Shown: positions 1 to 64,000 of the stretch, in pieces
Layout of the letters: each line of letters starts with the position of its first letter
Numbering within the stretch: the first letter of the stretch is position 1
Assembly (NCBI RefSeq): GCF_000225825.1
Contig: NZ_AGBX01000001.1
Coordinates: forward strand, 124,001 to 188,000
Direction of reading: 5' to 3'
Source of the DNA: Brachybacterium squillarum M-6-3
GTDB taxonomy: Bacteria > Actinomycetota > Actinomycetes > Actinomycetales > Dermabacteraceae
Length of the DNA stretch: 64,000 nucleotides
Made by a program: the position numbers and the translations under genes
Notes under the pieces: model-generated
The model's database searches: none
What the model was told of the DNA's origin: nothing
What the model saw: only the letters and a program-made list of their open reading frames with translations

Positions 1-1
1 T

Positions 2-1309
2 GGCGATCGCCATCGGCAGGGAGGAGCTGGTGCCGGCGAGGCCCACCAGGGGCGCGGCCACGGCCGCCGAGAAGGAGAAGCCGAGCCCCAGCAGGGCCGA
101 GCCGGTGCCCGCGTAGTCCGTGGCGTGCTGCGAGGCCATCGCCGCACCGTTGCCGAAGATCAGGCCCTGCGGGGCGATCACCAGGAAGAAGGCCGGCAGC
201 ACGATCCACACGGGCGTGCCCAGGAACAGCGCTCCGATCAGCAGGGCCAGAGCCGCGCAGGCCACGATGGTCAGGCCGATCGAGATCAGCCGCCGCGGGT
301 GGTAGGTGCGGGTCAGCCGCGCGGAGGTGAAGGACATGATCATCATGCCCAGCGAGTTGATCGCGAAGGCCACCGAGTAGGCCTGCTCGGAGAAGCCCAG
401 CATGGTCTGCAGCACGAAGGTCGAGGCGGAGACGTAGGACATCACCGCGAAGGCCGAGGCGCCGTTGACCAGCAGGTAGGCGGTGAAATTGCGTCGCCGC
501 AGCAGCCGGCCCGCATTGCCCAGGAAGGCACGGAAGCCGCCCGCATGGCGCCGCGAGGGCGGCAGCGACTCGGGGATCAGGAACAGCACCCCGATCAGCG
601 AGATCAGGGACATCGCCCCGATCACCCAGAACACCTCGCGCCACTGCCCCACCAACAGGATCAGGCCGCCCAGCAGGGGCGCCACGATCGGGGCGACGCC
701 GCCGACGCCCTGCATGATGTTCATGGTGCGGAACAGCTCGGGGCCGTCGGTCATGTCGATCAGCACCGCCCGCCCGAGCACCATGCCGAAGCCGCCGCCG
801 ATGCCCTGCAGCACCCGGAACACGGTCAGCAGGGTGATGTCCGGCGCCAGGGCGCAGCCGATCGAGCCGCCCAGGCACAGCAGGATCCCGATGATCAGGG
901 GGACGCGGCGGCCGAGCCGGTCCGAAGCGGGGCCGGCGACGATCTGACCGGTGGCGGTGCCCACGAAGAAGGCCGTGATGGTCAGCTGCACCCGCGCCGC
1001 CGTGGTGCCGAGCGAGTCGATCACCTCGGGGAACGCCGGGATGTACATGTCGGTGGCGAGCGGACCGATCGCGCTGAGGGTGGTCAGCACGACGATCACC
1101 ATCGCGGTGACCTTGGTGCGGGTGCGCGCGTACTCCTGCTCGGTGGGGAGCCGGGCGAGGTCGCGGTCGTGCACGTCCTCGAGCACGGGGATGCCGCCGG
1201 TCATGGTCGGCAGCGGGCCCGTGGTGGTGGGCACCGGGATGCCGCCGGTCATCGTGCGCGGGGTCGGCTCGCGGCGTCGGGGCTGGTCGGCGTCGTCGTG
1301 AACGTTCAT
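2..1309 (-). CDS. MFS multidrug exporter, Bcr/CflA family (3' end outside window)
   Basis: Twelve-helix major facilitator of the Bcr/CflA drug-resistance type, expected to export small hydrophobic drugs by proton antiport at the cytoplasmic membrane. Reading from the ATG at 1309, a hydrophilic N-terminal segment of about 50 residues precedes the first helix and carries the octapeptide TMTGGIPV twice. Then come the family motif ATDMYIPAFP in helix 1, GxxSDRLGRR in the loop between helices 2 and 3, and alternating hydrophobic helices. The frame stays open to base 2, so the last helices and the stop are missing. The repeated N-terminal octapeptide is odd and is not part of the transporter fold. 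No strong ribosome binding site is visible. Family assignment is firm; substrate is unknown. Confidence 0.88.
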   Translation of the reverse strand, partial: MNVHDDADQPRRREPTPRTMTGGIPVPTTTGPLPTMTGGIPVLEDVHDRDLARLPTEQEYARTRTKVTAMVIVVLTTLSAIGPLATDMYIPAFPEVIDSLGTTAARVQLTITAFFVGTATGQIVAGPASDRLGRRVPLIIGILLCLGGSIGCALAPDITLLTVFRVLQGIGGGFGMVLGRAVLIDMTDGPELFRTMNIMQGVGGVAPIVAPLLGGLILLVGQWREVFWVIGAMSLISLIGVLFLIPESLPPSRRHAGGFRAFLGNAGRLLRRRNFTAYLLVNGASAFAVMSYVSASTFVLQTMLGFSEQAYSVAFAINSLGMMIMSFTSARLTRTYHPRRLISIGLTIVACAALALLIGALFLGTPVWIVLPAFFLVIAPQGLIFGNGAAMASQHATDYAGTGSALLGLGFSFSAAVAAPLVGLAGTSSSLPMAIA

Positions 1310-1508
1310 GTGAAGGGGCGGGGTCCTGCCGGGAGCGGGGAGGGAGGGGTGGGGTGGTGCGGGGCGGCGCCGGTGGTGAGCCGGAGCCGACCGGGGCGAC
1401 CGTCCGGTCGAGCCTACGCCCGCACCGGCGCGGGGCACGACCCGGTTTCCGCCGATTCCCGCGCCCGGATCGGGGGTGGGCACCGGCGGATCGCGGGGCG
1501 CACGCACG

Positions 1509-1544
1509 CGGGCGGGCCGCCCCCTGCCGGGGACGGCCCGCCCG
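1509..1544 (-). terminator. Rho-independent-like hairpin after nrdE
   Basis: The arms cgggcgggcc and ggcccgcccg pair perfectly over ten bases, with a further inner CCCC/GGGG pairing. The hairpin lies 25 bases past the nrdE stop and has no clear U tract, as is usual in very GC-rich actinobacteria. Confidence 0.6.
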
Positions 1545-1568
1545 TCGTGGATCGGCGCGGATGCCTGA

Positions 1569-3692
1569 TCAGAGCATGCAGCTCACGCAGCCCTCGACCT
1601 CGGTGCCCTCGATCGCCATCTGCCGCAGGCGGATGTAGTAGAGGGTCTTGATGCCCTTGCGCCAGGCGTAGATCTGCGCCTTGTTGACGTCGCGCGTGGT
1701 CGCGGTGTCCGGGAAGAACAGCGTCAGCGACAGGCCCTGGTCCACGTGCTTCGTGGCCTCGGCGTAGGTGTCGATGATCTTCTCGTAGCCGATCTCGTAC
1801 GCGTCCTCGTAGAACTCGAGGTTGTCGTCGGTCATGTACGGCGCGGGGTAGTACACCCGGCCGATCTTGCCCTCCTTGCGGATCTCGATCTTGGAGACGA
1901 TCGGGTGGATCGAGGAGGTGGAGTGGTTGATGTAGGAGATGGAGCCGGTCGGCGGCACCGCCTGCAGGTAGGCGTTGTACATGCCGTGGGTCTTCACGTC
2001 CTCGCGCAGCTGCGTCCAGTCCTCGACCGTCGGCAGGTGGGCGGAGGAGTTCGCGAAGATCTCGCGCACCCGGGCGGTGCGGGGCTCCCAGACCTCGTCG
2101 ATGTACTTGTCGAAGTACGCCCCGGTCCCGTAGGCCGAGTTCTCGAAGTCGAAGAAGGTCTCCCCGCGCTGCTTCGCGATGCCCATCGAGGCCTTGATGG
2201 CCTGGTAGGTCACCGCGTAGAAGTACATGTTGGTGAAGTCCAGGCCCTCCTCGGAGCCGTAGAAGATCCCCTCGCGCGCCAGGTAGCCGTGCAGGTTCAT
2301 CTGCCCCAGGCCGATCGCGTGGGACTTGCGGTTGCCCTCGGCGATGGTCGGCACCGACTCGATGTCGGAGGTGTCCGAGACCGCGGTGAGGCCACGGATC
2401 GCGGTCGCGATGGTGGTGCCGAAGTCCGGGGAGTCCATCGCCTTGGCGATGTTCAGCGAGCCCAGGTTGCAGGAGATGTCCCGGCCCATGGTGTCGTAGG
2501 ACAGGTCCACGTTCATCTCGGACGGGGTGGAGACCTGCAGGATCTCCGAGCACAGGTTCGAGTGGGTGACCTTGCCGGGGATCGGGTTCGCCCGGTTCAC
2601 CGTGTCCTCGAACATGATGTACGGGTAGCCGGACTCGAACTGCAGCTCGGCGAGGGTCTGGAAGAACTCGCGCGCCTTGATCTTCTGCTTGGCGATGCGC
2701 GGGTTGTCGACCATCGCCCGGTAGTTCTCGGAGATGTCCACGTCCGCGAAGGGCTTGCCGTACTCGCGCTCCACGTCGTACGGGGAGAACAGGTACATCG
2801 GCTCGTTCTTCTTGGCGAGCTCGAAGGTGATGTCGGGGATCACGACGCCGAGGGAGAGGGTCTTGATGCGGATCTTCTCGTCGGCGTTCTCGCGCTTGGT
2901 GTCCAGGAACCGCAGGATGTCCGGGTGGTGCGCCTGCAGGTACACCGCGCCGGCGCCCTGGCGGGCACCCAGCTGGTTGGCGTAGGAGAAGGAGTCCTCG
3001 AGCAGCTTCATCACGGGGATGACGCCGCTGGACTGGTTCTCGATGTGCTTGATCGGGGCGCCGTACTCGCGCAGGTTGCTCAGCAGCAGGGCCACGCCGC
3101 CGCCGCGCTTGGACAGCTGCAGCGCGGAGTTGATGGAGCGCCCGATGGACTCCATGTTGTCCTCGACGCGCAGCAGGAAGCAGGAGACCAGCTCGCCGCG
3201 CTGCGCCTTGCCGGCGTTGAGGAAGGTGGGGGTGGCGGGCTGGAAGCGGCCGTCGAGGATCTCCTCGACCAGGTCGCGCGCCAGCTGCTCGTCGCCCTGG
3301 GCGAGGGTGAGGGCCACCATCACCACGCGGTCCTCGAAGCGCTCCAGGTAGCGCTTCCCGTCGAAGGTCTTCAGCGTGTACGAGGTGTAGTACTTGAAGG
3401 CGCCCAGGAAGGTGGGGAAGCGGAACTTCTTGGCATAGGCCTGCTCCGAGAGCGACTTGATGAACTCGAAGTCGTAGGACTCCACCAGCTCGCGCTCGTA
3501 GTACTCGTTCTCCACCAGGTAGTCGAGCTTCTCGCGCAGCGAGTGGAAGAACACCGTGTTGGGGTTCACGTGCTGCAGGAAGTACTCGCGGGCCGCCAGG
3601 CGGTCCTTGTCGAACTGGATCGAGCCGTCGGGCCCGTACAGGTTCAGCATCGCGTTCAGCGCGTGGTAGTCGAGCTGCTTGTGATGCTCCAT
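1569..3692 (-). CDS. nrdE: Class Ib ribonucleoside-diphosphate reductase alpha subunit NrdE
   Basis: Large catalytic subunit of the aerobic manganese/iron class Ib reductase, which makes dNDPs from NDPs in the cytoplasm. The product is 707 aa from the ATG at 3692. NLCSE carries the active-site Asn, thiyl-radical Cys and Glu. The active-site redox cysteines sit in ELVSCFLL and SCNLGSLN, and the C-terminal CVSCML shuttles electrons from NrdH. The radical-relay tyrosines near the end (YYIRLRQMA) are present. It is the last gene of nrdH-nrdI-nrdE, 14 bases after nrdI. An ATG at 3701 (adding MPP) is also possible; I prefer 3692 because a weak GAG lies nine bases upstream of it. The radical subunit gene nrdF is not next to it, so it must lie elsewhere, as it does in mycobacteria. 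Confidence 0.96.
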
Positions 3693-3706
3693 CGGTGGCA
3701 TCTCGG

Positions 3707-4105
3707 TCAGTGTCGCCAAAACTCTTCCAATCCGTCGTGGACCTTCTGGACGTCGCGGGGGGTGCCCAGGAGTTCGAATCTGTACATGTGCGGGACGCGG
3801 CACTTGGCGGAGATGATGTCCCCCGCCAGGCAGTACGCCTCGCCGAAGTTGGTGTTCCCCCCGCTGATCACGCCCCGGATGCGCGACCGGTTGCGTTCGT
3901 CGTTGAGGAACCTGATGACCTGCTTGGGCACGGCGCCGTGGCCGTTGCCGCCCCCGTAGGTCGGGACCATGAGCACGAACTCCTCGTCCATCACGAGGGG
4001 GTCGTCCTTGGGGTAGAGGGGGATCCGACGGGCCGGGAGCCCCAGCTTCTCGACGAAGCGGTGGGTGTTGCCCGACACCGAGGAGAAGTAGACGAGGGTG
4101 GACAC
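3707..4105 (-). CDS. nrdI: NrdI, flavodoxin-like activator of NrdF
   Basis: Flavoprotein that supplies the oxidant used to assemble the manganese-tyrosyl radical in NrdF. At 132 aa it has the usual family length. The FMN phosphate loop is seen in [16 protein letters not shown] near the N-terminus, and the flavin-contacting glycine-rich loop in [12 protein letters not shown] around residues 49 to 60. The start is GTG with GGGAG eight bases upstream. It sits 22 bases after nrdH and 14 before nrdE, so the three genes are co-transcribed. Confidence 0.95.
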
Positions 4106-4127
4106 GCCGACGTCTCCCGGGGGCGGA

Positions 4128-4385
4128 TCAGATGACGGCGCTGCGACGCTGCGCGCCGCCCGCGGCCACGATCGCCTTGATCTTGTCGGGACGGAAGCCC
4201 GACCAGTGGTCCTCGCCGGAGATGACGACGGGGGCCTGCACGTAGCCCAGGGACTTGATGTGCGCCAGGGCCTCGGCGTCCTCGGTGACGTCGACGACGT
4301 CGTAGGCCACGCCGGCCTTGTTCAGGGCGCGCTTGGTGGCGTCGCACTGCACGCAGAGGGGCTTCGAGTACACGGTGATGTCCAC
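4128..4385 (-). CDS. nrdH: NrdH, glutaredoxin-like electron donor for NrdEF
   Basis: Small redoxin that reduces the C-terminal cysteines of NrdE and is itself reduced by thioredoxin reductase. The product is 85 aa, the normal NrdH length. The active site is CVQC at residues 11 to 14, with the NrdH-typical WSGFRPDKI motif near the C-terminus. The GTG at 4385 is chosen because AAAGG lies eight bases upstream; the frame is open far beyond it, but that stretch is not redoxin-like. First gene of nrdHIE, behind a leader of about 170 bases with two NrdR-like boxes. Confidence 0.95.
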
Positions 4386-4551
4386 GGGGAGGGCCTTTCT
4401 CGGACGCCGCGCCGCGAGGGCGCGAGGAGGGAACGGTGAAGCGGGTTCGGGGGGCCGTGCAGGGCCGCTGGCTGCGGTCCGAGGGCCGGTGCGCGATGGG
4501 CTCGAGATCCCCTGGCTGCTGCTGTGGTCCTCGTGCACCGCGACCTGACCA

Positions 4552-4599
4552 ACACTACACCTAGTGGTGCCCCCTCCGAGCGACCACAAGATGTACTGA
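4552..4599 (-). promoter_or_regulatory. Tandem NrdR-like boxes upstream of nrdHIE
   Basis: Two 16-base near-palindromes resemble the NrdR box acaCwAtATaTwGtgt. The first (4552-4567, acactacacctagtgg) matches about 12 positions, and the second (4584-4599, read on the minus strand as tcagtacatcttgtgg) about 11. Their start-to-start distance is 32 bases, three helical turns, which is the spacing known for NrdR pairs in front of ribonucleotide reductase operons. They probably mediate repression of nrdHIE when dATP is high. Matching was by eye. Confidence 0.65.
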
Positions 4600-4954
4600 A
4601 CTACACGTCTGTCATCCACAACACGATGGGGACGGGCTGTGGACGGCTCGGGAGCGCTGGGGACGGAGCCGGGCGGCCCCGCACGGATCGCGGGAACGAG
4701 CCGGTCGCGGGGCTGTGGACGGAGGATCTCGAGCCATGCCCCATGGTGGACGAGGGGTCCGACGAACGAGCGCGGAAGGGCGCGGAGGGGGCCGGAACAG
4801 ATCGGAATGTGGCGTGTCGCGGGCGTGTCGTCGGCGTGTCGTCCGGGGCGGTTCCGGGGTGCGTCCGGGGCGCCCCGGAGCGTCCCCCGCGCTCCCCCAC
4901 CCGTCCCCCGACCGTCCCCCGTGCTGTCCACGGACTGGGGTCCGGACACGCGAC
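4600..4954. other. Gene-free stretch with a DnaA-box-like site
   Basis: No convincing gene on either strand; the long open frames have the biased composition of shadow frames. tcatccaca at 4612-4620 differs from the DnaA box TTATCCACA at one base and lies just upstream of the NrdR-like boxes. Two weaker copies with TGTGGAC cores lie around 4635 and 4715. DnaA control of nrd genes is known in E. coli; here it is only a possibility. Confidence 0.3.
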
Positions 4955-4989
4955 GGCGCCGCCCCTCCCGAGGTGGGAGGAGCGGCGCC
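4955..4989 (-). terminator. Strong hairpin after the Gfo/Idh/MocA gene
   Basis: Arms ggcgccgc-ccctccc and gggagg-a-gcggcgcc form a near-perfect stem around a five-base loop, 20 bases past the stop of the gene ending at 5010. Confidence 0.65.
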
Positions 4990-5009
4990 AGGGGGTGTTG
5001 CTGGAGGGG

Positions 5010-6383
5010 TCAGGACCTCTCGCGCGGGAGGTCGAGCACCCCGGGCTCGGGGGCGGGGGCGGCGGGGTCCTCCGTGCCGGTCGGCGCGGAGTCCTCGGCC
5101 GGATCGGCCGTGTTCGTCGGGGTCGGGGTGTCCGCGGTGGCCGGAGCGCCCGTCGTGGCGGGGGCACCGGCGGGGGCCGTCGCGCCGTGCTCCGGCTCGA
5201 CGGTGGTGCCGTCGCTCTGCTCGGCGGCGGCGTCCTCTTCCGCTTCGACGGGGGCGTCGATGTCGCGGCCGTCGGCCTCGACCACGGCGGCGAGCACGCG
5301 ACGCAGCAGCTCCACCTGGGCCAGCTCGGAGGCGGCGCCGGAGATGGGCTCGCGGCCCTTGACCACGAAGGCGTGGAAGCCCTCCCACATCGACTCCGCG
5401 GCGCCGTGCCCGGCGGCGGAGGTCGTCTCCTGCACCACCCCGGACTTCTTCTCCCGCAGGGAGACCGCGGTGCGGCGGTCGCCGTGGGAGGGAGCGAACA
5501 GCTCGACGTGCAGGCGCTTGCGGGCGGAGAGCACCCGCAGGTGCTCCGAGTACTCGGGGGCGAAGGGCAGGTAGTGCCACACCAGCCGCACCCGGCCGCC
5601 GCCCTCCAGCTGGCCCCACAGCTCGATCGAGCCGGGCACCACGCCCGTGGGCCAGTGCCGCACGGCCTCCAGCTCGCTGATCGGCCCGTAGGTGGCCTCG
5701 AGCACCGCGAGCTGATGGGCCACGCCCGTCAGCAGCCCCTTCACGTACAGGTCGCGGTCGCGCTGGGTGGCGCTGGGGCCGGAGCCCTCCTTCACCGCGG
5801 ACTGCAGGGCGCTGCGCCGCTCTGCGCGCTTCTCGGAGGGCAGGTCGTAGGAGGCGGTGGTGACGTGCGCGGCGCCGAACAGCGGCTGGCTCGCGGGCAT
5901 CAGCACCTCGTGTTCCAGCATCCGCACATCCTTGCGGGCCACGAGGTCCGGCACCCGCTGTACCGACTCGTCGTACTGCTGCGGGTAGGCCATCATCACC
6001 AGGCGCCGACCGGTCATCCGCTCGAGGTCGGCGATGCGCGCCACCTCGGCGGCGGAGAAGCCCAGCGGCGGCTCCACCAGCACCGGGATGCCGCGGCGGA
6101 TCAGCGTCAGCAGGTCCTCGACGTGCAGGCCGTCGGTGGACAGCAGGACCCCGTCGAGGGCGATCTCCTTCGCGCGCACGGCGGCGACCAGGTGGGCGAC
6201 GCTCGCGTAGCGCTGCTGCTCGGGGACCCCCCACACCTCGGCGGACTCCCGGCGGCGCCGCTCGGAGTGGTCCACCAGCGCGGTCACGGCGAAGCGGTCC
6301 CAGCGGCGGCGCAGCACCGGCAGGTGCACGGCCTGGGCCTGGGTGCCGACGCCGATCACGGCGATGTTCAGGGTCTTGGGCAT
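5010..6383 (-). CDS. Gfo/Idh/MocA-like oxidoreductase with altered EKP motif
   Basis: NAD(P)-binding Rossmann protein of the Gfo/Idh/MocA family, 457 aa. The dinucleotide loop is IGVGTQAQAVHLP at the N-terminus, followed by a C-terminal alpha/beta substrate domain. The family's catalytic EKP motif should fall near residues 100 to 104, but the sequence there reads LVEPPLG, so the usual lysine is a proline. About 75 C-terminal residues are Ala/Thr/Pro/Glu-rich low complexity and probably disordered. The ATG at 6383 has GAGGAG seven bases upstream. It is divergent from the acyltransferase gene at 6511. Substrate unknown; normal dehydrogenase activity is doubtful without the lysine. Confidence 0.8.
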   Translation of the reverse strand: MPKTLNIAVIGVGTQAQAVHLPVLRRRWDRFAVTALVDHSERRRRESAEVWGVPEQQRYASVAHLVAAVRAKEIALDGVLLSTDGLHVEDLLTLIRRGIPVLVEPPLGFSAAEVARIADLERMTGRRLVMMAYPQQYDESVQRVPDLVARKDVRMLEHEVLMPASQPLFGAAHVTTASYDLPSEKRAERRSALQSAVKEGSGPSATQRDRDLYVKGLLTGVAHQLAVLEATYGPISELEAVRHWPTGVVPGSIELWGQLEGGGRVRLVWHYLPFAPEYSEHLRVLSARKRLHVELFAPSHGDRRTAVSLREKKSGVVQETTSAAGHGAAESMWEGFHAFVVKGREPISGAASELAQVELLRRVLAAVVEADGRDIDAPVEAEEDAAAEQSDGTTVEPEHGATAPAGAPATTGAPATADTPTPTNTADPAEDSAPTGTEDPAAPAPEPGVLDLPRERS

Positions 6384-6510
6384 GCGGGGGCTCCTCGAGC
6401 GTGGCGGGACTGCGCCCGTTCTACCACACGGCGCCGAGGGCGCCCGGTGCGGCGTCGCAGGTGGTCCTCGCCTATCGTGGGCCCGTCGTCCCCGTCCCCA
6501 GGAGGTCCCC

Positions 6511-7182
6511 GTGTCCACCGCGTTCTACATGGCCGCCCGCGGCATCGTGCGCCTCCCGGTGCGCCTGTTCTGGAAGCCGCGCGTGCGCGGGCTCGAGAAC
6601 ATCCCCGAGGACGGCGCCTTCCTGGTGGCCTCGAACCACCTGGCCAACGTCGACAGCTTCCTGATCCCGGTGGTGCTGCCCAGGCAGGTCTCCTTCGTCT
6701 CCAAGGACGACTTCTGGCACAAGCCCGGCCCGATCGGCCGCATCCAGAAGTTCTTCTTCGAGCAGGTCGGCGCGGTGCCCGTGGACCGCGAGGCGCTCTC
6801 CTCGGGCAAGGGCGCCCTCCAGGCCGGCCTGGAGATCCTGCGCTCGGGCAAGGGCTTCGCCATCTACCCCGAGGGCACCCGCTCCAAGGATGGAATGCTG
6901 CACCCCGGCAAGCAGGGCGCCGCCTGGCTGGCCCTGGAGTCCGGCGCCCCGGTGATCCCGGTCGGCGTGACCGGCACCCCGCAGCTCTTCGCCAAGGGCG
7001 CGCGGAAGCGCGGCGTGGTGACCGTCGACGTGGGCGCCCCCATCGAGCTGGACGACATCGACCCCTCGCTGTCCAAGGGCTCCCGACGGCGCCTGATGAC
7101 CGCGCGGATCATGGACGAGATCCAGGCCCTGTCCGGCCAGCGCCGCTCCGACGTGCCGCTGCCGGACGTCGACGAGGGCTGA
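6511..7182 (+). CDS. 1-acyl-sn-glycerol-3-phosphate acyltransferase (PlsC-like)
   Basis: Membrane-associated acyltransferase for phosphatidic acid or a related lipid, 223 aa. Acyltransferase block 1 is NHLANVD (the HX4D catalytic pair) at about residues 48 to 53, and block 3 is YPEGTRS at about 119 to 125. A further conserved block, GAPVIPVGVTGT, follows. The GTG at 6511 is chosen for a perfect GGAGGT eight bases upstream; the frame is open further upstream, but that part overlaps the divergent promoter. PlsC is the likeliest role, though actinobacteria have several such paralogues. Confidence 0.88.
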   Translation: MSTAFYMAARGIVRLPVRLFWKPRVRGLENIPEDGAFLVASNHLANVDSFLIPVVLPRQVSFVSKDDFWHKPGPIGRIQKFFFEQVGAVPVDREALSSGKGALQAGLEILRSGKGFAIYPEGTRSKDGMLHPGKQGAAWLALESGAPVIPVGVTGTPQLFAKGARKRGVVTVDVGAPIELDDIDPSLSKGSRRRLMTARIMDEIQALSGQRRSDVPLPDVDEG

Positions 7183-7265
7183 GCGTCCGCCCGGGCGCCC
7201 CGCCCCCGCCTGCGGACCCGTAGGATCGGGCCAGCGAGCACCGCCCCCGACCCAGGAGTGCAGAC

Positions 7266-7649
7266 ATGGCCGTCGTCGTCGGATTCATCCCCACCGAGGT
7301 GGGCTACGCCGCCCTGGACGTCGCCCGCGTCGAGGCCGAGCGCCGCGGCGGACCGCTGATCGTCGTCAACGTGTCCCGCGCGGGCGTCACCGGGGATCCG
7401 CGCCACGCCTCCGAGCAGCAGTTCGAGATCGCGATGGACCGCCTGCGCGGCGCCGCCGTGCGCGTCGAGCAGCGCCGCGAGACCACCGAGGACGACATCG
7501 CCGAGGTGCTGCTGGAGATCCTGGAGCAGGAGAAGGCCGAGCTGCTGGTGCTGGGCATCCGCCGTCAGAAGGACGTGGGCCGCCACCTGCTGGGCCTGAC
7601 CATCCAGAAGCTCCTGCTCTCCGCCCGCAGCGAGGTGCTGGTCGTCTAG
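7266..7649 (+). CDS. Universal stress protein (UspA family)
   Basis: Small cytoplasmic single-domain Usp, 127 aa. It starts with the family beta strand MAVVVGFIPTEVGYAALDVA and ends LLLSARSEVLVV, a typical Usp terminal strand. The nucleotide loop G-x2-G-x9-G(S/T) is only partly present (LGIRRQKDVGRHLLG), so ATP binding is uncertain. AGGAG lies eight bases before the ATG, and a -10-like TAGGAT sits about 40 bases upstream. It follows the acyltransferase by 83 bases with its own promoter and is followed by a strong terminator. Confidence 0.88.
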   Translation: MAVVVGFIPTEVGYAALDVARVEAERRGGPLIVVNVSRAGVTGDPRHASEQQFEIAMDRLRGAAVRVEQRRETTEDDIAEVLLEILEQEKAELLVLGIRRQKDVGRHLLGLTIQKLLLSARSEVLVV

Positions 7650-7690
7650 GCGCCGCCGCGAGGCGCCCGACCCGCCCCAAGCTCTGGTTC

Positions 7691-7729
7691 TTCGACGATC
7701 CCTGCCGCTTTCTGGCAGGGATCGTCGAA
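7691..7729 (+). terminator. Rho-independent terminator after the Usp gene
   Basis: A perfect 16-base stem (ttcgacgatccctgcc and its complement) around a seven-base loop, followed by TTTCT. This is the cleanest terminator in the window. Confidence 0.9.
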
Positions 7730-7804
7730 TTTCTCGGGTGGTCCACCCGGGCGGGAGGGGCAAACGATGCGGGCTCTGCGGGCGGGCGCGTCCCCTGCAC
7801 GGCC

Positions 7805-7842
7805 GAGGCCCGGCCCTCCCCTCGCGGGGCGGGCCGGGCCTC
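7805..7842 (-). terminator. Terminator after katA
   Basis: Perfect 12-base stem gaggcccggccc/gggccgggcctc with a 14-base loop, 20 bases past the catalase stop. Confidence 0.75.
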
Positions 7843-7862
7843 GTCGTGTCGGGCGCCGCGGA

Positions 7863-9359
7863 TCAGGCGCCGGGGACGTCCTCCCCCTCGCCCGCGAGCG
7901 AGGCGCGCTCGATGGCCTCGCCGACCTCCTGGTCGATGTTCTTCCAGTACTGGAAGACGCGGGAGCGCACGGGCTCGATCACGTCGCCCATCATCCCGGA
8001 GACGGTCTCCACCAGGCGGGCGCGCTCGTCCTCGCCCATCACCTCACGCACCAGGATGTGCGCCTGGCCGAAGTCGTCGTCCTCGGCGTGGAGGGTGTAG
8101 GCCGAGCGCACCATGGTGCCGTCGGCCTCCCAGCCGTTGTCGACCGGGCCCTGCTCGTCCTGGTAGGCGCGGCCGAAGGAGTTCGGCGCGTAGACCGGGG
8201 CGTCGCCGCTGTGGAAGAACTGCATCGCCCCCTCCTTGTCGTAGGAGTTGGTCTGGTTCAGCGGACGGTTCACCGGCAGCTGGTTGAAGTTGGTGCCCAG
8301 GCGGTTGCGGTGCGCATCCGGGTAGGAGAACACGCGGCCCAGCAGCATCTTGTCGGGCGAGACGCCGGTGCCCGGCACGGTGTTCGAGGGGCTGAAGGCG
8401 GCCTGCTCGATCTGCGCGAAGTGGTTGCTGGGGTTCTGATTCAGGGTGAAACGGCCCACGGGGATGCGCGGGTAGTCCTTCTTGGACCAGACCTTGGTGA
8501 GGTCGAAGGGGTTGTAGCGGTACTCCTTCGCGTCCTCGTAGGGCATGACCTGCACCTCGAGCTTCCAGGAGGGGAAGTCCCCGCCCTTGATGGACTCGAA
8601 GAGGTCACGGCGGTGGTAGTCGCCGTCGCTGCCGGCCAGCTCGTCGGCCTCGGCGTTGGTCAGGAACTCCATGCCCTGCTCGGTGAGGAAGTGGTACTTG
8701 ACCCAGAACTTCTCGCCGGCCTCGTTGACCCACAGGTAGGTGTGGGAGGAGTAGCCGTTCATGTGGCGCCAGGTCTTCGGGAGGCCGCGGTCGCCCATGA
8801 GGTAGGAGACCTGGTGCGCGCTCTCCGGGGAGAGGGTCCAGAAGTCCCACTGCATGGTGGCGTCGCGCAGGCCGGAGTCCGGGGTGCGCTTCTGGGAGTG
8901 GATGAAGTCGGGGAACTTCATGGGATCCCGGATGAAGAAGATCGGGGTGTTGTTCCCGACGATGTCGAAGTTCCCCTCCTCGGTGTAGAACTTCAGCGCG
9001 AAGCCGCGCACGTCGCGCCAGGTGTCGGGCGAGCCCAGCTCACCGGCCACGGTGGAGAACCGCGCCAGCATCGGGGTCTTCGCGCCCTTCTGGAACAGCC
9101 CGGCCTTGGTGTACTGCGAGACGTCCTCGGTGATCTCGAGCTCGCCGAAGGCGCCGGAGCCCTTCGCGTGGGGGCTGCGCTCCGGGATGCGCTCGCGGTC
9201 GAAGCGCGCGAGCTTCTCCACCAGGGCCACGTCGTGCAGGAGCAGCGGGCCGTCGGCGCCGATGCTGAGGGAGTGGGCGTCGGACTGGCGCCGCGCGCCC
9301 GACTCGGTGGTCGAGGGCAGGGCCGGGTCGAAGCCGGCGGTGGGGTCGACGGTGGTCAT
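7863..9359 (-). CDS. katA: Monofunctional haem catalase
   Basis: Small-subunit haem catalase, 498 aa, which breaks H2O2 into water and oxygen. The active-site block [20 protein letters not shown] carries the catalytic His64. The Asn of [12 protein letters not shown] and the proximal haem tyrosine in [14 protein letters not shown] near residue 345 are present. The ATG at 9359 has AAGGAG six bases upstream. It lies 93 bases behind a Fur-family gene on the same strand, the classic furA-katA arrangement, so expression is probably iron- and peroxide-responsive through that repressor. Confidence 0.96.
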
Positions 9360-9452
9360 GTCGTTCTCCTTGGTGGTGACGGTTTCTGACGAGCTGACAG
9401 ATCAGCGGGCAGACGGAGGGACAGGGGGACCGGGCCCGGACGGGCCCGGGGA

Positions 9453-9890
9453 TCAGGGGGCGGTGGCGGTGAGCGTCTCGCGGCAGCGGCTGCAGCGACC
9501 GCGGAAGACGACCTCGGCGACCTCGATCTCGAAGTCGTGGTCCTCGGCCGGGGTCAGGCAGGGGGCGTGGCCGACGGTGCAGGGCACGTCCTCCAGCCGG
9601 CCGCACTCGGTACAGACCAGGTGGTGGTGGTTGTCGTGGCGGTGCAGCTCGTAGCGCATGCTGCGACCGCCGACGGAGACCCGACGCAGGATCTCGGCAT
9701 CCGTCAGGGCGTTGAGGATGTCGTAGACGGCCTGGCGGGAGACGGTGCCGAGACGGTCGCGCACGGCCTGGGCGACGGACTCGGCGTCGGCGTGCGGGAG
9801 CTCGGAGACGACCTCGAGGGTGGCCAGCCGGGGCGCGGTCACGCGCAGGCCCGCATGGCGCAGGGCGGAGGCGTGGTCGAGGCTCGGCAT
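9453..9890 (-). CDS. furA: Fur-family repressor (FurA/CatR type)
   Basis: Metal-dependent repressor of 145 aa with an N-terminal winged helix (LRVTAPRLATLEVV, then SRQAVYDILNALTDAEIL) and a C-terminal dimerisation domain. Metal ligands visible are the HDNHHHLVC cluster, CTEC and CSRC. Its place directly before catalase marks it as the peroxide/iron sensor of that operon. The start codon lies six bases after a -10-like TAGGGT with no ribosome binding site, so the mRNA is probably leaderless, as described for mycobacterial furA. Confidence 0.93.
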   Translation of the reverse strand: MPSLDHASALRHAGLRVTAPRLATLEVVSELPHADAESVAQAVRDRLGTVSRQAVYDILNALTDAEILRRVSVGGRSMRYELHRHDNHHHLVCTECGRLEDVPCTVGHAPCLTPAEDHDFEIEVAEVVFRGRCSRCRETLTATAP

Positions 9891-9896
9891 GGCCCG

Positions 9897-9930
9897 ACCC
9901 TACCCCATCTATCTGGACTCACTCAAGAAA
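9897..9930 (-). promoter_or_regulatory. furA promoter with FurA-like operator
   Basis: On the minus strand, TTGAGT (9926-9921) and TAGGGT (9902-9897) are separated by 18 bases. Overlapping the -35 is tcttgagtgagtccagat (9928-9911), close to the mycobacterial FurA operator core CTTGAcTnAtTCCAGA as I recall it. This suggests autoregulation of furA-katA. Confidence 0.6.
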
Positions 9931-10016
9931 ACGTCCTCATCCAGGAGCGTGCCCGGCGTGTCCACAGCGACCTCCTGCCCTGGTGGTGCCCGACTGGTCC
10001 GGTTTAGCCTGCATCC

Positions 10017-11267
10017 GTGTCCGCTCGTCCCTCGCCCCCGCCCGCGGAGCTCTTCGCCTCCGCGACGGTGCCGCGCCTGGACAGCTGGCTCGCGATCACC
10101 CTGGTGACCCTGCTCCTCCTGCTGGGCACCGTGCCGGTTGCCGAGGGGGTGGGGCCGGCCGCTGTGCTCGAGGCGGTGGTGCTGAGCCTCGCCGGCGGCC
10201 TGGCGCTGCGGCGCCCCGGCACCGCCTCCGTGGTGATCGCCGTGGTCCTCACCCTCGCCCTGCTGGTCGGCCCGGCGGTGGGCAGCGCCGGGATGCTCGC
10301 CGGACCCATCGCCGTGGCGGCCACCGCCGCGAAGGGCCGGATGCCCCTCGCGCTCGGCACCGCCCTGTGGCAGGTCGCCGCCTCCGTCGCCGGGATCCTG
10401 CAGTCCGGCACCGCGACCGACAACATCCTCGCCCAGATCACCATCTGGGTGCTGCTCCAGGTCACCGCCCTGCTGGCGGGCGCCTGGGGCCGGGAGCTGA
10501 TCCGCTCCGCCGGCCGGGAGCGCACCCGCCGCATCGAGGACCTCGCCGAACAGCGCCGGGCGATCGCCCGCGAGCTGCACGACACCGGGGTGCGCTCGAT
10601 GGCGCAGGTGGTGATGCTCGCCGAGACCGCCGCTCACCCGGGCCGCGAGCTCCGCGCCCCGGGCCGGCACGCCCCCACCACCAGCGAGGCCGCCGCCCTG
10701 GCGCGCATCTCCTCCATCGCGCGGGACGGCACCGAGCAGATGCGGGAGCTGCTCGAGGAGCTCCGCCGCCGCACCTCCGCCGGGGAGTCCCCCGTCCCGC
10801 CGTCGCCGGCGAGGGCGGGCTCGCTGATGCAGCGCTCCCGGGACCGGCTCCGCGAGGAGGGCTTCGACGTGCAGCTCTCCACCGAGGGATCGCTGGACTC
10901 CGTCAGCGGGCCCCAGCCCCTGCTGGCCCGCTGTCTCGGCGAGATCGAGGCCAACGTGCTGCGCCACGGCGAGCGCTCCTCCCCCGTGGCGATCCTGCTG
11001 GAGGTCCGCAGCATCGCCGAGGCCGCCCCGATGATCGAGCTGGCCGTCCTCAACGGGGTGATGCGCAGCGACCGCCGTGGCCGTGACACCCCCGAGGACC
11101 TCCCCGGTGGCGTCGGCCTGCTGGGGATGGGTGAACGCCTCCGCGAGGTCGGCGGCCATCTCACCACCCGTCGCGAGGGCGACACCTACCTCACCCGCGT
11201 GCTGATCCCGGCCGCCGTTCCCCGGTCCGTCCCCGGCGTCGTCGCACCCCCCAGGAGCACGGCATGA
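10017..11267 (+). CDS. Sensor histidine kinase, NarL/DesK type (HisKA_3)
   Basis: Membrane sensor kinase of 416 aa. The first 160 residues contain about five hydrophobic segments with little outside them. The phosphoacceptor helix is QRRAIARELHDTGVRSMAQV, with the histidine followed by Asp. The N box is EIEANVLRHG and the G box GVGLLGMGERL. The motif after the His (TGVRS) is unusual for this class. The GTG at 10017 lies six bases after TAGCCT with no ribosome binding site, so it is probably leaderless. Its stop overlaps the response regulator start by four bases. Divergent from furA. Signal unknown. Confidence 0.88.
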   Translation: MSARPSPPPAELFASATVPRLDSWLAITLVTLLLLLGTVPVAEGVGPAAVLEAVVLSLAGGLALRRPGTASVVIAVVLTLALLVGPAVGSAGMLAGPIAVAATAAKGRMPLALGTALWQVAASVAGILQSGTATDNILAQITIWVLLQVTALLAGAWGRELIRSAGRERTRRIEDLAEQRRAIARELHDTGVRSMAQVVMLAETAAHPGRELRAPGRHAPTTSEAAALARISSIARDGTEQMRELLEELRRRTSAGESPVPPSPARAGSLMQRSRDRLREEGFDVQLSTEGSLDSVSGPQPLLARCLGEIEANVLRHGERSSPVAILLEVRSIAEAAPMIELAVLNGVMRSDRRGRDTPEDLPGGVGLLGMGERLREVGGHLTTRREGDTYLTRVLIPAAVPRSVPGVVAPPRSTA

Positions 11268-11971
11268 GCACGCCCACCTCGACCGACACCGTCCAGGTGC
11301 TGATCTGCGACGACGACGCGATCGTGCGCGAGGCCCTGACCGGGGTGCTCGCTCGCGAGGAGGGCATCGCCGTGCGCGCGGCCGTGGGCACGGGCGAGGA
11401 GGCCCTCGCACTGATCCCCGGCGGCGTCGACGTGGTGCTGATGGACCTCACCCTGCCGGGTCTGGACGGCCTGGCCGCCACCCGCCGGGCCGCCGCCGAG
11501 CACCCCGGGGTGCGGGTGCTGGTGCTGACCACCTTCGGCACCGACGAGCAGATCCGCGAGGCCATCGCCGCCGGGGCCGTGGGATTCCTGCTGAAGACCA
11601 CCCCCTCGGCGGCGCTGGTGGCCGCCGTGCGCGGGGCGGCGGAGCGGGCCGGCACCCTGCTCTCCCCGGAGATCGCCGAGCAGCTCGCCACCGGTGACGG
11701 GGTCGACCCGGGCGCCGGCGAGGCCCCGGTGGACGCGGAGACCCTGCAGACCCTGCACCTCAGCGAGCGGGAGCGGGAGGTGCTGGCCCTGGTGTGCGCC
11801 GCGGAGCCCAACGCCCGGATCGCGAAGGCGCTGATGCTCTCGGAGTCCACCGTGAAGTCGCACCTGTCCTCGCTGATGGCGAAGCTCGGCTGCGCCTCCC
11901 GCCTGCAGCTCGCGCTGCGGGCCTTCGAGCTCGGCCTGGTGCCCGCCCCGCGCCCGGGCCGGCGGGGCTGA
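11264..11971 (+). CDS. NarL/LuxR-family response regulator
   Basis: Cognate regulator of the preceding kinase, 235 aa. The receiver domain shows the acidic pair in LICDDDAIV, the phosphorylatable Asp in VLMDLTLPGLDG, and the conserved Thr and Lys (LTTFG, LLKTT). The C-terminal LuxR helix-turn-helix is LSEREREVLALVCAAEPNARIAKALMLSESTVKSHLSSL, split here only for description. ATGA overlap with the kinase and AGGAG upstream show translational coupling. Target genes unknown. Confidence 0.92.
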   Translation: MSTPTSTDTVQVLICDDDAIVREALTGVLAREEGIAVRAAVGTGEEALALIPGGVDVVLMDLTLPGLDGLAATRRAAAEHPGVRVLVLTTFGTDEQIREAIAAGAVGFLLKTTPSAALVAAVRGAAERAGTLLSPEIAEQLATGDGVDPGAGEAPVDAETLQTLHLSEREREVLALVCAAEPNARIAKALMLSESTVKSHLSSLMAKLGCASRLQLALRAFELGLVPAPRPGRRG

Positions 11972-11974
11972 GCC

Positions 11975-12226
11975 TCAGTTCGTGGTGGGCTGCAGGGTGC
12001 TGGGGCCGCGGGTGGAGCCGTAGAGCGTCCCGCGTCAGGTGACCGTGCGACGGACGTCGATGGTGACGCCCGGGCAGGTGGAGACGGCGACGGCGGGGCG
12101 GGCCACCGCGGCCAGCGCGACGGCGGCGGCCCAGGCGAGGGTGCGGGCCAGCCGGCGGCGGCTCAGGACGGGGCTCGCGCCGGGGGCGGGCTCGAGGGGA
12201 GCAGGCGGAATCGGGTTCGACGACAT
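11975..12226 (-). pseudogene. Small secreted-protein gene with in-frame TGA
   Basis: From the ATG at 12226 (AGG seven bases upstream) the frame encodes 63 aa to a TGA at 12037-12035. There is a Pro-rich start, a Tat-like SRRRLA, and one hydrophobic segment ending ARPAVAVSTC, so it looks like an exported protein. After the TGA the same frame continues for 19 codons (RGTLYGSTRGPSTLQPTTN) to a second stop at 11977-11975. That tail reads like authentic protein, so the first TGA may be a nonsense mutation, for example TGG to TGA. It may instead be just a short 63-residue gene. No family recognised. The insertion sequence starts 123 bases upstream. Confidence 0.5.
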
Positions 12227-12315
12227 CAGGACCTGTCGGTGCTCGGAGGAGACGGCAGCGATCGACGACCTGCGCTCGACCGGACAGTAGACCCAAGCGA
12301 CGCGGGTGGGGAGGT

Positions 12316-12335
12316 ATCGCGGCACACGCCGCGAT
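12316..12335. other. Short perfect hairpin beside the insertion sequence
   Basis: atcgcggc and gccgcgat pair around acac, ending 14 bases before the left end of the insertion sequence. It may be a terminator, or part of the target region. Confidence 0.4.
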
Positions 12336-12349
12336 GGGATCTGCGCGAC

Positions 12350-13797
12350 GGGCTCTTCAGAGTTGAGTGTGTGGTGATGCGTCGAGGCCGCCGGTGATGA
12401 GGAGCATTCGTAGGCGGTAGTGCTCGTAGTTCCGGAAGCCGCGGGCGGTGCGGCGGCCGAGTTCGATGATCCCGTTGACGGCCTCGGTGCCGCCGTTGCT
12501 CGCGCCGTCGGTGTCGAAGTAGGCCAGGAATGCTGTCCGCCAGCGGCGCAGGGTCTTCCCGAGTCGGGCGATCTCGGGGATCGGGCAGGACGGCAGGGAG
12601 GCGATGAGCCTCTCGGCGAGCTGTCGCCCTCGTGCGGGTGTGGGCTGGTGGAACACGTCGCGGAGGTCTTGGGAGCAGTGGTAGGCGACCTCGACCGCGA
12701 CATGATCGGGATGCGCCGCGAACGCGCTGGCCAGCCGAGTCTGCTGGCGCGGGGTGAGGCGTTCGCGCCCCGCGCGGAGGATGTGGCGGATGCCGTAGAG
12801 GGGATCTCCCTTGCGGCCGCGGTGGCCGAGGGTCTCCTGCTGGATCCGGCGGCGAACGTCATCGACCGCCGCCCTGCCGAGCTTGACGATGTGGAAGGCG
12901 TCCAGCACGCAGGTCGCATCTTCGAGCTGGTCATCGATCGCGTTCTTATATCCCTGGAACGGGTCCAGCGTCGCGATCTCGACCTTCCGGCGGAACGTCT
13001 CGCCCCGCTTGTCCAGCCAGTCTCGGTAGGCCTTGCCGGATCGGCCGGGGACCAGGTCCAGCAGCCTGGCGGTGGGGTGGGGTCCTCGGGTCAGGTCGAC
13101 CATCCCGGTGAGCTCCTTCGGGCCGCGCCGGCGCGGGTCCCGGTGGTGCCAGATGTGCTCGTCCACGCCCAGGACCTGCACTCCCTCGAACCGGGACGGG
13201 TCGTTCGCAGCCTCGATCAGGAGTGGTCGGACCTGGGACCAGACCGTGTTCCACGTCGTGCCGAGCTGGCGAGCAAGGCCCTGGATCGTCGCTCCCTCGC
13301 GGCGGAGCTGACCGATCGCCCAGCGGATCGCGCGCGTGCTCAGCAGGCCCCGCGGAGCGCAGACCTCCGGGTCCTGCTCCACGAACGAGACCACCTCGCA
13401 GATGCCCTCGTGGCAGATCCAGCGGCGCTTGCGCCACCGGATCCGCACTGGACGGCCCGCCCAGGGCGCATCGATCACCTCGACCATCACTCGGCCGTGA
13501 CCAGCGGCGATGACTCCGCAACCAGGGCATCCGGCCACTGGATCGCAGGACTCGACCTCGAGCACCAGGCCCGTACGGCCCTTCACCACCGAGGCCAGAT
13601 GGAGGCTGGGGAAATCGAGGAGAAGATCGCAACGGTCGCAGCGGCCGAGCGCGTCAGAGCAGGCGCACGTAGAGTTGGGCATTGTCGAGGTCCTTGAGAT
13701 CAGCGGGGGTAGAAGTCCGCTCATCATCGAGGACCTCGACGTCTATCCCCAGCGACCCGACGCCACCGGCGCGCCCACACTCAACTCTGAAGAGCCC
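12350..13797 (-). mobile_element. ISL3-family insertion sequence
   Basis: Element of 1448 bases with perfect 22-base inverted repeats, 12350-12371 (gggctcttcagagttgagtg...) and its exact complement 13776-13797, enclosing one transposase gene. ISL3 elements normally make an 8-base target duplication. The left flank (tgcgcgac) and the right flank (cgttagcc) do not match, so the element has probably suffered a flanking deletion or recombination since it inserted. Its right end lies inside an antitoxin gene. Confidence 0.93.
12357..13682 (-). CDS. ISL3-family transposase
   Basis: Intact DDE transposase, 441 aa. The N-terminal zinc finger region has CACSDALGRCDRC and later CPGCG and CHEGIC. A helix-turn-helix (ATIQGLARQLGTTWNTVW) precedes the catalytic core with VQVLGVDEHIWHH and ATCVLDAFHIVK. 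The C-terminal block has TEAVNGIIELGRRTARGFRNYEHYR, typical of the family. The ATG at 13682 is preferred over 13727 because AAGGA lies eight bases upstream. No frameshift is visible, so the element may still be active. Confidence 0.95.
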   Translation of the reverse strand: MPNSTCACSDALGRCDRCDLLLDFPSLHLASVVKGRTGLVLEVESCDPVAGCPGCGVIAAGHGRVMVEVIDAPWAGRPVRIRWRKRRWICHEGICEVVSFVEQDPEVCAPRGLLSTRAIRWAIGQLRREGATIQGLARQLGTTWNTVWSQVRPLLIEAANDPSRFEGVQVLGVDEHIWHHRDPRRRGPKELTGMVDLTRGPHPTARLLDLVPGRSGKAYRDWLDKRGETFRRKVEIATLDPFQGYKNAIDDQLEDATCVLDAFHIVKLGRAAVDDVRRRIQQETLGHRGRKGDPLYGIRHILRAGRERLTPRQQTRLASAFAAHPDHVAVEVAYHCSQDLRDVFHQPTPARGRQLAERLIASLPSCPIPEIARLGKTLRRWRTAFLAYFDTDGASNGGTEAVNGIIELGRRTARGFRNYEHYRLRMLLITGGLDASPHTQL

Positions 13798-13954
13798 CGT
13801 TAGCCCATGCCTCAATGCGGTTGGTGAACAGCGGTCGCTCTTCCCAGACGAGGTGCCAAGCCTTCGAGTAGTAGCAGAGCTTCTGCAGCTTCATCGCTGT
13901 CGTCCCGCCCTGTTTCTCCAGGATGTACGACGCGACGTCAAGGACGGTAGCCAT
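13781..13954 (-). pseudogene. Panacea/SocA-type antitoxin (DUF4065), cut by the insertion sequence
   Basis: The ATG at 13954 opens a frame whose first 50 or so residues read MATVLDVASYILEKQGG, then MKLQKLCYYSKAWHL and NRIEAWANG. This is the recognisable start of a Panacea (SocA-like) domain, which neutralises diverse toxins in toxin-antitoxin pairs and is usually 140 to 190 aa. The frame then enters the inverted repeat of the insertion sequence and stops after 57 residues. The expected continuation is not found on the other side of the element at 12349 downwards, so the C-terminal two thirds and any toxin gene on that side are gone. A purine-rich GAGAGG lies upstream of the start. Confidence 0.8.
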
Positions 13955-14098
13955 CGTTCTCGCCTCTCACTCTCGACTCCCGGGGCAGAGATATCCACTG
14001 GCGTCCACACTTTATCCACACCCCGATGTGGACCACTCTAGTCCCTGGAGCGTGGCCTACGCACGCCGGTGCGGGCGCGGTCACGGATAGTGCGGAGC

Positions 14099-14329
14099 TC
14101 AGGTCTGCTGCACACCCGCGGCGCGGAGGATCTTGTAGACGGTGCTCTCGTCCTCGTTGATGAGGACCGCGATGTCGCGCACCTCGAGGCCAGCTGCGCG
14201 AGCGTCGGCGACGGCCTCGCTGCGGCGTCGCGTACTGTCGGTGGTGCGCTCGGTCGGTGATACGGACCCGGCCGAGCGTGCCCATAAGCGGCCGCGAACA
14301 TCGTGCCCAGGTGCGCACCAGTGGCGCGC
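14099..14329 (-). pseudogene. Start-less remnant encoding a C-terminal helix-turn-helix
   Basis: An open frame of 76 codons with no ATG, GTG or TTG before its last third ends RRRSEAVADARAAGLEVRD, then IAVLINEDESTVYKILRAAG. This is a clear helix-turn-helix like the C-termini of resolvases and of plasmid and phage regulators. Without a start codon it is best read as the 3' remnant of a gene that lost its 5' part, or that is frameshifted near 14300. A nearly identical 25-base stretch occurs at 15863-15887 in the same reading frame of the small gene there. Confidence 0.55.
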
Positions 14330-14560
14330 TCACCGTGTCACGTGGCGGAGCACTCAGGTGTGTTCCACGCCAGCGGCGCGTGTACGCGCGACGGTGTCGC
14401 TGCAGCTGCAGCGGAGGACCGGTCAGGCTCACGAGCGAAGGGCGCCCACGTCGTCAAGAGCCTGTGAAGACGCCCAGGGCGGCCCCGTACAGTTCGAATG
14501 GTCGAGGGACCCCTCGACGGTTCGGGGGCCGATGCGACCCCACCTCGACGTTAGGTTCCG
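14330..14560. promoter_or_regulatory. Gene-free region with palindrome before the desaturase
   Basis: No gene recognised between 14330 and the desaturase start. A perfect 7-4-7 inverted repeat, gtcgagg-gacc-cctcgac, lies at 14501-14518, 43 bases before the ATG, where an operator would sit. It could equally be a weak hairpin terminator for a lost gene. Confidence 0.4.
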
Positions 14561-15697
14561 ATGACGCCTACTTCCTTGACTCCCCGGTCTTCACCCGCCC
14601 GTGACGTGCCAGCAGAGCATCCTTCGGCCCTCGACTCCCTGATCGACGCGACCTCGTTCCCGCCGCAGCTTCGCGCCTTCGTGGAGGTCTCCCGGGAGAT
14701 CCGCGCGCTGGGCCTGCTAGAACGCGCCCGGTGGTACTACGTCCTTGTGGCGGCCGCGCTTGCGACCGCACTGCTCGGATGCGCGGTCGCTTTCGTCTTC
14801 CTCGGCGACAGCTGGTTCCAGCTCCTCGTCGCGGCCGCCATCGGGATCATCCTGACCCAGATCGCGTTCGTCGCGCATGAGGCTGGCCACCGTCAAGTTC
14901 TGGCCAGTGGGCGCGCCAACACCCGTCTTGCGCGCCTCCTCGCCGGCACCACCGGCCTGTCCTTCAGCTGGTGGGACCGCAAACACTCCCGCCATCACGG
15001 CAATCCCAACCAGGTGGGCAAGGATCCCGACATCGCCGTGGACACCATCTCCTTCCTCGCCTCCGACGCGGCCAAGTCCCGCGGGATCCTCCGCTGGATC
15101 ACGCAACGCCAGGGATGGCTGTTCTTCCCGCTTCTCACACTCGAGGGGCTGAACCTGCACATGCACAGCTTCCGCCACCTCTTCTCGCCACGGCCCACGA
15201 CCCACCGATTCACGGAGCTCGGGCTGGTGACTGGTCGGTTCGCTCTCCTCGTCGCACCCGCGTTCGTCCTGCTACCGTTGGGGATGGCGTTCGCGTTCAG
15301 CGGCGTCCAGCTCGCCGTGTTCGGCGTGTACATGGGGGCGTCGTTCGCTCCGAACCACACAGGGATGCCCACCGTCGCTCCGGATGCCCGCCTCGACTTC
15401 TTCTCGAAGCAGGTGCGCACCTCGCGCAACATCTCCGGCGGTCGGTGGGCGACGCTCGTGTACGGAGGGCTCAACCACCAGATCGAGCACCACCTGTTCC
15501 CCTCCATGCCGCGCCCGCACCTCGCGAAGGCCCGCCGACTCGTCCGCGAGAAGTGTGCTGCCCTAGCAGTCCCCTACGCCGAGGAGCCCGCACACCGCGC
15601 CTACCTCATCGTGGTTCGACACCTCAACGAAGTAGGCCTGGCGGCCCGGGATCCCTTCACCTGCCCGATCCTCGCGCAGTACCGACCGACGCCCTAG
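14561..15697 (+). CDS. Membrane fatty acid desaturase
   Basis: Di-iron acyl desaturase of 378 aa which introduces a double bond into membrane lipid acyl chains. Three histidine boxes are intact: HEAGH at about residue 107, HSRHHG at about 143, and HQIEHH at about 306. Paired hydrophobic helices lie at about 60 to 105 and 220 to 260. The family includes DesA3-like and linoleoyl-type desaturases; regiospecificity cannot be read from the sequence. An AGG lies about eight bases before the ATG. It sits inside the disturbed islet between mobile remnants, so it may be cargo. Confidence 0.9.
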   Translation: MTPTSLTPRSSPARDVPAEHPSALDSLIDATSFPPQLRAFVEVSREIRALGLLERARWYYVLVAAALATALLGCAVAFVFLGDSWFQLLVAAAIGIILTQIAFVAHEAGHRQVLASGRANTRLARLLAGTTGLSFSWWDRKHSRHHGNPNQVGKDPDIAVDTISFLASDAAKSRGILRWITQRQGWLFFPLLTLEGLNLHMHSFRHLFSPRPTTHRFTELGLVTGRFALLVAPAFVLLPLGMAFAFSGVQLAVFGVYMGASFAPNHTGMPTVAPDARLDFFSKQVRTSRNISGGRWATLVYGGLNHQIEHHLFPSMPRPHLAKARRLVREKCAALAVPYAEEPAHRAYLIVVRHLNEVGLAARDPFTCPILAQYRPTP

Positions 15698-15774
15698 GTG
15701 CGGAGAGACGAGAACTTGGCGACCTCCGTGAGTGCCTCCTCGCTCATCACGCGGTATCGCGGGACGCTCGACAC
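15694..15774 (-). CDS. Possible 26-residue ORF
   Basis: GTG at 15774 with a good GAGGAG five bases upstream; it encodes 26 residues containing VMSEEALTEVAKFS. It converges with the desaturase and overlaps its stop. It could be the last gene of the small-gene run to its right or a truncated gene. No family recognised. Confidence 0.3.
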   Translation of the reverse strand: MSSVPRYRVMSEEALTEVAKFSSLRT

Positions 15775-15797
15775 GTTTTCTCCTCTCACGCGAGCTC

Positions 15798-16040
15798 CTA
15801 GGCCCCGTCAGGGCAGTGCCGACGGAGCTCGGTGATGCTGGCCGCCGCGAGGGCTGCGAGGCCGTCGCCGACGCCCTCGCTGCGGCGCTGCAGCATGACC
15901 TCGCGCTCGTGAGCGTTGTCGTCGATCTGCTCGCGTCCATTGCGGAGCGCGTCCTGCGGCTGGTCGCTGTCCACGGCTCTCCCGGTGGGCTCGGCGGTCT
16001 GCTCGGATCTTCGCAGGCTACGCGGCTGGATCAGCCGCAC
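15798..16040 (-). CDS. Hypothetical protein of the small-gene operon
   Basis: Hydrophilic protein of 80 aa from a GTG at 16040 that overlaps the preceding HTH gene by 23 bases. The middle is Asp/Glu/Arg-rich (REQIDDNAHEREVMLQRRSEGVGD). The RRSEGVGD stretch lies in a 25-base DNA segment that matches 23 of 25 bases of the HTH remnant at 14203-14227 in the same frame, suggesting shared ancestry. Function unknown. Confidence 0.45.
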   Translation of the reverse strand: MRLIQPRSLRRSEQTAEPTGRAVDSDQPQDALRNGREQIDDNAHEREVMLQRRSEGVGDGLAALAAASITELRRHCPDGA

Positions 16041-16239
16041 GCGTCGAGCCGCCGCGTCCGGGCGAGCCCGGGCGGGCCGCGTTCCACTGGTCCACCGTCT
16101 CGGGAAGCCATCCCATGGTCCCGCGGCCGCTGGCGCCGATGACGACGTCCGGCTCCGGGAGGGTGTACCGGGACAGGGTGGGCACCTTGACGCCGATCCG
16201 CTCTGCGAGCTCGGTGCGGGACAGGTAGACCGTGGTCAT
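16018..16239 (-). CDS. AlpA/excisionase-like helix-turn-helix protein
   Basis: Small DNA-binding protein of 73 aa. It starts MTTVYLSRTELAERIGVKVPTLSRYTLPEP, a MerR-like winged HTH of the AlpA/Xis type found beside integrases and in actinobacterial plasmids, followed by DVVIGASGRGTMGWLPETVDQWN, the usual wing and WxxxTVDxW ending. The last 14 residues are disordered. Its ATG overlaps the stop of the upstream 53-residue gene (ATGA), so it is translationally coupled. There is no integrase gene nearby, which suggests an element remnant. Confidence 0.72.
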   Translation of the reverse strand: MTTVYLSRTELAERIGVKVPTLSRYTLPEPDVVIGASGRGTMGWLPETVDQWNAARPGSPGRGGSTRAADPAA

Positions 16240-16397
16240 CGTCGGGCCCGGTGGGCAGCGAGGCTGACGCCGACGGCCGCAACGGTGATCGCGCCGGCGG
16301 CGATGGCCCAGCCTGTCAGCCCGGAGGCTGCAGCCCAGGCGGTCAGGGCGGAGGCTGCGATGGCGAGCCACGTGGTGGAGATGGTCCTGTTCTTCAT
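16236..16397 (-). CDS. Small predicted membrane protein (53 aa)
   Basis: The ATG at 16397 encodes a basic start (MKNRTISTTW), two alanine-rich hydrophobic stretches (LAIAASALTAWAAASGL and GWAIAAGAITVAAVGVSLAA) and a basic end HRARR, so probably two membrane helices. ATGA overlap with the HTH gene downstream shows one operon. Small two-helix proteins of this kind occur in actinobacterial conjugative plasmids (spread proteins); that link is inference. Confidence 0.55.
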   Translation of the reverse strand: MKNRTISTTWLAIAASALTAWAAASGLTGWAIAAGAITVAAVGVSLAAHRARR

Positions 16398-16469
16398 GTC
16401 CGGTCGCGTGGGATGCTTGCCAGGCGGGCGGCCCCGGGGTACTTGCTCTACTCCGGGACCGCCTCGCGC

Positions 16470-16577
16470 TCACTCCTCGTCGTCGTCCTTGCGGATCGTC
16501 GCGATCAGGTCGGCTGTCGCTTTGACGAGTGCGGCGGCCGCGGCGATGACGGCCGCGATGCCTGGCAGGTGTTCCAT
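16470..16577 (-). CDS. Micro-protein (35 aa), first gene of the small-gene operon
   Basis: ATG at 16577 with a very strong GAGAGGAGGAAG ribosome binding site. The product has one alanine-rich amphipathic helix (IAAVIAAAAALVKATADLIATI) and an acidic tail RKDDDEE. Strong translation signals and the promoter directly upstream argue that it is real. It could be a small membrane-active peptide; no family recognised. Confidence 0.5.
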   Translation of the reverse strand: MEHLPGIAAVIAAAAALVKATADLIATIRKDDDEE

Positions 16578-16603
16578 GCTTCCTCCTCTCTTCGGTTATG
16601 GCT

Positions 16604-16634
16604 CTACTGTACATCAGTAGTTATGCCTCCGCAA
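16604..16634 (-). promoter_or_regulatory. Promoter with palindromic operator for the small-gene operon
   Basis: Minus-strand -35 TTGCGG (16634-16629), a 17-base spacer and -10 TACAGT (16611-16606). A perfect palindrome ctactg-tacat-cagtag (16604-16620) covers the -10 box, a typical place for a repressor site; the AlpA-like product downstream could be the ligand. Confidence 0.6.
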
Positions 16635-16683
16635 GGGGTAGGGCCGACTCCATGGCCCCATGGCTCACGCATCATGCTCGGAC

Positions 16684-16917
16684 TCAGGCCGGATCCCAGT
16701 CTCCCGGGTCCTGAGACCCCTCCCCGAGCTCGTCCCAGCGCTTCTCGTCGCGCTCGATCCGCTCAGCGGTCTCCGGGAACGAGCAGGCGACGCCTCGGCC
16801 CGCAGCGAGCTCCCGATCGAACAGCGCCCGCAGCTCGGCCTGCTCGCGCAGGTTCCGCTCCTGGTCCGCGCTAACGATGCGTCGCCGGCCGCCATCGGTC
16901 AGGTCATAGTCGCTCAT
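16684..16917 (-). CDS. Hypothetical acidic protein (77 aa)
   Basis: From the ATG at 16917 (AGGG about nine bases upstream), a soluble charged protein starting MSDYDLTDGGRRRIVSADQ, with a long predicted helix EQAELRALFDRELAAGRG and a Trp/Asp ending GDWDPA. Not recognised. It stands alone behind four 12-base repeats and next to the tRNA-Thr terminator, so it belongs to the accessory islet. Codon use and composition are gene-like. Confidence 0.6.
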   Translation of the reverse strand: MSDYDLTDGGRRRIVSADQERNLREQAELRALFDRELAAGRGVACSFPETAERIERDEKRWDELGEGSQDPGDWDPA

Positions 16918-16951
16918 GCGGCGACCCTGCACCGGGGGTCTGACGAACGAG

Positions 16952-17005
16952 ATGGGCGACCCGATGGGACACCGATCGCCAATGGGTCACCAGATGGGCG
17001 TCCAG
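16952..17005. repeat. Four imperfect 12-base repeats
   Basis: Units atgggcgacccg (16952), atgggacaccga (16964), atgggtcaccag (16982) and atgggcgtccag (16994). Two adjacent pairs are separated by six bases, giving start spacings of 12, 18 and 12. They lie 35 bases upstream of the 77-residue gene and resemble iterons or a regulator array. Confidence 0.55.
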
Positions 17006-17029
17006 CGATCCCGAGGAGAGGGAATGAAG

Positions 17030-17068
17030 AAGCCCCCGCCACCTTGAACCTGCAGGTGACGGGGGCTT
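17030..17068 (-). terminator. Terminator after tRNA-Thr
   Basis: 15-base arms aagcccccgccacct/aggtgacgggggctt with one mismatch around a nine-base loop, ten bases past the tRNA 3' end on the minus strand, followed by cttcttcatt. Confidence 0.8.
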
Positions 17069-17077
17069 TCTCTGTGG

Positions 17078-17150
17078 AGCCGCCTGCCGGAATCGAACCG
17101 GCGACCTATTCATTACGAGTGAATCGCTCTGCCGACTGAGCTAAGGCGGC
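17078..17150 (-). tRNA. tRNA-Thr (CGT)
   Basis: Full cloverleaf on the minus strand. The acceptor arms GCCGCCT and AGGCGGC, the D-arm GCTCAGTCGGCAGAGC, the anticodon stem ATTCA/TGAAT around loop CTCGTAA (anticodon CGT, reads ACG) and the T-arm CCGGTTCGATTCCGG all pair. CCA is not encoded. Confidence 0.97.
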
Positions 17151-17180
17151 GTCCCCGCCGGTCACCCGGCGGACCGGACC

Positions 17181-17210
17181 ACTGTACGAGACCGCCGCGC
17201 GGGCGCGCAA
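17181..17210 (-). promoter_or_regulatory. tRNA-Thr promoter
   Basis: Minus-strand TTGCGC (17210-17205), an 18-base spacer and TACAGT (17186-17181), about 30 bases before the tRNA 5' end. Confidence 0.55.
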
Positions 17211-17268
17211 AGCCCGCGGCGGCGATCCTGCCGAGGTCACACTCGCCCGCGGGGCCCGCCGACGGGGA

Positions 17269-18903
17269 TCAGCAGGTGGCGCCCTCGGCGGGCACCTCGT
17301 CCTCGAGCAGGTAGGCGTCCACCAGCTCCTCGATGCAGCCGCCGGAGCGGCCGTAGGCGGTGTGCCCCTCGCCCTCGCGGGTGACCAGCACCCCGGAGTC
17401 GAGCTGTGCGGCCAGGGCCTCCGCCCAGGAGTAGGGGGTGGCCGGGTCGCCGGTGGTGCCGATGACGACGATGGGGCCGGCGCCCTCGGCGTGGATCTCG
17501 GCGGGCTCCCGCACCGGCCCCTCGGGCCACATCGAGCAGGCGTAGCCGCTGAAGCCGAAGGTCGGGCCGAAGGTCGGGTTCTCCTCGGCGAGGCGCTCGG
17601 CCTCGCTGCGCTGCCAGTCCATGTCCGTCACCGCAGGATGGTCCAGGCAGTTCACGGCGGTGATGGCCACCGCGGAGTTGCCGTTGTAGGAGCCGTCGAG
17701 GTTCCGGTTCGCGCCCTGGTCGGCGAGGCTCAGCAGGGCGGTGCCGTCCCCGTCCATCGCGTCGGCCAGCGCGTCGCGACCCAGCGACCAGGTGCCGTCC
17801 TCGTACATCAGGATCAGCAGCCCGGCACGGGCCAGGGACCCGGTGAGAGGCCGTTCGGGATCGCCCGTGGGCAGCGGCTCCTCCTCCACGGAGGCCAGGA
17901 AGTCCAGCAGCTGCTGCTTGGCCTCGGCGGGCTCGCCCTCAAGCGGGCACTCCTCCCCCGCGTCCAGACAGGCCTCGATGAAGGCGTCGGTGGCGCCCTC
18001 GAAGGCCTCCGCCTGGCCGGCGCTGAACTCGTCGCCGATGAGGCTGGGGTCGATGGCGCCGTCCAGCACGAAGGAGCCGACGCGGTCCGGATAGGTCTCG
18101 GCGTAAGTCGCGCCGAGGTAGGTGCCGTAGGAGAAGCCCAGGTAGTCGAGCTGCTCGGAGCCGACGGCGGCGCGCATCACGTCCAGGTCGCGGGCGGCGG
18201 AGAGGGTGTCGAGGTAGGGCAGCAGCTCGCCGGAGTCGGCCTCGCACCCCTCGGCGGTGCGCTCGCCCCAGGTGGTCATCGCCTCGAAGCCCTCCTCGGT
18301 GAGCGGCAGGTCGTCGGCGGCGCGGCGCTCGTCGAGCTCCTCGTCGCTGAGGCAGTCGATGCCGGCGCTCTGGCCGACGCCGCGGGGGTCGAAGCCGATC
18401 ACGTCGTAGGAGGCGAGCACGTCGGCGGAGAAGGTGTACTCGGCGTTGGTCGCGAAGTCGACGCCGGAGCCGCCGGGGCCGCCGGGGTTCACGAACAGGC
18501 TGCCCGTGGTCTCGGCACCGGTGGCGACGTGCTTGACCAGCGCCAGGTCGATATCCCCGGCGTCGGGGTCGTCCCACTGCACCGGCACCGAGATCGTCGC
18601 GCACTCCAGGGCCGCTCCGGAGGCGGTGGCGCCGCAGTCGCTCCAGACCATGTCCTGCTCGTAGTAGGCGGCGTAGGCGGGGTCGGCGACGGGATCCTCC
18701 AGGTCCGCGGCGGCGGAGGTGCCGGTCTCGGCGAGCGCGGGACCGCTCTGCTCGGCGTCCTCGGAGGCGGCGTTTCCGCCTCCCGCGTCGCTGCCGCCGC
18801 CGGTCTCCCCGCCGCCGGTGCAGGAGGCGAGGACCAGCGCGGAGGCCGCGGCCACCGTCCCCAGTCGGGCGAGGGGGCGGCGGGCCCGGGACATCAGCGA
18901 CAT
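17269..18903 (-). CDS. Secreted lipoprotein alpha/beta hydrolase, tripeptidyl aminopeptidase-like
   Basis: Exported serine peptidase/hydrolase of the TAP family, 544 aa. There is a lipoprotein signal with lipobox LASC around residue 28, then a Gly/Ser linker. The alpha/beta hydrolase core contains GGPGGSGVDF (oxyanion region) and the nucleophile elbow LGFSYGTYLG; the C-terminal TAP domain contains GTTGDPATPYSWA (Asp) and GEGHTAYG (His). AAGGAG lies six bases before the ATG at 18903. It probably removes peptides from the N-terminus of imported or cell-surface proteins. Stands alone. Confidence 0.9.
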   Translation of the reverse strand: MSLMSRARRPLARLGTVAAASALVLASCTGGGETGGGSDAGGGNAASEDAEQSGPALAETGTSAAADLEDPVADPAYAAYYEQDMVWSDCGATASGAALECATISVPVQWDDPDAGDIDLALVKHVATGAETTGSLFVNPGGPGGSGVDFATNAEYTFSADVLASYDVIGFDPRGVGQSAGIDCLSDEELDERRAADDLPLTEEGFEAMTTWGERTAEGCEADSGELLPYLDTLSAARDLDVMRAAVGSEQLDYLGFSYGTYLGATYAETYPDRVGSFVLDGAIDPSLIGDEFSAGQAEAFEGATDAFIEACLDAGEECPLEGEPAEAKQQLLDFLASVEEEPLPTGDPERPLTGSLARAGLLILMYEDGTWSLGRDALADAMDGDGTALLSLADQGANRNLDGSYNGNSAVAITAVNCLDHPAVTDMDWQRSEAERLAEENPTFGPTFGFSGYACSMWPEGPVREPAEIHAEGAGPIVVIGTTGDPATPYSWAEALAAQLDSGVLVTREGEGHTAYGRSGGCIEELVDAYLLEDEVPAEGATC

Positions 18904-18994
18904 GGGGACTCCTTCACCCGCCGCGAGGAGGAACGGCGGGACGGCGGCGGCGGTGCGCCCGCCATCCTAGGGGCCCGTCCCGCCGGGCGGCGGC

Positions 18995-19729
18995 TCAGGC
19001 CACCTCGGTGCGCATCCAGCCACGCACCCCGAGCGCCGCGGGCAGCACCACCAGGAGCAGCAGCGGCAGCAGGTGGATCGGGGAGGCTTCCCCGAAGGCC
19101 AGCGACGAGGCCGCGGCCTGCAGGTCCACCGCCCGGACGACGGTGACCAGGGCGTCGCGGCCGAGGGCCGCGGCGATCCCGCCGGCGGCGGAGACCACGA
19201 CGGGCACGCCGAGGGCGACGACCAGGGCCAGCACCGTGCTGCGCAGCAGCAGGGCGACGGCCACGGAGAAGACGGTGGTGGCCAGCAGCATCGCGGACTG
19301 CACCAGCAGCGCCCGGCCGAAGCCGTCGATCACGGGTCCGGTGCCGAGCAGGGTGCCGCCGAGCCAGGTGGCGAGCGCGGCCAGGCCGAGGGTCACCGCG
19401 AACAGGACGGCGGCCAGGGCGAGGACCGCGAGCACGTTCGAGCCGAGCACGGCCCGTCGGTCGGGTCGCTGCAGGAGGGTCTGCTGCACGGAGCGGTCGC
19501 TGAAGGGACCGGCGAGCATCGTCACCGCGATCACGGGGAGGGCGACCGTCAGCGGCAGGGCGGTGATGTAGAGGGACAGGGAGAGATCGGCGGAGCCGTC
19601 GCTCAGCAGCAGCGGCTGGGCGACGCCGGCGACGACCGCCGCGAGGACGATCACCGCGAGGGTGGCGGCCAGGACGAGGCGGGCGCCGAGGGCGGACAGG
19701 TGGGCTCGGAGGTCGAGATCGGGTCGCAT
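18995..19729 (-). CDS. ABC transporter permease (ABC-2 type)
   Basis: Membrane protein of 244 aa with six hydrophobic segments and the cytoplasmic loop SDRSVQQTLLQRPDRRAVLGSN typical of ABC-2 permeases that act with a stand-alone ATPase. It follows the ATPase gene by 11 bases on the same strand, so the two form one exporter. The divergent two-component system at 20836 probably controls it. Substrate unknown; such pairs often give resistance to antimicrobial peptides. Confidence 0.85.
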   Translation of the reverse strand: MRPDLDLRAHLSALGARLVLAATLAVIVLAAVVAGVAQPLLLSDGSADLSLSLYITALPLTVALPVIAVTMLAGPFSDRSVQQTLLQRPDRRAVLGSNVLAVLALAAVLFAVTLGLAALATWLGGTLLGTGPVIDGFGRALLVQSAMLLATTVFSVAVALLLRSTVLALVVALGVPVVVSAAGGIAAALGRDALVTVVRAVDLQAAASSLAFGEASPIHLLPLLLLVVLPAALGVRGWMRTEVA

Positions 19730-19740
19730 GACGGGGCTCC

Positions 19741-20700
19741 TCAGGAGGCGAGCGCCGGGGCCGGCGCGGGGGTGGACGGGGCGGTGGTGGAGGAGTCGGC
19801 GGGCTCCTCGGTGAGCTGGAAGAACAGCTCCTCGAGGCCCTCGGACTCGGCGGCGGTCAGGGCGGTGAGCACGATCCGTTCGCGCACGGCGAGACGGCCG
19901 AGGTCGATCGGGGGCAGCCCCACGTCGAGCAGGCCGTCGGGGCGGGGCGCCCAGGCGATGCCGTGACGGTCCAGCGCCGCGGTGAGGGCGGCGGGGATCT
20001 CCGCGCCGACGCGGGTGGCGTGGTCGGGGCGGAGCTCGGCGAGCGTCCCCTCGCGGACCAGGCGGCCGCGGGAGATCACCACGAGCCGGTCCACGGTGGC
20101 CTCGACCTCGCGCAGCTGGTGGCTGGACAGCAGCACGGTGCCGCCGGCGTCGGCGAAATCCCGCAGCAGGCGTCGCATCCAGCGGATGCCCTCGGGGTCC
20201 AGGCCGTTGGCGGGCTCGTCGAGCACCAGGATCGCGGGGTCGCCCATCAGGGCGACGGCCAGGCCGAGGCGCTGGCGCATGCCGTAGGAGTAGGCGCCCA
20301 CGCGGGTGCGGGCCGCGGCTGTCAGGCCCACGGTCTCCAGCATCTCCTCGGCGCGGGCGAGCGGCATGCCGAGGGTGCGGGCGGTCAGGCGGAGGGTCGC
20401 CAGGCCCGTCCGGCCGCGGTGCAGGGTGGTCGCGTCCAGCATCACGCCGATGATGCGTCCGGGGTGCTCCAGCTCCCGGTAGGGGCGACCGCCGACGAGG
20501 GCGACGCCGACATCGGGCCGGGCGAGGCCCGTGAGCATCCGCAGGGTGGTGGACTTCCCGGCGCCGTTGGGGCCGAGGAAGCCGGTCACGGTGCCGGGGT
20601 GGGAGGCGAAGGAGAGGTCGTCCACGGCGGTGTGGGCGCCGAAGCGCTTGGTGAGGCCGCGGATCTCGAGGGCGGGGGCGCTGGGGTCGGTGGTGAGCAT
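19741..20700 (-). CDS. ABC transporter ATP-binding protein
   Basis: ATPase partner of the permease downstream, 319 aa. Walker A is GPNGAGKST at about residue 43; the signature is YSYGMRQRLGLAVAL (a drug-resistance-type variant of LSGGQ); Walker B is ILVLDEPANGLDPEG and the switch is SSHQLRE. The C-terminal 100 residues form the accessory domain seen in multidrug and lantibiotic exporters. The ATG at 20700 is chosen for the GGAGG-like leader just upstream; the open frame extends beyond it without homology. Confidence 0.93.
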   Translation of the reverse strand: MLTTDPSAPALEIRGLTKRFGAHTAVDDLSFASHPGTVTGFLGPNGAGKSTTLRMLTGLARPDVGVALVGGRPYRELEHPGRIIGVMLDATTLHRGRTGLATLRLTARTLGMPLARAEEMLETVGLTAAARTRVGAYSYGMRQRLGLAVALMGDPAILVLDEPANGLDPEGIRWMRRLLRDFADAGGTVLLSSHQLREVEATVDRLVVISRGRLVREGTLAELRPDHATRVGAEIPAALTAALDRHGIAWAPRPDGLLDVGLPPIDLGRLAVRERIVLTALTAAESEGLEELFFQLTEEPADSSTTAPSTPAPAPALAS

Positions 20701-20835
20701 GGACCCACCCTCCGTCGCCGCGGGGCGGCGGCGGATCGGCCCTGGGGCGCGCGACGCCGGGCCGAAGGTCGAGCGGTGGCTGGTCCGGGGCGACGAAGGT
20801 CGAGGTCCGGCGTCGCCGCTGGTTACAGTGTCCGC

Positions 20836-21963
20836 GTGGAAGCCTCGGGGATGCCGCGTCGACGGCTGTGGCAGGAGGTGGCGATCGCCGTCGCCCTGGC
20901 GGCCGAGCTCGCCCTCGTCACCACCGTGACCGTGCCGTCCTCCCCGCTGTGGCCCACCCTCGCCCTGGGTGCCGCGACGCTGGCCGGACTGCTGCTGCGG
21001 CACCGGCACTGGAGGTGGGTGCTGCCGCTGGTGGTGGCGCTCGCCGGCGTCGGCGCCCTGCTGACCCCTCTGGTGATCGGCACCTACGCCTACGCCACCC
21101 GCAGCCGCTCCCGCCTGCGCACGGTGCTGCTGCTGGTGCTGGCCGTGCTGGCCTCCGCGGTGCCCGCCGCGGCCCTGCCGGGGCTGGCGAACTCCCTGAT
21201 CGTGCTCGCGCTCACCGCCCTCTGCGGGGTGGCGGCGGCCACGCTGGGCATGTACACGGCGGCCCGTCGGCAGCTGCTGGCCGAGTTCCGCACCCGCGCC
21301 GAGGACGCCGAGGCCGACCGGGAATCGGCCGAGGAGCAGGCGCGCCGCGCCGAGCGCACCCGCATCGCCCGGGAGATGCACGACATCGTCGCCCACAAGA
21401 TCTCCCTGGTCGCCCTGCAGGCGGGCGCCCTGGAGGTGAACCCCGCGATGGAGCACGAGCAGGTGCGCCAGAGCGCCGCCCTGATCCGCTCCACCGCCAC
21501 CACGGCGCTGTCCGAGCTGCGGGAGGTGCTGGGCGTCCTGCGCGGCGAGGGCGAGGAGGCCCCGCTGGTGCCGCAGCCCACCTGGGAGGACGTGCGCTCC
21601 CTCGTCGACGCGACCAAGGAGGCCGGCGTCACCGTGGAGCTGTTCGACTTCATCGACGACCCGGTGCCCGACGCGATGGCGCGCACCGCCTACCGGGTGG
21701 TGCAGGAGGGGCTCACCAACATCCACAAGCACGCCCGCCACACCCGGGCCCGGGTGGCGCTCATCGGTGAGCCGGGCAGCGAGCTGGTGATCGAGATCAG
21801 TAATGTGCTCCCCAAGGGGTTCACGACGGACCTGCCCGGCGCCCGCATGGGCCTGTCGGGCATCGAGACCCGTGTCGCGCACGCGGGCGGCACGATCACG
21901 TCGGGCCCCACCGAGGACGGTCGATTCGAGGTGAAGGCGGTGATCCCGTGGCCGAGGACGTGA
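20836..21963 (+). CDS. Sensor histidine kinase, NarL/DesK type
   Basis: Membrane kinase of 375 aa with four or five N-terminal helices, a coiled coil (RTRAEDAEADRESAEEQARRAE), the phosphoacceptor motif RIAREMHDIVAHKISLVALQ, an N box GLTNIHKHA and a G box MGLSGIETRV. The GTG at 20836 follows TACAGT by six bases with no ribosome binding site, which fixes the start and implies a leaderless mRNA. It overlaps its response regulator by 16 bases and is divergent from the ABC exporter it probably controls. Confidence 0.92.
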   Translation: MEASGMPRRRLWQEVAIAVALAAELALVTTVTVPSSPLWPTLALGAATLAGLLLRHRHWRWVLPLVVALAGVGALLTPLVIGTYAYATRSRSRLRTVLLLVLAVLASAVPAAALPGLANSLIVLALTALCGVAAATLGMYTAARRQLLAEFRTRAEDAEADRESAEEQARRAERTRIAREMHDIVAHKISLVALQAGALEVNPAMEHEQVRQSAALIRSTATTALSELREVLGVLRGEGEEAPLVPQPTWEDVRSLVDATKEAGVTVELFDFIDDPVPDAMARTAYRVVQEGLTNIHKHARHTRARVALIGEPGSELVIEISNVLPKGFTTDLPGARMGLSGIETRVAHAGGTITSGPTEDGRFEVKAVIPWPRT

Positions 21964-22631
21964 TCCGGGTGGCCCTGGTGGACGACGACTCGCTGGTGCG
22001 GGCGGGCCTGGGCATGATCCTGGGCGCCGACCCGGGCATCGAGATCGTCGGCGAGGGCGCCGACGGCTCCGAGGCGGTGACCCTGGTGCACCGGCACCGG
22101 CCCGACGTGCTGCTGATGGACGTGCGGATGCCGACGATGGACGGCATCGCCGCGACGAAGGCGGTGACCGCGCTCGCCGAGGCGCCGCGGATCATCATGC
22201 TGACCACCTTCGACATGGACGAGTACGTCTTCCAGGCGCTCGAGGCGGGGGCCAGCGGCTTCCTGCTGAAGGACACCGCCCCGCAGGACCTGGCGCGGGC
22301 CGTGCACGTCATCGCGGGCGGCGAGGCGATGCTCTCTCCCACCGTCACCAAGCGGATGCTGTCCCACTTCTCCGAGGCCAACCCGGGCGCCCGGCAGGAC
22401 CGTCACCCGGGTCTGGACCAGCTCACCGAGCGGGAGACCGAGGTGCTGGGCGCCGTCGGGGCGGGGCTGTCCAACGCCCAGATCGGGATGCGGCTGTTCA
22501 TGAGCGAGGCGACCGTGAAGGCGCACGTCTCGAAGATCTTCGCGAAGCTGGACTGCACCAACCGGGTGCAGATCGCGATCATCGCGCACGAGGCCGGGCT
22601 CGGCGGGATCGACGCCGAGCTGCCCGAGTAG
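21948..22631 (+). CDS. NarL/LuxR-family response regulator
   Basis: Partner of the kinase at 20836, 227 aa. The receiver domain has VALVDDDSLVRAG, the phosphorylated Asp in VLLMDVRMPTMDG, LTTFD and LLKDTAP; the C-terminal HTH has LTERETEVLGAVGAGLSNAQ and MSEATVKAHVSKI. The GTG start lies inside the end of the kinase gene, so translation is coupled. The likely target is the ABC operon at 20700. Confidence 0.93.
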   Translation: MAEDVIRVALVDDDSLVRAGLGMILGADPGIEIVGEGADGSEAVTLVHRHRPDVLLMDVRMPTMDGIAATKAVTALAEAPRIIMLTTFDMDEYVFQALEAGASGFLLKDTAPQDLARAVHVIAGGEAMLSPTVTKRMLSHFSEANPGARQDRHPGLDQLTERETEVLGAVGAGLSNAQIGMRLFMSEATVKAHVSKIFAKLDCTNRVQIAIIAHEAGLGGIDAELPE

Positions 22632-22652
22632 CGCCCCGGGCGGGCTCGCGAC

Positions 22653-23015
22653 TCAGCCCCAGCCGAGCTCGTGCAGCCGGGCGTCGCTGAGGCCGAACAG
22701 GTGCCCCAGCTCGTGCATCACCGTCACGGCGATCTGCCGCACCAGCTGCTCGCGGCTGCGGGTGATCCGCTGCAGGGGCCCGCGGAAGATGAGGATCCGG
22801 TCGGGCTCCACGTACCCCTGGAAGGTGCTGCGCTTGTCCAGCGGCACCCCGACGTACAGGCCCAGCAGCTCCTTCCCGTGCTCGCGGTCTTCGGGCTCCT
22901 CCTCCACCAGGATCACCACGTTCGCGCGGGCGATCTCGGCGGCGACCTCCTCCGGCAGGGAGTCCAGGGCGTCGTTCACGGCCTCCTCGAAGTCGGCCCG
23001 GCTGATCTGCACCAT
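22653..23015 (-). CDS. Minimal zincin, metallopeptidase family (PF06262)
   Basis: Small protein of 120 aa with the zinc site HELGHLFGLSDARLHELGW at its C-terminus (HExxHxxGxxD). The N-terminal half binds as a beta-hairpin scaffold with VVILVEEEPED. This family is widespread in actinobacteria and consists of a bare metallopeptidase core; substrate unknown. Ends 21 bases from the convergent response regulator gene. Confidence 0.9.
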   Translation of the reverse strand: MVQISRADFEEAVNDALDSLPEEVAAEIARANVVILVEEEPEDREHGKELLGLYVGVPLDKRSTFQGYVEPDRILIFRGPLQRITRSREQLVRQIAVTVMHELGHLFGLSDARLHELGWG

Positions 23016-23131
23016 GTCCTCATCGAAGCACGTCCGGCTGGACGCGCTCCGGACGCGAGGGGACGACCGGGCGTTTCCACATCGCGGACCCTCGTCCGGG
23101 CGGAAGGTCCGGTCCGTCCTAGAGTGACCGC

Positions 23132-23435
23132 ATGGTCATCTGGCGAGGGTGGGGAATTCTGGCGGCGATCTACATCGGGGCGGCGATGATCCTCTTCGGA
23201 GGGCTCGCGAGCACGGTGCTGCCGGAGACGGCGATGCCGCTGACGATCGCGCTGGGGCTGGCCTGCGCGGCCGTGGGCATCTGGTTCACGGGGCGGGCGA
23301 TGAACACCACGGGCCCGCACCGCCGGCAACCAGCACACCCTGTTCTTCGTCCCGATGCAGTACTGGGCCTTCATCATCGGTGCCGTCGCCGTGGTGGTGC
23401 TGGTGATCGGGCTCGTGGGTCTGGCCGGGTCCTGA
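23132..23435 (+). pseudogene. Small integral membrane protein gene with a +1 frameshift
   Basis: From the ATG at 23132 the frame reads about 65 residues with two clear membrane helices (GWGILAAIYIGAAMILFGGL and IALGLACAAVGIWFTGRAMN) up to TTGPH. The following residues in that frame are Arg/Ala-rich and not protein-like. One frame over, from about 23326, the text becomes NQHTLFFVPMQYWAFIIGAV followed by a strong helix, ending AGS at 23435. HTLFFVPMQYWA is what I expect for this family. So a one-base insertion near 23318-23330 (ggcccgcaccgccgg), or a sequencing error, splits the gene. The start lies six bases after TAGAGT (leaderless). Confidence 0.78.
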
Positions 23436-23463
23436 GCCGGACCGGACGGATCGAGGTCCCACG

Positions 23464-23829
23464 ATGAGCACGGACACCACCGGCTGGGTGGCGGTGACGC
23501 GGGAGGACCGCGAGACGGTCGGCTACCTGGAGCCCGTCACCGAGGACTACGAAGTGGTGCGGCCGCGCACCCTGCTCGGCCACCTGGCCGGGGAGGACAC
23601 GGGCTTCGAGGAGGGCGAGGCGCTGCTGATCGCGCGCGGCATCTCCGAACTCGCCGAGGTCTGGGTGCTGGACGCCGGCACCGCCGAGGAGATCCGGGAC
23701 CTCACCATCCGCGAGCTCTCCCCCGCCGGGATCGAGGTCGCCGACCGGATGGCGGCGAAGGCCCTCGTGGACTCCCCCGCGCACCACGTGGCCTGGCCGG
23801 ACGTCGAGGAACGGCTCAGCCGCGCCTAG
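23464..23829 (+). CDS. Hypothetical protein (121 aa)
   Basis: Soluble acidic protein from the ATG at 23464 with GAGG upstream. No family recognised. It opens TDTTGWVAVTREDRETVGYL, has a central strand-rich part (ALLIARGISELAEVWVLD) and a C-terminal helix. Its end overlaps the convergent MerR gene by four bases. 28 bases after the broken membrane-protein gene, so it could once have been its operon partner. Confidence 0.7.
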   Translation: MSTDTTGWVAVTREDRETVGYLEPVTEDYEVVRPRTLLGHLAGEDTGFEEGEALLIARGISELAEVWVLDAGTAEEIRDLTIRELSPAGIEVADRMAAKALVDSPAHHVAWPDVEERLSRA

Positions 23830-24491
23830 CGCCGGCCGCGAGGGTGCCCGTCGGCCCCCTCCCCCGGATCGCGGCCGAGGGCCCCGGCGTGGTGCTGCTG
23901 CGCGAGGAGCACGAGCGCATCCAGGAGCGGGCGGCGCAGGACGCTGCCGAGGACGACCCCGCGGATCATCTCGTCGAGATCGTCCGCACCACCGACGGCC
24001 TCGACGTCGATGCGGCCCACCTCGTCGGCCGCGCGCGCGTAGTCCTCCAGGTGGTCGACGAGCATCGTCAGGTCCTCGGCGCGCAGCTCGGCCACGGCCC
24101 GGAGGGCCGCCGCGTACGCGGGCGAGGCCGGATGGGCGCGCCACCCGCGCGCCTCGATCACCCGCGCCAGCAGCGCCTCCGCTCCGGGGTCCGACGGCTC
24201 CGGCTCGACCGCGCCCACGAGCGCATCCTGGGTGATCGCCAACGTGTCCAGCACAGTGGACCCGTCGCCGACGGCCCGCACGACCTCACGGATCGTGTGC
24301 AGCGGAAGCCCCGCGACCTTCGCCAGTGCCCGGATCAGGCGCAGCCGCTCGAGGTGGGGGACGTCGTAGACGGCCTGGTTCACGCCGGTCCGCCTCCCTG
24401 GCTGCAGCAGGCCTTCGCGGAGGTAGTACTTGATCGTCGGCACCGCCAGCCCCGAACGCCGGGACAGCTCCGCCATGCGCATCTCCGTCAT
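23826..24491 (-). CDS. MerR-family transcriptional regulator
   Basis: Regulator of 221 aa with the N-terminal winged HTH MAELSRRSGLAVPTIKYYLREGLL and the coiled-coil start PHLERLRLIRALAKVAGLPLHTIREVV. The effector domain of about 140 residues has no cysteine cluster, so it is not a metal sensor; it resembles small-molecule MerR regulators. Divergent from the NmrA/DUF1772 operon with a perfect palindrome between, which it presumably binds. Confidence 0.9.
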   Translation of the reverse strand: MTEMRMAELSRRSGLAVPTIKYYLREGLLQPGRRTGVNQAVYDVPHLERLRLIRALAKVAGLPLHTIREVVRAVGDGSTVLDTLAITQDALVGAVEPEPSDPGAEALLARVIEARGWRAHPASPAYAAALRAVAELRAEDLTMLVDHLEDYARAADEVGRIDVEAVGGADDLDEMIRGVVLGSVLRRPLLDALVLLAQQHHAGALGRDPGEGADGHPRGRR

Positions 24492-24555
24492 TCCCGCCCT
24501 CTGCTTCCGTGAGGATCACCGCCGTGGGTCCTTGTGCCCCAAGATCGAGACTACT

Positions 24556-24575
24556 ACTATCCATAAATGGATAGT
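24556..24575. promoter_or_regulatory. Palindromic operator between merR and the NmrA gene
   Basis: actatccat-aa-atggatagt is a perfect 9-2-9 inverted repeat in the 109-base divergent region. For the plus strand, a -35-like TTGTGC near 24534 and TACTAT (24555-24560) are 17 apart. On the minus strand the palindrome lies between TTAGCT and TAGTAG, the MerR arrangement. Confidence 0.75.
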
Positions 24576-24600
24576 TGAGCTAACCATTCAAGGAGGGGTC

Positions 24601-25491
24601 ATGGCCCGCATCGCCGTCCTGGGAGGCACCGGGTTCCTCGGGAGACACGCGATCTCTCGCCTGCTGACCGATGGGCACCAGGTCCGCGCGATCGTCCGTT
24701 CACCCCGAGGGGCGGACCTCCCGGCGGACGTCGAGATCGTGCCCGGGGACGTCACCGTCCCCGGGACCCTGCCCGCCGCACTCGCGGGGACGGAGGCGGT
24801 GCTGCTCGCCCTGAACGGCGGCAGCACCCCCGCGCGGGCGGTACGCGTCGAGGAGCAGGGCCTCGCGCATGTCGCGGCCGCCGCCGGAGCCGCCGGAGTC
24901 GGACGGATGCTGCTGCTGACCGGAATGTTCTCCCAACCCGCCTTCGCGTCCCACCCCTGGGAGCAGGCGAAGGTGCGCGGGGCGTCGCTGCTGCTGGACG
25001 GCCCCGTCCCCGCGACCGTGTTCCGGGTCGGCTTCGTCAACGAGACGCTGGCCCGGTTCGTGCGCGGAGGTCGGCCGGTGCTCATCGGCCGCCAGCCGCA
25101 CCCGATCCGCCCGATCGCTGCTGACGACATCATGGCCGCGGCCTCCCGGGCGTTCGACCTGCCGAGCACCGCGGATCGCACCTACGACGTCGCCGGAATC
25201 CAGGCAATCACCCTGCGGGAGGCGACCGCCGCCTATGCGACGGCCATCAGCGGCAGGGAGGTCTCTCCCCGGGAGGTGCGCGTCATGCCGCTCTCCCTCA
25301 TGCGGGCGGTGAACCGCCTGGCCCTGAAGGGGGAGATGACCAGGCCCCTGGGGATCCTCTCCAGTATGGATCGGCACGGCGACGTCACCGACACCTCTGC
25401 CTGGTTCCGCGACATCGGCGCACCACCCACCTCGTTCCCGGACTGGATCGCGCGCCAGCGCCCCGGGACCACCGAAAGGACCTCGTCATGA
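24601..25491 (+). CDS. NAD(P)H-binding protein, NmrA/atypical SDR family
   Basis: Extended short-chain-dehydrogenase fold, 296 aa. The N-terminal Rossmann motif VLGGTGFLGRHAI is typical of NAD(P)H-binding NmrA-like proteins. The catalytic YxxxK of active dehydrogenases is absent; around residue 120 there is HPWEQAK instead, so a redox-sensing or quinone-reductase role is likely. AAGGAGG lies six bases before the ATG at 24601. Operon with the DUF1772 gene (ATGA overlap), controlled by the divergent MerR protein. Confidence 0.86.
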   Translation: MARIAVLGGTGFLGRHAISRLLTDGHQVRAIVRSPRGADLPADVEIVPGDVTVPGTLPAALAGTEAVLLALNGGSTPARAVRVEEQGLAHVAAAAGAAGVGRMLLLTGMFSQPAFASHPWEQAKVRGASLLLDGPVPATVFRVGFVNETLARFVRGGRPVLIGRQPHPIRPIAADDIMAAASRAFDLPSTADRTYDVAGIQAITLREATAAYATAISGREVSPREVRVMPLSLMRAVNRLALKGEMTRPLGILSSMDRHGDVTDTSAWFRDIGAPPTSFPDWIARQRPGTTERTSS

Positions 25492-25925
25492 CCTGGCTCG
25501 AGATCTTCACCGTGCTCGTCCTCGGCTTCGTCGGATGCGCCGAGTTCGGCTCCGCCGCCCTGGTGCACCCGGTCATCCGCACCCTCGCCCCCGACGACCA
25601 GCTCGTGGTCGAGAAGGGGCTGCTGCGGACCTTCGGCCGGGTGATGCCGGTCGGCATGACCCTCGCCGTCGTCCTCGCGACCAGCCTCGCGATCGCCTCG
25701 CCCTCGGCCTGGCTGCTGGCGGCGGCCGCCGCCGTCGGGGTCGCGCTCGTGGTCACGATCGCCGGCAACGTCCCGATCAATCTACGCACGGGACGCATCG
25801 ACCAGGACACGGCACCCGAGGGGTTCCTCGCCATGCGTCGGCGCTGGGACGTGTTCCAGCTGGTGCGGGCCTCGCTGCAGCTGCTCGGCTTCGTCCTGGT
25901 GACGATCGGCGTCGTCGGCGGCTGA
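25488..25925 (+). CDS. DUF1772 (anthrone oxygenase-like) membrane protein
   Basis: Integral membrane protein of 145 aa with four helices. Family marks are GSAALVHP near the N-terminus, the NVPINLR motif in the third quarter and RRRWDVFQLVRASLQLLGF near the end. Relatives are annotated as anthrone oxygenase or simply DUF1772. Its ATG overlaps the stop of the NmrA-like gene, so the pair probably acts together under MerR control, perhaps in detoxifying a quinone-like compound (inference). Confidence 0.85.
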   Translation: MTWLEIFTVLVLGFVGCAEFGSAALVHPVIRTLAPDDQLVVEKGLLRTFGRVMPVGMTLAVVLATSLAIASPSAWLLAAAAAVGVALVVTIAGNVPINLRTGRIDQDTAPEGFLAMRRRWDVFQLVRASLQLLGFVLVTIGVVGG

Positions 25926-25956
25926 TCAGCGGACGCGAGCGGGTGGGCATGCAGAA

Positions 25957-25990
25957 GGACCCCCGCGATGTAGAAGCTACGCGAGGGTCC
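25957..25990 (-). terminator. Terminator after tRNA-Phe
   Basis: ggaccc-c-cgcg pairs with cgcg-a-gggtcc with one mismatch. It lies four bases past the tRNA-Phe 3' end on the minus strand and close to the stop of the DUF1772 gene, so it may serve both directions. Confidence 0.65.
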
Positions 25991-25993
25991 CAG

Positions 25994-26066
25994 TGGCTCC
26001 GACCGGCGTCGATCCGGTGACCTTTCGATTTTCAGTCGAACGCTCTACCAACTGAGCTACAGAGCC
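25994..26066 (-). tRNA. tRNA-Phe (GAA)
   Basis: Complete cloverleaf with acceptor GGCTCTG/CGGAGCC, anticodon stem TTCGA/TCGAA around CTGAAAA (anticodon GAA) and discriminator A. CCA is not encoded. Confidence 0.97.
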
Positions 26067-26284
26067 GTGTCCGCGAGGCGGACCTGAGCAGGCTACCAGG
26101 CGGGGCGGACGCCCCGGAAACCGCGCGGCCCCGGTGAGAGCGAGGCCACGCCATGGATGCCGGCCAGGGATGCCGACCGAGTCCCTGTCCACCGGACGCA
26201 CTCAGATCGACGGTGGCCTGCGATATGCACGCCGCCTGCCACCTGGCTGCATCGAATGGACAACGGGCCGCGAGGCCGGACATG

Positions 26285-26320
26285 CGGAAGGCCCCGGAGC
26301 AGCTGCTCCGGGGCCTTCCG
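26285..26320 (-). terminator. Terminator after tRNA-Asp
   Basis: A perfect inverted repeat of 36 bases (cggaaggccccggagcag and its complement) six bases past the tRNA-Asp 3' end; the tip AGCAGCTGCT serves as loop. No U tract. Confidence 0.75.
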
Positions 26321-26326
26321 TGGGGG

Positions 26327-26400
26327 CGACCCTGACCGGGCTTGAACCGGCGACCTCCGCCGTGACAGGGCGGCACTCTAACCAACTGAGCTACAGGGCC
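26327..26400 (-). tRNA. tRNA-Asp (GTC)
   Basis: Cloverleaf with acceptor GGCCCTG/CAGGGTC (one G-U), anticodon stem CCGCC/GGCGG around CTGTCAC (anticodon GTC) and discriminator G, as expected for Asp. Confidence 0.97.
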
Positions 26401-26519
26401 TTGCGTTGGTCGATCCCCGCTGCTGATCCGCAGCGCGTTTCGACCTGGACAACTCTACCGGACCCGAAGCGGGCTCATGACCAGTTGGCCTGTGAGCCGC
26501 CTCGCACCCGGCGGAGCCG

Positions 26520-26592
<73 letters not shown>

Positions 26593-26765
26593 CCGGGCGG
26601 CGAACCGCCCGCGGGAAGCATACCCATCCCCTCCCCCGCGCCGCGACGCGGATTCCCTCGGGTGCGGCGCATCCGACACCGCCTCCCCGCATCGTAGGGT
26701 GAGGCCCCGCGGGCGCCCGTCGACGAGGCCGGGACCGCCCCCACCACGAAGGACGGAGGACGACG

Positions 26766-28454
26766 ATGTCTGCCACCCCCACCACGGACAACCCCGACCT
26801 GGCCATCGCCCAGGCCGCGACCCTCGAGCCCATCACGGCCATCGCCGAGCGCGCCGGGATCCCCGAGGACGCCCTGATCCCCCACGGCCGGTACATCGCC
26901 AAGATCGACCCGCGGGAGCTGCCGGACAGCACCCGGACAGGCCGTCTGGTGCTGGTCTCGGCCATGTCGCCGACCCCCGCCGGGGAGGGCAAGTCGACCA
27001 CCACGGTGGGCCTGGCCGACGCCTTCACCCGGATGGGCCTGCGCACGATGGTCGCGCTGCGCGAGCCGGCGCTGGGCCCGATCATGGGCATCAAGGGCGG
27101 CGCCACCGGCGGCGGCTACTCGCAGGTGGTGCCGATGGAGGACATCAACCTCCACTTCACCGGCGACTTCCACGCCATCCAGATCGCCAACAACACCCTC
27201 GCCGCGCTGATCGACAACCACCTCCAGCAGGGCAACGAGCTGGACATCGACCCGCGCCGCATCCAGTGGCGACGGGTGGTGGACGTGAACGACCGGGCGC
27301 TGCGCTCGGTGGTGATCGGCCTCGGCGGCGCCACCGAGGGCGTGGTCCGCCAGGACGGCTTCGACATCGTCGTCGCCTCCGAGGTGATGGCGATCCTGTG
27401 CCTGGCCACCGACCTCGCCGACCTCGAGCGGCGCCTCGGCGACGTGGTGATCGGCCTCAGCTACGACCGTGAGCCCGTCACGGTGCGGGACCTGCGCGTC
27501 GAGGGCGCCATCGCCATGCTGCTGAAGGACGCGATCCGCCCCAACCTGGTGCAGACCCTCGGCGGCACCCCCGCCCTGGTGCACGGCGGCCCCTTCGCGA
27601 ACATCGCCCACGGCTGCAACTCCCTGGTCGCCACCCGGATGGCCCTGGGCCTGGCCGACATGGTGGTCACCGAGGCCGGCTTCGGCTCCGACCTGGGCGC
27701 CGAGAAGTTCCTGGACATCAAGGCCCGCCACGGCGGCCTCACCCCGGATGCCGCCGTGGTGGTCGCGACCGTGCGGGCTCTGAAGATGCACGGCGGGGTG
27801 GTCAAGGCCGACCTCGGCGCCGAGGACGTGGAGGCCGCCCTGCGCGGCACCGAGAATCTCCGTCGCCACGTCACCAACCTGCGCAAGTTCGGCCTGGAGC
27901 CGGTGATCGCCCTGAACCGCTTCCCCACCGACACCGAGGCCGAACTGTCCGCGGTGCAGGACTGGGCCCGCGGTGAGGGCTTCCGGGTGGCGCTGTCGGA
28001 GGTGTGGGAGCACGGCGGCGCCGGCGGGGAGGCGCTGGCCGAGCAGGTGCTCGCCGCGATCGAGGCCGGGGAGGGCGAGGGCTACCACCCGCTGTACGAC
28101 CCGGAGGCGGGCATCGAGGAGTCCCTGCGCACCCTGGCCCGGGAGGTCTACGGAGCCGAGGACGTGGTCTTCGAGGGCCAGGCCCCGGCGAAGCTGCGGA
28201 TGCTGGCGAGGAACGGCTGGGACCGGCTGCCGGTGTGCGTGGCCAAGACGCAGTACTCCTTCTCCGACGACGCCACCCGGCTGGGCGCCCCCAGCGAGCA
28301 CGTGCTGCACGTGCGGGACCTGGTGCCGAAGATCGGCGCCGGCTTCGTGGTGGCCCTGACCGGCTCGATCATGACCATGCCGGGCCTGCCGAAGGAACCG
28401 GCGGCGCTGCGGATGGGCCTGGACGAACAGGGCAACCCGCGCGGGCTGTTCTGA
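26766..28454 (+). CDS. fhs: Formate--tetrahydrofolate ligase
   Basis: Cytoplasmic ATP-dependent enzyme making 10-formyl-THF from formate for purine and formyl-Met synthesis. The product is 562 aa, full length for the family. The nucleotide loop is PTPAGEGKSTTTVGL at about residues 70 to 84; formate- and folate-site blocks LREPALGPIMGIKGGATGGGYSQV and ALVHGGPFANIAHGCNS are intact. CGGAGGA before the ATG, and a -10-like TAGGGT about 65 bases upstream. Monocistronic, convergent with mrpG. Confidence 0.96.
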   Translation: MSATPTTDNPDLAIAQAATLEPITAIAERAGIPEDALIPHGRYIAKIDPRELPDSTRTGRLVLVSAMSPTPAGEGKSTTTVGLADAFTRMGLRTMVALREPALGPIMGIKGGATGGGYSQVVPMEDINLHFTGDFHAIQIANNTLAALIDNHLQQGNELDIDPRRIQWRRVVDVNDRALRSVVIGLGGATEGVVRQDGFDIVVASEVMAILCLATDLADLERRLGDVVIGLSYDREPVTVRDLRVEGAIAMLLKDAIRPNLVQTLGGTPALVHGGPFANIAHGCNSLVATRMALGLADMVVTEAGFGSDLGAEKFLDIKARHGGLTPDAAVVVATVRALKMHGGVVKADLGAEDVEAALRGTENLRRHVTNLRKFGLEPVIALNRFPTDTEAELSAVQDWARGEGFRVALSEVWEHGGAGGEALAEQVLAAIEAGEGEGYHPLYDPEAGIEESLRTLAREVYGAEDVVFEGQAPAKLRMLARNGWDRLPVCVAKTQYSFSDDATRLGAPSEHVLHVRDLVPKIGAGFVVALTGSIMTMPGLPKEPAALRMGLDEQGNPRGLF

Positions 28455-28484
28455 CCGAGGGCCGGACGGGGGGCAGGCACGGGC

Positions 28485-29072
28485 TCAGGGGCGGGGGTCG
28501 TGCTCCGCGATCTGCCCGGCCTCCCGCTCGGTCTCCTCAGCAAGGTCCACGTCGACCTCCTCGGGCCCGCCCTCCTCGCCGACCTCCGGCTCCTCCCAGT
28601 TGCGGGAGGTGACGGCGCCCGCCGCGTCGGCCGCGGAGACCACGTTGACGGGGAAGCGGTGCTGGCCGTCGGCGAGGGCCTGGTCGGGGTCGTCGGGCTC
28701 GTCGACGAAGCCGTCCTCGTCCTCGTCCTCGTCCTCGTCCCCGGCCAGGCGCTCGCTGAGCTCGTCGACCACGTAGCTGCCGCCGCGCACGAAGCCGCGG
28801 CGGAAGGCGGCGCGGCCCACCATCGTGGAGGCCACCGGGACGGTGAGCATCTGCGCCAGCAGCACCACCAGCAGCAGCCCGGCCAGGGACCAGGAGCCCA
28901 CGGCCAGGGAGACCCCGGTGAAGACCAGCATCAGGCCGAGGGTCTGCGGCTTGGAGGTGGCGTGCATGCGCATCAGCACGTCCGAGAAGCGGTTCAGGCC
29001 GATGGCGGCGACGACGGCGAGCAGCAGCCCGGCGCCGATGAGGACGCTGGCGATGATCTCCTGGATGCTCAT
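28485..29072 (-). CDS. mrpG: Mrp Na+/H+ antiporter subunit G with long acidic tail
   Basis: Last gene of the mrp operon, 195 aa against about 110 to 125 usual. Three membrane helices form the MnhG domain (GAGLLLAVVAAIGLNRFSD, MRMHATSKPQTLGLML, LLVVLLAQMLTVPVAS). The remaining 90 residues or so are acidic, with a GDEDEDEDEDGFVDEPDD run, and are probably cytoplasmic and disordered. Start chosen at ATG 29072, overlapping the mrpF stop (ATGA); a GTG at 29078 would add two residues. Confidence 0.9.
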   Translation of the reverse strand: MSIQEIIASVLIGAGLLLAVVAAIGLNRFSDVLMRMHATSKPQTLGLMLVFTGVSLAVGSWSLAGLLLVVLLAQMLTVPVASTMVGRAAFRRGFVRGGSYVVDELSERLAGDEDEDEDEDGFVDEPDDPDQALADGQHRFPVNVVSAADAAGAVTSRNWEEPEVGEEGGPEEVDVDLAEETEREAGQIAEHDPRP

Positions 29073-29716
29073 GGCCACCGCCCCTCGCCGTCCTCGAGGC
29101 CGAAGCCGGCCTCCTCCTCGTCCTCAAGACCCTCGTCCTCGGGGCCTGGGGCCCCGGCGTCTCCGGCGTCCCGGGCGCCCTTGGGGTCCTCGTCCTCGTG
29201 GGCGTTCAGGGGGATGCCGGTGCCGGCGGGGGCGGCATTGGTCGGGGTCGTCTCCCGCGCCGTGGTGTCCTGTCCCCTCGCGTCCTCCCCCTCGGCATCC
29301 GCCTCGGCAGCCACCTCCTCCGCGGCCGCGGCCTGCTCGGCGGCGTCGTCCTGGGCGGTGGCGGCCTCGGGGGCGGGCCGCGGATCGATGGCCGCGAAGA
29401 CGCCGGTGCCGGTGTCGTCCCCGGCGCCGAGCTGCGCGGCGCGGCCGCCCGGGTCCTCGCGGGCCACGAAGCGGGCGAAGGCCACGGTGGCGATGAAGGC
29501 CAGCCCCGTCAGGCCCAGCAGCGCGGGGCCGGCCCAGGCCGCGCCCGCTTCGGCCGTGTACAGGGCCATGCCGATGACCAGCAGCACCACCAGCATGTCG
29601 GTGGCCACGGCGCGGTCCAGGATGGTGGGGCCGATGATCATCCGCACCACCACGCTGAGCATGGTCAGGGCCAGGACCACGGCGAACACCAGCAGCACGG
29701 TCTCGAAGGGCGTCAT
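29069..29716 (-). CDS. mrpF: Mrp Na+/H+ antiporter subunit F with long acidic tail
   Basis: The first 95 residues are the usual three-helix MnhF domain (ETVLLVFAVVLALTMLSVVVRMI, GPTILDRAVATDMLVVLL, and a third helix). The next 120 residues are Asp/Glu/Ala-rich low complexity (AEQAAAAEEVAAEADAEGED), doubling the normal length to 215 aa. ATGA overlaps on both sides show tight operon coupling. The tail resembles that of MrpG, so the two may bind cations or each other; this is inference. Confidence 0.9.
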   Translation of the reverse strand: MTPFETVLLVFAVVLALTMLSVVVRMIIGPTILDRAVATDMLVVLLVIGMALYTAEAGAAWAGPALLGLTGLAFIATVAFARFVAREDPGGRAAQLGAGDDTGTGVFAAIDPRPAPEAATAQDDAAEQAAAAEEVAAEADAEGEDARGQDTTARETTPTNAAPAGTGIPLNAHEDEDPKGARDAGDAGAPGPEDEGLEDEEEAGFGLEDGEGRWP

Positions 29717-30249
29717 CGCAGACCCGCCTCCTCGAGCACCTCGGGGCGTCCCACCGCGAGCAGCAGGCGCCGCTCCTGGTCGCGCACCCGCTGCCGGGCC
29801 CGCTCCACCTGCGCGGGGGTACCGGCGCCGATCACGTGCAGGAAGAGGGTGCCGGTGGCGCGCTGCGCCTCCACCACCACCGAGCCTGGGATCAGCGTGG
29901 TCAGCACCCCGGTGAAGGTCAGGAAGAAGTCGGAGCGGGAGGCCAGCGTCACCGCCACCACGGAGCTGGGCGGCTGCGGGCCGGGGCGGATCGCGTACCA
30001 GGCGACCTCGACCGCGGAGACCACCAGGTCCACCAGGAATCGGCCCAGGAAGGCGAGCATCCGCAGCGGCCGCAGCGTCAGCTCGGAGCCGGTCGGCGGC
30101 ATCGGGAACAGCCAGAACACCCCCGCCGCGACGACCAGGCCGCCGAGGACGGTCTTCACCTCGACCTCACCCCACAGCAGGCACCACAGCACCACGGAGC
30201 CGAGCAGCCACACCCAGCTCCGGCGCAGGCTGCGCACCGGGCCCCTCAT
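29713..30249 (-). CDS. mrpE: Mrp Na+/H+ antiporter subunit E
   Basis: MnhE family, 178 aa. Two N-terminal helices, then the family block LVDLVVSAVEVAWYAIRPGP and a soluble domain with TLIPGSVVVEAQRATGTLFLHVI. Needed for assembly of the Mrp complex in the membrane. Overlaps mrpD and mrpF by four bases each. Confidence 0.92.
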   Translation of the reverse strand: MRGPVRSLRRSWVWLLGSVVLWCLLWGEVEVKTVLGGLVVAAGVFWLFPMPPTGSELTLRPLRMLAFLGRFLVDLVVSAVEVAWYAIRPGPQPPSSVVAVTLASRSDFFLTFTGVLTTLIPGSVVVEAQRATGTLFLHVIGAGTPAQVERARQRVRDQERRLLLAVGRPEVLEEAGLR

Positions 30250-31802
30250 CGCTCCACCACCTTCTGGCCGTCCTCGCCGATGCTGTAGACGAGCTGCGCG
30301 GCGGCCTCCTCGCCGAGCACGGCGGAGACGTAGGGGGAGCGCTCCAGCACCGAGAGGGCGGCCGCGTCGGCGTAGTGCAGCAGCGGCCCGGCGCCGAGGG
30401 TCAGCAGCAGGGAGAAGCCGACCAGCGCGGCGGTGGCCCCGGTCATCACCCTCGGGATGGGGCGGCCGTCGGTCTCGACCATCTCGGAGGGGGCCTGCCA
30501 GAAGGCGCGGTTCCAGATCTTGGAGATCGCGTACAGGGTGAGCAGGCTGGTCAGGACGCTGATGCCGACGAGGATCCAGCCGGCGGTGGTGTCGTAGGCG
30601 ATGCCCGCCTCGATCAGCCCCACCTTGCCCAGGAAGCCGGACAGCGGCGGGATCCCGGCGAGGTTCATGGCGGGCACGAAGAACAGCACCGCCACCATCG
30701 GGGCGGTCTTGGCGAGACCTCCGAGGCGGGCCAGGTTGGTGGTGCCGCCGCGGTACTCGATGAGACCGGCGCCGAGGAACATCGTGGACTGCACGGTGAT
30801 GTGGTGGGCGACGTAGAAGATGGTCGCGGCCATGCCCAGCCGGGTGCTCATGCCGATGCCGAAGAGCATGAAGCCCATGTGGGAGACCAGGGTGAAGGAC
30901 AGCACGCGCTTGAGGTCGGTCTGGGCGACGGCGCCGAAGATGCCGATCAGCAGGCTCGCCCCGGCGGCCACCAGCAGCAGGGTGGAGGTCTGCGAGGCGG
31001 GGAACAGCAGGGTCTCCAGGCGCAGGATCGCGTAGATGCCGACCTTGGTCAGCAGGCCCGCGAAGACGGCGGTGACGGGCGCGGGTGCCGTCGGGTAGGA
31101 GTCCGGCAGCCAGGCGCTCAGCGGGAAGATCGCCGCCTTGATCGCGAAGGCCACCAGCAGCAGCAGCTCGATCACCATGCGGGTGCCCTCGGCGACCTGG
31201 TCCAGCCGCACCGCCAGCTCGGCGAGGTTCACGGTGCCGGTGGCGGAGTAGGCCGCGGCGATGCCGGCCAGGAAGATCACGGAGCTCAGCAGGGAGACGA
31301 TCACGTAGGTGGTGGCGGCCCGCACCCGGCTGGCGGAGCCGCCGAGGGTGAGCAGCACGTAGCTCGCCGCGAGCAGCACCTCGAAGCCGACGTAGAGGTT
31401 GAACAGGTCGCCCGCGAGGAAGGCCATCGACACCCCGGCCACCAGCGCCAGGTAGGTGGGGTGGTAGATCGCCACTGGGGTGCGCTCGGTGTTCTCGGAG
31501 ACGGTCTGGGCGCTGGAGTAGATCAGCACCGCGAGGGTGACGGCGGCGGAGACCAGCAGCATCAGGGCGGTCAGCCGGTCGGCGACCAGCACGATCCCGA
31601 GCTGCGGGGTCCAGTTGCCGATCTGCAGCACCAGCACGCCGGCCTCGGGCACCACCAGGCCCAGGGTGATGGCGACGCCGAGGATCGCCACCAGGGTGGA
31701 GACGGTCAGGCCGAGCTGGATGCGCGGGTGGTGGCGCAGCAGCAGGGTGATGGCGGCGCCCCCGAGGGGGAGCAGCACGGGCAGGGCGAGCAGCAGGTTC
31801 AC
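30246..31802 (-). CDS. mrpD: Mrp Na+/H+ antiporter subunit D
   Basis: Proton-translocating subunit homologous to complex I NuoN/M, 518 aa with about 14 helices. The channel residues are recognisable in FNLYVGFEVLLAASYVLL (Glu), AIKAAIFPLSAWLPDSYPTAP (Lys) and the broken-helix blocks AQTDLKRVLSFTLVSHMGFML. The GTG at 31802 overlaps the mrpC stop (GTGA); the open frame continues upstream but antisense-like. Confidence 0.94.
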   Translation of the reverse strand: MNLLLALPVLLPLGGAAITLLLRHHPRIQLGLTVSTLVAILGVAITLGLVVPEAGVLVLQIGNWTPQLGIVLVADRLTALMLLVSAAVTLAVLIYSSAQTVSENTERTPVAIYHPTYLALVAGVSMAFLAGDLFNLYVGFEVLLAASYVLLTLGGSASRVRAATTYVIVSLLSSVIFLAGIAAAYSATGTVNLAELAVRLDQVAEGTRMVIELLLLVAFAIKAAIFPLSAWLPDSYPTAPAPVTAVFAGLLTKVGIYAILRLETLLFPASQTSTLLLVAAGASLLIGIFGAVAQTDLKRVLSFTLVSHMGFMLFGIGMSTRLGMAATIFYVAHHITVQSTMFLGAGLIEYRGGTTNLARLGGLAKTAPMVAVLFFVPAMNLAGIPPLSGFLGKVGLIEAGIAYDTTAGWILVGISVLTSLLTLYAISKIWNRAFWQAPSEMVETDGRPIPRVMTGATAALVGFSLLLTLGAGPLLHYADAAALSVLERSPYVSAVLGEEAAAQLVYSIGEDGQKVVER

Positions 31803-32332
31803 GGTCGGCTCTCCCCCTCGTCGGCCTCGGTCGGGTCCTGTGCGACGTCCTCGGCGCCGGAGAGGTCCGCGCCCAGCGGGTCCTCCTCGTCGCGCTGGGA
31901 GGCGAGCAGGGCGCCGCGGCGGGACTCCTCGTCCAGGGACTGGTGCCAGATGACGTCGGCGTCGCCGGGGCGGCGGCGGCCGCGGCGCAGCACCCGCCGG
32001 TCCTCGACGTCGTCGGGCACCTCGTCGTGGCCGAAGAGCTGCCAGGCCCGGTAGGCCAGGGCCACCCCGAAGGCGGTCACGCCGAGCGAGATGACGATGG
32101 CGGTGAGCACCATCGCGAACGGCAGGGGGTCGCTCATCGTCTCCGGATCGGCGGTGCCCTCGAAGGGCGGCTTCCCGGGGCGTCCGGCGGCGACGATGAA
32201 CAGCAGGTTCACGCCGTTGCCGAGCAGCACGAAGCCGAGCACGACGCGGGTCAGGGTGCGCTCGAGGACCAGGTAGACGCCGCAAGCGACGAGCACCCCG
32301 GCGGTGAGCAGCAGGGCGAGGCTAACGGACAT
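31799..32332 (-). CDS. mrpC: Mrp Na+/H+ antiporter subunit C
   Basis: NuoK-like subunit, 177 aa. Three helices in the first 105 residues with GFVLLGNGVNLLFIVAAG and DPLPFAMVLTAIVISLGVTA, the MnhC signature. A charged cytoplasmic tail of about 70 residues follows, longer than usual. The ATG at 32332 overlaps the end of mrpA by 11 bases and has AGGAGG upstream inside mrpA. Confidence 0.92.
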   Translation of the reverse strand: MSVSLALLLTAGVLVACGVYLVLERTLTRVVLGFVLLGNGVNLLFIVAAGRPGKPPFEGTADPETMSDPLPFAMVLTAIVISLGVTAFGVALAYRAWQLFGHDEVPDDVEDRRVLRRGRRRPGDADVIWHQSLDEESRRGALLASQRDEEDPLGADLSGAEDVAQDPTEADEGESRP

Positions 32333-35270
32333 CGGCGTCGGCCTCCTGCTGCTGGTCGATCTGGGCGCCGAGGGTGCGCAGCACATCGAGGATCACGCCG
32401 ACCACCACGAGGTACACGCCGGTGTCGAACCAGAGGGCGCTCGGCACGTGCACCTCCCCCAGCAGGGGCAGGTGCAGCACGGGGGTGGCGGTGGAGAAGA
32501 TCGTGCCGCCGAAGGCCAGCGGCAGCACCGCGGCGGAGACGGCGACCGCCATGCCCACGCCGAGCACCAGCCCGGCCTGCACGGGGGCCGCCTCGGTGAG
32601 CTCGTAGCGGCCGCCGGCGAGGTAGCGCAGGGTGAGGGCGAGCCCCGCCACCAGGCCGCCCGCGAAGCCGCCGCCGGGCAGGTTGTGCCCGGCCATCAGC
32701 AGGTACACGGAGAACATCATCATCACCGGGAAGGCGATGCGGGTGATCACCTCGAGGATCACCATGCGCCGCTCCGGGGCGAGGGTCAGCCCGGCCGAGA
32801 GCCAGGTGCGCCAGCGGTTCGGGCCGGCCACCTCGTCGCCTCGGACGTCGAAGTCGAGCACGTTGGCGGGCAGCGGCGCGTCGGCGCGGCGACGCCAGAT
32901 CGAGGTGCCGCCCTCCAGGTCGCGCACCCGGGCGATCCCCTGCTCGCGGCGGGTGACGAAGATCAGGGAGGCGACGCCGGTGGCGACCACCAGCAGCACC
33001 GCGATCTCGCCCATGGTGTCCCAGACGCGGGCGTCGACCAGGGCCACGTTGACCACGTTGTGACCGCCGCCGATGGTGTAGGCCGGCTCGATCAGCTCGG
33101 GGCCCAGCGGGGCGGCGCTGCGGGCGTCGGCGGCGTACAGCGCCGCCCCGCACAGCACCACGGCGGTGCCGATGGCGACGGCCCAACGACCCCAGGCGCC
33201 GATCCGCAGGGGGCGCCGGGAGAAGTGGGTGGGCAGGCGGCGCAGCACGAGCACCAGCACCACCGTCATCGCGGTCTCCACCAGCACCTGCGTGGTGGCG
33301 ACGTCGGGGGCGCCGGAGACCAGGAACAGCATCGCGGCGCCGTAACCGGTCACGGAGATGAGGAACACGGCGCGCAGGCGGCGCCGGGAGCGGGCGGCGC
33401 CGAGGGCGGCCAGCGCCATCACCGGCAGCAGCAGGAGTTCCGCGGGGTGGTGGAAGATCACCAGGTTGTCCGGCAGCGGGGCCCGCACCAGCGCCACGGG
33501 CACCGTCAGGGCGATCAGCACCAGCAGCATCGTGGCCAGGGTGTAGGGCAGGGAGCCGCGCTGGAACAGCGGGGTGATGCGCACGGCGGCGGTGTCGACG
33601 GCGCGCATCAGACGGCGGAAGCCCCGCTCGGCGTCCAGCAGCACGGCCAGGCGCTCCGAGGCCCAACGCTGCGGGCTGAGCGCCCGCTGCACCCGCTCCA
33701 GCGGGCGCGCCACCAGGCACAGCGCCGCGCCGCCGGTCAGCGCGAGCGCGGAGGCCAGCAGCGGCACCCCGAGCTCGGGGACCATCAGCAGGTGGGCGTG
33801 GCGCTCCGCTTCCGGCAGCACCGCGGCGACCGGGCCGAGCACGTCCTCGAGCGGCCCGGCGGCGAGCGCCAGGACCACGGAGCCGCTGGCGATCACGGCC
33901 GGCGGCAGCCAGAACATCGCGGGGATGCGGGGCCGGGCGACGGCGGGGGCACCGGGGGCGCGGCCGAAGGTGCCGCGCACGAAGCGCCAGGAGTAGGCGA
34001 CGGTGAGCACGGATCCGAGCACGAGCGTCGCCAGCAGCGCCCGCTCCCCCGGCCCGCCGTACCAGAGGGTCGCGAAGACGGCCTCCTTGGCCACGAAGCC
34101 CAGCAGCGGCGGGATCGCGGCCATGGACGCGGCGGAGACGGTGCCGATCACGGCGACGACGGGCGCGGCCCGCGCCACCCCGGAGAGGACCCGCAGGTCA
34201 CGGGTGCCGAACTTCTTGTCGACGATGCCGACGACCATGAACAGCGGCGCCTTGAACAGGGCATGGGCCAGCAGCATCGCGGTCGCGGCCAGCAGAGCGT
34301 CCTGGGTGGTTAGGCCCGCCACCGCGGCGAGGAAGCCGAGCTGGGAGACGGTGCCGTAGGCCAGCAGCAGCTTCACGTCGTGCTGGCGCAGGGCCCGCCA
34401 GCCGCCCAGCAGCATGGTGGCGGCTCCGAGCACGGTCAGCACGGTGGTGACCGCCGGCAGCAGCGCGATCGCGGGGGCCAGGCGCAGGATCAGGTAGATC
34501 CCGGCCTTCACCATCGCGGCGGCATGCAGGTACGCGGAGACGGGGGTGGGGGCGGCCATCGCGCCGGGCAGCCAGAAGTGGGTGGGCACCAGCGCCGACT
34601 TGGAGGCGGCCCCGGCCAGCACCAGCAGCATCGCGGTGAGCAGGGAGGGCCCGGCGGAGGCCCACATGTCGTCGGCCAGGATCACGGAGATCCGGCCGGT
34701 GCCGGCGGCCTGCGCCATCATCAGCAGGCCCACCAGCATCGCCAGGCCGCCGGCGGTGGTCACGACCAGGGCGTGCATGGCGGCGCGGCGGGCGGAGCGC
34801 TTGTCGGGGTAGTGCCCGATCAGCAGGTAGGAGAAGACGGTGGTGAGCTCCCAGGCGGTGTAGAGCACCATCACGTCGTCGGCCAGCACCAGAGCGAGCA
34901 TGGCGCCGGCGAAGGCGGTGAGCACCCCGGCGAAGCGGCCCAGGCCCGGCTCGGCGGAGCCGAAGTAGCGCCCGCAGTAGGCGAGCACGAGCGCGCCGAC
35001 GCCGCTGGCGACCATGGCGAGCACCCAGCTCAGGGTGTCCAGGCGCAGGGCCAGCTCGATGTTCAGGGTGGGGATCCACGGGACCGCCTCGACGCGCGGA
35101 GAGGACTGCAGCGTGGTGGGGCCCTGCAGCGCCAGCCAGAGGGTGGAGGCGGCGGGCACGAGGGCCAGCAGGTAGAAGGCGTTGCGGCCCGCTCCCCGCA
35201 CCAGCACCGGCGCCAGCAGGGCGGCGACGAGGTGGGCGAGGAGGATCGTGAACACGCGGTCTCCGTCCAT
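32322..35270 (-). CDS. mrpA: Mrp Na+/H+ antiporter subunit A fused to subunit B
   Basis: Large antiporter subunit, 982 aa, first gene of the operon. The N-terminal 500 or so residues are NuoL-like (TAWELTTVFSYLLIGHYPDK with Glu, SKSALVPTHFWLPGAMAAPTPVSAYLHAA split for description, KLLLAYGTVSQLGF). The middle has the MrpA-specific DUF4040 region, and the last 200 residues are an MrpB domain (EVITRIAFPVMMMFSVYLL, GHNLPGGGFAGGLVAGLALTL). Such A/B fusion is typical of actinobacteria, so no separate mrpB exists. Exports Na+ in exchange for protons for pH and salt tolerance. Confidence 0.94.
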   Translation of the reverse strand: MDGDRVFTILLAHLVAALLAPVLVRGAGRNAFYLLALVPAASTLWLALQGPTTLQSSPRVEAVPWIPTLNIELALRLDTLSWVLAMVASGVGALVLAYCGRYFGSAEPGLGRFAGVLTAFAGAMLALVLADDVMVLYTAWELTTVFSYLLIGHYPDKRSARRAAMHALVVTTAGGLAMLVGLLMMAQAAGTGRISVILADDMWASAGPSLLTAMLLVLAGAASKSALVPTHFWLPGAMAAPTPVSAYLHAAAMVKAGIYLILRLAPAIALLPAVTTVLTVLGAATMLLGGWRALRQHDVKLLLAYGTVSQLGFLAAVAGLTTQDALLAATAMLLAHALFKAPLFMVVGIVDKKFGTRDLRVLSGVARAAPVVAVIGTVSAASMAAIPPLLGFVAKEAVFATLWYGGPGERALLATLVLGSVLTVAYSWRFVRGTFGRAPGAPAVARPRIPAMFWLPPAVIASGSVVLALAAGPLEDVLGPVAAVLPEAERHAHLLMVPELGVPLLASALALTGGAALCLVARPLERVQRALSPQRWASERLAVLLDAERGFRRLMRAVDTAAVRITPLFQRGSLPYTLATMLLVLIALTVPVALVRAPLPDNLVIFHHPAELLLLPVMALAALGAARSRRRLRAVFLISVTGYGAAMLFLVSGAPDVATTQVLVETAMTVVLVLVLRRLPTHFSRRPLRIGAWGRWAVAIGTAVVLCGAALYAADARSAAPLGPELIEPAYTIGGGHNVVNVALVDARVWDTMGEIAVLLVVATGVASLIFVTRREQGIARVRDLEGGTSIWRRRADAPLPANVLDFDVRGDEVAGPNRWRTWLSAGLTLAPERRMVILEVITRIAFPVMMMFSVYLLMAGHNLPGGGFAGGLVAGLALTLRYLAGGRYELTEAAPVQAGLVLGVGMAVAVSAAVLPLAFGGTIFSTATPVLHLPLLGEVHVPSALWFDTGVYLVVVGVILDVLRTLGAQIDQQQEADADVR

Positions 35271-35385
35271 CGTCCGGGGGTGGGGAGGGGGCGGGGCCCA
35301 TCCTACGGGGGTCTTTCTGTCACCCCGAGAAGGAGAGCGAGGTCACAGCCTCCCCTCGCTGCTCCGCTCCCCCTACAGTGAGGCC

Positions 35386-36711
35386 ATGACCCGCCCCTCC
35401 CCCGGCCGTCGGCCGCCCGTGGTCCCCTTCGCGCTCTGGGACGGCGGCATGTCCGCCTTCTCCTCCGTGATCCTCACCTTCGTGTTCTCCACCTACGTGG
35501 CCTCCGCGGTGGCCGCCGAGGGCGCCGTGGGGGACGCCGCGATCCAGGCGGCGCGGGACGAGGGCTCCCGGGTGCTGGCCACCTGGCAGTCGATCGGCGC
35601 GGTGGCGGTGGCGCTGCTGGCGCCGCTGCTGGGCAACCTCGCCGACCGCGGTGGGGCCCGCAACGCGCTGCTGCGGGTCTTCACGATCGGCACGATCCTC
35701 ACCGTCGCGGCGATGCCGCTGGTCGCCCTGGACCGGGACTTCCTGGTCCTGGGGGCGGCACTGATCGCCCTGGGCGTGGTGTGCAGCGAGCTGGCCGGGG
35801 TGTTCGTGAACTCGGTGCTGCCGGAGATCTCCACCCCCGCCGACCGCGGCCGCGTCTCCGGCACCGCCTGGGCGGTCGGCTACTGGGGCTCGATCCTGGC
35901 GTTCGGCGCCGTGCTGGTGCTGTTCGTGATGCCCGGCACCGGGCTGCTCGGCATCACCGCCGAGGCCGGCTGGAACCTGCGAGCCGTGCCCGTCTTCGTG
36001 GCGCTGTGGATGCTGGCCTTCACCCTGCCGCTGATGATCCGCGCCCCGCGGCACGCGGCCACCGCCCCCGGGGAGCGCTGGACGCCCTGGCAGGGCTACG
36101 GGCTGATCATCCGCCGGGTGGTGCGGGCCGTGCGCGAGGAACCGGTGATGCTGCAGTACCTGGTGGCCTCCGCGATCTACCGCGACGGGCTGGGCGCCGT
36201 GTTCTCCATCGCCGGGGTGCTGGCCGCGAACGCCTACGGCTTCACCACCGTGCAGGTGATCGTCTTCGGCATCGCCGCGAACCTGGTGGCGGGCCTCGGG
36301 GTGTTCCTGGGCGGCCGGGTGGACGACCGCCTCGGCCCCCGGCCGGTGATCCTGGCGGGCTGCGCGGCGATCGTGGTGCTGGGCCTGGTGGTGCTGATCT
36401 GGGGCTCGACGGCGGTGTTCTGGGCGGCGGGCCTGGCGATCTGCCTGTTCGTCGGCCCCGTGCAGTCGGCCTCCCGGAACCTGCTCACCCGGCTCTCCCT
36501 GCCCGGTCGGGAGACGGAGAACTTCGGTCTCTACGCGACGACGGGCCGGGCGCTGGGCTTCCTCGGCACCGGTGCCTTCGCCCTGGTGGTGGCGATCTCC
36601 GGGGACACCCGCACCGGGATCCTGGGGATCGTCATGGTGGTGGCGCTGGGCCTGGTGGCCTTCGCGCCGATCCGGCTGGGCGCCGCGGGGCGCGCGGCCG
36701 ATCCGGCCTGA
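35386..36711 (+). CDS. MFS transporter, UMF1 (Atg22-like) family
   Basis: Twelve-helix transporter of 441 aa. Opens with FALWDGGMSAFSSVILTFVFSTYV, the UMF1 family start, and has NLADRGGARNALL in the first loop, GTAWAVGYWGSILAF in helix 5 and SRNLLTRLSLPGRETENFGLY, the usual second-half motif. Fungal Atg22 members export amino acids from vacuoles; the bacterial substrate is unknown. The ATG at 35386 lies six bases after TACAGT with no ribosome binding site (leaderless). Divergent from mrpA. Confidence 0.88.
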   Translation: MTRPSPGRRPPVVPFALWDGGMSAFSSVILTFVFSTYVASAVAAEGAVGDAAIQAARDEGSRVLATWQSIGAVAVALLAPLLGNLADRGGARNALLRVFTIGTILTVAAMPLVALDRDFLVLGAALIALGVVCSELAGVFVNSVLPEISTPADRGRVSGTAWAVGYWGSILAFGAVLVLFVMPGTGLLGITAEAGWNLRAVPVFVALWMLAFTLPLMIRAPRHAATAPGERWTPWQGYGLIIRRVVRAVREEPVMLQYLVASAIYRDGLGAVFSIAGVLAANAYGFTTVQVIVFGIAANLVAGLGVFLGGRVDDRLGPRPVILAGCAAIVVLGLVVLIWGSTAVFWAAGLAICLFVGPVQSASRNLLTRLSLPGRETENFGLYATTGRALGFLGTGAFALVVAISGDTRTGILGIVMVVALGLVAFAPIRLGAAGRAADPA

Positions 36712-36712
36712 G

Positions 36713-37507
36713 TCAGCCGAGGTGGCGCGGGTCGACCAGCAGACCCTCGCCGTCGACCACGTAGCCGCCGACACCCTCCTCGAGGGTCGCCGCGAGCAGG
36801 CCGATGCGGCGGTAGACCAGCTCCCAGCGGGCGGCGGTGGCCGGGTCCGGCACCTCGACCGCGTCCTCGGCCTCGTCCTCGGGCAGGTGGCGCAGCCGGT
36901 AGTCCACGGCGCGGTCCAGCCAACCGAGCGCCGCGAGCGCCGGGTGCGGCTCGGCGGGGCCGACGGTGAGGGCGATCATGCCGCCGTCGTCCAGCGGGAT
37001 GGTGGCGCCGTAGCCGGTGGTGTCGGCGTCGCCGGGCACCTCGTCGAGCTCCGCCTCGGGCTCGAGAGGGGCGATCAGCAGCGAGAGGGAGGCCGCGTCG
37101 ATCGCGTAGGGGCTGACCACCGTGAGGTCGCGGATCGCGAAGGGGTGGGGCTCGAGGCGGGTACCGCCGTCGGTGACCACGGCGCCCTGCAGGCGGCGGG
37201 CCAGGGACCACAGCAGGTCCAGCTCGCGCCGCTCCTCGCGGAAGGGCAGCCCCTCGCCGAAGGCGCGGCCGTAGCCGTGGGAGTCGACCATGCCGTCCGG
37301 CAGGGGGTCCTCGCGGTCTCGCTCGACCTCCAGGGTGAAGCGGCCGGCGCCGCGCGGGGAGGGATCGGGCAGCAGGCGCGCCCCCTCCCCCAGCTCGATC
37401 GCGCCGTCGTCGGAGAGCTCCGCGCCCGGCCGCACGTTGCGGACCATGGCGAGCACGTCCGCGGGGTCGGTGGAGCGCGGCAGCTGCAGGCGGTGGCGGG
37501 CGATCAT
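36713..37507 (-). CDS. Hypothetical protein coupled to dcd
   Basis: Soluble acidic protein of 264 aa from the ATG at 37507, which overlaps the dcd stop (ATGA). No membrane helix or signal peptide and no family recognised. It is rich in beta-type segments ([33 protein letters not shown]) and ends [17 protein letters not shown]. The tight coupling to dCTP deaminase suggests a shared mRNA, not a shared reaction. Convergent with the MFS gene, one base from its stop. Confidence 0.75.
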
Positions 37508-38115
37508 GCGGGGCCGTCCTGATCGGCGGCGCCCTCGACGGGGATCACGGTGCGGTGGAAGTTCAGGTGCGAGCGGGAGGCGGTGGGGCCGCGCTGCCCG
37601 CTGTAGCGGTTCAGGTTGCCCTCGCTGCCGTAGGGGTGCGCGGAGGCGGAGGAGAGGCGGAAGAAGCAGAGCTGGCCGATCTTCATGCCGGGCCACAGCG
37701 CCACCGGCAGGGTCGCCATGTTCGACAGCTCCAGGGTGATGTGCCCGGTGAAGCCGGGGTCGATGAAGCCCGCGGTGGAGTGGGTGAGCAGGCCCAGGCG
37801 GCCCAGGGAGCTCTTGCCCTCGAGGCGGGCGGCGACGTCGTCCGGCAGGGTGACCTGCTCGTAGGTGGAGGCGAGCACGAACTCCCCCGGGTGCAGCATG
37901 TACGGCTCCTCGGGGTCGACCTCCACCAGTCGCGTCAGCTCGGCCTGCTCGGTGGCGGGGTCGATCATCGCGTACTTGTGGTTGTCGAACAGCCGGAAGA
38001 AGCGGTCGATCCGCACGTCCACGGAGGCGGGCTGGATCATCTGCGGATCGAAGGGGTCCAGACGCACCCGACCGGCCTCGATCTGGGCCTGGATGTCACG
38101 GTCACTGAGCAGCAC
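37504..38115 (-). CDS. dcd: dCTP deaminase
   Basis: Makes dUTP (or dUMP in the bifunctional actinobacterial form) from dCTP for dTTP synthesis. 203 aa with the trimeric dUTPase-like core: [37 protein letters not shown] (catalytic Glu) and the C-terminal nucleotide-closing tail [14 protein letters not shown] start six bases after TAGGGT with no ribosome binding site, so probably leaderless. Confidence 0.96.
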
Positions 38116-38215
38116 GGGCCCACCCTAGCGGTCCCGATTCGCGGCCGGGGCCGACGAGCGGGTATGCTGACCGCCGTTCGTCGCGCCGGATCCCCGGTCC
38201 ACGCCGACGCTTCGC

Positions 38216-38286
38216 GCGGGTGTAGTTCAATGGTAGAACTTCAGCTTCCCAAGCTGACAGCGCGGGTTCGATTCCCGTCACCCGCT
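38216..38286 (+). tRNA. tRNA-Gly (CCC)
   Basis: Cloverleaf with acceptor GCGGGTG/CACCCGC, anticodon stem TCAGC/GCTGA around TTCCCAA (anticodon CCC, reads GGG), T-arm CGGGTTCGATTCCCG. CCA not encoded. Confidence 0.96.
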
Positions 38287-38292
38287 CCACGC

Positions 38293-38320
38293 GGAACCGC
38301 AGGCTGAGGCCTGCGGTTCC
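38293..38320 (+). terminator. Terminator after tRNA-Gly
   Basis: Perfect 12-base stem ggaaccgcaggc/gcctgcggttcc, loop tgag, followed by ttcgt. Confidence 0.85.
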
Positions 38321-38370
38321 TTCGTACCCGGGGTCCCCTGCCCCGCGGACCGTCCAGAAAGCAGCGCGCC

Positions 38371-38958
38371 ATGCCCAAGATCATCGGCGGCTCCCTCGAG
38401 GAGCACCGGGAACGCACGCGCGAGATCATCTTCGACGCCCTCACCGGCCTGCTGGAGACGCAGGACTTCGACGCCGTCACCTTCTCCGCGATCGCGACCG
38501 CCGCCGGCGTCGGCCGCACCGCGATGTACAACCACTTCCCCGACAAGGACACGCTCCTGGTCGAGTACGCCCTGCACGAGACCGCGGGGTACATCGTCCA
38601 GCTGCGGCGCGGTATCGACGGCGCCACCTCGCCCCGCGAGGCCGTGCAGCTGTACGTCCGCACCCAGCTCGAGCTGAGCGTCACCTTCCACATGCCGCAG
38701 TCGATGGGCCGCGGCGGGGCGCTGACCCCCGAGAACGCCGCCCGCATGCGCGAGCACGTGATGATGATCGAGGACGTGCTGCGCACCATCGTGCGCGAGG
38801 GCATCGCCTCCGGGGACTTCGCCGCCGACCTCGAGGTCGACGCGACCGTCCGCATCATCAACGGCCTGGTCGTGGGCCCGGCGGCCCGCCGCTTCTCCGC
38901 CACGGCGCTGGAGGCCTTCGTGCTGCGCGGCCTCGGCGCCGCCCCCGAACCGGCCTGA
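38371..38958 (+). CDS. TetR-family transcriptional regulator
   Basis: 195 aa. N-terminal TetR HTH FDAVTFSAIATAAGVGRTAMYNHFPDKDTLL after a 30-residue start (quoted in parts: FSAIATAAGVGRTAMYNHFP). The C-terminal ligand domain has a methionine-rich stretch TFHMPQSMGRGGAL. Stands alone between tRNA-Gly and the pseudo-pyrophosphatase gene, whose stop faces it; target unknown. Confidence 0.9.
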   Translation: MPKIIGGSLEEHRERTREIIFDALTGLLETQDFDAVTFSAIATAAGVGRTAMYNHFPDKDTLLVEYALHETAGYIVQLRRGIDGATSPREAVQLYVRTQLELSVTFHMPQSMGRGGALTPENAARMREHVMMIEDVLRTIVREGIASGDFAADLEVDATVRIINGLVVGPAARRFSATALEAFVLRGLGAAPEPA

Positions 38959-38995
38959 GCACGCCTGAGTCAGACCGACGTCCGGGGGCGGCAGC

Positions 38996-41386
38996 TCAGG
39001 AGCCCTTCTCGCTCTCCCAGTTCATGGTGTCGATCGAGTCGGCGTCCTCCTCCTCGCCGCGGCGGGCGAAGAGCGGGCGGGACATCTCCTCCTGGCCGTC
39101 CTCGAGGTCCACCTCGGGGGCGGTGTGCGCGATGATCCAGGCCACCGCGATGACGATCAGGGCGAGCACCGCGATGCCCCAGCGCAGGTAGACGTCCACC
39201 CCGCCGGTCACGACGGCGATCACCGCGTTGGTGGCGAGCGCCGCGATCGCGGCGGTGGTCAGCAGCAGCGGCAGCGCGAGGGCGCCGACGGCGGAGCGCA
39301 GCACCCCGGTCAGCACGGCGCCGCCGAGGGCGCCGGAGTGACCCCAGGAGCCGGCGCCGCCGTAGCGGCCGGTGGCGACGACCTCCTCGGCGCCGTCCAT
39401 CGCGGCGGAGGAGCCGAGCATCCACAGGCCCAGGCCCGCGGCGGTCAGCACCACGCCCACCAGGTAGCCGGGCAGGGCCGCCGGGCCCAGGCCGAAGCCC
39501 GCCACCAGCGGCAGCAGCACGGCGATCAGCACCGCCGGCGCCACGGCCCGGCGCACGCCCTCGAGCACGTCGTCCAGGCGCAGCGCGGAGCGCTTCTCCA
39601 GGGTCGCGGCTCGGGTCTCCACCACGGAGGTCGCGCCCGCCCGGCGGGCGGCATCCAGCAGGGCGGCGGTCATCGCGAGCACCGCGACGACGCCGAGGCC
39701 GAGACCCGCCAGCACCGGCAGCGCCACCGGGGACAGGGCGTGCAGGGCGCGGTCCTCCCAGACGGTGGCGGCGCGCGGGGCGACCTGCAGGGCGGTGACC
39801 ACGGGGCCGAGGGCCGCGAGGGCGGGGAGCACGGCGGCCAGCAGCATCACGGCGCGGGGCGCGGCGGTCGCGGCCGCTGCGCCCTCCCGGTCGGTGCGCT
39901 CCTGGTCGGGGCGGTCCAGCAGGGAGGCGGCGGCGATGGAGCCGGCCTGCCCGGCCAGCACGATCAGCGCGCCGAGTCCGGCGGTCGCCAGGAGGGTGAG
40001 GGCCAGGCCGGGCACGCCGGCGCTGAGCACGCTGAGCACCCCGGCCACGAGCACCACCAGGGCCAGCGCCCCGGCGGTGACGACGGCACCGGAGGCGAGA
40101 CCGGAGACGGTGCCGAGCGCGCCGCCGGTGCGGCTGGTGCGGGCCGCGCGCAGCACGGAGGCGCCGCGGCGGGCGGCCAGGTTCCCGGACAGGACGGTGA
40201 CGGCGAGGGCCACCAGCACGCCCAGCGCCAGGGAGGCGGCGACCACGGTCGCCGGGGAGATCGTGTACAGGGTCAGGACGTCCAGGAAGGCCCCGGCGCC
40301 ACGGGACTCGTCGGTCGCGGTGACCCACTGCGACATGTCGGTGATCGCCTCGAGGATCTGCGCCTCGAGCTCCGAGCGGGCGATGGGCTCCGCGGTGATC
40401 GCGGTGTCCGAGAAGGTGTCCATCCCGACGGGGGCGAAGCGCAGGTTCTGGTAGGCCGAGGGCAGCCAGAGGGCGGCGGCGACCACGGCGCCGATGCCTC
40501 CGAGCAGGCCGGGCGCCTGGGTGCGGGCGAAGCGCACCGCGCCGACCTCGTCGTCCGCGCCGCGCGGGATCAGCGCGGAGAGCCCGGCGGCCAGCAGCGC
40601 CACGCCGAGGCCGAGCAGCACCACCAGGATGCCCTCGGTGGCGAAGACGGGGATGCCCAGCAGCAGGCCGACGGCGGCGAGGGAGGCGGTCAGGGCCAGC
40701 AGGTCCGCGGACAGCATGCCGCCGCGGCGCAGCATCCCGGCGGTGCGCAGATGCGCGGCGCCGAGGTTGTCCTCCGCCTCCGCCTCCAGGCCGTGCTCGT
40801 CGGTGCCGACCAGCACCGCGGAGGAGACGGCGGCGGTCTCCAGCGGCACCGCGGTCGCCCGCAGCACCAGCGCGGAGACGGCGGCGCCACCGGAGAGGGC
40901 CACCAGACCGGTGGAGGCGCCCTCCTGCAGCACCCACAGGGTGATCGCGGAGGGCAGCACCGCCAGGGCGAGCGCCCCGGCGACGGTGAGGGCCCCGAGC
41001 CGCGGGGCCAGCGCGCGGCGGCGCCCGGCGTCCAGGCCGAGGGCGGCGAGCTGCACGGCGGTGCCGCGCCAGGCGGCGAGCGGGCCCAGCAGCAGACCCA
41101 GCAGCAGCATCGCCGAGCGCAGGATGCGCTGGTCGGTGCTGCCGGGCACGAGATAGAGCAGCACCGCCAGCGGGATGCCGATCCACAGCAGCAGGGAGCC
41201 GGCGGCGCCGAGCGCCCCGCCGAGGCGGGAGCCGAGCGACTCGTCGAGCTCCTCGGCGTCCTCGTCGCGGCGCAGGCGGGCAGGGACGACGAACCCGGCG
41301 ACCAGCGCGGCCACCGAGAGGGCCGCGAGCACGAGCAGGGCGATGGCGAGGTCGTCGCCGAGCGGGAAATCGGTGATGAAGGCCAC
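38996..41386 (-). CDS. Large membrane protein resembling a membrane pyrophosphatase without catalytic residues
   Basis: 796 aa with about 15 to 17 hydrophobic segments and an acidic C-terminal tail. I read it as a degenerate H+-translocating pyrophosphatase. AEDNLGAAHLRTAGMLRRGG, then SADLLALTASLAA, aligns with the enzyme's ADNVGDNVGDxAGMxADLFESYA block. SSAAMDGAEEVVATGRYGG, then GHSGALGGAVLTGVLRSAVG and ALALPLL, aligns with GGAWDNAKKYIE...[25 protein letters not shown]. In each block the Asp and Lys residues that hold Mg-pyrophosphate are replaced, so catalysis is unlikely. 24 bases after the NHL-thioredoxin gene on the same strand. The homology is by eye; a novel transporter is the alternative. 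Confidence 0.6.
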   Translation of the reverse strand: MAFITDFPLGDDLAIALLVLAALSVAALVAGFVVPARLRRDEDAEELDESLGSRLGGALGAAGSLLLWIGIPLAVLLYLVPGSTDQRILRSAMLLLGLLLGPLAAWRGTAVQLAALGLDAGRRRALAPRLGALTVAGALALAVLPSAITLWVLQEGASTGLVALSGGAAVSALVLRATAVPLETAAVSSAVLVGTDEHGLEAEAEDNLGAAHLRTAGMLRRGGMLSADLLALTASLAAVGLLLGIPVFATEGILVVLLGLGVALLAAGLSALIPRGADDEVGAVRFARTQAPGLLGGIGAVVAAALWLPSAYQNLRFAPVGMDTFSDTAITAEPIARSELEAQILEAITDMSQWVTATDESRGAGAFLDVLTLYTISPATVVAASLALGVLVALAVTVLSGNLAARRGASVLRAARTSRTGGALGTVSGLASGAVVTAGALALVVLVAGVLSVLSAGVPGLALTLLATAGLGALIVLAGQAGSIAAASLLDRPDQERTDREGAAAATAAPRAVMLLAAVLPALAALGPVVTALQVAPRAATVWEDRALHALSPVALPVLAGLGLGVVAVLAMTAALLDAARRAGATSVVETRAATLEKRSALRLDDVLEGVRRAVAPAVLIAVLLPLVAGFGLGPAALPGYLVGVVLTAAGLGLWMLGSSAAMDGAEEVVATGRYGGAGSWGHSGALGGAVLTGVLRSAVGALALPLLLTTAAIAALATNAVIAVVTGGVDVYLRWGIAVLALIVIAVAWIIAHTAPEVDLEDGQEEMSRPLFARRGEEEDADSIDTMNWESEKGS

Positions 41387-41410
41387 GGGACGGTTCTCCC
41401 TCGGGGTGGG

Positions 41411-43345
41411 TCAGGCGAGCAGCGAGAGGTCCAGGGTGGTCGGCGCGCCCTCGACGACGCGGATCGGCACCCCCCAGTCCTGCTGGTGCATGTGGCAGGC
41501 CGGGAACTCGACGGCCGGGTCGACGTCGCAGGAGGCGGCGCGCGCGTTCACGTGCAGCACCCCCTCGGTGTAGGCCGGATCCAGCTCGATCGTGCGCTCG
41601 AGGTCGGTGGAGACCCCTCCCCCGGCGGCGAGCATCGGCTGCGGGGTGGTGGAGATGGTGACCTGGGTGGAGGGGCCGAGCGAGTCGTCGAGCTTGTGGC
41701 CCTCCGGCGGTGTGAACAGCACCCGCACCGTCAGCGGGCCGGGGCCCACCTCGGTGGCGGGGCGCTCGGAGCGGCGGGCGCCCTCGTCGATCACGCGCTC
41801 GGCGGCGCGGGCCACGGGCACCCAGGTGATGCGATGCGCCCCGGACTCCACCACGATGAGCTGGCCGATGCCGTCGACCGGCGGGCCGACCAGGGCCGCG
41901 CTGGGCTCGTCCAGGTCGGTGGCGACGGTGACGACGGTGGCGGCGTCCCCGGTGCGGATCGGGTTCTCCTCGGCGTGCTCGTCGACGATCCGGATCGCGC
42001 CGTTGTAGGTGTCGGCCACGGCGATGCGGCCGTCGGGCAGCACGGTCACGCCGAGCGGGTGCTGCAGGCGCGCCACCTCGGCGGGGCCGTCCACGTGGCC
42101 GAAGTCGAACAGGCCCTGTCCGACGAGGGTGGAGACCTCCATCGTCTGCGGGTCCAGCACCCGGATCGCGGAGCTCTCGGAGTCGGCGACGACGAGGCGC
42201 CCATCGGGCAGCTCGTCGATGCCGGAGGGCTGCGCCCACCAGGAGGTGACGGCAGGGCCGTCCACGAGGCCCTCCTGGGTGGTGCCGGCCAGCACCATCA
42301 GGGAGCCGGTGACGGGGTCGAAGGTCCACAGCTGGTGGATGCCGGCCATCGTGATCACGACGCGGTTCAGGGCGTGCGACCAGCCCAGGTCCCACGGGGT
42401 GGACAGGGCGTAGGAGCGGGGGTCGCCCTCGCCGCGGGGCAGCGCGTCGCCCTGCATCCACTGGGCGCCGGAGCCGGCGACGGTCCACACCTCGGTGGCG
42501 GTGCGGGAGCGCAGGAAGCGGTCCTGGCCGACCTTCACGCCGCGCAGCACGTGGTTGGCGGTGTCGGCGACCAGCAGGTCGTAGCCGACCTCCGCGGCGA
42601 CGTCGGAGGGCAGGGCCAGCACGCCGTTGGGCTCGGCGAATCGCACCCCGGCGGACTCGCCGTCCAGCAGGCCGCGACGGCCGTCGCCGATCTCCTCGTC
42701 CACGGTGGTGCCGTCGGGGTCGAAGACCACCAGGCGGTGCTGCCCGGCGTCGGAGACCACGATCCGCCAGTCGTCCAGGATCGTGACCTTGGACGGGAAG
42801 CGGAGGGTCTGCGGCACCTTCTCGGCGATCACGGTGGGGGCAGGGCCACGGCGCAGGGAGCCGTCGGCCTCGCCCTCGGCGACCAGGCGGCCGATGAGGG
42901 CGTCGAGGTTCTCGGCGTGGCCCTCCCCGGAGAGGTTGCCGGCGATGCGGCCCTGGGTGTCCAGCACCATCAGGGTGGGCCAGGCGCGGGCGCCGTACTC
43001 GCTCCAGGTGAGCAGCTCGGGGTCGTCGAGCACGGGGTGGGTGACCTCGTAGCGCTCGATGTTCGCGGCGAGCGCGTCGGGGTCCTTCTCGAACTCGAAC
43101 TTCGGCGAGTGCACGCCGACGACGACGAGCTCCTCGGCCCACTTCTCCTCCAGCGGCCGCAGCTCGTCGAGGACGTGCAGGCAGTTCACGCAGCAGAAGG
43201 TCCAGAAGTCCAGCAGCACGATCTTGCCGCGGAGGTCCTCGAGGTCGAGGTCGACGCCTCCCGTGTTCAGCCATCCACGGCCCCGCAGGGCGGGCCCGTG
43301 AGCGCGGGCTGGCAGGGGCAAGGAGGCGTCGGACGAAGCGGTCAT
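41411..43345 (-). CDS. Thioredoxin-like protein with NHL-repeat propeller (NHLRC2-like)
   Basis: Cytoplasmic two-domain protein of about 644 aa. The N-terminal thioredoxin fold has KIVLLDFWTFCCVNCLHVL (redox CVNC near residue 50). A six-bladed NHL beta-propeller follows, with repeats such as FAEPNGVLALP, QPSGIDELPDGRLVVADS and HPLGVTVLPDGRIAVADTYN. A C-terminal beta domain has DPAVEFPACHMHQQDWGVP. The animal homologue is NHLRC2; the bacterial role is not established. Start taken at ATG 43345; a GTG at 43375 is possible. Operon with the pseudo-pyrophosphatase downstream. Confidence 0.88.
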   Translation of the reverse strand: MTASSDASLPLPARAHGPALRGRGWLNTGGVDLDLEDLRGKIVLLDFWTFCCVNCLHVLDELRPLEEKWAEELVVVGVHSPKFEFEKDPDALAANIERYEVTHPVLDDPELLTWSEYGARAWPTLMVLDTQGRIAGNLSGEGHAENLDALIGRLVAEGEADGSLRRGPAPTVIAEKVPQTLRFPSKVTILDDWRIVVSDAGQHRLVVFDPDGTTVDEEIGDGRRGLLDGESAGVRFAEPNGVLALPSDVAAEVGYDLLVADTANHVLRGVKVGQDRFLRSRTATEVWTVAGSGAQWMQGDALPRGEGDPRSYALSTPWDLGWSHALNRVVITMAGIHQLWTFDPVTGSLMVLAGTTQEGLVDGPAVTSWWAQPSGIDELPDGRLVVADSESSAIRVLDPQTMEVSTLVGQGLFDFGHVDGPAEVARLQHPLGVTVLPDGRIAVADTYNGAIRIVDEHAEENPIRTGDAATVVTVATDLDEPSAALVGPPVDGIGQLIVVESGAHRITWVPVARAAERVIDEGARRSERPATEVGPGPLTVRVLFTPPEGHKLDDSLGPSTQVTISTTPQPMLAAGGGVSTDLERTIELDPAYTEGVLHVNARAASCDVDPAVEFPACHMHQQDWGVPIRVVEGAPTTLDLSLLA

Positions 43346-43450
43346 GGGGCCAGTGAACACCGCCCACCTGGACACATGCCAGTCGGTCGGGGGGTGGCGG
43401 GGACCGACATCACCCGCGAGCAGGATCGTACGCAGGGATGATCCGGACCC

Positions 43451-44146
43451 TCACCAGGTCGCGATCCAGGCGGCCAGGGCGGGGTCCTCCAAGCTGCCGA
43501 GGACCAGGTCGGCCTCGGGGACGGAGCCCAGATGTGTGGGCACGGCGATCAGCCGCAGCCCGGCGTCGCGGGCGGCCTGGGCGCCGGTGCCGGAGTCCTC
43601 CAGGGCCAGGGTGTCCTCCGGGGCGACGCCGAGGGCGCGGGCCGCCGCGGCGTACATGTCGGGCGCGGGCTTGGGCCGATCCACGGTGTCGGAGGCCTCC
43701 AGGACGGTGAAGTGCTCGAGCAGGCCGCCGGCGGCGAGCTTGTCGCGCAGGGACTCCAGCCAGGAGTTGGAGGCGCAGCCCAGGGGGCGGGCGGCCGCGG
43801 CGGCGCGCACGGTCTCGGGGGCGCCCGGCATCGTCGTGACCCCGCCGTCGAGCTCGGCGGCGAAGGCCTCATCGAGCTGGGCGAGCACCGCGGTCTCGGG
43901 GTGGCCGGAGCGGGCGGCGAGCACTTCGGCGGCGACCTCGATGGTGGAGCCGTGCAGCCGCTCGTCGTCCTCGGGTGTGAGGACGGCGCCGATGCGGGCG
44001 ACGACGGCGTCCTGAGCGCGCATCCACACGCTCTCGGTGTCCAGCAGCAGCCCGTCGCAGTCGAAGACGACGGCCTGCGGGGTCCAGTCACCGAAGGCGG
44101 CCCGGACGCTCTCGGGGACGGTGGCGTCGGCGGGGGTGGTGCTCAT
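43451..44146 (-). CDS. HAD-superfamily phosphatase, second of a tandem pair
   Basis: 231 aa, HAD subfamily IA with a helical cap. Motif I is VVFDCDGLLLDTE, motif II GCASNSW, motif III KPAPDMY and motif IV LEDSGTGAQAA. Likely hydrolyses a sugar or nucleotide monophosphate. Its ATG overlaps the stop of the upstream HAD gene, with which it shares about half its residues by eye, so the pair arose by duplication. Confidence 0.9.
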   Translation of the reverse strand: MSTTPADATVPESVRAAFGDWTPQAVVFDCDGLLLDTESVWMRAQDAVVARIGAVLTPEDDERLHGSTIEVAAEVLAARSGHPETAVLAQLDEAFAAELDGGVTTMPGAPETVRAAAAARPLGCASNSWLESLRDKLAAGGLLEHFTVLEASDTVDRPKPAPDMYAAAARALGVAPEDTLALEDSGTGAQAARDAGLRLIAVPTHLGSVPEADLVLGSLEDPALAAWIATW

Positions 44147-44847
44147 CGGCGAGGCTCCCAGCTCTCGATCCAGGTGCGCAGGGCGGGGTCGGCGAGGCTC
44201 GCCAGCGTGCGCGGGGCGGCAGGCTCCTGGCCGGGCACGGAGGGCACGGCGATGAGCTGCAGCCCGGCGGACCGGGCGGCGCGGGCCCCGGCCTCGGAGT
44301 CCTCGAAGCCGAGGGTCTGCGTCGGCTCGGCGCCGAGCGCCCGCGCGGCGGCGAGGTACATGTCGGGGGCGGGCTTGGGCTCGGCGACGTCCTCGACGGC
44401 GATGCTGGCGCCGAGCAGCCCGGCGATGCCGAGACCGGTGAGCTTGGCGTCGAGCATCTCGCGCGGGGAGTTCGAGGCCACGGCGACGGGGCGACGCGCG
44501 GCGACGGCGCGCAGGGTCTCCAGGGCGCCGGGCAGCGGCTGCGGGGTGTGCCCGGTGTCCGCCATGGCCTCCGCCATCAGCTCCTCGCCCACCTCGTAGG
44601 GGTCTCGCCCCAGGTGCTCGGCCAGGACGATCGAGACGGCCTGCCCGGAGGCGCCGGTCAGCGAGCGCCGGGTGGCCGGAGGAAGGGTCACGCCCTGCCG
44701 GGCCAGGTAGGCGTCCTGCAGCTGGACCCAGCGGGCCTCGGTGTCGATGAGCAGGCCGTCGCAGTCGAAGACCACGGCCTCCGGGGCCCAGCGCGGGGGC
44801 CACTGGTCGAGCGGGGACGGGGGCAGCGGAGCGGTGTCGGCACGCAT
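44143..44847 (-). CDS. HAD-superfamily phosphatase, first of a tandem pair
   Basis: 234 aa, same subfamily as the next gene: VVFDCDGLLIDTE, VAVASNSPREML, KPAPDMYLAAARALG and FEDSEAGARAARSAG. It ends RTWIESW close to the AAWIATW end of its paralogue. Lies 25 bases after metY on the same strand, so metY and both HAD genes may share a transcript. Confidence 0.9.
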   Translation of the reverse strand: MRADTAPLPPSPLDQWPPRWAPEAVVFDCDGLLIDTEARWVQLQDAYLARQGVTLPPATRRSLTGASGQAVSIVLAEHLGRDPYEVGEELMAEAMADTGHTPQPLPGALETLRAVAARRPVAVASNSPREMLDAKLTGLGIAGLLGASIAVEDVAEPKPAPDMYLAAARALGAEPTQTLGFEDSEAGARAARSAGLQLIAVPSVPGQEPAAPRTLASLADPALRTWIESWEPRR

Positions 44848-44872
44848 GATGCCCCCAGCGTATCCGGGCCGC

Positions 44873-46210
44873 TCAGGCTCCCGCGTCCTCCTGCCCCGCG
44901 TCCTCCTGCAGCGCGGCGAAGCCGAGGTCGAGATCGGCGAGGATGTCGTCGATGTGCTCGATGCCCACGGAGAGCCGCACGAAGCCGGGCTCCACCCCGG
45001 CGAGCCGCTGCTGCTCCTCGTCGAGCTGGGAGTGGGTGGTGGAGGCCGGGTGGATCACCAGCGAGCGCACGTCGCCGATGTTGGCCACCAGGGAGTGCAG
45101 GCGCAGGGCGTCCACGAAGCGGATGCCCGCCTCCTTCCCGCCCTCCAGCACGAAGCCCAGGACCGAGCCCGCGCCGCGCGGCAGGTAGCGCCGGGCGCGG
45201 TCGTGGTACGGCGAGTCCGGCTGGCCCGCGTAGGCCACCGAGACCACGCCGGGCTTGCCCACCAGGTGCTCCGCCACCTTCTCGGCATTGGCGACGTGGC
45301 GCTCCATCCGCAGCGGCAGCGTCTCGATGCCCTGGGCGATGAGGAAGGCGCTGTGCGGGGCGATGGCCGGGCCGAGGTCCCGCAGCAGCGCCACCCGGGC
45401 GCGGATCGCGAAGGCCGGCAGCTCCGGCGGCAGCTGGGTGTAGACCAGGCCGTGGTACGAGGGATCGGGCTCGTTCAGCAGGGGGAAGCGCTCCGGCTCG
45501 GCCCCGAAGTCGAAGCGGCCCGCGTCGACGATGGCGCCGGCGATGGCGGTGCCGTGCCCACCCAGGAACTTCGTGGCCGAGTGGACCACCACATCGGCGC
45601 CGTGCTCGATCGGCCGCAGCAGGTAGGGGGTGGCGACCGTGTTGTCCACGATCAGCGGCACCCCGGCGTCGTGGGCCACCCCGGCGACCCCCTCCACGTC
45701 CAGCACGTCCTGGCGGGGGTTGGGGATGGTCTCGGCGAAGAACGCCTTGGTGGTGGGGCGCACGGCGGCACGCCAGGAGTCGAGGTCGTCGGGGTCCTCG
45801 ACGAAGACCGGCTCGATACCGAGGCGGGACAGGGTGTGGCGGAACAGGTTGGCGGTGCCGCCGTACAGGGAGGGGGAGACGACGATGCTGTCCCCGGCCT
45901 GGGCCACGGTGAGGACCGCCAGGGTGATCGCGCTCTGCCCGGAGGCGACCAGCAGCCCGGCCGCGCCGCCCTCGAGGGCCGCGATGCGGGTCTCCACGGC
46001 CTCCTGGGTGGGGTTGGTCAGGCGCGTGTAGATCGGGCCGAGCTCGGCGAGCGCGAAGCGGTTCGCGGCGGTCTGCGCGTCGGGGAAGACGAAGCTGGTG
46101 GTCTGGTAGATCGGCAGGGCGCGGGCGCCGGTGTCGCCGTCGGGCTGCTGCCCGGCGTGCACGGCGAGGGTCTCGAGATGCGGGGCGGGGGCGGGCTCGG
46201 AGGTCGACAT
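44873..46210 (-). CDS. metY: O-acetylhomoserine aminocarboxypropyltransferase
   Basis: PLP enzyme making homocysteine from O-acetylhomoserine and sulfide, 445 aa, typical for MetY (longer than MetB/MetZ). PLP lysine in HSATKFLGGHGTAIAG; other family blocks are TTSFVFPDAQTAANRFAL, YTRLTNPTQEAVETRIAALEGG and SLGVANIGDVRSLVIHPAST-like VANIGDVRSLVIHPASTTH. The open frame runs on upstream but the ATG at 46210 matches the family start. Divergent from the XRE regulator; no SAM riboswitch seen in the 133-base gap. Confidence 0.94.
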   Translation of the reverse strand: MSTSEPAPAPHLETLAVHAGQQPDGDTGARALPIYQTTSFVFPDAQTAANRFALAELGPIYTRLTNPTQEAVETRIAALEGGAAGLLVASGQSAITLAVLTVAQAGDSIVVSPSLYGGTANLFRHTLSRLGIEPVFVEDPDDLDSWRAAVRPTTKAFFAETIPNPRQDVLDVEGVAGVAHDAGVPLIVDNTVATPYLLRPIEHGADVVVHSATKFLGGHGTAIAGAIVDAGRFDFGAEPERFPLLNEPDPSYHGLVYTQLPPELPAFAIRARVALLRDLGPAIAPHSAFLIAQGIETLPLRMERHVANAEKVAEHLVGKPGVVSVAYAGQPDSPYHDRARRYLPRGAGSVLGFVLEGGKEAGIRFVDALRLHSLVANIGDVRSLVIHPASTTHSQLDEEQQRLAGVEPGFVRLSVGIEHIDDILADLDLGFAALQEDAGQEDAGA

Positions 46211-46343
46211 GCGCCCAGCCTGCGGTGCGGGGGCGTGGGCGGCAAGGATTCGGGCCGAGCGTGAACCGGGATGACGGACGGAGCGCGAGGGGTGCCCCGA
46301 CAGGACATCCCTCCCCCGCGGGGGCCCGCCTAGGCTCTCGGCC

Positions 46344-47309
46344 ATGAGCACCTCGAGCACCGCCCCCGACCCCCGCCAGGGGATCCGGGCCGAGATCAGC
46401 GACTTCCTGCGCACCCGCCGGGACGCCCTGACCCCGCAGGCCGCGGGCATCATCGCCGGGTCGCGGCGGCGGGTGCCGGGGCTGCGCCGGGAGGAGCTGG
46501 CGATGCTGGCCGGGATGAGCGTGGACTACTACGCGCGGATGGAGCGCGGCGACCTCGCCGGGGTCTCCCCCGAGGTGCTGGACGCCCTGGCGCGCGCCCT
46601 GCAGCTCGACGAGGCCGAGACCGACCACCTGCACGACCTGGCCGAGGCGGCCCAGCCGCGGCCGCGGCGTCCGCGCCACGCCCCCTCCTCCACGGTGCGG
46701 CCCGCCCTGCAGCAGTTCCTCGACGCGGCCGCCGCGCCGATGTGGGCCCGCGACCGACGGATGGACGTGCTGGCCACGAACGCGCTGGGGCGGGCGCTGT
46801 ACGCCCCGCTGCTGGAGGACGTCGCCGCCCGGGGCAACACCGCCCGCTTCCTGTTCCTCAGCCCCGCCTCGCGGGTGTTCTTCCCCGACTGGGAGCGGTC
46901 CGCGGACGGGGTCGTCGCGACCCTGCGCAGCTACGCGGGGCGGACCCCGCGGGACACCGGGCTGACGGACCTGATCGGGGAGCTCATCGCCCGCAGCGAG
47001 GAGTTCTCCGCCCGCTGGTCCGCCCACCAGGTGCGCCACCATCGCACCGGCACCAAGCGCATCCGCCACCCGCAGGTCGGCGAGCTGGAGCTGTCCTACG
47101 AGGGGATGGAGCTGTCCGCCGAGGAGGGCTGGACCCTGTTCGGCTACTCGGCGGAGCCCGGCAGCCCCAGCCTGGAGCGCCTGGCGCTGCTGGCCAGCCT
47201 CGCCGTCAGCCCGTCGGGCTCATCGGGGTCGTCGGCGCCGTCGGGGCCGTCAGGTCCAGCCGCCGGCCCGTCCAGCGGTGGCGCAGCCAGCGGTCGTGGG
47301 AGGCGATGA
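46344..47309 (+). CDS. XRE-family regulator with MmyB-like domain
   Basis: 321 aa. N-terminal HTH with FLRTRRDALTPQAAG, RRVPGLRREELAMLAGMSVD and YYARMERGDLAGVSPEVLDAL, then the MmyB-like ligand domain (WARDRRMDVLATNALGRALY, ARFLFLSPASRVFFPDWE). The last 35 residues are Ser/Gly/Pro-rich and are encoded antisense to the end of the ABC-F gene, with a 104-base convergent overlap, so the tail is probably non-functional read-through. ATG seven bases after TAGGCT, leaderless. May control metY or a nearby gene. Confidence 0.88.
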   Translation: MSTSSTAPDPRQGIRAEISDFLRTRRDALTPQAAGIIAGSRRRVPGLRREELAMLAGMSVDYYARMERGDLAGVSPEVLDALARALQLDEAETDHLHDLAEAAQPRPRRPRHAPSSTVRPALQQFLDAAAAPMWARDRRMDVLATNALGRALYAPLLEDVAARGNTARFLFLSPASRVFFPDWERSADGVVATLRSYAGRTPRDTGLTDLIGELIARSEEFSARWSAHQVRHHRTGTKRIRHPQVGELELSYEGMELSAEEGWTLFGYSAEPGSPSLERLALLASLAVSPSGSSGSSAPSGPSGPAAGPSSGGAASGRGRR

Positions 47310-48843
47310 CGACCGTCCCCTCCGCCTCCAGCACCGCTCGCTCCAGCCGGGTGGCCAGGTCCAGGGCCAGATGGTTGGTGGGCTCGTCCAGCAGCAGCAG
47401 CGCCGGAGGCGCGGCGAGGATCGCGGCGAGAGCGACCCGGCGCCGCTGACCCCGGGAGAGCTCGCCCAGCGGCCGGTCCAGGTCCCGCGGGTGCAGCAGG
47501 CCGCGGGTGTCCGCGGCGACCTCGCGGGCGGTGGCCTCCGGGTCCAGCACCTCGTCCTGCGCCAGCAGCGCCCGGTCCGGGGTGACGGAGACGCTGCCCG
47601 CGCTCGGAGCGAGGGTGCCGGCCAGCAGGGCCAGCAGCGTCGACTTCCCGCTGCCGTTGGGGCCGGTGATCAGCAGCTTCTCCCCCGCGGCGAGGCCGAG
47701 GTCCACCGGGGCGAGGCGTCCGGTGACGGCGGCGCCGGAGGCGGAGGCGAGCACCTGGTGCTCCGCGCCGCGGCGGGGCTCCCGCCAGCCGGTGAAGACC
47801 AGCTCGGCCGGGGGCTTGCGGATCTGGGACTCCTCCAGCTCCTCCAGCCGGCGACGGGCGTCGCGCACCCGCCGGGAGACGACCGTGGCGTTGCGGTCGG
47901 CGTAGAACTTCTTGGAGGCGCGGGCCTCGGTGCGGGGGCCGCGCCCCTCGTGACCCACCCGGTGGCTCTCCTTCACCGCGGCGCGCAGCGCGTTCAGCTC
48001 CTCCTGCTCGTCCCGGAAGCGGGTCTCCCAGCGGTCGCGGGCGTCCATGCGGGCGTGCAGGTAGTCGGTGAAGGTGCCGGTGAAGGCCTGGACGCCGCCG
48101 GGCTCCCGGTCCAGCGGGGTGGGCGCCGGGTCGAGGTCGAGCTGGCCGCGGGTGGCCTCGTCGAGGAAGGCGCGGTCGTGGCTGGCGGCGAGCACCGGGC
48201 CGGGATGCTCGGCGAGCAGGCCGGCCAGGAAGGCGGCGGCGTCCTCGTCGAGGTGGTTGGTGGGCTCGTCCAGCAGCAGGGTGGTGGGCCGGGCGATCAG
48301 CAGGTGCGCGAGGGCGAGGCGGCCGCGCTGCCCGCCGGACATCTCGTCCAGCCGTCGCTCGGCGGGGATCGGCGCGAGGCCGAGCCCGTCCAGCACCCGG
48401 GCGGCGCGCTGCTCGGCGCCCCAGACGTCGGCGAGGGTCGCCTCCTCCAGCAGCTCCTGGTAGCGGCGGGCGACGGTCGCGTCGTCGGGGCGGGCGGCGA
48501 GGTCCTCCCCCGCGGCGGTGAGGTCCCGTTCCAGGCGGCGGGCGTGGACCAGCGCGTCCTCGACCACGGCCGCGCGGGTGGTGGCCGGCGGCAGCGGCAG
48601 CTCCTGGTGGAGCAGGCCGACGGGGCCGGGGGCGTGGACGGTGCCGTGGTCCGGGACGAGGCGTCCGGCGAGCACCCGCAGCAGGGTGGACTTGCCGCTG
48701 CCGTTCTCCCCCAGGAGGCCGGTGGGGCGCCCGGCGGGCACGGTGAGGGAGACGTCCCGCAGCACGGGCCGGTCGGGGTAGGAGAAGGAGAGGCCCTCGG
48801 CGCGCAGGTGCAGGGCGGCGGGGGCAGAGGGGGATGAGGACAT
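47206..48843 (-). CDS. ABC-F family ATPase
   Basis: Soluble tandem ATPase of 545 aa acting on ribosomes, either as a translation factor or as antibiotic resistance. Walker A sites GENGSGKST and GPNGSGKST; signatures MSGGQRGRLALAHLL and LSRGQRRRVALAAIL; Walker B LLLDEPTNHLDEDA and LLLDEPTNHLALDL. The interdomain linker (about residues 235 to 330, HARMDARDRWETRFRDEQEEL) is moderately long, as in resistance types. The gene stands alone. Whether it protects against an antibiotic cannot be read from the sequence. Confidence 0.92.
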   Translation of the reverse strand: MSSSPSAPAALHLRAEGLSFSYPDRPVLRDVSLTVPAGRPTGLLGENGSGKSTLLRVLAGRLVPDHGTVHAPGPVGLLHQELPLPPATTRAAVVEDALVHARRLERDLTAAGEDLAARPDDATVARRYQELLEEATLADVWGAEQRAARVLDGLGLAPIPAERRLDEMSGGQRGRLALAHLLIARPTTLLLDEPTNHLDEDAAAFLAGLLAEHPGPVLAASHDRAFLDEATRGQLDLDPAPTPLDREPGGVQAFTGTFTDYLHARMDARDRWETRFRDEQEELNALRAAVKESHRVGHEGRGPRTEARASKKFYADRNATVVSRRVRDARRRLEELEESQIRKPPAELVFTGWREPRRGAEHQVLASASGAAVTGRLAPVDLGLAAGEKLLITGPNGSGKSTLLALLAGTLAPSAGSVSVTPDRALLAQDEVLDPEATAREVAADTRGLLHPRDLDRPLGELSRGQRRRVALAAILAAPPALLLLDEPTNHLALDLATRLERAVLEAEGTVVIASHDRWLRHRWTGRRLDLTAPTAPTTPMSPTG

Positions 48844-48963
48844 GGAGCGGCTCCGGGGTGCGCGAAGGGGCGACGGTCTCGGGGCGGCTCAGATCCTCAC
48901 GGGCCCGACCTTAGGGGCAGCGAATGCCGCCGTCCAGCGAATATCCCTCCGCCGCTCCCCGGA

Positions 48964-50358
48964 TCACTCCGGCGGGGCGGCGAGCAGCGCGGTGACGGCG
49001 GCGCGCATCATCGCCTCGCCGGGGCCGTGGGCGAGCACCCGGTGCGGGGCGGGCGGGGCCGTCTCGGCGCGGCCGGTGTGCACGACGATCGTGTCCGGGC
49101 GGGCGGCGAGCAGCTCCCGCAGGCGGGCGTCCTCGGCAGGGTCGGCGGCACCGAGGGCGGTGAGGACGAGCACCGGGGCCGCTCCCGGCGGAGGCGCCTG
49201 CCAGGCGGGGTCGGTGACGACGGCGAGCCCGTGTGCGGCGAGGGCCCGGGGCAGGGCGTCGGGGGCCTCGGGGCGGCTGCGCAGGTCGAGCACGGCCACC
49301 TCGCCGGGGGTGAGGCGGGCGCGGCGCAGGCCGATGGCGCGGGCGGCCAGCGCGGCCCCGGCCTCCGCGAGGGCGGCCTCGGCGGCGGGGACGTCCGGGG
49401 TGGGCAGCCAGCGGCGGCGGGCCCGCAGGGAGGCGATCCGCTCGGCCGCCTCCCGGTGGCGGGCCTCCAGCAGCGCGGGGTTCAGCTCGCCGGTCTGCAC
49501 GGCGGCGTCGAGCCCGGCGATCACCGCGCGGGCCGCGGCGGGGTCGGGCACGTGCAGCAGGTGCGCCCCGGCGCGCAGGGCGGCGACGGCGGCCGCGGCG
49601 AGGTCGATCCCGGCCTCCGCGGCGGCGCGGGGCACGTCCCCGGCCACCAGCAGGCCGTGGAAGCGGGCGGTGCCGATCTCCTCCAGCAGGGCGGGCATCC
49701 AGGCGCCGAGCGCCGCGGGGCCGGGGCCGAGGGCGGGGACGGCCAGCGGGTCGGGCATCACCGCGTCGGCCCAGGCGGCGAGCTCCCAGGGCACCAGGTG
49801 ATCGGCCTCCAGGGCGTCCCGGTCCAGGGGCACCGCGGTGTCGCCCGGGCCGAGGGAGCCGGCGCCGGGGGCGCCCTGCACGCAGACGGCGATGCCGGGC
49901 TCGCGCACCCCGGACAGCAGGGCCCGGGCCTGCCGGGCCACCAGGTCGGGCTCGTCGCCCAGGGCGTGGGTGCCGCAGCGGGCGGCGGGATGGGTGGCGA
50001 CGTCCAGGCGGGGCCCGAGCAGCACCTCGATGCCGCAGGCGGCCAGGAGGTCCCCGAGCGCGAGGCCGAGGCGGCGGGTGGCCTCCGGGTCGTCGACGGC
50101 GCCGAGCGCGGCGGGGCTCGGGGTGACGCCCTGGCCCGCGGCGTGCTCGGTCACGGCGAGGACGGTGCCGGGGGCGGTCCCCCGCAGGCGCTCGGCGCGC
50201 TCGCGCAGCGCGGCGGGGGCGGCGGCCGGCAGCACGGCCACCCCGAGGCCCGTCGGGAGCTCGCCGTCGTCCGCGGCGGGCAGGTCCATGACCAGCAGGG
50301 AGGCCAGGGGGACGGCCTCGGACCCGAAGGTTTCCGGAGCTTCCGGGCGTGCGATCAT
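48964..50358 (-). CDS. GH3-like protein with eroded catalytic motifs
   Basis: 464 aa resembling the NagZ-type family 3 glycoside hydrolase barrel. GPRLDVATHP corresponds to the family's GP(V/N)xDV, GAPGAGSLGPGDTAVPLDRD to the KHFPGHGxTxxDSH block, and FHGLLVAGDVPRAAAEAGID to the nucleophile strand, with an Asp still present. The catalytic Lys-His and His of the KHFPGHG block are absent, so activity is doubtful. Divergent from a BadF-type sugar kinase; together they suggest amino-sugar or cell-wall recycling, or a sensor derived from it. CAGGAG before the ATG. Confidence 0.72.
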   Translation of the reverse strand: MIARPEAPETFGSEAVPLASLLVMDLPAADDGELPTGLGVAVLPAAAPAALRERAERLRGTAPGTVLAVTEHAAGQGVTPSPAALGAVDDPEATRRLGLALGDLLAACGIEVLLGPRLDVATHPAARCGTHALGDEPDLVARQARALLSGVREPGIAVCVQGAPGAGSLGPGDTAVPLDRDALEADHLVPWELAAWADAVMPDPLAVPALGPGPAALGAWMPALLEEIGTARFHGLLVAGDVPRAAAEAGIDLAAAAVAALRAGAHLLHVPDPAAARAVIAGLDAAVQTGELNPALLEARHREAAERIASLRARRRWLPTPDVPAAEAALAEAGAALAARAIGLRRARLTPGEVAVLDLRSRPEAPDALPRALAAHGLAVVTDPAWQAPPPGAAPVLVLTALGAADPAEDARLRELLAARPDTIVVHTGRAETAPPAPHRVLAHGPGEAMMRAAVTALLAAPPE

Positions 50359-50423
50359 GGGCTCACTCCTGCCGGGGGCGGACCCCCTCAGGATAGGACC
50401 CGGAAGACCAGGTGGAGCAGGCC

Positions 50424-51416
50424 ATGACCCCCTCGACGGACCCCACGACCCCCGCCCTGGTGCTGGTCGGCATCATCGGCATCACCCGCTCCCGGCTGGT
50501 GATCGCGCCCCGGGAGCCCGGCGCGGAGCCGCTGGTGGACCTGGAGGGCCAGGGCGCCCTGCCCGGCACCCGGATGGAGCAGAAGCTCGACCTGCTGGCC
50601 CGCACCGCCCGCCACGCCCGCGACCAGGCCGCCGAGCGCCTGGGCGCCGAGCCGCGGATCGTGGCCGCCACCCTCGCGGTGCACGGCCTGGCCCGCACCG
50701 AGCACGAGGAAGCCACCGTCGTGGCCCGCACCCTGCTGCGGGACTGGGGCATCCCCCGTGAGCGGATCCAGGTGGACGACGACCTGCTGACCTCCTTCCT
50801 GGCCGGCGGCGTCGGCGAGGACGGCATCCTGCTGCGGGCCGGCACCGGCGCCGTCGGCGTGCGCTACGCGGGCCGGGTGCCGCGGGAGCGCCGCGACGGC
50901 ATGGGCTGGCTGCTGGGCGACATCGGCTCCGCCGTGTGGATCGGCCGCCGCACCCTGCAGGTCGTGGCCGCGGACCTCGACGGCCGCGGGCCGCGCACCC
51001 TGCTGACCGAGCGGGTGGGCGACGCGCTGGGCCTGGACCTGCGCGACGGCCTGCTGCCGCCCTCCCCCACCGGCGACGTGCGCGACGACCTCTCCCGCGC
51101 CGTCTTCGCCCTGGCCCCTCCCGGGCGCCACGCCGCGCTGGGCCGCTTCGCCCCGCTGCCCGGCTCGGTGCCGGAGGACCCGGCGGCCCGGCGCATCCTG
51201 GACCAGGTCATGCGATGCTTCGCCGACACCGTGCGCACCCTGGATCCGCACGCGGAGCTGCCGGTGGTGCTAGCCGGCTCGGTGCTGGCCACCCCCGGCC
51301 CGATCCACGACGAGCTGGTCACCGGCTTCGACGCGGAGGGCCGCGAGCACCGTGAGACCCGTTCGTGCATCGAGGGGGCGCTGCTGCTGGCCCGGGAGGC
51401 CGCCGCCGAGGAGTAG
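50424..51416 (+). CDS. BadF/BadG-type ATPase, N-acetylglucosamine kinase-like
   Basis: 330 aa, ASKHA fold. Second phosphate loop ILLRAGTGAVGVRY and the family block GMGWLLGDIGSAVWIGRR are clear; the first loop (VLVGIIGITRSRLVI) lacks the usual DGGGTKT, which is a notable change. ADGD-like Asp in RIQVDDDLLTSFLAG. ATG at 50424 with GGAG seven bases upstream; a GTG 12 bases earlier is possible. Divergent partner of the GH3-like gene. Confidence 0.78.
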   Translation: MTPSTDPTTPALVLVGIIGITRSRLVIAPREPGAEPLVDLEGQGALPGTRMEQKLDLLARTARHARDQAAERLGAEPRIVAATLAVHGLARTEHEEATVVARTLLRDWGIPRERIQVDDDLLTSFLAGGVGEDGILLRAGTGAVGVRYAGRVPRERRDGMGWLLGDIGSAVWIGRRTLQVVAADLDGRGPRTLLTERVGDALGLDLRDGLLPPSPTGDVRDDLSRAVFALAPPGRHAALGRFAPLPGSVPEDPAARRILDQVMRCFADTVRTLDPHAELPVVLAGSVLATPGPIHDELVTGFDAEGREHRETRSCIEGALLLAREAAAEE

Positions 51417-51467
51417 TCCCGGCGTCTAGGATGGGGCCCGTCCGTCGCCGATCCGGAAGGCCCCTCG

Positions 51468-52856
51468 ATGTCCGAGCTGAACGACCAGGTCCCCACCCGC
51501 GAGAAGGTCCTCGTGATCGGGGCGGGACCGGCCGGCCTGGCCGCCGCCGCGGCGCTGCAGGCCCTCGAGGTGCCCTTCGACCTGGTCGACCGGGCCCCGC
51601 ACGTCGGCGGCATCTGGGACCCGGAGCGCGAGGACTCCCCCGTCTGGCCGTCCCTGGAGATGGTCTCCTCCCGCGAGTACACGCAGTACGAGGACCTGCT
51701 CTGGCCGGTCTCCTTCCCGGACTTCCTCGACCCCGCGCAGATGGCCAAGTACCTGCGCGCCTACGCCTCCCGTCACGACCTCGGCGAGCGCTTCCGCCCC
51801 GGCGTCGCCGTGCGCTCCGCGCGCCCCTTCGAGGAGGGCGTCTGGCAGGTCGAGTTCTCCACCGGCGAGATCACCGTCTACGGCGGCGTGATCTCCGCGC
51901 ACGGCATCGCCGAGCGGCCCCACCGGCCCGAGTGGGCCGAGCAGATCGGCGAGGGCACCCGGGTGATCCACTCCTCCGAATGGGAGGGTCCCGACGGCCT
52001 CGAGGGGCAGCGGGTGCTCGTGGTCGGCTCTGGTCAGTCCGCCGCGGACGTCGCGGTGGACGCCGCGCGCCGCGCCCTGGACGTGCGCTGGTCGATGCGC
52101 ACCGGTCACTGGGTGGTGCCGCGCACCATCGCCGGCACCCCCGGCGACGTCGCCGCCGCCCACGAGCCGGCCCTGCTGGGCCCCCTGAACGAGAAGATCG
52201 CCGAGCTGGTGGTGGGCCGCGCCGTGGGCGACCCCGCCGAGGTCGGCCTGCCCACCCCCGCGAACGGCCTGCTCGAGGACGCCGTGATCGTCTCCGACAC
52301 CGTGTTGGACCGGGTGCGCGAGGGCCGCATCGGCCCCGTCGGCGCCGTGGTCGGCGTCGAGGACGGCCGCCCCGTGCTGGCCGACGGCGTGGACTTCGCC
52401 CCCGACCTGATCGTGCTGGCGACCGGCTACGAGACCGGTGCCGACCACCTGCCCGAGGAGGTGCTGCCGCGCACCGCCAACGGCGACCTGGACCTGTTCC
52501 TGGGCGCCTTCCCGCGCGGCCGCGACGACCTGGTGGTGCTCGGCCAGCAGCACGTCACCGGTGGCGTGCTGCCGGTGCTGGTGGAGCAGGCCGACCTGGC
52601 CGCCTACGTGATGCGGGCCCGCCGCGAGGGCTCCCCCGCGCTGGAGCGCTTCCGCCGCCTGCGCGCCGGCTCCGACCGGGCCGTGTCCACCACCCCTCCC
52701 GGGGGCCTGCGCGGCCGGATCGCCGCGGTCCTCGGCACCGCCTCTCGTCCCCCGCGGCAGGCGACCTCGAGCGGCGAGCGGCTGGTGCCGCACGTGGACC
52801 GGGACGCGCTGCTGGCGCGCCTGCGCAGCGTCCGCGGGGAGTTCGACGGCTCCTGA
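51468..52856 (+). CDS. FAD-dependent monooxygenase (FMO-like)
   Basis: 462 aa flavoprotein. FAD site VLVIGAGPAGLAAAAALQAL at the N-terminus with VDRAPHVGGIWD; NADPH site VLVVGSGQSAADVAVDAARR near residue 185; between them GVISAHGIAERPHRPEW stands where the FMO fingerprint lies. The ATG motif is IVLATGYETG near residue 310. Likely oxygenates N- or S-containing small molecules. GGAAGG nine bases before the ATG; TAGGAT promoter-like element about 40 bases upstream. Stands alone. Confidence 0.87.
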   Translation: MSELNDQVPTREKVLVIGAGPAGLAAAAALQALEVPFDLVDRAPHVGGIWDPEREDSPVWPSLEMVSSREYTQYEDLLWPVSFPDFLDPAQMAKYLRAYASRHDLGERFRPGVAVRSARPFEEGVWQVEFSTGEITVYGGVISAHGIAERPHRPEWAEQIGEGTRVIHSSEWEGPDGLEGQRVLVVGSGQSAADVAVDAARRALDVRWSMRTGHWVVPRTIAGTPGDVAAAHEPALLGPLNEKIAELVVGRAVGDPAEVGLPTPANGLLEDAVIVSDTVLDRVREGRIGPVGAVVGVEDGRPVLADGVDFAPDLIVLATGYETGADHLPEEVLPRTANGDLDLFLGAFPRGRDDLVVLGQQHVTGGVLPVLVEQADLAAYVMRARREGSPALERFRRLRAGSDRAVSTTPPGGLRGRIAAVLGTASRPPRQATSSGERLVPHVDRDALLARLRSVRGEFDGS

Positions 52857-52895
52857 GCCCGGCCCTCCCCCTGACGAGGGGACGCCCCGGGGGGG

Positions 52896-54665
52896 TCAGC
52901 GGCGCCGTGCGAGCGGCAGGCCGATCGCCGCGCCCAGCACCGCCCAGGCCAGCACCACGATCCCGCCGCGGTGCTGGTCAGCCAGCGCGTCCGGCCACCA
53001 GGGCCGTCCGGTGGCGCCGAACCAGCTCGCCGCCAGCAGGGCATCCCCGAGCAGCAGCACCACCCCGGCCGCCGCGAGCACCACCAGCGGCGCCAGCAGG
53101 GCGAGCCGCGGACGCGGGGCGCAGCGCAGGATCACGGCGATCGCGACCCCGCCGCCGAGGGCCAGCATCTGCAGGGCCAGGTGGGCGGCGTGCGCATCCA
53201 GCGCCAGGCGCAGCAGCCCGGTCGCGTAGATCCCCACGAGCGCCGCGACCGGCACGGCCGCCAGCAGCGGGGCGAGCCAGGCCCGGGAGGCGAGGAATCG
53301 CCGCCAGCGCGGCGGCACCGTCCCGGCGGAGCCGAGCAGCACCCCGGCGGGGGCGAGCAGCAGCAGGTGCTGCAGCAAGTGGGCGGAGACCAGCACCTTC
53401 CCGTACACGGCGGGCGGGCCGTTGGTGGCCAGGATCAGCACGGCGGCCCCGGCGGCCAGGCGCAGCGTCTCCCCGCGGCCGCGGGCGGGGGCCCCGGCCC
53501 GCCACCACCACAGGGCGATCACGCAGACCAGCGCGAGGGAGAACGGCGAGGGCCGCCATGCGGCGAGCACCGCCACCGCGGTGGGGGCGGCCGGCAGCTC
53601 GTAGCCGGTGAGGATCCCGGCGGTGCCGCTGGGAGGGGCGGCCGCGTCCGAGGGCGGCGGGGAGGAGCTCATCGCCGCCGCCAGCGCCACGGCCAGCCCC
53701 ATCAGGGCCAGCTCCAGCAGGGCCAGGCGCCGGTAGGTGGCGCGCGCCGCGGCGGCGTCCCCGCCCCCGGCCAGGGAGGCGGCGAGCTGCCGGCGCTGCA
53801 TCCAGCCCAGCACCCCCAGGCCCAGCAGCAGCGCGGCCTTCGCGAGCCCGAGCTGCACGTAGGCGCTGGTGAGGAGCTCCGCCGGGGAGGTCATGCGCAC
53901 CACCAGCGCCCACACCCCGCTGAGGCCGAGCGCCACCCAGCACACCAGCGCCAGGTGGGAGTAGCCGGCGAGCACGCGGGCGTCGTCGCGGGAGCGGGCC
54001 GGGAGCAGATGCAGCACCGCCAGGCCGCCCACCCAGATGCCGACGGCCAGCAGGTGCACGAGCATGGTGGAGGTGGCGACCTCGTGGGAGGTGTCCCCCG
54101 CGGCGTGGCCCGTCATCGCGGCGCAGAAGGCCAGCACCCCGGCGGCGAGGGTGACCAGGCGTCCCGTGCCGCGGCCGGTGCCGGTCACCGCGAGGGTGGT
54201 GGTCAGGGCCGCGACCAGCACGCCGGTGAGCAGCCAGATGCCGAGGTCGGTGCGGACGAAGACGCCGAGGTCGGAGCCGAAGCGCTCGCTGCCCACCCGC
54301 TGGCCGGTGGCGATCGAGTAGGACAGCAGCAGCCCGATGCCGCGGGCGAGCGTCGCCACGCCGCCGGCGACGGCGACGAGGGTGAGGGCGCGGGCCCGGT
54401 CGGCGTCCTCGCGCAGCAGCCAGCCGGCCAGCACGGCGCCGCCCAGCATCACGGCGGCGGCGAGGTCCCCGAGCATCGCGGCGACGGGGGCGCCGTGCCG
54501 GGCGAGCGCCCCGGCGTCGCGCAGCACCAGCGCCCCGGAGCCGGCGACGTCGGCGGCGAGCACCGCCGCCCCGCCCAGCAGGAGCAGGGGGATCAGCACG
54601 GCCGCGGCCCCGCGGGCCAGGACGGCGGGGGCGGGACGGTCGGTCGCGGTGGCGGCGCCGCTCAC
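52896..54665 (-). CDS. CopD-CtaG fusion, copper/cytochrome oxidase assembly membrane protein
   Basis: 589 aa. N-terminal half is a CopD-like copper resistance domain (MTGHAAGDTSHEVATSTMLV, HLLAVGIWVGGLAVLHLL with paired His), C-terminal half is a caa3-type CtaG domain (FSLALVCVIALWWWRAG, SAHLLQHLLLLAPAGVLLG, DAHAAHLALQML). About 14 helices. Probably delivers copper to cytochrome oxidase at the outer membrane face. GTG at 54665 overlaps the upstream fluC stop (GTGA). Confidence 0.9.
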   Translation of the reverse strand: MSGAATATDRPAPAVLARGAAAVLIPLLLLGGAAVLAADVAGSGALVLRDAGALARHGAPVAAMLGDLAAAVMLGGAVLAGWLLREDADRARALTLVAVAGGVATLARGIGLLLSYSIATGQRVGSERFGSDLGVFVRTDLGIWLLTGVLVAALTTTLAVTGTGRGTGRLVTLAAGVLAFCAAMTGHAAGDTSHEVATSTMLVHLLAVGIWVGGLAVLHLLPARSRDDARVLAGYSHLALVCWVALGLSGVWALVVRMTSPAELLTSAYVQLGLAKAALLLGLGVLGWMQRRQLAASLAGGGDAAAARATYRRLALLELALMGLAVALAAAMSSSPPPSDAAAPPSGTAGILTGYELPAAPTAVAVLAAWRPSPFSLALVCVIALWWWRAGAPARGRGETLRLAAGAAVLILATNGPPAVYGKVLVSAHLLQHLLLLAPAGVLLGSAGTVPPRWRRFLASRAWLAPLLAAVPVAALVGIYATGLLRLALDAHAAHLALQMLALGGGVAIAVILRCAPRPRLALLAPLVVLAAAGVVLLLGDALLAASWFGATGRPWWPDALADQHRGGIVVLAWAVLGAAIGLPLARRR

Positions 54666-55078
54666 CGGGCGATCACCACGCCCAGCCAGAGGGCCGACAT
54701 GCCGATGCCGATGGTGAGGCAGAGGTAGCCGAGCGAGATCGCGGGGGTGCCGCGTCGCACCAGCGCCACCACGTCCAGGGCGGCGGTGGAGAGCGTGGAC
54801 AGGCCGCCGCACAGCCCCACCGCGAGCAGCATGGAGAACAGCTCGGGCACGCCGGCGGCGGAGCCCAGCAGGGTCACCACGATGCCCAGCAGGAAGCAGG
54901 CCAGCACGTTGGCCACGAAGGTCATCCAGGGGCCGGAGCGGTCGGGGGTCACGGCCGGCCAGCGGCGCTGCAGCAGCGGCGGCCCGTACTCGGCGATCGC
55001 CCAGCGGCCGACGGCGCCGATCGCGCCGCCGAGGGCGACCATCACCACCATCGCCAGGCCCAGCAGGATCGCGATCAT
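54662..55078 (-). CDS. fluC2: Fluoride channel FluC (CrcB), second copy
   Basis: 138 aa, four helices, exports fluoride. GAIGAVGRWAIAEY in helix 1, FVANVLACFLLGI in helix 2 (the conserved Asn) and GLCGGLSTLSTAALDVV, where GGxSTxS is the Na+/fluoride pore signature. ATGA overlap with the first fluC gene; actinobacterial pairs of this kind form heterodimers. Gene symbol given as the family name with a number for order only. Confidence 0.93.
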   Translation of the reverse strand: MIAILLGLAMVVMVALGGAIGAVGRWAIAEYGPPLLQRRWPAVTPDRSGPWMTFVANVLACFLLGIVVTLLGSAAGVPELFSMLLAVGLCGGLSTLSTAALDVVALVRRGTPAISLGYLCLTIGIGMSALWLGVVIAR

Positions 55079-55713
55079 CGCCCGTCCTCCTCGACCTCGA
55101 GGACGGCGCCCGGGTGCAGGCCCCCGGCGGGCCCGCCCGCCACCGGGGGCGCGGAGTCCGGCTCCGCGCTCCCCGCCTCGGGGCGGGCCAGCCGCATGGC
55201 CAGGGCCAGGCCGACCACGGTGGCGCCGATGCAGATGGCGAGGGTGAGCAGCGCGTAGGTGAGGGCGACGGTCGGGAAGTCGGCGCCGATCATGGCGGAG
55301 CCGTCGAGCACCACGGCGCTCATGGTGGTGAAGCCGCCGCAGAAGCCGGTGCCGACCAGGGGCCTGGTCCAGGCGGGGACGGGCCGCACCTCCATCACCC
55401 CGGTCAGGGCGCCCAGGATCAGGCAGCCGATCACGTTGACCGCGAGGGTGGACCAGGGGATCTCGATCAGGGTGGGGGTGGCGGTGGTGGGGAACACGGC
55501 CGCCGCGATGAACCGCAGCGTCGCCCCGAGGGCGCCGCCGGCGGCGACCAGCGCGATGACCTGCCGGGTGGCCAGGGGCCGCGGGGCGGGCCCGGAGTCG
55601 AGGGTCTCGACCTCCTCGGCCTCCGCCTCGCGCACGGCGTCCATCTCGACGGTGCGCATCCGCGGGTCCTCGCGGCGCGGCGGCTCGCCTGCGGGTGGGG
55701 GGCTCGTGCTCAC
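55075..55713 (-). CDS. fluC1: Fluoride channel FluC (CrcB), first copy, extended termini
   Basis: 212 aa, longer than usual owing to hydrophilic ends: about 45 acidic residues before helix 1 and 35 after helix 4. The core has GGALGATLRFIAAAVF, AVNVIGCLILGALTG and GTGFCGGFTTMSAVVLDG, the FluC pore motifs. Partner of the second fluC. No fluoride riboswitch recognised in the short leader. Confidence 0.93.
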   Translation of the reverse strand: MSTSPPPAGEPPRREDPRMRTVEMDAVREAEAEEVETLDSGPAPRPLATRQVIALVAAGGALGATLRFIAAAVFPTTATPTLIEIPWSTLAVNVIGCLILGALTGVMEVRPVPAWTRPLVGTGFCGGFTTMSAVVLDGSAMIGADFPTVALTYALLTLAICIGATVVGLALAMRLARPEAGSAEPDSAPPVAGGPAGGLHPGAVLEVEEDGR

Positions 55714-55770
55714 CGATCCAGGGTACCGACCTCGGCGGCCCCCGACGGACCGGCCGGGCTCACGGCGGAA

Positions 55771-57228
55771 TCAGCCCCAGACGAGGCCCAGGGCGGGGTC
55801 CTCGAGCACGGCGGAGACGTCGCGCAGCAGCTCGGAGCCGAGGGCCCCGTCGATCAGGCGGTGGTCGAAGCTCAGGGCGAGCTGGGCGATCTGGCGCGGC
55901 ACCATCTGGCCGTCCACCACCCAGGGCTTGTCCTTGATCGCGCCGACGCCGAGGATCACGGACTCCCCCGGGTTCAGGATCGGGGTGCCGGAGTCGATGC
56001 CGAAGACGCCGAAGTTGGTGATGGTCAGGGAGCCCTCGCGGGTGGCCGAGAGCGGGGTGCGGCCGGCGCGGGCGGTCTTGGCGAGGTCGTCGATGCCCTC
56101 GGCGAGCTCGCGCAGGGTCATCAGGTGGGCGTCCTTGATGTTGGGCACGATCAGGCCGCGCGGGGTGGCGGCGGCGATGCCGAGGTTCACGAAGTGCTTG
56201 TAGACGATCTCCTGGGCGTGCTCGTCCCAGGAGGCGTTGACCTCGGGGTTGCGGCGGATCGCCACCAGCAGCGCCTTCGCGATCACCACCAGCGGGCTGA
56301 TCTTCACCCCGGACCATTCGCGGGAGGCGCGCAGCTGCTCCACGATCCGCATGGTCGCGGTCATGTCGATCTCGTTGAACACGGTGACGTGAGGGGCGGT
56401 GAAGGCGGAGGCCACCATCGCCTCGGCGGTGCGCTTGCGGACCGAGCGGATCGGCACCCGGGTGGTGCGCTCGTCGCTGGTGACGCCGGAGAAGGGCTGG
56501 TCGCGCACGGACTTCATGGCGTAGCCGAGGTCCTCGGGAGCCTGCGGGGACTCCTCGGGGAAGTAGTGGCCCTCGCCGCCGTCGGGGCTCATGGCGCGCT
56601 GCTGGGCGGCGAGCACGTCGTCGCGGGTGACGGTGCCGCCGGGGCCGGTGGCGAAGACGTCGGCCAGGGCCACGCCGAGGTCGCGCGCGAGCTTGCGCAC
56701 CGGCGGCTTGGCGAGGATCCGGTCGATCGGGACCTGCGGGTCGTCCTCCTGGGCGGGCCGGCGGCGCCGGCGGCGGGAGGGACCGGCGGAGGCGCCGTAG
56801 CCGACGAGGTTCTTGGGCTCCTCGTCCTGCACCCGCTCGGCCTCGCGGGAGGCGGCGGGGGTCTCGGTGTCCCCCGCGGCGACCTCGGGCTCCTCGGCGA
56901 CGACCGGCTCGGCGGAGGCCGCGCCGTCGGCGGGCTCGGCGGGGGCGTCCTGCGCGGGGACGGGGCCGCCGGCGGTGTCGACCTCGAACAGGGGCGCCCC
57001 GACGGGCACCTCGTCCCCGACCTTCACCAGGACCTTCAGCACGGTGCCGGCGACGTGGCTGGGCAGCTCGACGGCGCTCTTGGCGGTCTCCACCTCGATG
57101 ACCGGGTCGTTGATGGCGATGGTGTCGCCGGCGGCCACCTTGATGTCGACGATCTCGGCCTCGGTGAGGCCCTCACCGGGATCGGTGAGGCGGATCGTGA
57201 CGATCGACGGGCTGGGGCTGGCGTTCAT
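55771..57228 (-). CDS. Branched-chain 2-oxoacid dehydrogenase E2, dihydrolipoamide acyltransferase
   Basis: 485 aa. One N-terminal lipoyl domain with the lipoylated Lys in EVETAKSAVELPS, an acidic/Pro linker, a peripheral subunit-binding domain (KPPVRKLARDLGVALADVFATG), and a catalytic domain ending SFDHRLIDGALGSELL with the HxxxDG active site. Third gene of the bkd operon; acyl transfer to CoA for valine, leucine and isoleucine breakdown or for branched fatty acid primers. AAGGA before the ATG. No E3 gene nearby, so a shared lipoamide dehydrogenase must act. Confidence 0.93.
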   Translation of the reverse strand: MNASPSPSIVTIRLTDPGEGLTEAEIVDIKVAAGDTIAINDPVIEVETAKSAVELPSHVAGTVLKVLVKVGDEVPVGAPLFEVDTAGGPVPAQDAPAEPADGAASAEPVVAEEPEVAAGDTETPAASREAERVQDEEPKNLVGYGASAGPSRRRRRRPAQEDDPQVPIDRILAKPPVRKLARDLGVALADVFATGPGGTVTRDDVLAAQQRAMSPDGGEGHYFPEESPQAPEDLGYAMKSVRDQPFSGVTSDERTTRVPIRSVRKRTAEAMVASAFTAPHVTVFNEIDMTATMRIVEQLRASREWSGVKISPLVVIAKALLVAIRRNPEVNASWDEHAQEIVYKHFVNLGIAAATPRGLIVPNIKDAHLMTLRELAEGIDDLAKTARAGRTPLSATREGSLTITNFGVFGIDSGTPILNPGESVILGVGAIKDKPWVVDGQMVPRQIAQLALSFDHRLIDGALGSELLRDVSAVLEDPALGLVWG

Positions 57229-57302
57229 GCCGGGATCCTTTCACGCGGGGCTCCGGTGCGGACCGGATCCCGGGCGGGCGTCGTGCGACGGGCGAGGACG
57301 GG

Positions 57303-58286
57303 TCAGTGGGAGAGCACGCGGTCGACGCCGTCGAGCACGCGCTCCAGGTCGGGCAGGTAGGCGTGCTCCATGCGGGCCGGCGGGTACGGGGTGGCGTAGC
57401 CGCCGATGCGCAGCACCGGGGCCTCCAGGTGGTAGAAGCACTGCTCGGAGACGCGGGCGGCGATCTCCCCGCCGAGGCCGCCGAGCACGGGCGCCTCGTG
57501 GACGATGACCAGGCGGCCGGTGCGGCGCACGGAGGCGGTGACGGTCTCCATGTCCAGCGGCGCCAGGGAGCGGGCGTCGATGACCTCGAGCTCGATGCCG
57601 TCCTCCGCGGCGGCCTCGGCGCTCTCCAGCGCCAGGGGCACGCTCGGGCCCCAGGCCAGCAGGGTCGCGTCGGTGCCGGGGCGGCGGACCTGCGCCTGCC
57701 AGGGGCCCAGCTCGGGGCGGTGGTCGGGGTCGACGTCGCCCTTGACCCAGTAGCGCCGCTTGGGCTCCAGCACGATCACCGGGTCCTCGGACTCGATGGC
57801 CTGGCGGGTCATCCAGTAGGCGTCCTGGCTGGTGGCGGGCGCGATGATGCGCAGGCCCGCGGTGTGGGCGAACAGCGCCTCGGGGCTCTCGGAGTGGTGC
57901 TCGACCGCGCCGATGCCGCCGCCGTGGGGGATGCGGATGACCATCGGCAGGGTGACCCGGCCGCCGGTGCGGTAGTGCATCTTGGCGACCTGGGTGGTGA
58001 TCTGGTTGTAGGCGGGGAAGACGAAGCCGTCGAACTGGATCTCGACGACGGGCCGGTAGCCGCGCATGGCCAGGCCCACGGCGGTGCCGACGATGCCGGC
58101 CTCCGCGAGCGGGGTGTCCACCACGCGCTGCGAGCCGAACTCGGCGTGCAGGCCGTCGGTGACGCGGAAGACGCCGCCGAGGCGGCCGATGTCCTCGCCC
58201 ATCAGCATCACGTGCTCGTCGGCGTGCATCGCGTCGCGCAGGCCCGCGGTGATGGCCTTGGCGATCGGCAGGGTGGTGGTGCTCAT
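57303..58286 (-). CDS. Branched-chain 2-oxoacid dehydrogenase E1 beta
   Basis: 327 aa, the beta subunit of the thiamin-dependent decarboxylase. Conserved blocks VMLMGEDIGRLGGVFRVTDG (ThDP Glu), DTPLAEAGIVGTAVGLAM, RIPHGGGIGAVEHHSESPEA and EAPVLGGLGGEIAA. Overlaps the E1 alpha stop by ATGA. Confidence 0.94.
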   Translation of the reverse strand: MSTTTLPIAKAITAGLRDAMHADEHVMLMGEDIGRLGGVFRVTDGLHAEFGSQRVVDTPLAEAGIVGTAVGLAMRGYRPVVEIQFDGFVFPAYNQITTQVAKMHYRTGGRVTLPMVIRIPHGGGIGAVEHHSESPEALFAHTAGLRIIAPATSQDAYWMTRQAIESEDPVIVLEPKRRYWVKGDVDPDHRPELGPWQAQVRRPGTDATLLAWGPSVPLALESAEAAAEDGIELEVIDARSLAPLDMETVTASVRRTGRLVIVHEAPVLGGLGGEIAARVSEQCFYHLEAPVLRIGGYATPYPPARMEHAYLPDLERVLDGVDRVLSH

Positions 58287-59461
58287 GCGCGCGCTCCGTC
58301 CTGGTCGGCCTCGTCCTCGAACTGGGCGGCGTACTCGCGGTAGGCCTGCTTCTCGGCCTCCACCACGGGGTGGTGCTCGGTGTAGACGTGCTCGAAGATG
58401 TGCACGGGGTCGGGGTCCTCCATGCCGTGGATGTGGTGGTGCAGCTGCATGGCGAGCTCGTGCGCCTCGTCGTCGCAGCGGCGCACGAAGTCCTCGTCGA
58501 TGGCGCCGAGCTGCTCCAGGTGGCGGCGCAGGCGCAGGATCGGGTCGCGCTCGGCCCATTCCTCCTCCTCGGCGGCGGGCCGGTAGCGGCCGGCGTCGTC
58601 GCTGGTGGTGTGCGCGGCCATGCGGTAGGTGACGGCCTCGATGAAGCGCGGCCCCTCCCCCGCCCGGGCGGCGTCCAGGGCGCTGCGCACGGCGGCCATC
58701 ACGGCGAGCACGTCGTTGCCGTCGACCCGCACCGAGGGGATGCCCCAGCCGCGGGAGCGCTGCGCGAGCGGCACGGAGGACTGCACCGAGGTGGGCACGG
58801 AGATCGCCCACTGGTTGTTCTGGGTGTAGAAGACGACGGGGGCGTCGAAGGACTTGGCGAAGGTGAAGGACTCGGAGACCTCGCCCTCACTGGAGGCGCC
58901 GTCACCGAAGAGGGCGAGCACCGCGGTGTCGTGCGCCCGGTCGCCGGTGCCGACGGCGCCGTCGCGCTGCAGGCCCATCGCGTAGCCCACCGCGTGGGGC
59001 GCCTGGGAGCCGAGCACGATCATGTACGGGTGGGTGCGGAGCTCCGCGGGGTCCCAGCCGCCGTGGCTGATGCCGCGGAACAGCTCCAGCAGTCGCCAGG
59101 GCTCGATGCCGCGCGCCCAGGCCACGCCGTGCTCGCGGTAGGTGGGCACCAGATAGTCCTGCACGCGGGCGGCGTGGCCGGCGCCGATCTGCGCGGCCTC
59201 CTGGCCGAGCGCGCTGGCCCAGAGGCCGAGCTGGCCCTGCCGCTGCAGGCTGGTGGCCTCGAGGTCGGCGGCGCGGATCATCACCATGTCGCGGTAGTAG
59301 CCGCGCAGGGCGTCCGGGCTCTGCAGGTCCTCGGCCCCGCCGCCGCCCGTGAGCACGGCGTCGAGCTCGGCGTGGGGGGTGCGGGTGCCGTCGGGACCCA
59401 GGAGCTGGATCATCGGCTCCTGGTGGGCGTCATCGGGGATGGTGGTGGCGAAAACGGTCAC
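58283..59461 (-). CDS. Branched-chain 2-oxoacid dehydrogenase E1 alpha
   Basis: 392 aa, first gene of the operon. Thiamin diphosphate motif LFGDGASSEGEVSESFTFA followed by VVFYTQNNQWAISVPTS; RGYYRDMVMIRAADLEATSLQRQGQ is the usual start of the fold, and RMAAHTTSDDAGRYR is the phosphorylation-loop region that marks branched-chain rather than pyruvate enzymes. GTG start; promoter-like TAGGTT overlaps a palindrome 16 bases upstream. Confidence 0.94.
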   Translation of the reverse strand: MTVFATTIPDDAHQEPMIQLLGPDGTRTPHAELDAVLTGGGGAEDLQSPDALRGYYRDMVMIRAADLEATSLQRQGQLGLWASALGQEAAQIGAGHAARVQDYLVPTYREHGVAWARGIEPWRLLELFRGISHGGWDPAELRTHPYMIVLGSQAPHAVGYAMGLQRDGAVGTGDRAHDTAVLALFGDGASSEGEVSESFTFAKSFDAPVVFYTQNNQWAISVPTSVQSSVPLAQRSRGWGIPSVRVDGNDVLAVMAAVRSALDAARAGEGPRFIEAVTYRMAAHTTSDDAGRYRPAAEEEEWAERDPILRLRRHLEQLGAIDEDFVRRCDDEAHELAMQLHHHIHGMEDPDPVHIFEHVYTEHHPVVEAEKQAYREYAAQFEDEADQDGARA

Positions 59462-59476
59462 GACGGGAGCGTAACC

Positions 59477-59488
59477 TACGGTTCCGTA
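59477..59488 (-). promoter_or_regulatory. Palindromic operator at the bkd promoter
   Basis: tacgg-tt-ccgta is a perfect 12-base inverted repeat, with an imperfect extension to CCTACGG/CCGTAAGG, overlapping the -10-like TAGGTT on the minus strand. It has the ACGGnnCCGT form used by several TetR-like regulators of fatty and amino acid catabolism; no such gene is adjacent. Confidence 0.5.
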
Positions 59489-59566
59489 AGGACGGAAGCG
59501 GGGCGCCCCGTCGCCCAGGTCACGCGGGCGCGTCGCGGGTATCGCCGGCCGCGCCGGGCGGGCGCG

Positions 59567-60850
59567 TCAGGACGCGCGCACCAGCGCCGCGAGCGCCGCG
59601 GCGTCCAGGGATTCCTGCTCGGCGTCGAGGTCCTGCACGGGCAGGGGGCAGTCGCCGAGGTCGGGGATCTCCAGCCGGACGCCGTCCTGACGCATCGAGG
59701 CGTGGGCGTAGATGCCGGGCAGGGTGTAGCGGGCGGCCTGCCAGGCGTTGACCACGGGCTGGGTGCCGGCCTCGACGGCGCGGGCGAAGTCGTCGACCAG
59801 GAAGTGGTGGGCGCCCTCGTGGCCGTTGGGCATGCCGCGCAGCTCCTCGGGCAGGCGCGCCTGGTGGTGGGAGAGGGCGGAGCCGGCCACGAAGGCGTCG
59901 CGCAGGGTCTCGGAGACCCCGGCCAGGCGCGGGTCGTCCAGGTCCATCGTGGACTCGGTGCGGATCAGCTCGGTCACGTCGAGCACCTCGGACTTGTCGT
60001 GCCAGTAGGTGGTCGCGACGGTCTCCTCGAAGCTGGAGGCCTCCCCGAAGAAGCGGAAGCGGGACTCGCGCTTGTGGCTGGGGTAGCCGACGCGGCGCAG
60101 CTCGTTGGTGCGGAAGGCGCCGCCGTTGTCCATGCCGAACAGGGCGAAGGCGTTGGAGACGTCGTTGTCGAACATCGAGACCTCGCGGTCGAAGACCCCG
60201 TCGCCGCGGGTGTCGGGGCGGCCCAGGCAGGAGACGGAGACGGCGTGCCGCTCCCCCAGCACCCCGAGGATGCCGCCGATGGAGTGGGTGGGGTAGAGCA
60301 TCGGCGGGTAGGAGGCGGTGGCCTTCCAACCCTCGCCGCCGGAGTACCGGTAGGCGTCGTAGAAGCCGAGGTCCATGTCGTGGACGTAGTCTCCCTCGGC
60401 GTAGAACACCTCGCCGAAGGCGCCGGAGCGGTGGATGCGGCGGGCCAGCACCACGGCGGCGTTGTACTGGCTGGTCTCGCCCATCATGTAGACCAGCCCG
60501 GTCTCCTCCACGAGGCGGGTGATCTCGCGGATCTCCTGCTCCTCGATGGCCATCGGCACCGCGGAGTAGACGTGCTTGCCGGCCTCCAGGGCCGCGACGG
60601 CGATGCGCCCGTGGGTCCAGCGCTGGGTGAAGATCGCGACCGCGTCGACGTCGGAGGCCAGCAGCTCCTCCACGCTGCCGAAGCGGCCGGCGAAGCGGAC
60701 GGGGTGCTCCTCGCGCTGCTCGAGGGCGTCGATGCGCTCGGTCACGTCGTCCACGGCGTAGAGCGCGGAGATGTCCGGGTGGGCGGCGAAGAGCTCCGCG
60801 AAGTGGGAGCCGAACTGGCCGATGCCGACGATGCCCAGCGAGAACGTCAT
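59567..60850 (-). CDS. Gfo/Idh/MocA-like oxidoreductase with altered EKP motif
   Basis: 427 aa. Rossmann loop GIVGIGQFGSHFAELFAAHP at the N-terminus and a large C-terminal domain with EGDYVHDMDLGFYD and YPTHSIGGILGVLG (Lys-His-type catalytic region). Where the family has EKP (about residue 98) the sequence is SAVPMAIEEQE, so the Lys is missing, as in the GH109-like branch. AGGAGG before the ATG. Sugar or sugar-derivative metabolism is likely; the leader carries AT-rich tgaaagtatgtgt suited to a regulator. Confidence 0.82.
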   Translation of the reverse strand: MTFSLGIVGIGQFGSHFAELFAAHPDISALYAVDDVTERIDALEQREEHPVRFAGRFGSVEELLASDVDAVAIFTQRWTHGRIAVAALEAGKHVYSAVPMAIEEQEIREITRLVEETGLVYMMGETSQYNAAVVLARRIHRSGAFGEVFYAEGDYVHDMDLGFYDAYRYSGGEGWKATASYPPMLYPTHSIGGILGVLGERHAVSVSCLGRPDTRGDGVFDREVSMFDNDVSNAFALFGMDNGGAFRTNELRRVGYPSHKRESRFRFFGEASSFEETVATTYWHDKSEVLDVTELIRTESTMDLDDPRLAGVSETLRDAFVAGSALSHHQARLPEELRGMPNGHEGAHHFLVDDFARAVEAGTQPVVNAWQAARYTLPGIYAHASMRQDGVRLEIPDLGDCPLPVQDLDAEQESLDAAALAALVRAS

Positions 60851-60894
60851 CGTTCCTCCTAAATTCCTGCGTGAAAGTATGTGTGGCGCCCACG

Positions 60895-61218
60895 CTACGG
60901 GAGGGGACGACACGGGGCAAGGGCGGGCCCGGAGTGGGCGCGCAGGGCGTGGCGTTCCGGCACGGACCAGCAGCCGAAGTCCAGGACCACGGCGCCGCCC
61001 GCGGCCAGCACGTCGTGGGCGGTCCAGATCATCCGGCCCTCCAGCACGGCCCGGCACCCGTCGACGTCGTCGGTGCCGAACAGCGGCGGCATCCACTCGT
61101 CCGGGGTCAGGCGCACGGCGCGGTGGCGGGCGGCGAGCTCCCGCGCCCGGGTGGTCTTCCCGGTGCCGGGCAGGCCGACGGTGACCCACAGCCGCGCGCG
61201 CTCGCCCTCGCTCCTCAT
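60895..61218 (-). CDS. Truncated P-loop kinase (AAA_33 / zeta-like)
   Basis: 107 aa. Starts with a perfect nucleotide loop VTVGLPGTGKTTRARELA and has TPDEWMPPLFG and VVLDFGCWSVPERHALRA, the pattern of small polynucleotide- or toxin-type kinases, which run to about 160 to 190 aa. The frame stops right after this, in the promoter region of the next gene, so the lid and C-terminal part are absent. Probably a decaying gene; loss of the 3' part by deletion is likely. Confidence 0.7.
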   Translation of the reverse strand: MRSEGERARLWVTVGLPGTGKTTRARELAARHRAVRLTPDEWMPPLFGTDDVDGCRAVLEGRMIWTAHDVLAAGGAVVLDFGCWSVPERHALRAHSGPALAPCRPLP

Positions 61219-61242
61219 GCCCCCATCCTGCCCCTCAGGCGG

Positions 61243-62565
61243 TCAGAGCCGGCGCCAGCGGCCGCTGCGCCACACCTCGCGCCAGGGCGGCACCTCGGCG
61301 GCCATGCGGCGGCGCAGGCGACGCCGCGAGACGATCATGCCGACGGCGCCGAGCAGCAGCAGCGGGATCTGCACCGCGAAGGCGAGGCGGAAGGAGTGCA
61401 GGTCGTAGGCGCCGTCGGGGCGCAGCACGTCCAGCACCACGCCGATCAGCAGGATCGCGATCAGGGCCCCGACGAAGCCGCCCATGATCACCACGCCCGT
61501 CGCGGTGCCCAGGCGGTGCCGGGCCAGGGTGGTGCGGGGGAAGTCGAAGCCCACCGAGGAGCCGGGCCCACCGATGGAGATGCCGGCGATCAGCGCCAGC
61601 AGCAGCCAGATCGGGGCGGGGCCGGGCCACAGCAGCACCGCCACCAGTGGCACCAGCATGACGCCGAGGATCACCAGCACCAGGGTGGAGCGCCTCAGCG
61701 GGTGGCGCTGGGTGAGGGCGCCGACCAGCGGCCCGCCGATGATCGAGACCACCACCAGGGCGGTCATCAGGGCCGAGGCCGTCGGCTGGGGGAGCCCCTC
61801 CCCCGCGGTGAGGTACGGGTAGCCCCACATCATCGCGAACATGAGCCCGGGGAAGCCCGAGGTGAAGTGGGTGAGGAAACCGAGCTGGGTGGCGGGGTGG
61901 CGCACGATCCGGCCGATCACGGCGGGGATGCGCCGCAGGTCCTGCCGCACCCGGGGGCGGGCGGTGCCGGGCGGCACGGCGCGGATCAGCAGCAGCGCCA
62001 CCAGCGCCGAGACGCCGCTCATCGCGGCCGCGGCGGTGAAGGCGGCGCTCCACCCGGCCCCGGCGAGGATCGCCACGAAGGGCACCGCGGAGCCGATCTG
62101 CCCCACCTGGCCGAGGATCCCCGTCAGCTGGGTCATGATCGGCACCCGCGCGGCGGGGAACCAGGCGGGCACCAGGCGGATCGCGCTGGAAAAGGTCAGG
62201 GCGTCGCCCGCGCCGACGACGATGCGGGCCAGGATCGCCAGCAGCACCGTGTCGGTGTGGGCCAGCAGGACCTGCCCGCCGCCCATCAGCAGCGCCCCCG
62301 CGGTGAGGGTGACGCGGGAGCCGTAGCGGTCCAGCAGCACCCCGGCGGGCACCTGCGCGAGGGCGTACACCAGCAGCTGCAGCACCACGAAGGTGGAGAC
62401 GATGGTGGCGGAGGTGCCGAAGCGCTCGGTGGCCTCGAGGCCGGCCACACCCATCGAGGAGCGCTGCAGCACCGCGACCGCGTAGGCGAACACGGCCGCC
62501 GCCCAGACCAGGTACGCGCGGGGGCCGCCGAGCGGAGTGGGGGCGGTCAGGGTCCCCGTGCTCAC
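61243..62565 (-). CDS. MFS transporter
   Basis: 440 aa with 12 helices; resembles the nitrate/sugar-phosphate-type MFS branch. VFAYAVAVLQRSSMGVAGLE in helix 1, AGVLLDRYGSRVTL as the loop motif, and GFDFPRTTLARHRLGTATGVV in the second half. GTG at 62565 overlaps the aminotransferase stop (GTGA), so the two are co-translated. Substrate unknown. Confidence 0.88.
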   Translation of the reverse strand: MSTGTLTAPTPLGGPRAYLVWAAAVFAYAVAVLQRSSMGVAGLEATERFGTSATIVSTFVVLQLLVYALAQVPAGVLLDRYGSRVTLTAGALLMGGGQVLLAHTDTVLLAILARIVVGAGDALTFSSAIRLVPAWFPAARVPIMTQLTGILGQVGQIGSAVPFVAILAGAGWSAAFTAAAAMSGVSALVALLLIRAVPPGTARPRVRQDLRRIPAVIGRIVRHPATQLGFLTHFTSGFPGLMFAMMWGYPYLTAGEGLPQPTASALMTALVVVSIIGGPLVGALTQRHPLRRSTLVLVILGVMLVPLVAVLLWPGPAPIWLLLALIAGISIGGPGSSVGFDFPRTTLARHRLGTATGVVIMGGFVGALIAILLIGVVLDVLRPDGAYDLHSFRLAFAVQIPLLLLGAVGMIVSRRRLRRRMAAEVPPWREVWRSGRWRRL

Positions 62566-63659
62566 CGGGCGAGCCAGCTCGCCGCGGCCTGGAGCAGCAG
62601 GTCGCTGGCCTCGGCCTCGGCGATGGTGGCGCGGACCCCGTCGGTGCCGTAGCCGCGCAGCACGACGCCGTGCTCCTCGGCGTGGGCGAGGAAGGCGGGG
62701 CTGTCCTCGCCGAGGGGGAAGTAGACGAAGTTGCCCTGCGAGGGCGGCAGCTGCCAGCCCTGGGCGGCGAGGGCGGCCTGCACCCGCTCGCGCTCGCCGC
62801 GCACCCAGGCGGCCTGCTCGTCCAGGCGCGCCCGCACCTCCGGCCGGAAGGTGGCCAGGGCCGCGGCCTGCGCGGGGGCGCTGGCGCCGAAGGGCAGGGT
62901 GACCTGGTGCAGGGCCGCGGCCAGGCGGGGGTGGGCGACGGCGTAGCCGACGCGCAGCCCGGCGATGCCCTGCATCTTGGAGAAGGTGCGCAGCAGCACC
63001 ACGTTGCCGTGGCGGGCGAGGATCGCGCCGGTGTCGGCGACGGTGGCGGGGTCGTGGAACTCGCGGTAGGCCTCGTCGAGGGCGACCACCACGTGCTCGG
63101 GGACCCGGGCCAGGAAGTCCTCGATCTGCCCGGTGGACAGGGAAGGGCCGGTGGGGTTGTTCGGGGTGCACAGGATGACCAGGCGGGTGCGCTCGGTGAC
63201 CGCGACGGCCATCGCCTCCAGGTCGTGCTCGTACCCGGCGGTCAGCGGCACCGGCACCGCGCGGCCGCCGTGGGAGCCGACCAGGATCGGGTAGGCCTCG
63301 AAGGAGCGCCAGGCGTAGACCACCTCGTCACCCTCGGAGACCAGTGCCCGGATCAGGTCGCCGGTGACGGCGACGGCACCGGTGGAGGGGCAGATCCGGC
63401 TCGGGTCCACGCCGTGATCGGCGGCGATCGCCTCGCGCAGGGCGGCGGAGCCCATGTCGGGGTAGCGGTGACCGTTCTCGACGGCCTCCCGCACGGCCTC
63501 GCGCACCTCCGGCAGAGGCGGGAAGGGCGACTCGTTCGAGGAGATCTTCCAGCGCCGGGGCCCACCCGTGGGGGCGGGACGTCCGGCCACGTAGGCGGGC
63601 AGGGCGTCCAGGGCGGGGCGGAGGCGGATCGACTCGACGGGAGGCTCGGGTGCGGTCAT
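62562..63659 (-). CDS. Aminotransferase, HisC family
   Basis: PLP class I/II enzyme of 365 aa, likely histidinol-phosphate or aromatic aminotransferase. SSNESPFPPLPEV (substrate phosphate-binding start), STGAVAVTGDLIRA, LCTPNNPTGPSL, VVALDEAYREFHD and the PLP lysine in LRTFSKMQGIAGLRVGYAVAH. The ATG at 63659 follows TACCCT by six bases with no ribosome binding site (leaderless). Outside any his operon, so an aromatic (Phe/Tyr) role is quite possible. Confidence 0.88.
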   Translation of the reverse strand: MTAPEPPVESIRLRPALDALPAYVAGRPAPTGGPRRWKISSNESPFPPLPEVREAVREAVENGHRYPDMGSAALREAIAADHGVDPSRICPSTGAVAVTGDLIRALVSEGDEVVYAWRSFEAYPILVGSHGGRAVPVPLTAGYEHDLEAMAVAVTERTRLVILCTPNNPTGPSLSTGQIEDFLARVPEHVVVALDEAYREFHDPATVADTGAILARHGNVVLLRTFSKMQGIAGLRVGYAVAHPRLAAALHQVTLPFGASAPAQAAALATFRPEVRARLDEQAAWVRGERERVQAALAAQGWQLPPSQGNFVYFPLGEDSPAFLAHAEEHGVVLRGYGTDGVRATIAEAEASDLLLQAAASWLAR

Positions 63660-63737
63660 GCCCCCAGGGTATGCCGCTGCCGGGCGCCGGGACGCGCGGC
63701 CCAGGCCGCTCCCGGGACGGGGTGGGAGGATACGGGC

Positions 63738-64000
63738 ATGAGATTTGTCGGACACGTCATCGTCACCGGCCTCGCGCTGTGGGTGACCGCCCTGATCCTG
63801 CCCGGGATGAGCCTGGGCGACGGCTCGGCGAGCGCCCTCACCCAGGTGCTGACCATCGCGGCGATCGCCCTGATCGTCGCGATCATCAACACCATCGTGC
63901 GGCCGATCCTCTCCTTCCTGTCGCTGCCCATCACCTGCGTCACCCTGGGCCTGTTCCAGCTGGTGGTGAACACCCTGATGCTGCTGCTGGCGAGCTGGGT
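63738..64000 (+). CDS. Membrane protein of the phage holin IV-like family (3' end outside window)
   Basis: Partial, at least 87 aa. MRFVGHVIVTGLALWVTALILP, IAALIVAIINTIVRPIL and FLSLPITCVTLGLFQLVVNTL are the signature of the PF04020/YvlD-type four-helix proteins, common in actinobacteria as house genes despite the holin name. GGGAGG before the ATG. Confidence 0.85.
   Translation, partial: MRFVGHVIVTGLALWVTALILPGMSLGDGSASALTQVLTIAAIALIVAIINTIVRPILSFLSLPITCVTLGLFQLVVNTLMLLLASW

What the first reader, a model, noticed from the sequence alone, without database searches (positions are those of the whole stretch)
15694..16650. Run of four or five tiny coupled genes with own promoter and operator
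35-, 53-, 73-, 80- and possibly 26-residue genes lie on one strand with a strong ribosome binding site at the first, ATGA overlap between the 53- and 73-residue genes, and a sigma70-type promoter whose -10 is covered by a perfect palindrome. One product is AlpA-like and two look membrane-active. There is no integrase, so this is either a relic of a plasmid-like element or a small regulated membrane system.
Basis: partly seen in the sequence, partly recalled or inferred. Interest (0 to 1): 0.5.

Follow-up and report, generated by a model that had tools for sequence, protein, structure and literature searches.

The report
Prophage relic's tiny membrane-gene cassette
A few hundred bases beside a tRNA gene look like the leftover of an old bacterial virus and hold a three-gene cassette (a tiny membrane peptide, a second small membrane protein and a DNA-binding protein, with a conserved hairpin between the first two) that recurs in viruses of Actinobacteria and whose job is still unknown.

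Summary
The three upstream frames (35, 53, 73 residues) are genes; the 80- and 26-residue frames are not supported. The trio is a conserved cassette of actinobacterial prophages and temperate phages: strong ribosome site, 25-52-residue TM peptide, hairpin, two-TM protein, overlapping HTH (phrog_597). Of 124 distinct HTH loci, 102 have the two-TM gene and 79 the whole order. The hairpin covaries and differs from other hairpins in the same loci; Rfam has no match. The cassette is genes 34-33-32 of mycobacteriophage Sbash, an operon that published RNA-seq found expressed in lysogens. In the window, a Brachybacterium, it sits about 0.5 kb from tRNA-Thr, in an island not seen in six of seven relatives aligned; the seventh, B. 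timonense, has the cassette at the same tRNA with phage head genes. Reading: a prophage relic that keeps an intact-looking lysogenic operon. Likely mechanism: HTH autorepression at a palindrome over the -10, plus a membrane-acting effector, perhaps excluding other phages, perhaps a type I-like toxin. The effector function is inferred: Sbash without gene 34 showed no change in defence.

The parts
16629..16634 (-). -35 element TTGCGG
   Evidence: TTGCTT in B. timonense (row L021)
16606..16611 (-). -10 element TACAGT (17-nt spacer)
16604..16620 (.). inverted repeat CTACTG-N5-CAGTAG over the -10, proposed operator; TACTGATGTA conserved in B. timonense
16582..16587 (-). ribosome binding site AGGAGG of the first gene
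16470..16577 (-). gene 1: 35-residue TM peptide with a charged tail (place of Sbash gene 34)
16427..16463 (-). conserved intergenic hairpin: 15-pair stem with an A.C mismatch at the fourth pair, 7-nt loop GAGCAAG
16236..16397 (-). gene 2: 53-residue two-TM protein (place of Sbash and Butters gene 33)
16018..16239 (-). gene 3: 73-residue MerR/Xis-like HTH protein, phrog_597, ATGA overlap with gene 2
17075..17150 (-). tRNA-Thr(CGT), integration hotspot at whose 3' end the island begins
11960..17071 (.). approximate island without alignment (over 80 nt) in six relatives; left edge uncertain, no left att copy found
12350..13797 (-). ISL3-family insertion sequence inside the island, 22-bp perfect terminal inverted repeats

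Best explanation
The feature is the surviving lysogenic operon of a decayed prophage at tRNA-Thr in a Brachybacterium chromosome. Steps shown: three conserved genes in fixed order, a sigma70-type promoter with an inverted repeat over it, a conserved hairpin between genes 1 and 2, occurrence in prophages and temperate phages of Actinobacteria, and (published) expression of the same operon in Sbash lysogens. Steps inferred: the HTH protein represses its own promoter by binding the inverted repeat; the hairpin makes gene 1 (strong ribosome site) more highly expressed than genes 2 and 3; the tiny TM peptide and the two-TM protein act together at the host membrane to the prophage's benefit, most likely by hindering or aborting infection by other phages.
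For: Architecture: 154 fetched loci, three without a usable start dropped, nine added, 160; 124 distinct; 102 with a two-TM ORF upstream of the HTH, 85 with a tiny TM ORF with an SD, 79 of these at a 50-120 nt gap. Coding: pooled dN/dS 0.28 for the tiny gene (18 pairs), 0.37 two-TM (23), 0.25 HTH (521), pairs kept only at 60% identity or more. Promoter: 56 of 79 with z > 1.5; inverted repeat at p <= 0.05 in 30 of 79. Hairpin: 75 of 79 with z < -2; variety of pair types well above shuffles, e.g. 62 of 62 paired with 5 types and 30 double changes at one position, shuffle mean 35.6; Sbash hairpin z -4.5. Phage setting: Nymphadora 36-35-34, Ebert 33-32-31, Whack 35-34-33, Butters (first gene unannotated)-33-32, Sbash 34-33-32, in these five on the strand opposite to the neighbouring tail or lysis genes. 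Expression: Sbash paper, section 7 read: leftward operon 32 to 34 lysogenically expressed; Butters paper, passages: gp33 (membrane) and gp32 expressed from the variable region. Prophage origin: B. timonense island at the same tRNA with head genes.
Against: Sbash deleted for gene 34 (the tiny gene) grows, lysogenises and keeps its tested defence profile; plasmids did not confer the Giles defence for which genes 32 and 33 remain candidates. PADLOC gives one weak hit only. In the window the tiny gene shows little constraint against B. timonense (pS 0.45, pN 0.39). 22 of 124 loci have the HTH without a two-TM gene found. Promoter similarity follows the HTH but as much the two-TM protein, so operator-HTH pairing is not singled out. 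The window island keeps no recognised phage structural gene. In 23 of 79 cassettes the promoter score is not above z 1.5.
Confidence: 0.6

Rival explanations
1. Type I-like toxin-antitoxin: gene 1 is a membrane toxin and an antisense RNA starting at the hairpin silences it; genes 2 and 3 are partner and regulator.
For: Tiny TM peptide with a near-consensus ribosome site (6 or more SD letters in 67 of 79); on the antisense strand a TANNNT element ends 5-9 nt before the hairpin in 26 of 69 loci, shuffle mean 6.5, maximum 13 (the 5-9 window was chosen after one search showed the clustering); the A.C mismatch (18 of 62, always the same polarity) would be a G.U pair on the antisense strand; 30 of 75 antisense hairpins are followed by 5 or more T in 10 nt, none of 75 sense ones (part of this is the stop codon and Lys codons); Sbash without gene 34 is viable.
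Against: Antisense -35 elements are weak (median z 0.6, 19 of 75 above 1.5); pairing of the ribosome site with the hairpin flank was tested and not supported (41 of 75 against 31 expected; MFE pairing there in 24 of 75); one Hol_Tox match among 38 peptides, E 0.046; no toxicity data.
Confidence: 0.25
2. Excision module: the HTH is the phage's recombination directionality factor and the membrane genes are passengers.
For: Fold search lists the RdfS excisionase (rank 13) among mostly MerR hits; weak phrog_66 hit; some Gordonia records name it 'excise'.
Against: The Sbash operon holding it is expressed in stable lysogens; in the five phages with the cassette viewed it lies about 1.4-4 kb from the integrase with other genes between; relatives of Butters such as Raymond7 and Redi carry another gene named 'excise' next to the repressor.
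Confidence: 0.1
3. Accessory lysis genes (holin and antiholin).
For: Small TM proteins; in Butters and Sbash within a few kb of the lysis genes.
Against: Opposite strand to the lysis genes; Butters and Sbash have their own annotated holin; Sbash operon expressed in lysogens; only noise-level holin hits for the tiny peptide.
Confidence: 0.05

Closest known systems
Mycobacteriophage Sbash genes 34-33-32 (and Butters gp33-gp32)
   Same: Same order: 43-aa TM peptide with basic tail, hairpin with a 7-nt loop (z -4.5), two-TM protein, overlapping HTH; lysogenically expressed operon. The 43-aa peptide is identical in Butters, where the record shows no gene in that frame.
   Different: The window copy stands at a tRNA without phage structural genes around it, its peptide tail ends acidic, and the resemblance in sequence lies mainly in the HTH.
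Sbash 30/31, CarolAnn 43/44, Butters 30/31 (RexAB-like prophage defence)
   Same: Lysogenically expressed, membrane protein plus partner, same central phage region (passages and one section).
   Different: Other genes altogether: for Sbash and CarolAnn a protein of about 370 residues with a four-TM protein; here three very small genes with an HTH.
Type I toxin-antitoxin toxins of Firmicutes prophages (TxpA, BsrG; recalled)
   Same: Tiny single-TM peptide with a strong ribosome site in prophages.
   Different: No family match for 38 peptides scanned in Pfam; antisense RNA only suggested here; extra two-TM and HTH genes.

Membership tests
Phage accessory cassette of the Sbash 34-33-32 type | tiny TM peptide, hairpin, two-TM protein, overlapping phrog_597 HTH in this order | tested here: met
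Phage accessory cassette of the Sbash 34-33-32 type | lies in a prophage or its remnant | tested here: inconclusive
   B. timonense has it with head genes at the same tRNA-Thr; the window island itself has no recognised phage structural gene
Phage accessory cassette of the Sbash 34-33-32 type | expressed in the lysogen | not testable with these tools
   published for Sbash and Butters, no data for this genome
AlpA family (Pfam Phage_AlpA) | match to the Pfam model | tested here: not met
   six HTH-type families listed at E up to 1, none AlpA, none above its cut-off
MerR/Xis-type winged helix | two helices, two strands, third helix; closest folds MerR and excisionase | tested here: inconclusive
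   model pLDDT 77 with that order; best Foldseek E 0.071, none at 0.001 or below
Type I toxin-antitoxin | tiny TM peptide under antisense RNA control | tested here: inconclusive
   peptide type met; antisense -10 at fixed distance but weak -35
Type I toxin-antitoxin | peptide is toxic when expressed | not testable with these tools
   no data found
Known anti-phage defence system | PADLOC model match | tested here: not met
   only mad1 at E 0.012 for the HTH

The most novel reading that the evidence does not exclude
A phylum-wide type I-like toxin-antitoxin of actinobacterial prophages: the intergenic hairpin is the 5' end of an antisense RNA that silences the tiny membrane peptide, and superinfection or prophage loss releases it. 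It would bring antisense-controlled membrane toxins to Actinobacteria together with a dedicated two-TM partner and HTH regulator.
Probability: 0.2. Interest if true: 0.75.

Novelty: new variant of a known kind. Interest (0 to 1): 0.52.

Why it matters
The same small operon is found in phages of Mycobacterium, Gordonia and Rhodococcus and in genome or viral contigs of Bifidobacterium, Leucobacter, Actinomycetaceae and Brachybacterium, yet its first gene is unannotated in Butters and its hairpin matches no Rfam family at the window copy. Because Sbash and Butters are laboratory phages with genetics in M. smegmatis, the function can be tested directly, and the hairpin and the fixed antisense -10 give further concrete predictions.

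Tried and rejected
Plasmid origin: 88 plasmid records matched the region, 20 listed, all 20 within the desaturase gene; the other 68 were not seen. Left att copy of the tRNA: none found in the window (exact 13-mers; mismatch scan of 9001-17050), although G014 and G018 show second copies of the tRNA end. 80-, 82- and 31/26-residue frames: no credible relatives. Ribosome site sequestered by the hairpin flank: not supported. HTH-operator co-variation by Mantel tests on 71 loci: promoter similarity follows the two-TM protein (r 0.448) and the HTH C-half (0.585) as well as the HTH core (0.43) and the tiny peptide (0.28), so not decisive. Sense-strand RNA as the functional form of the hairpin: outside the fourth pair G.U (16) and A.C (15) exceptions are about equal (my count), so the strand is open. 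CarolAnn, Blueberry and Utz: no cassette seen in the annotation of the stretches viewed. Charlie gp32 (an exclusion protein by number only from recall; one search says a single membrane protein): annotated with 121 residues, not this two-TM gene. The original cluster N paper (Dedrick 2017) is not held, so its expression data are known to me only through the Butters paper. Paper searches for a description of the cassette: (listings); only the Sbash and Butters papers were seen to touch on it. How many of the 648 phage records with an HTH match (edited query; 633 with the window protein) hold the whole cassette was not counted.

Full report
Observation. The window is from a Brachybacterium: two genomes of its genus that share the cassette (G008, G035) have the contig lengths of B. 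timonense and B. endophyticum records. The palindrome has two perfect 6-bp arms around five unpaired bases; alone it is marginal (p 0.05). Against the fetched loci the 73-, 53- and 35-residue frames hit 210, 13 and 6 loci, the 80-residue frame two weakly, the 82- and 31-residue frames none. The 210 is partly by construction, since most loci were fetched through that protein, and the 6 are two places. Three genes are supported.

The cassette. HTH homologues were sought with a family alignment: 112 of 121 pattern stretches confirmed in genome contigs (80 kept) and 75 of 87 in viral contigs (74 loci). It is patchy: 8 of 98 relatives, 39 of 396 genomes of the order, 32 of 396 of the phylum, own genome included each time, many of the later hits weak. 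Of 154 fetched loci three had no usable start and were dropped; with nine added there were 160, of which 124 distinct. 102 have a two-TM ORF that overlaps or abuts the HTH, 85 a tiny TM ORF with an SD, 79 of them at a 50-120 nt gap: 41 from genome contigs, 33 from viral contigs, five others. Some rows are near-duplicates (for example L004 and L152), and my ORF picker misread some starts and a few tiny genes (for example L022, L077). In the 79 the tiny peptide has 25-52 residues and in 56 the last ten residues carry a net charge of +3 or more. Pooled dN/dS is 0.28, 0.37 and 0.25 for tiny, two-TM and HTH, from pairs at 60% identity or more, some nearly identical. In the window against B. timonense the HTH is constrained (pN 0.18, pS 0.59), the tiny gene hardly (0.39, 0.45). 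No Pfam family was found for 38 tiny peptides scanned, best E 0.002.

The hairpin. Between genes 1 and 2 there is a hairpin: 75 of 79 with z below -2, median -3.9. In the 62 of 75 distinct hairpins with odd loops and enough flank, 11 of 12 stem positions are paired in at least 51 of 62, with up to 38 double changes per position and a clear excess over shuffles. The hairpins were picked by a pairing score, so the percentage paired leans towards the structure; the variety of pair types is the better evidence. The exception is the fourth pair from the loop, 44 of 62, where 18 have A opposite C, always A on the 5' side. A control on the same strand of the same loci: of 59 cassette hairpins above a score cut, 29 have a 7-nt loop, 16 the A.C at pair four and none a U tract; of 359 hairpins elsewhere the figures are 39, 2 and 14. 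So it is a specific element and not an ordinary terminator. Rfam has no match at the window copy. On the antisense strand a TANNNT element ends 5-9 nt before the hairpin in 26 of 69 loci against 6.5 by shuffling (distance window chosen), while -35 elements are weak. An antisense RNA beginning at the hairpin is possible but unproven.

Promoter. 56 of 79 cassettes have a sigma70-type promoter with z above 1.5 before gene 1, and 30 of 79 an inverted repeat near the spacer or -10 at p <= 0.05. In B. timonense the aligned place keeps TACTGATGTA and forms a longer repeat. This fits autoregulation by the HTH, whose model has the MerR/Xis order of elements but only weak fold matches. The Mantel tests do not separate HTH from co-inheritance.

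Setting. In five annotated phages the cassette sits between tail or lysis genes and the integrase or immunity region, on the strand opposite to the neighbouring tail or lysis genes: Nymphadora, Ebert, Whack, Butters, Sbash. Nearest larger ORFs, as called by a simple script, include integrases (10 of 76 downstream, 5 of 75 upstream), single defence- or toxin-type families, and also ordinary chromosomal genes. The HTH also occurs without the two-TM gene, for example in Arthrobacter phage Andrew and Mycobacterium phage Thora.

Published data. Sbash genes 34, 33 and 32 are this cassette: gp34 is the 43-residue TM peptide, identical to an ORF in Butters that lies within an annotated gene 34 of another frame, and gp33 is 92.7% identical to Butters gp33. 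Its hairpin has z -4.5. The Sbash paper (section 7 read) reports genes 32 to 34 as a leftward operon expressed in the lysogen. The gene 34 deletion grew, formed stable lysogens and kept the tested defence profile. Genes 32 and 33 are among the remaining candidates for the Giles defence, though plasmids did not confer it. The Butters paper (passages) lists gp33 and gp32 among expressed proteins of unknown role.

The window copy. DNA like the tRNA-Thr region was found in 38 of 38 genus genomes, in G006 only as a 55-base match that may be another tRNA. Of seven relatives aligned, six show no alignment over 80 nt in about 12.0-17.02 kb, and B. timonense has a 9.5-kb island with the cassette, IS elements and head, decoration, scaffold and head-protease genes. 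Cassette identity between the two (68.7%) is close to that of the right flank (69.0%), which allows one old insertion but does not prove it. G014 and G018 have second copies of the tRNA end nearby, as expected of an integration hotspot. The two B. endophyticum copies lie on contigs other than its tRNA-Thr hit. The window's island also holds an ISL3 element and a desaturase gene. I conclude: a prophage relic with an intact-looking lysogenic operon; effector function unknown, exclusion most likely, type I-like toxin possible, excision and lysis unlikely.

Noticed in passing
window 12350-13797: ISL3-family insertion sequence with 22-bp perfect terminal inverted repeats and a 456-residue transposase ORF.
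   Followed up: partly
window 14561-15697 (+): Fatty acid desaturase (Pfam E 8.6e-37) inside the island; plasmids of Frondihabitans, Arthrobacter and Curtobacterium carry relatives at 65-70% DNA identity.
   Followed up: partly
window 14099-14350 (-): Stop-interrupted end of an HTH-type gene (phrog_5497, E 2e-4, read with one stop filled by a residue).
   Followed up: partly
window 14193-14227 and 15853-15887: 35-nt direct repeat, 86% identical, whose core also matches at 87% as an inverted repeat; it links the relic and the unsupported 80-residue frame.
   Followed up: no
L244:6565 and L245:11399: Second copies (38 and 26 of 41 bases) of the tRNA-Thr 3' end near the gene in two other Brachybacterium genomes: the tRNA is probably an integration hotspot.
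   Followed up: partly
L010 (G039, Dermabacteraceae): Two tandem, partly incomplete copies of the two-TM plus HTH unit, each preceded by a hairpin-like sequence.
   Followed up: no
L210:3602-3733 (phage Butters): 43-residue ORF identical to Sbash gp34; the Butters record instead shows an overlapping gene 34 in another frame.
   Followed up: yes
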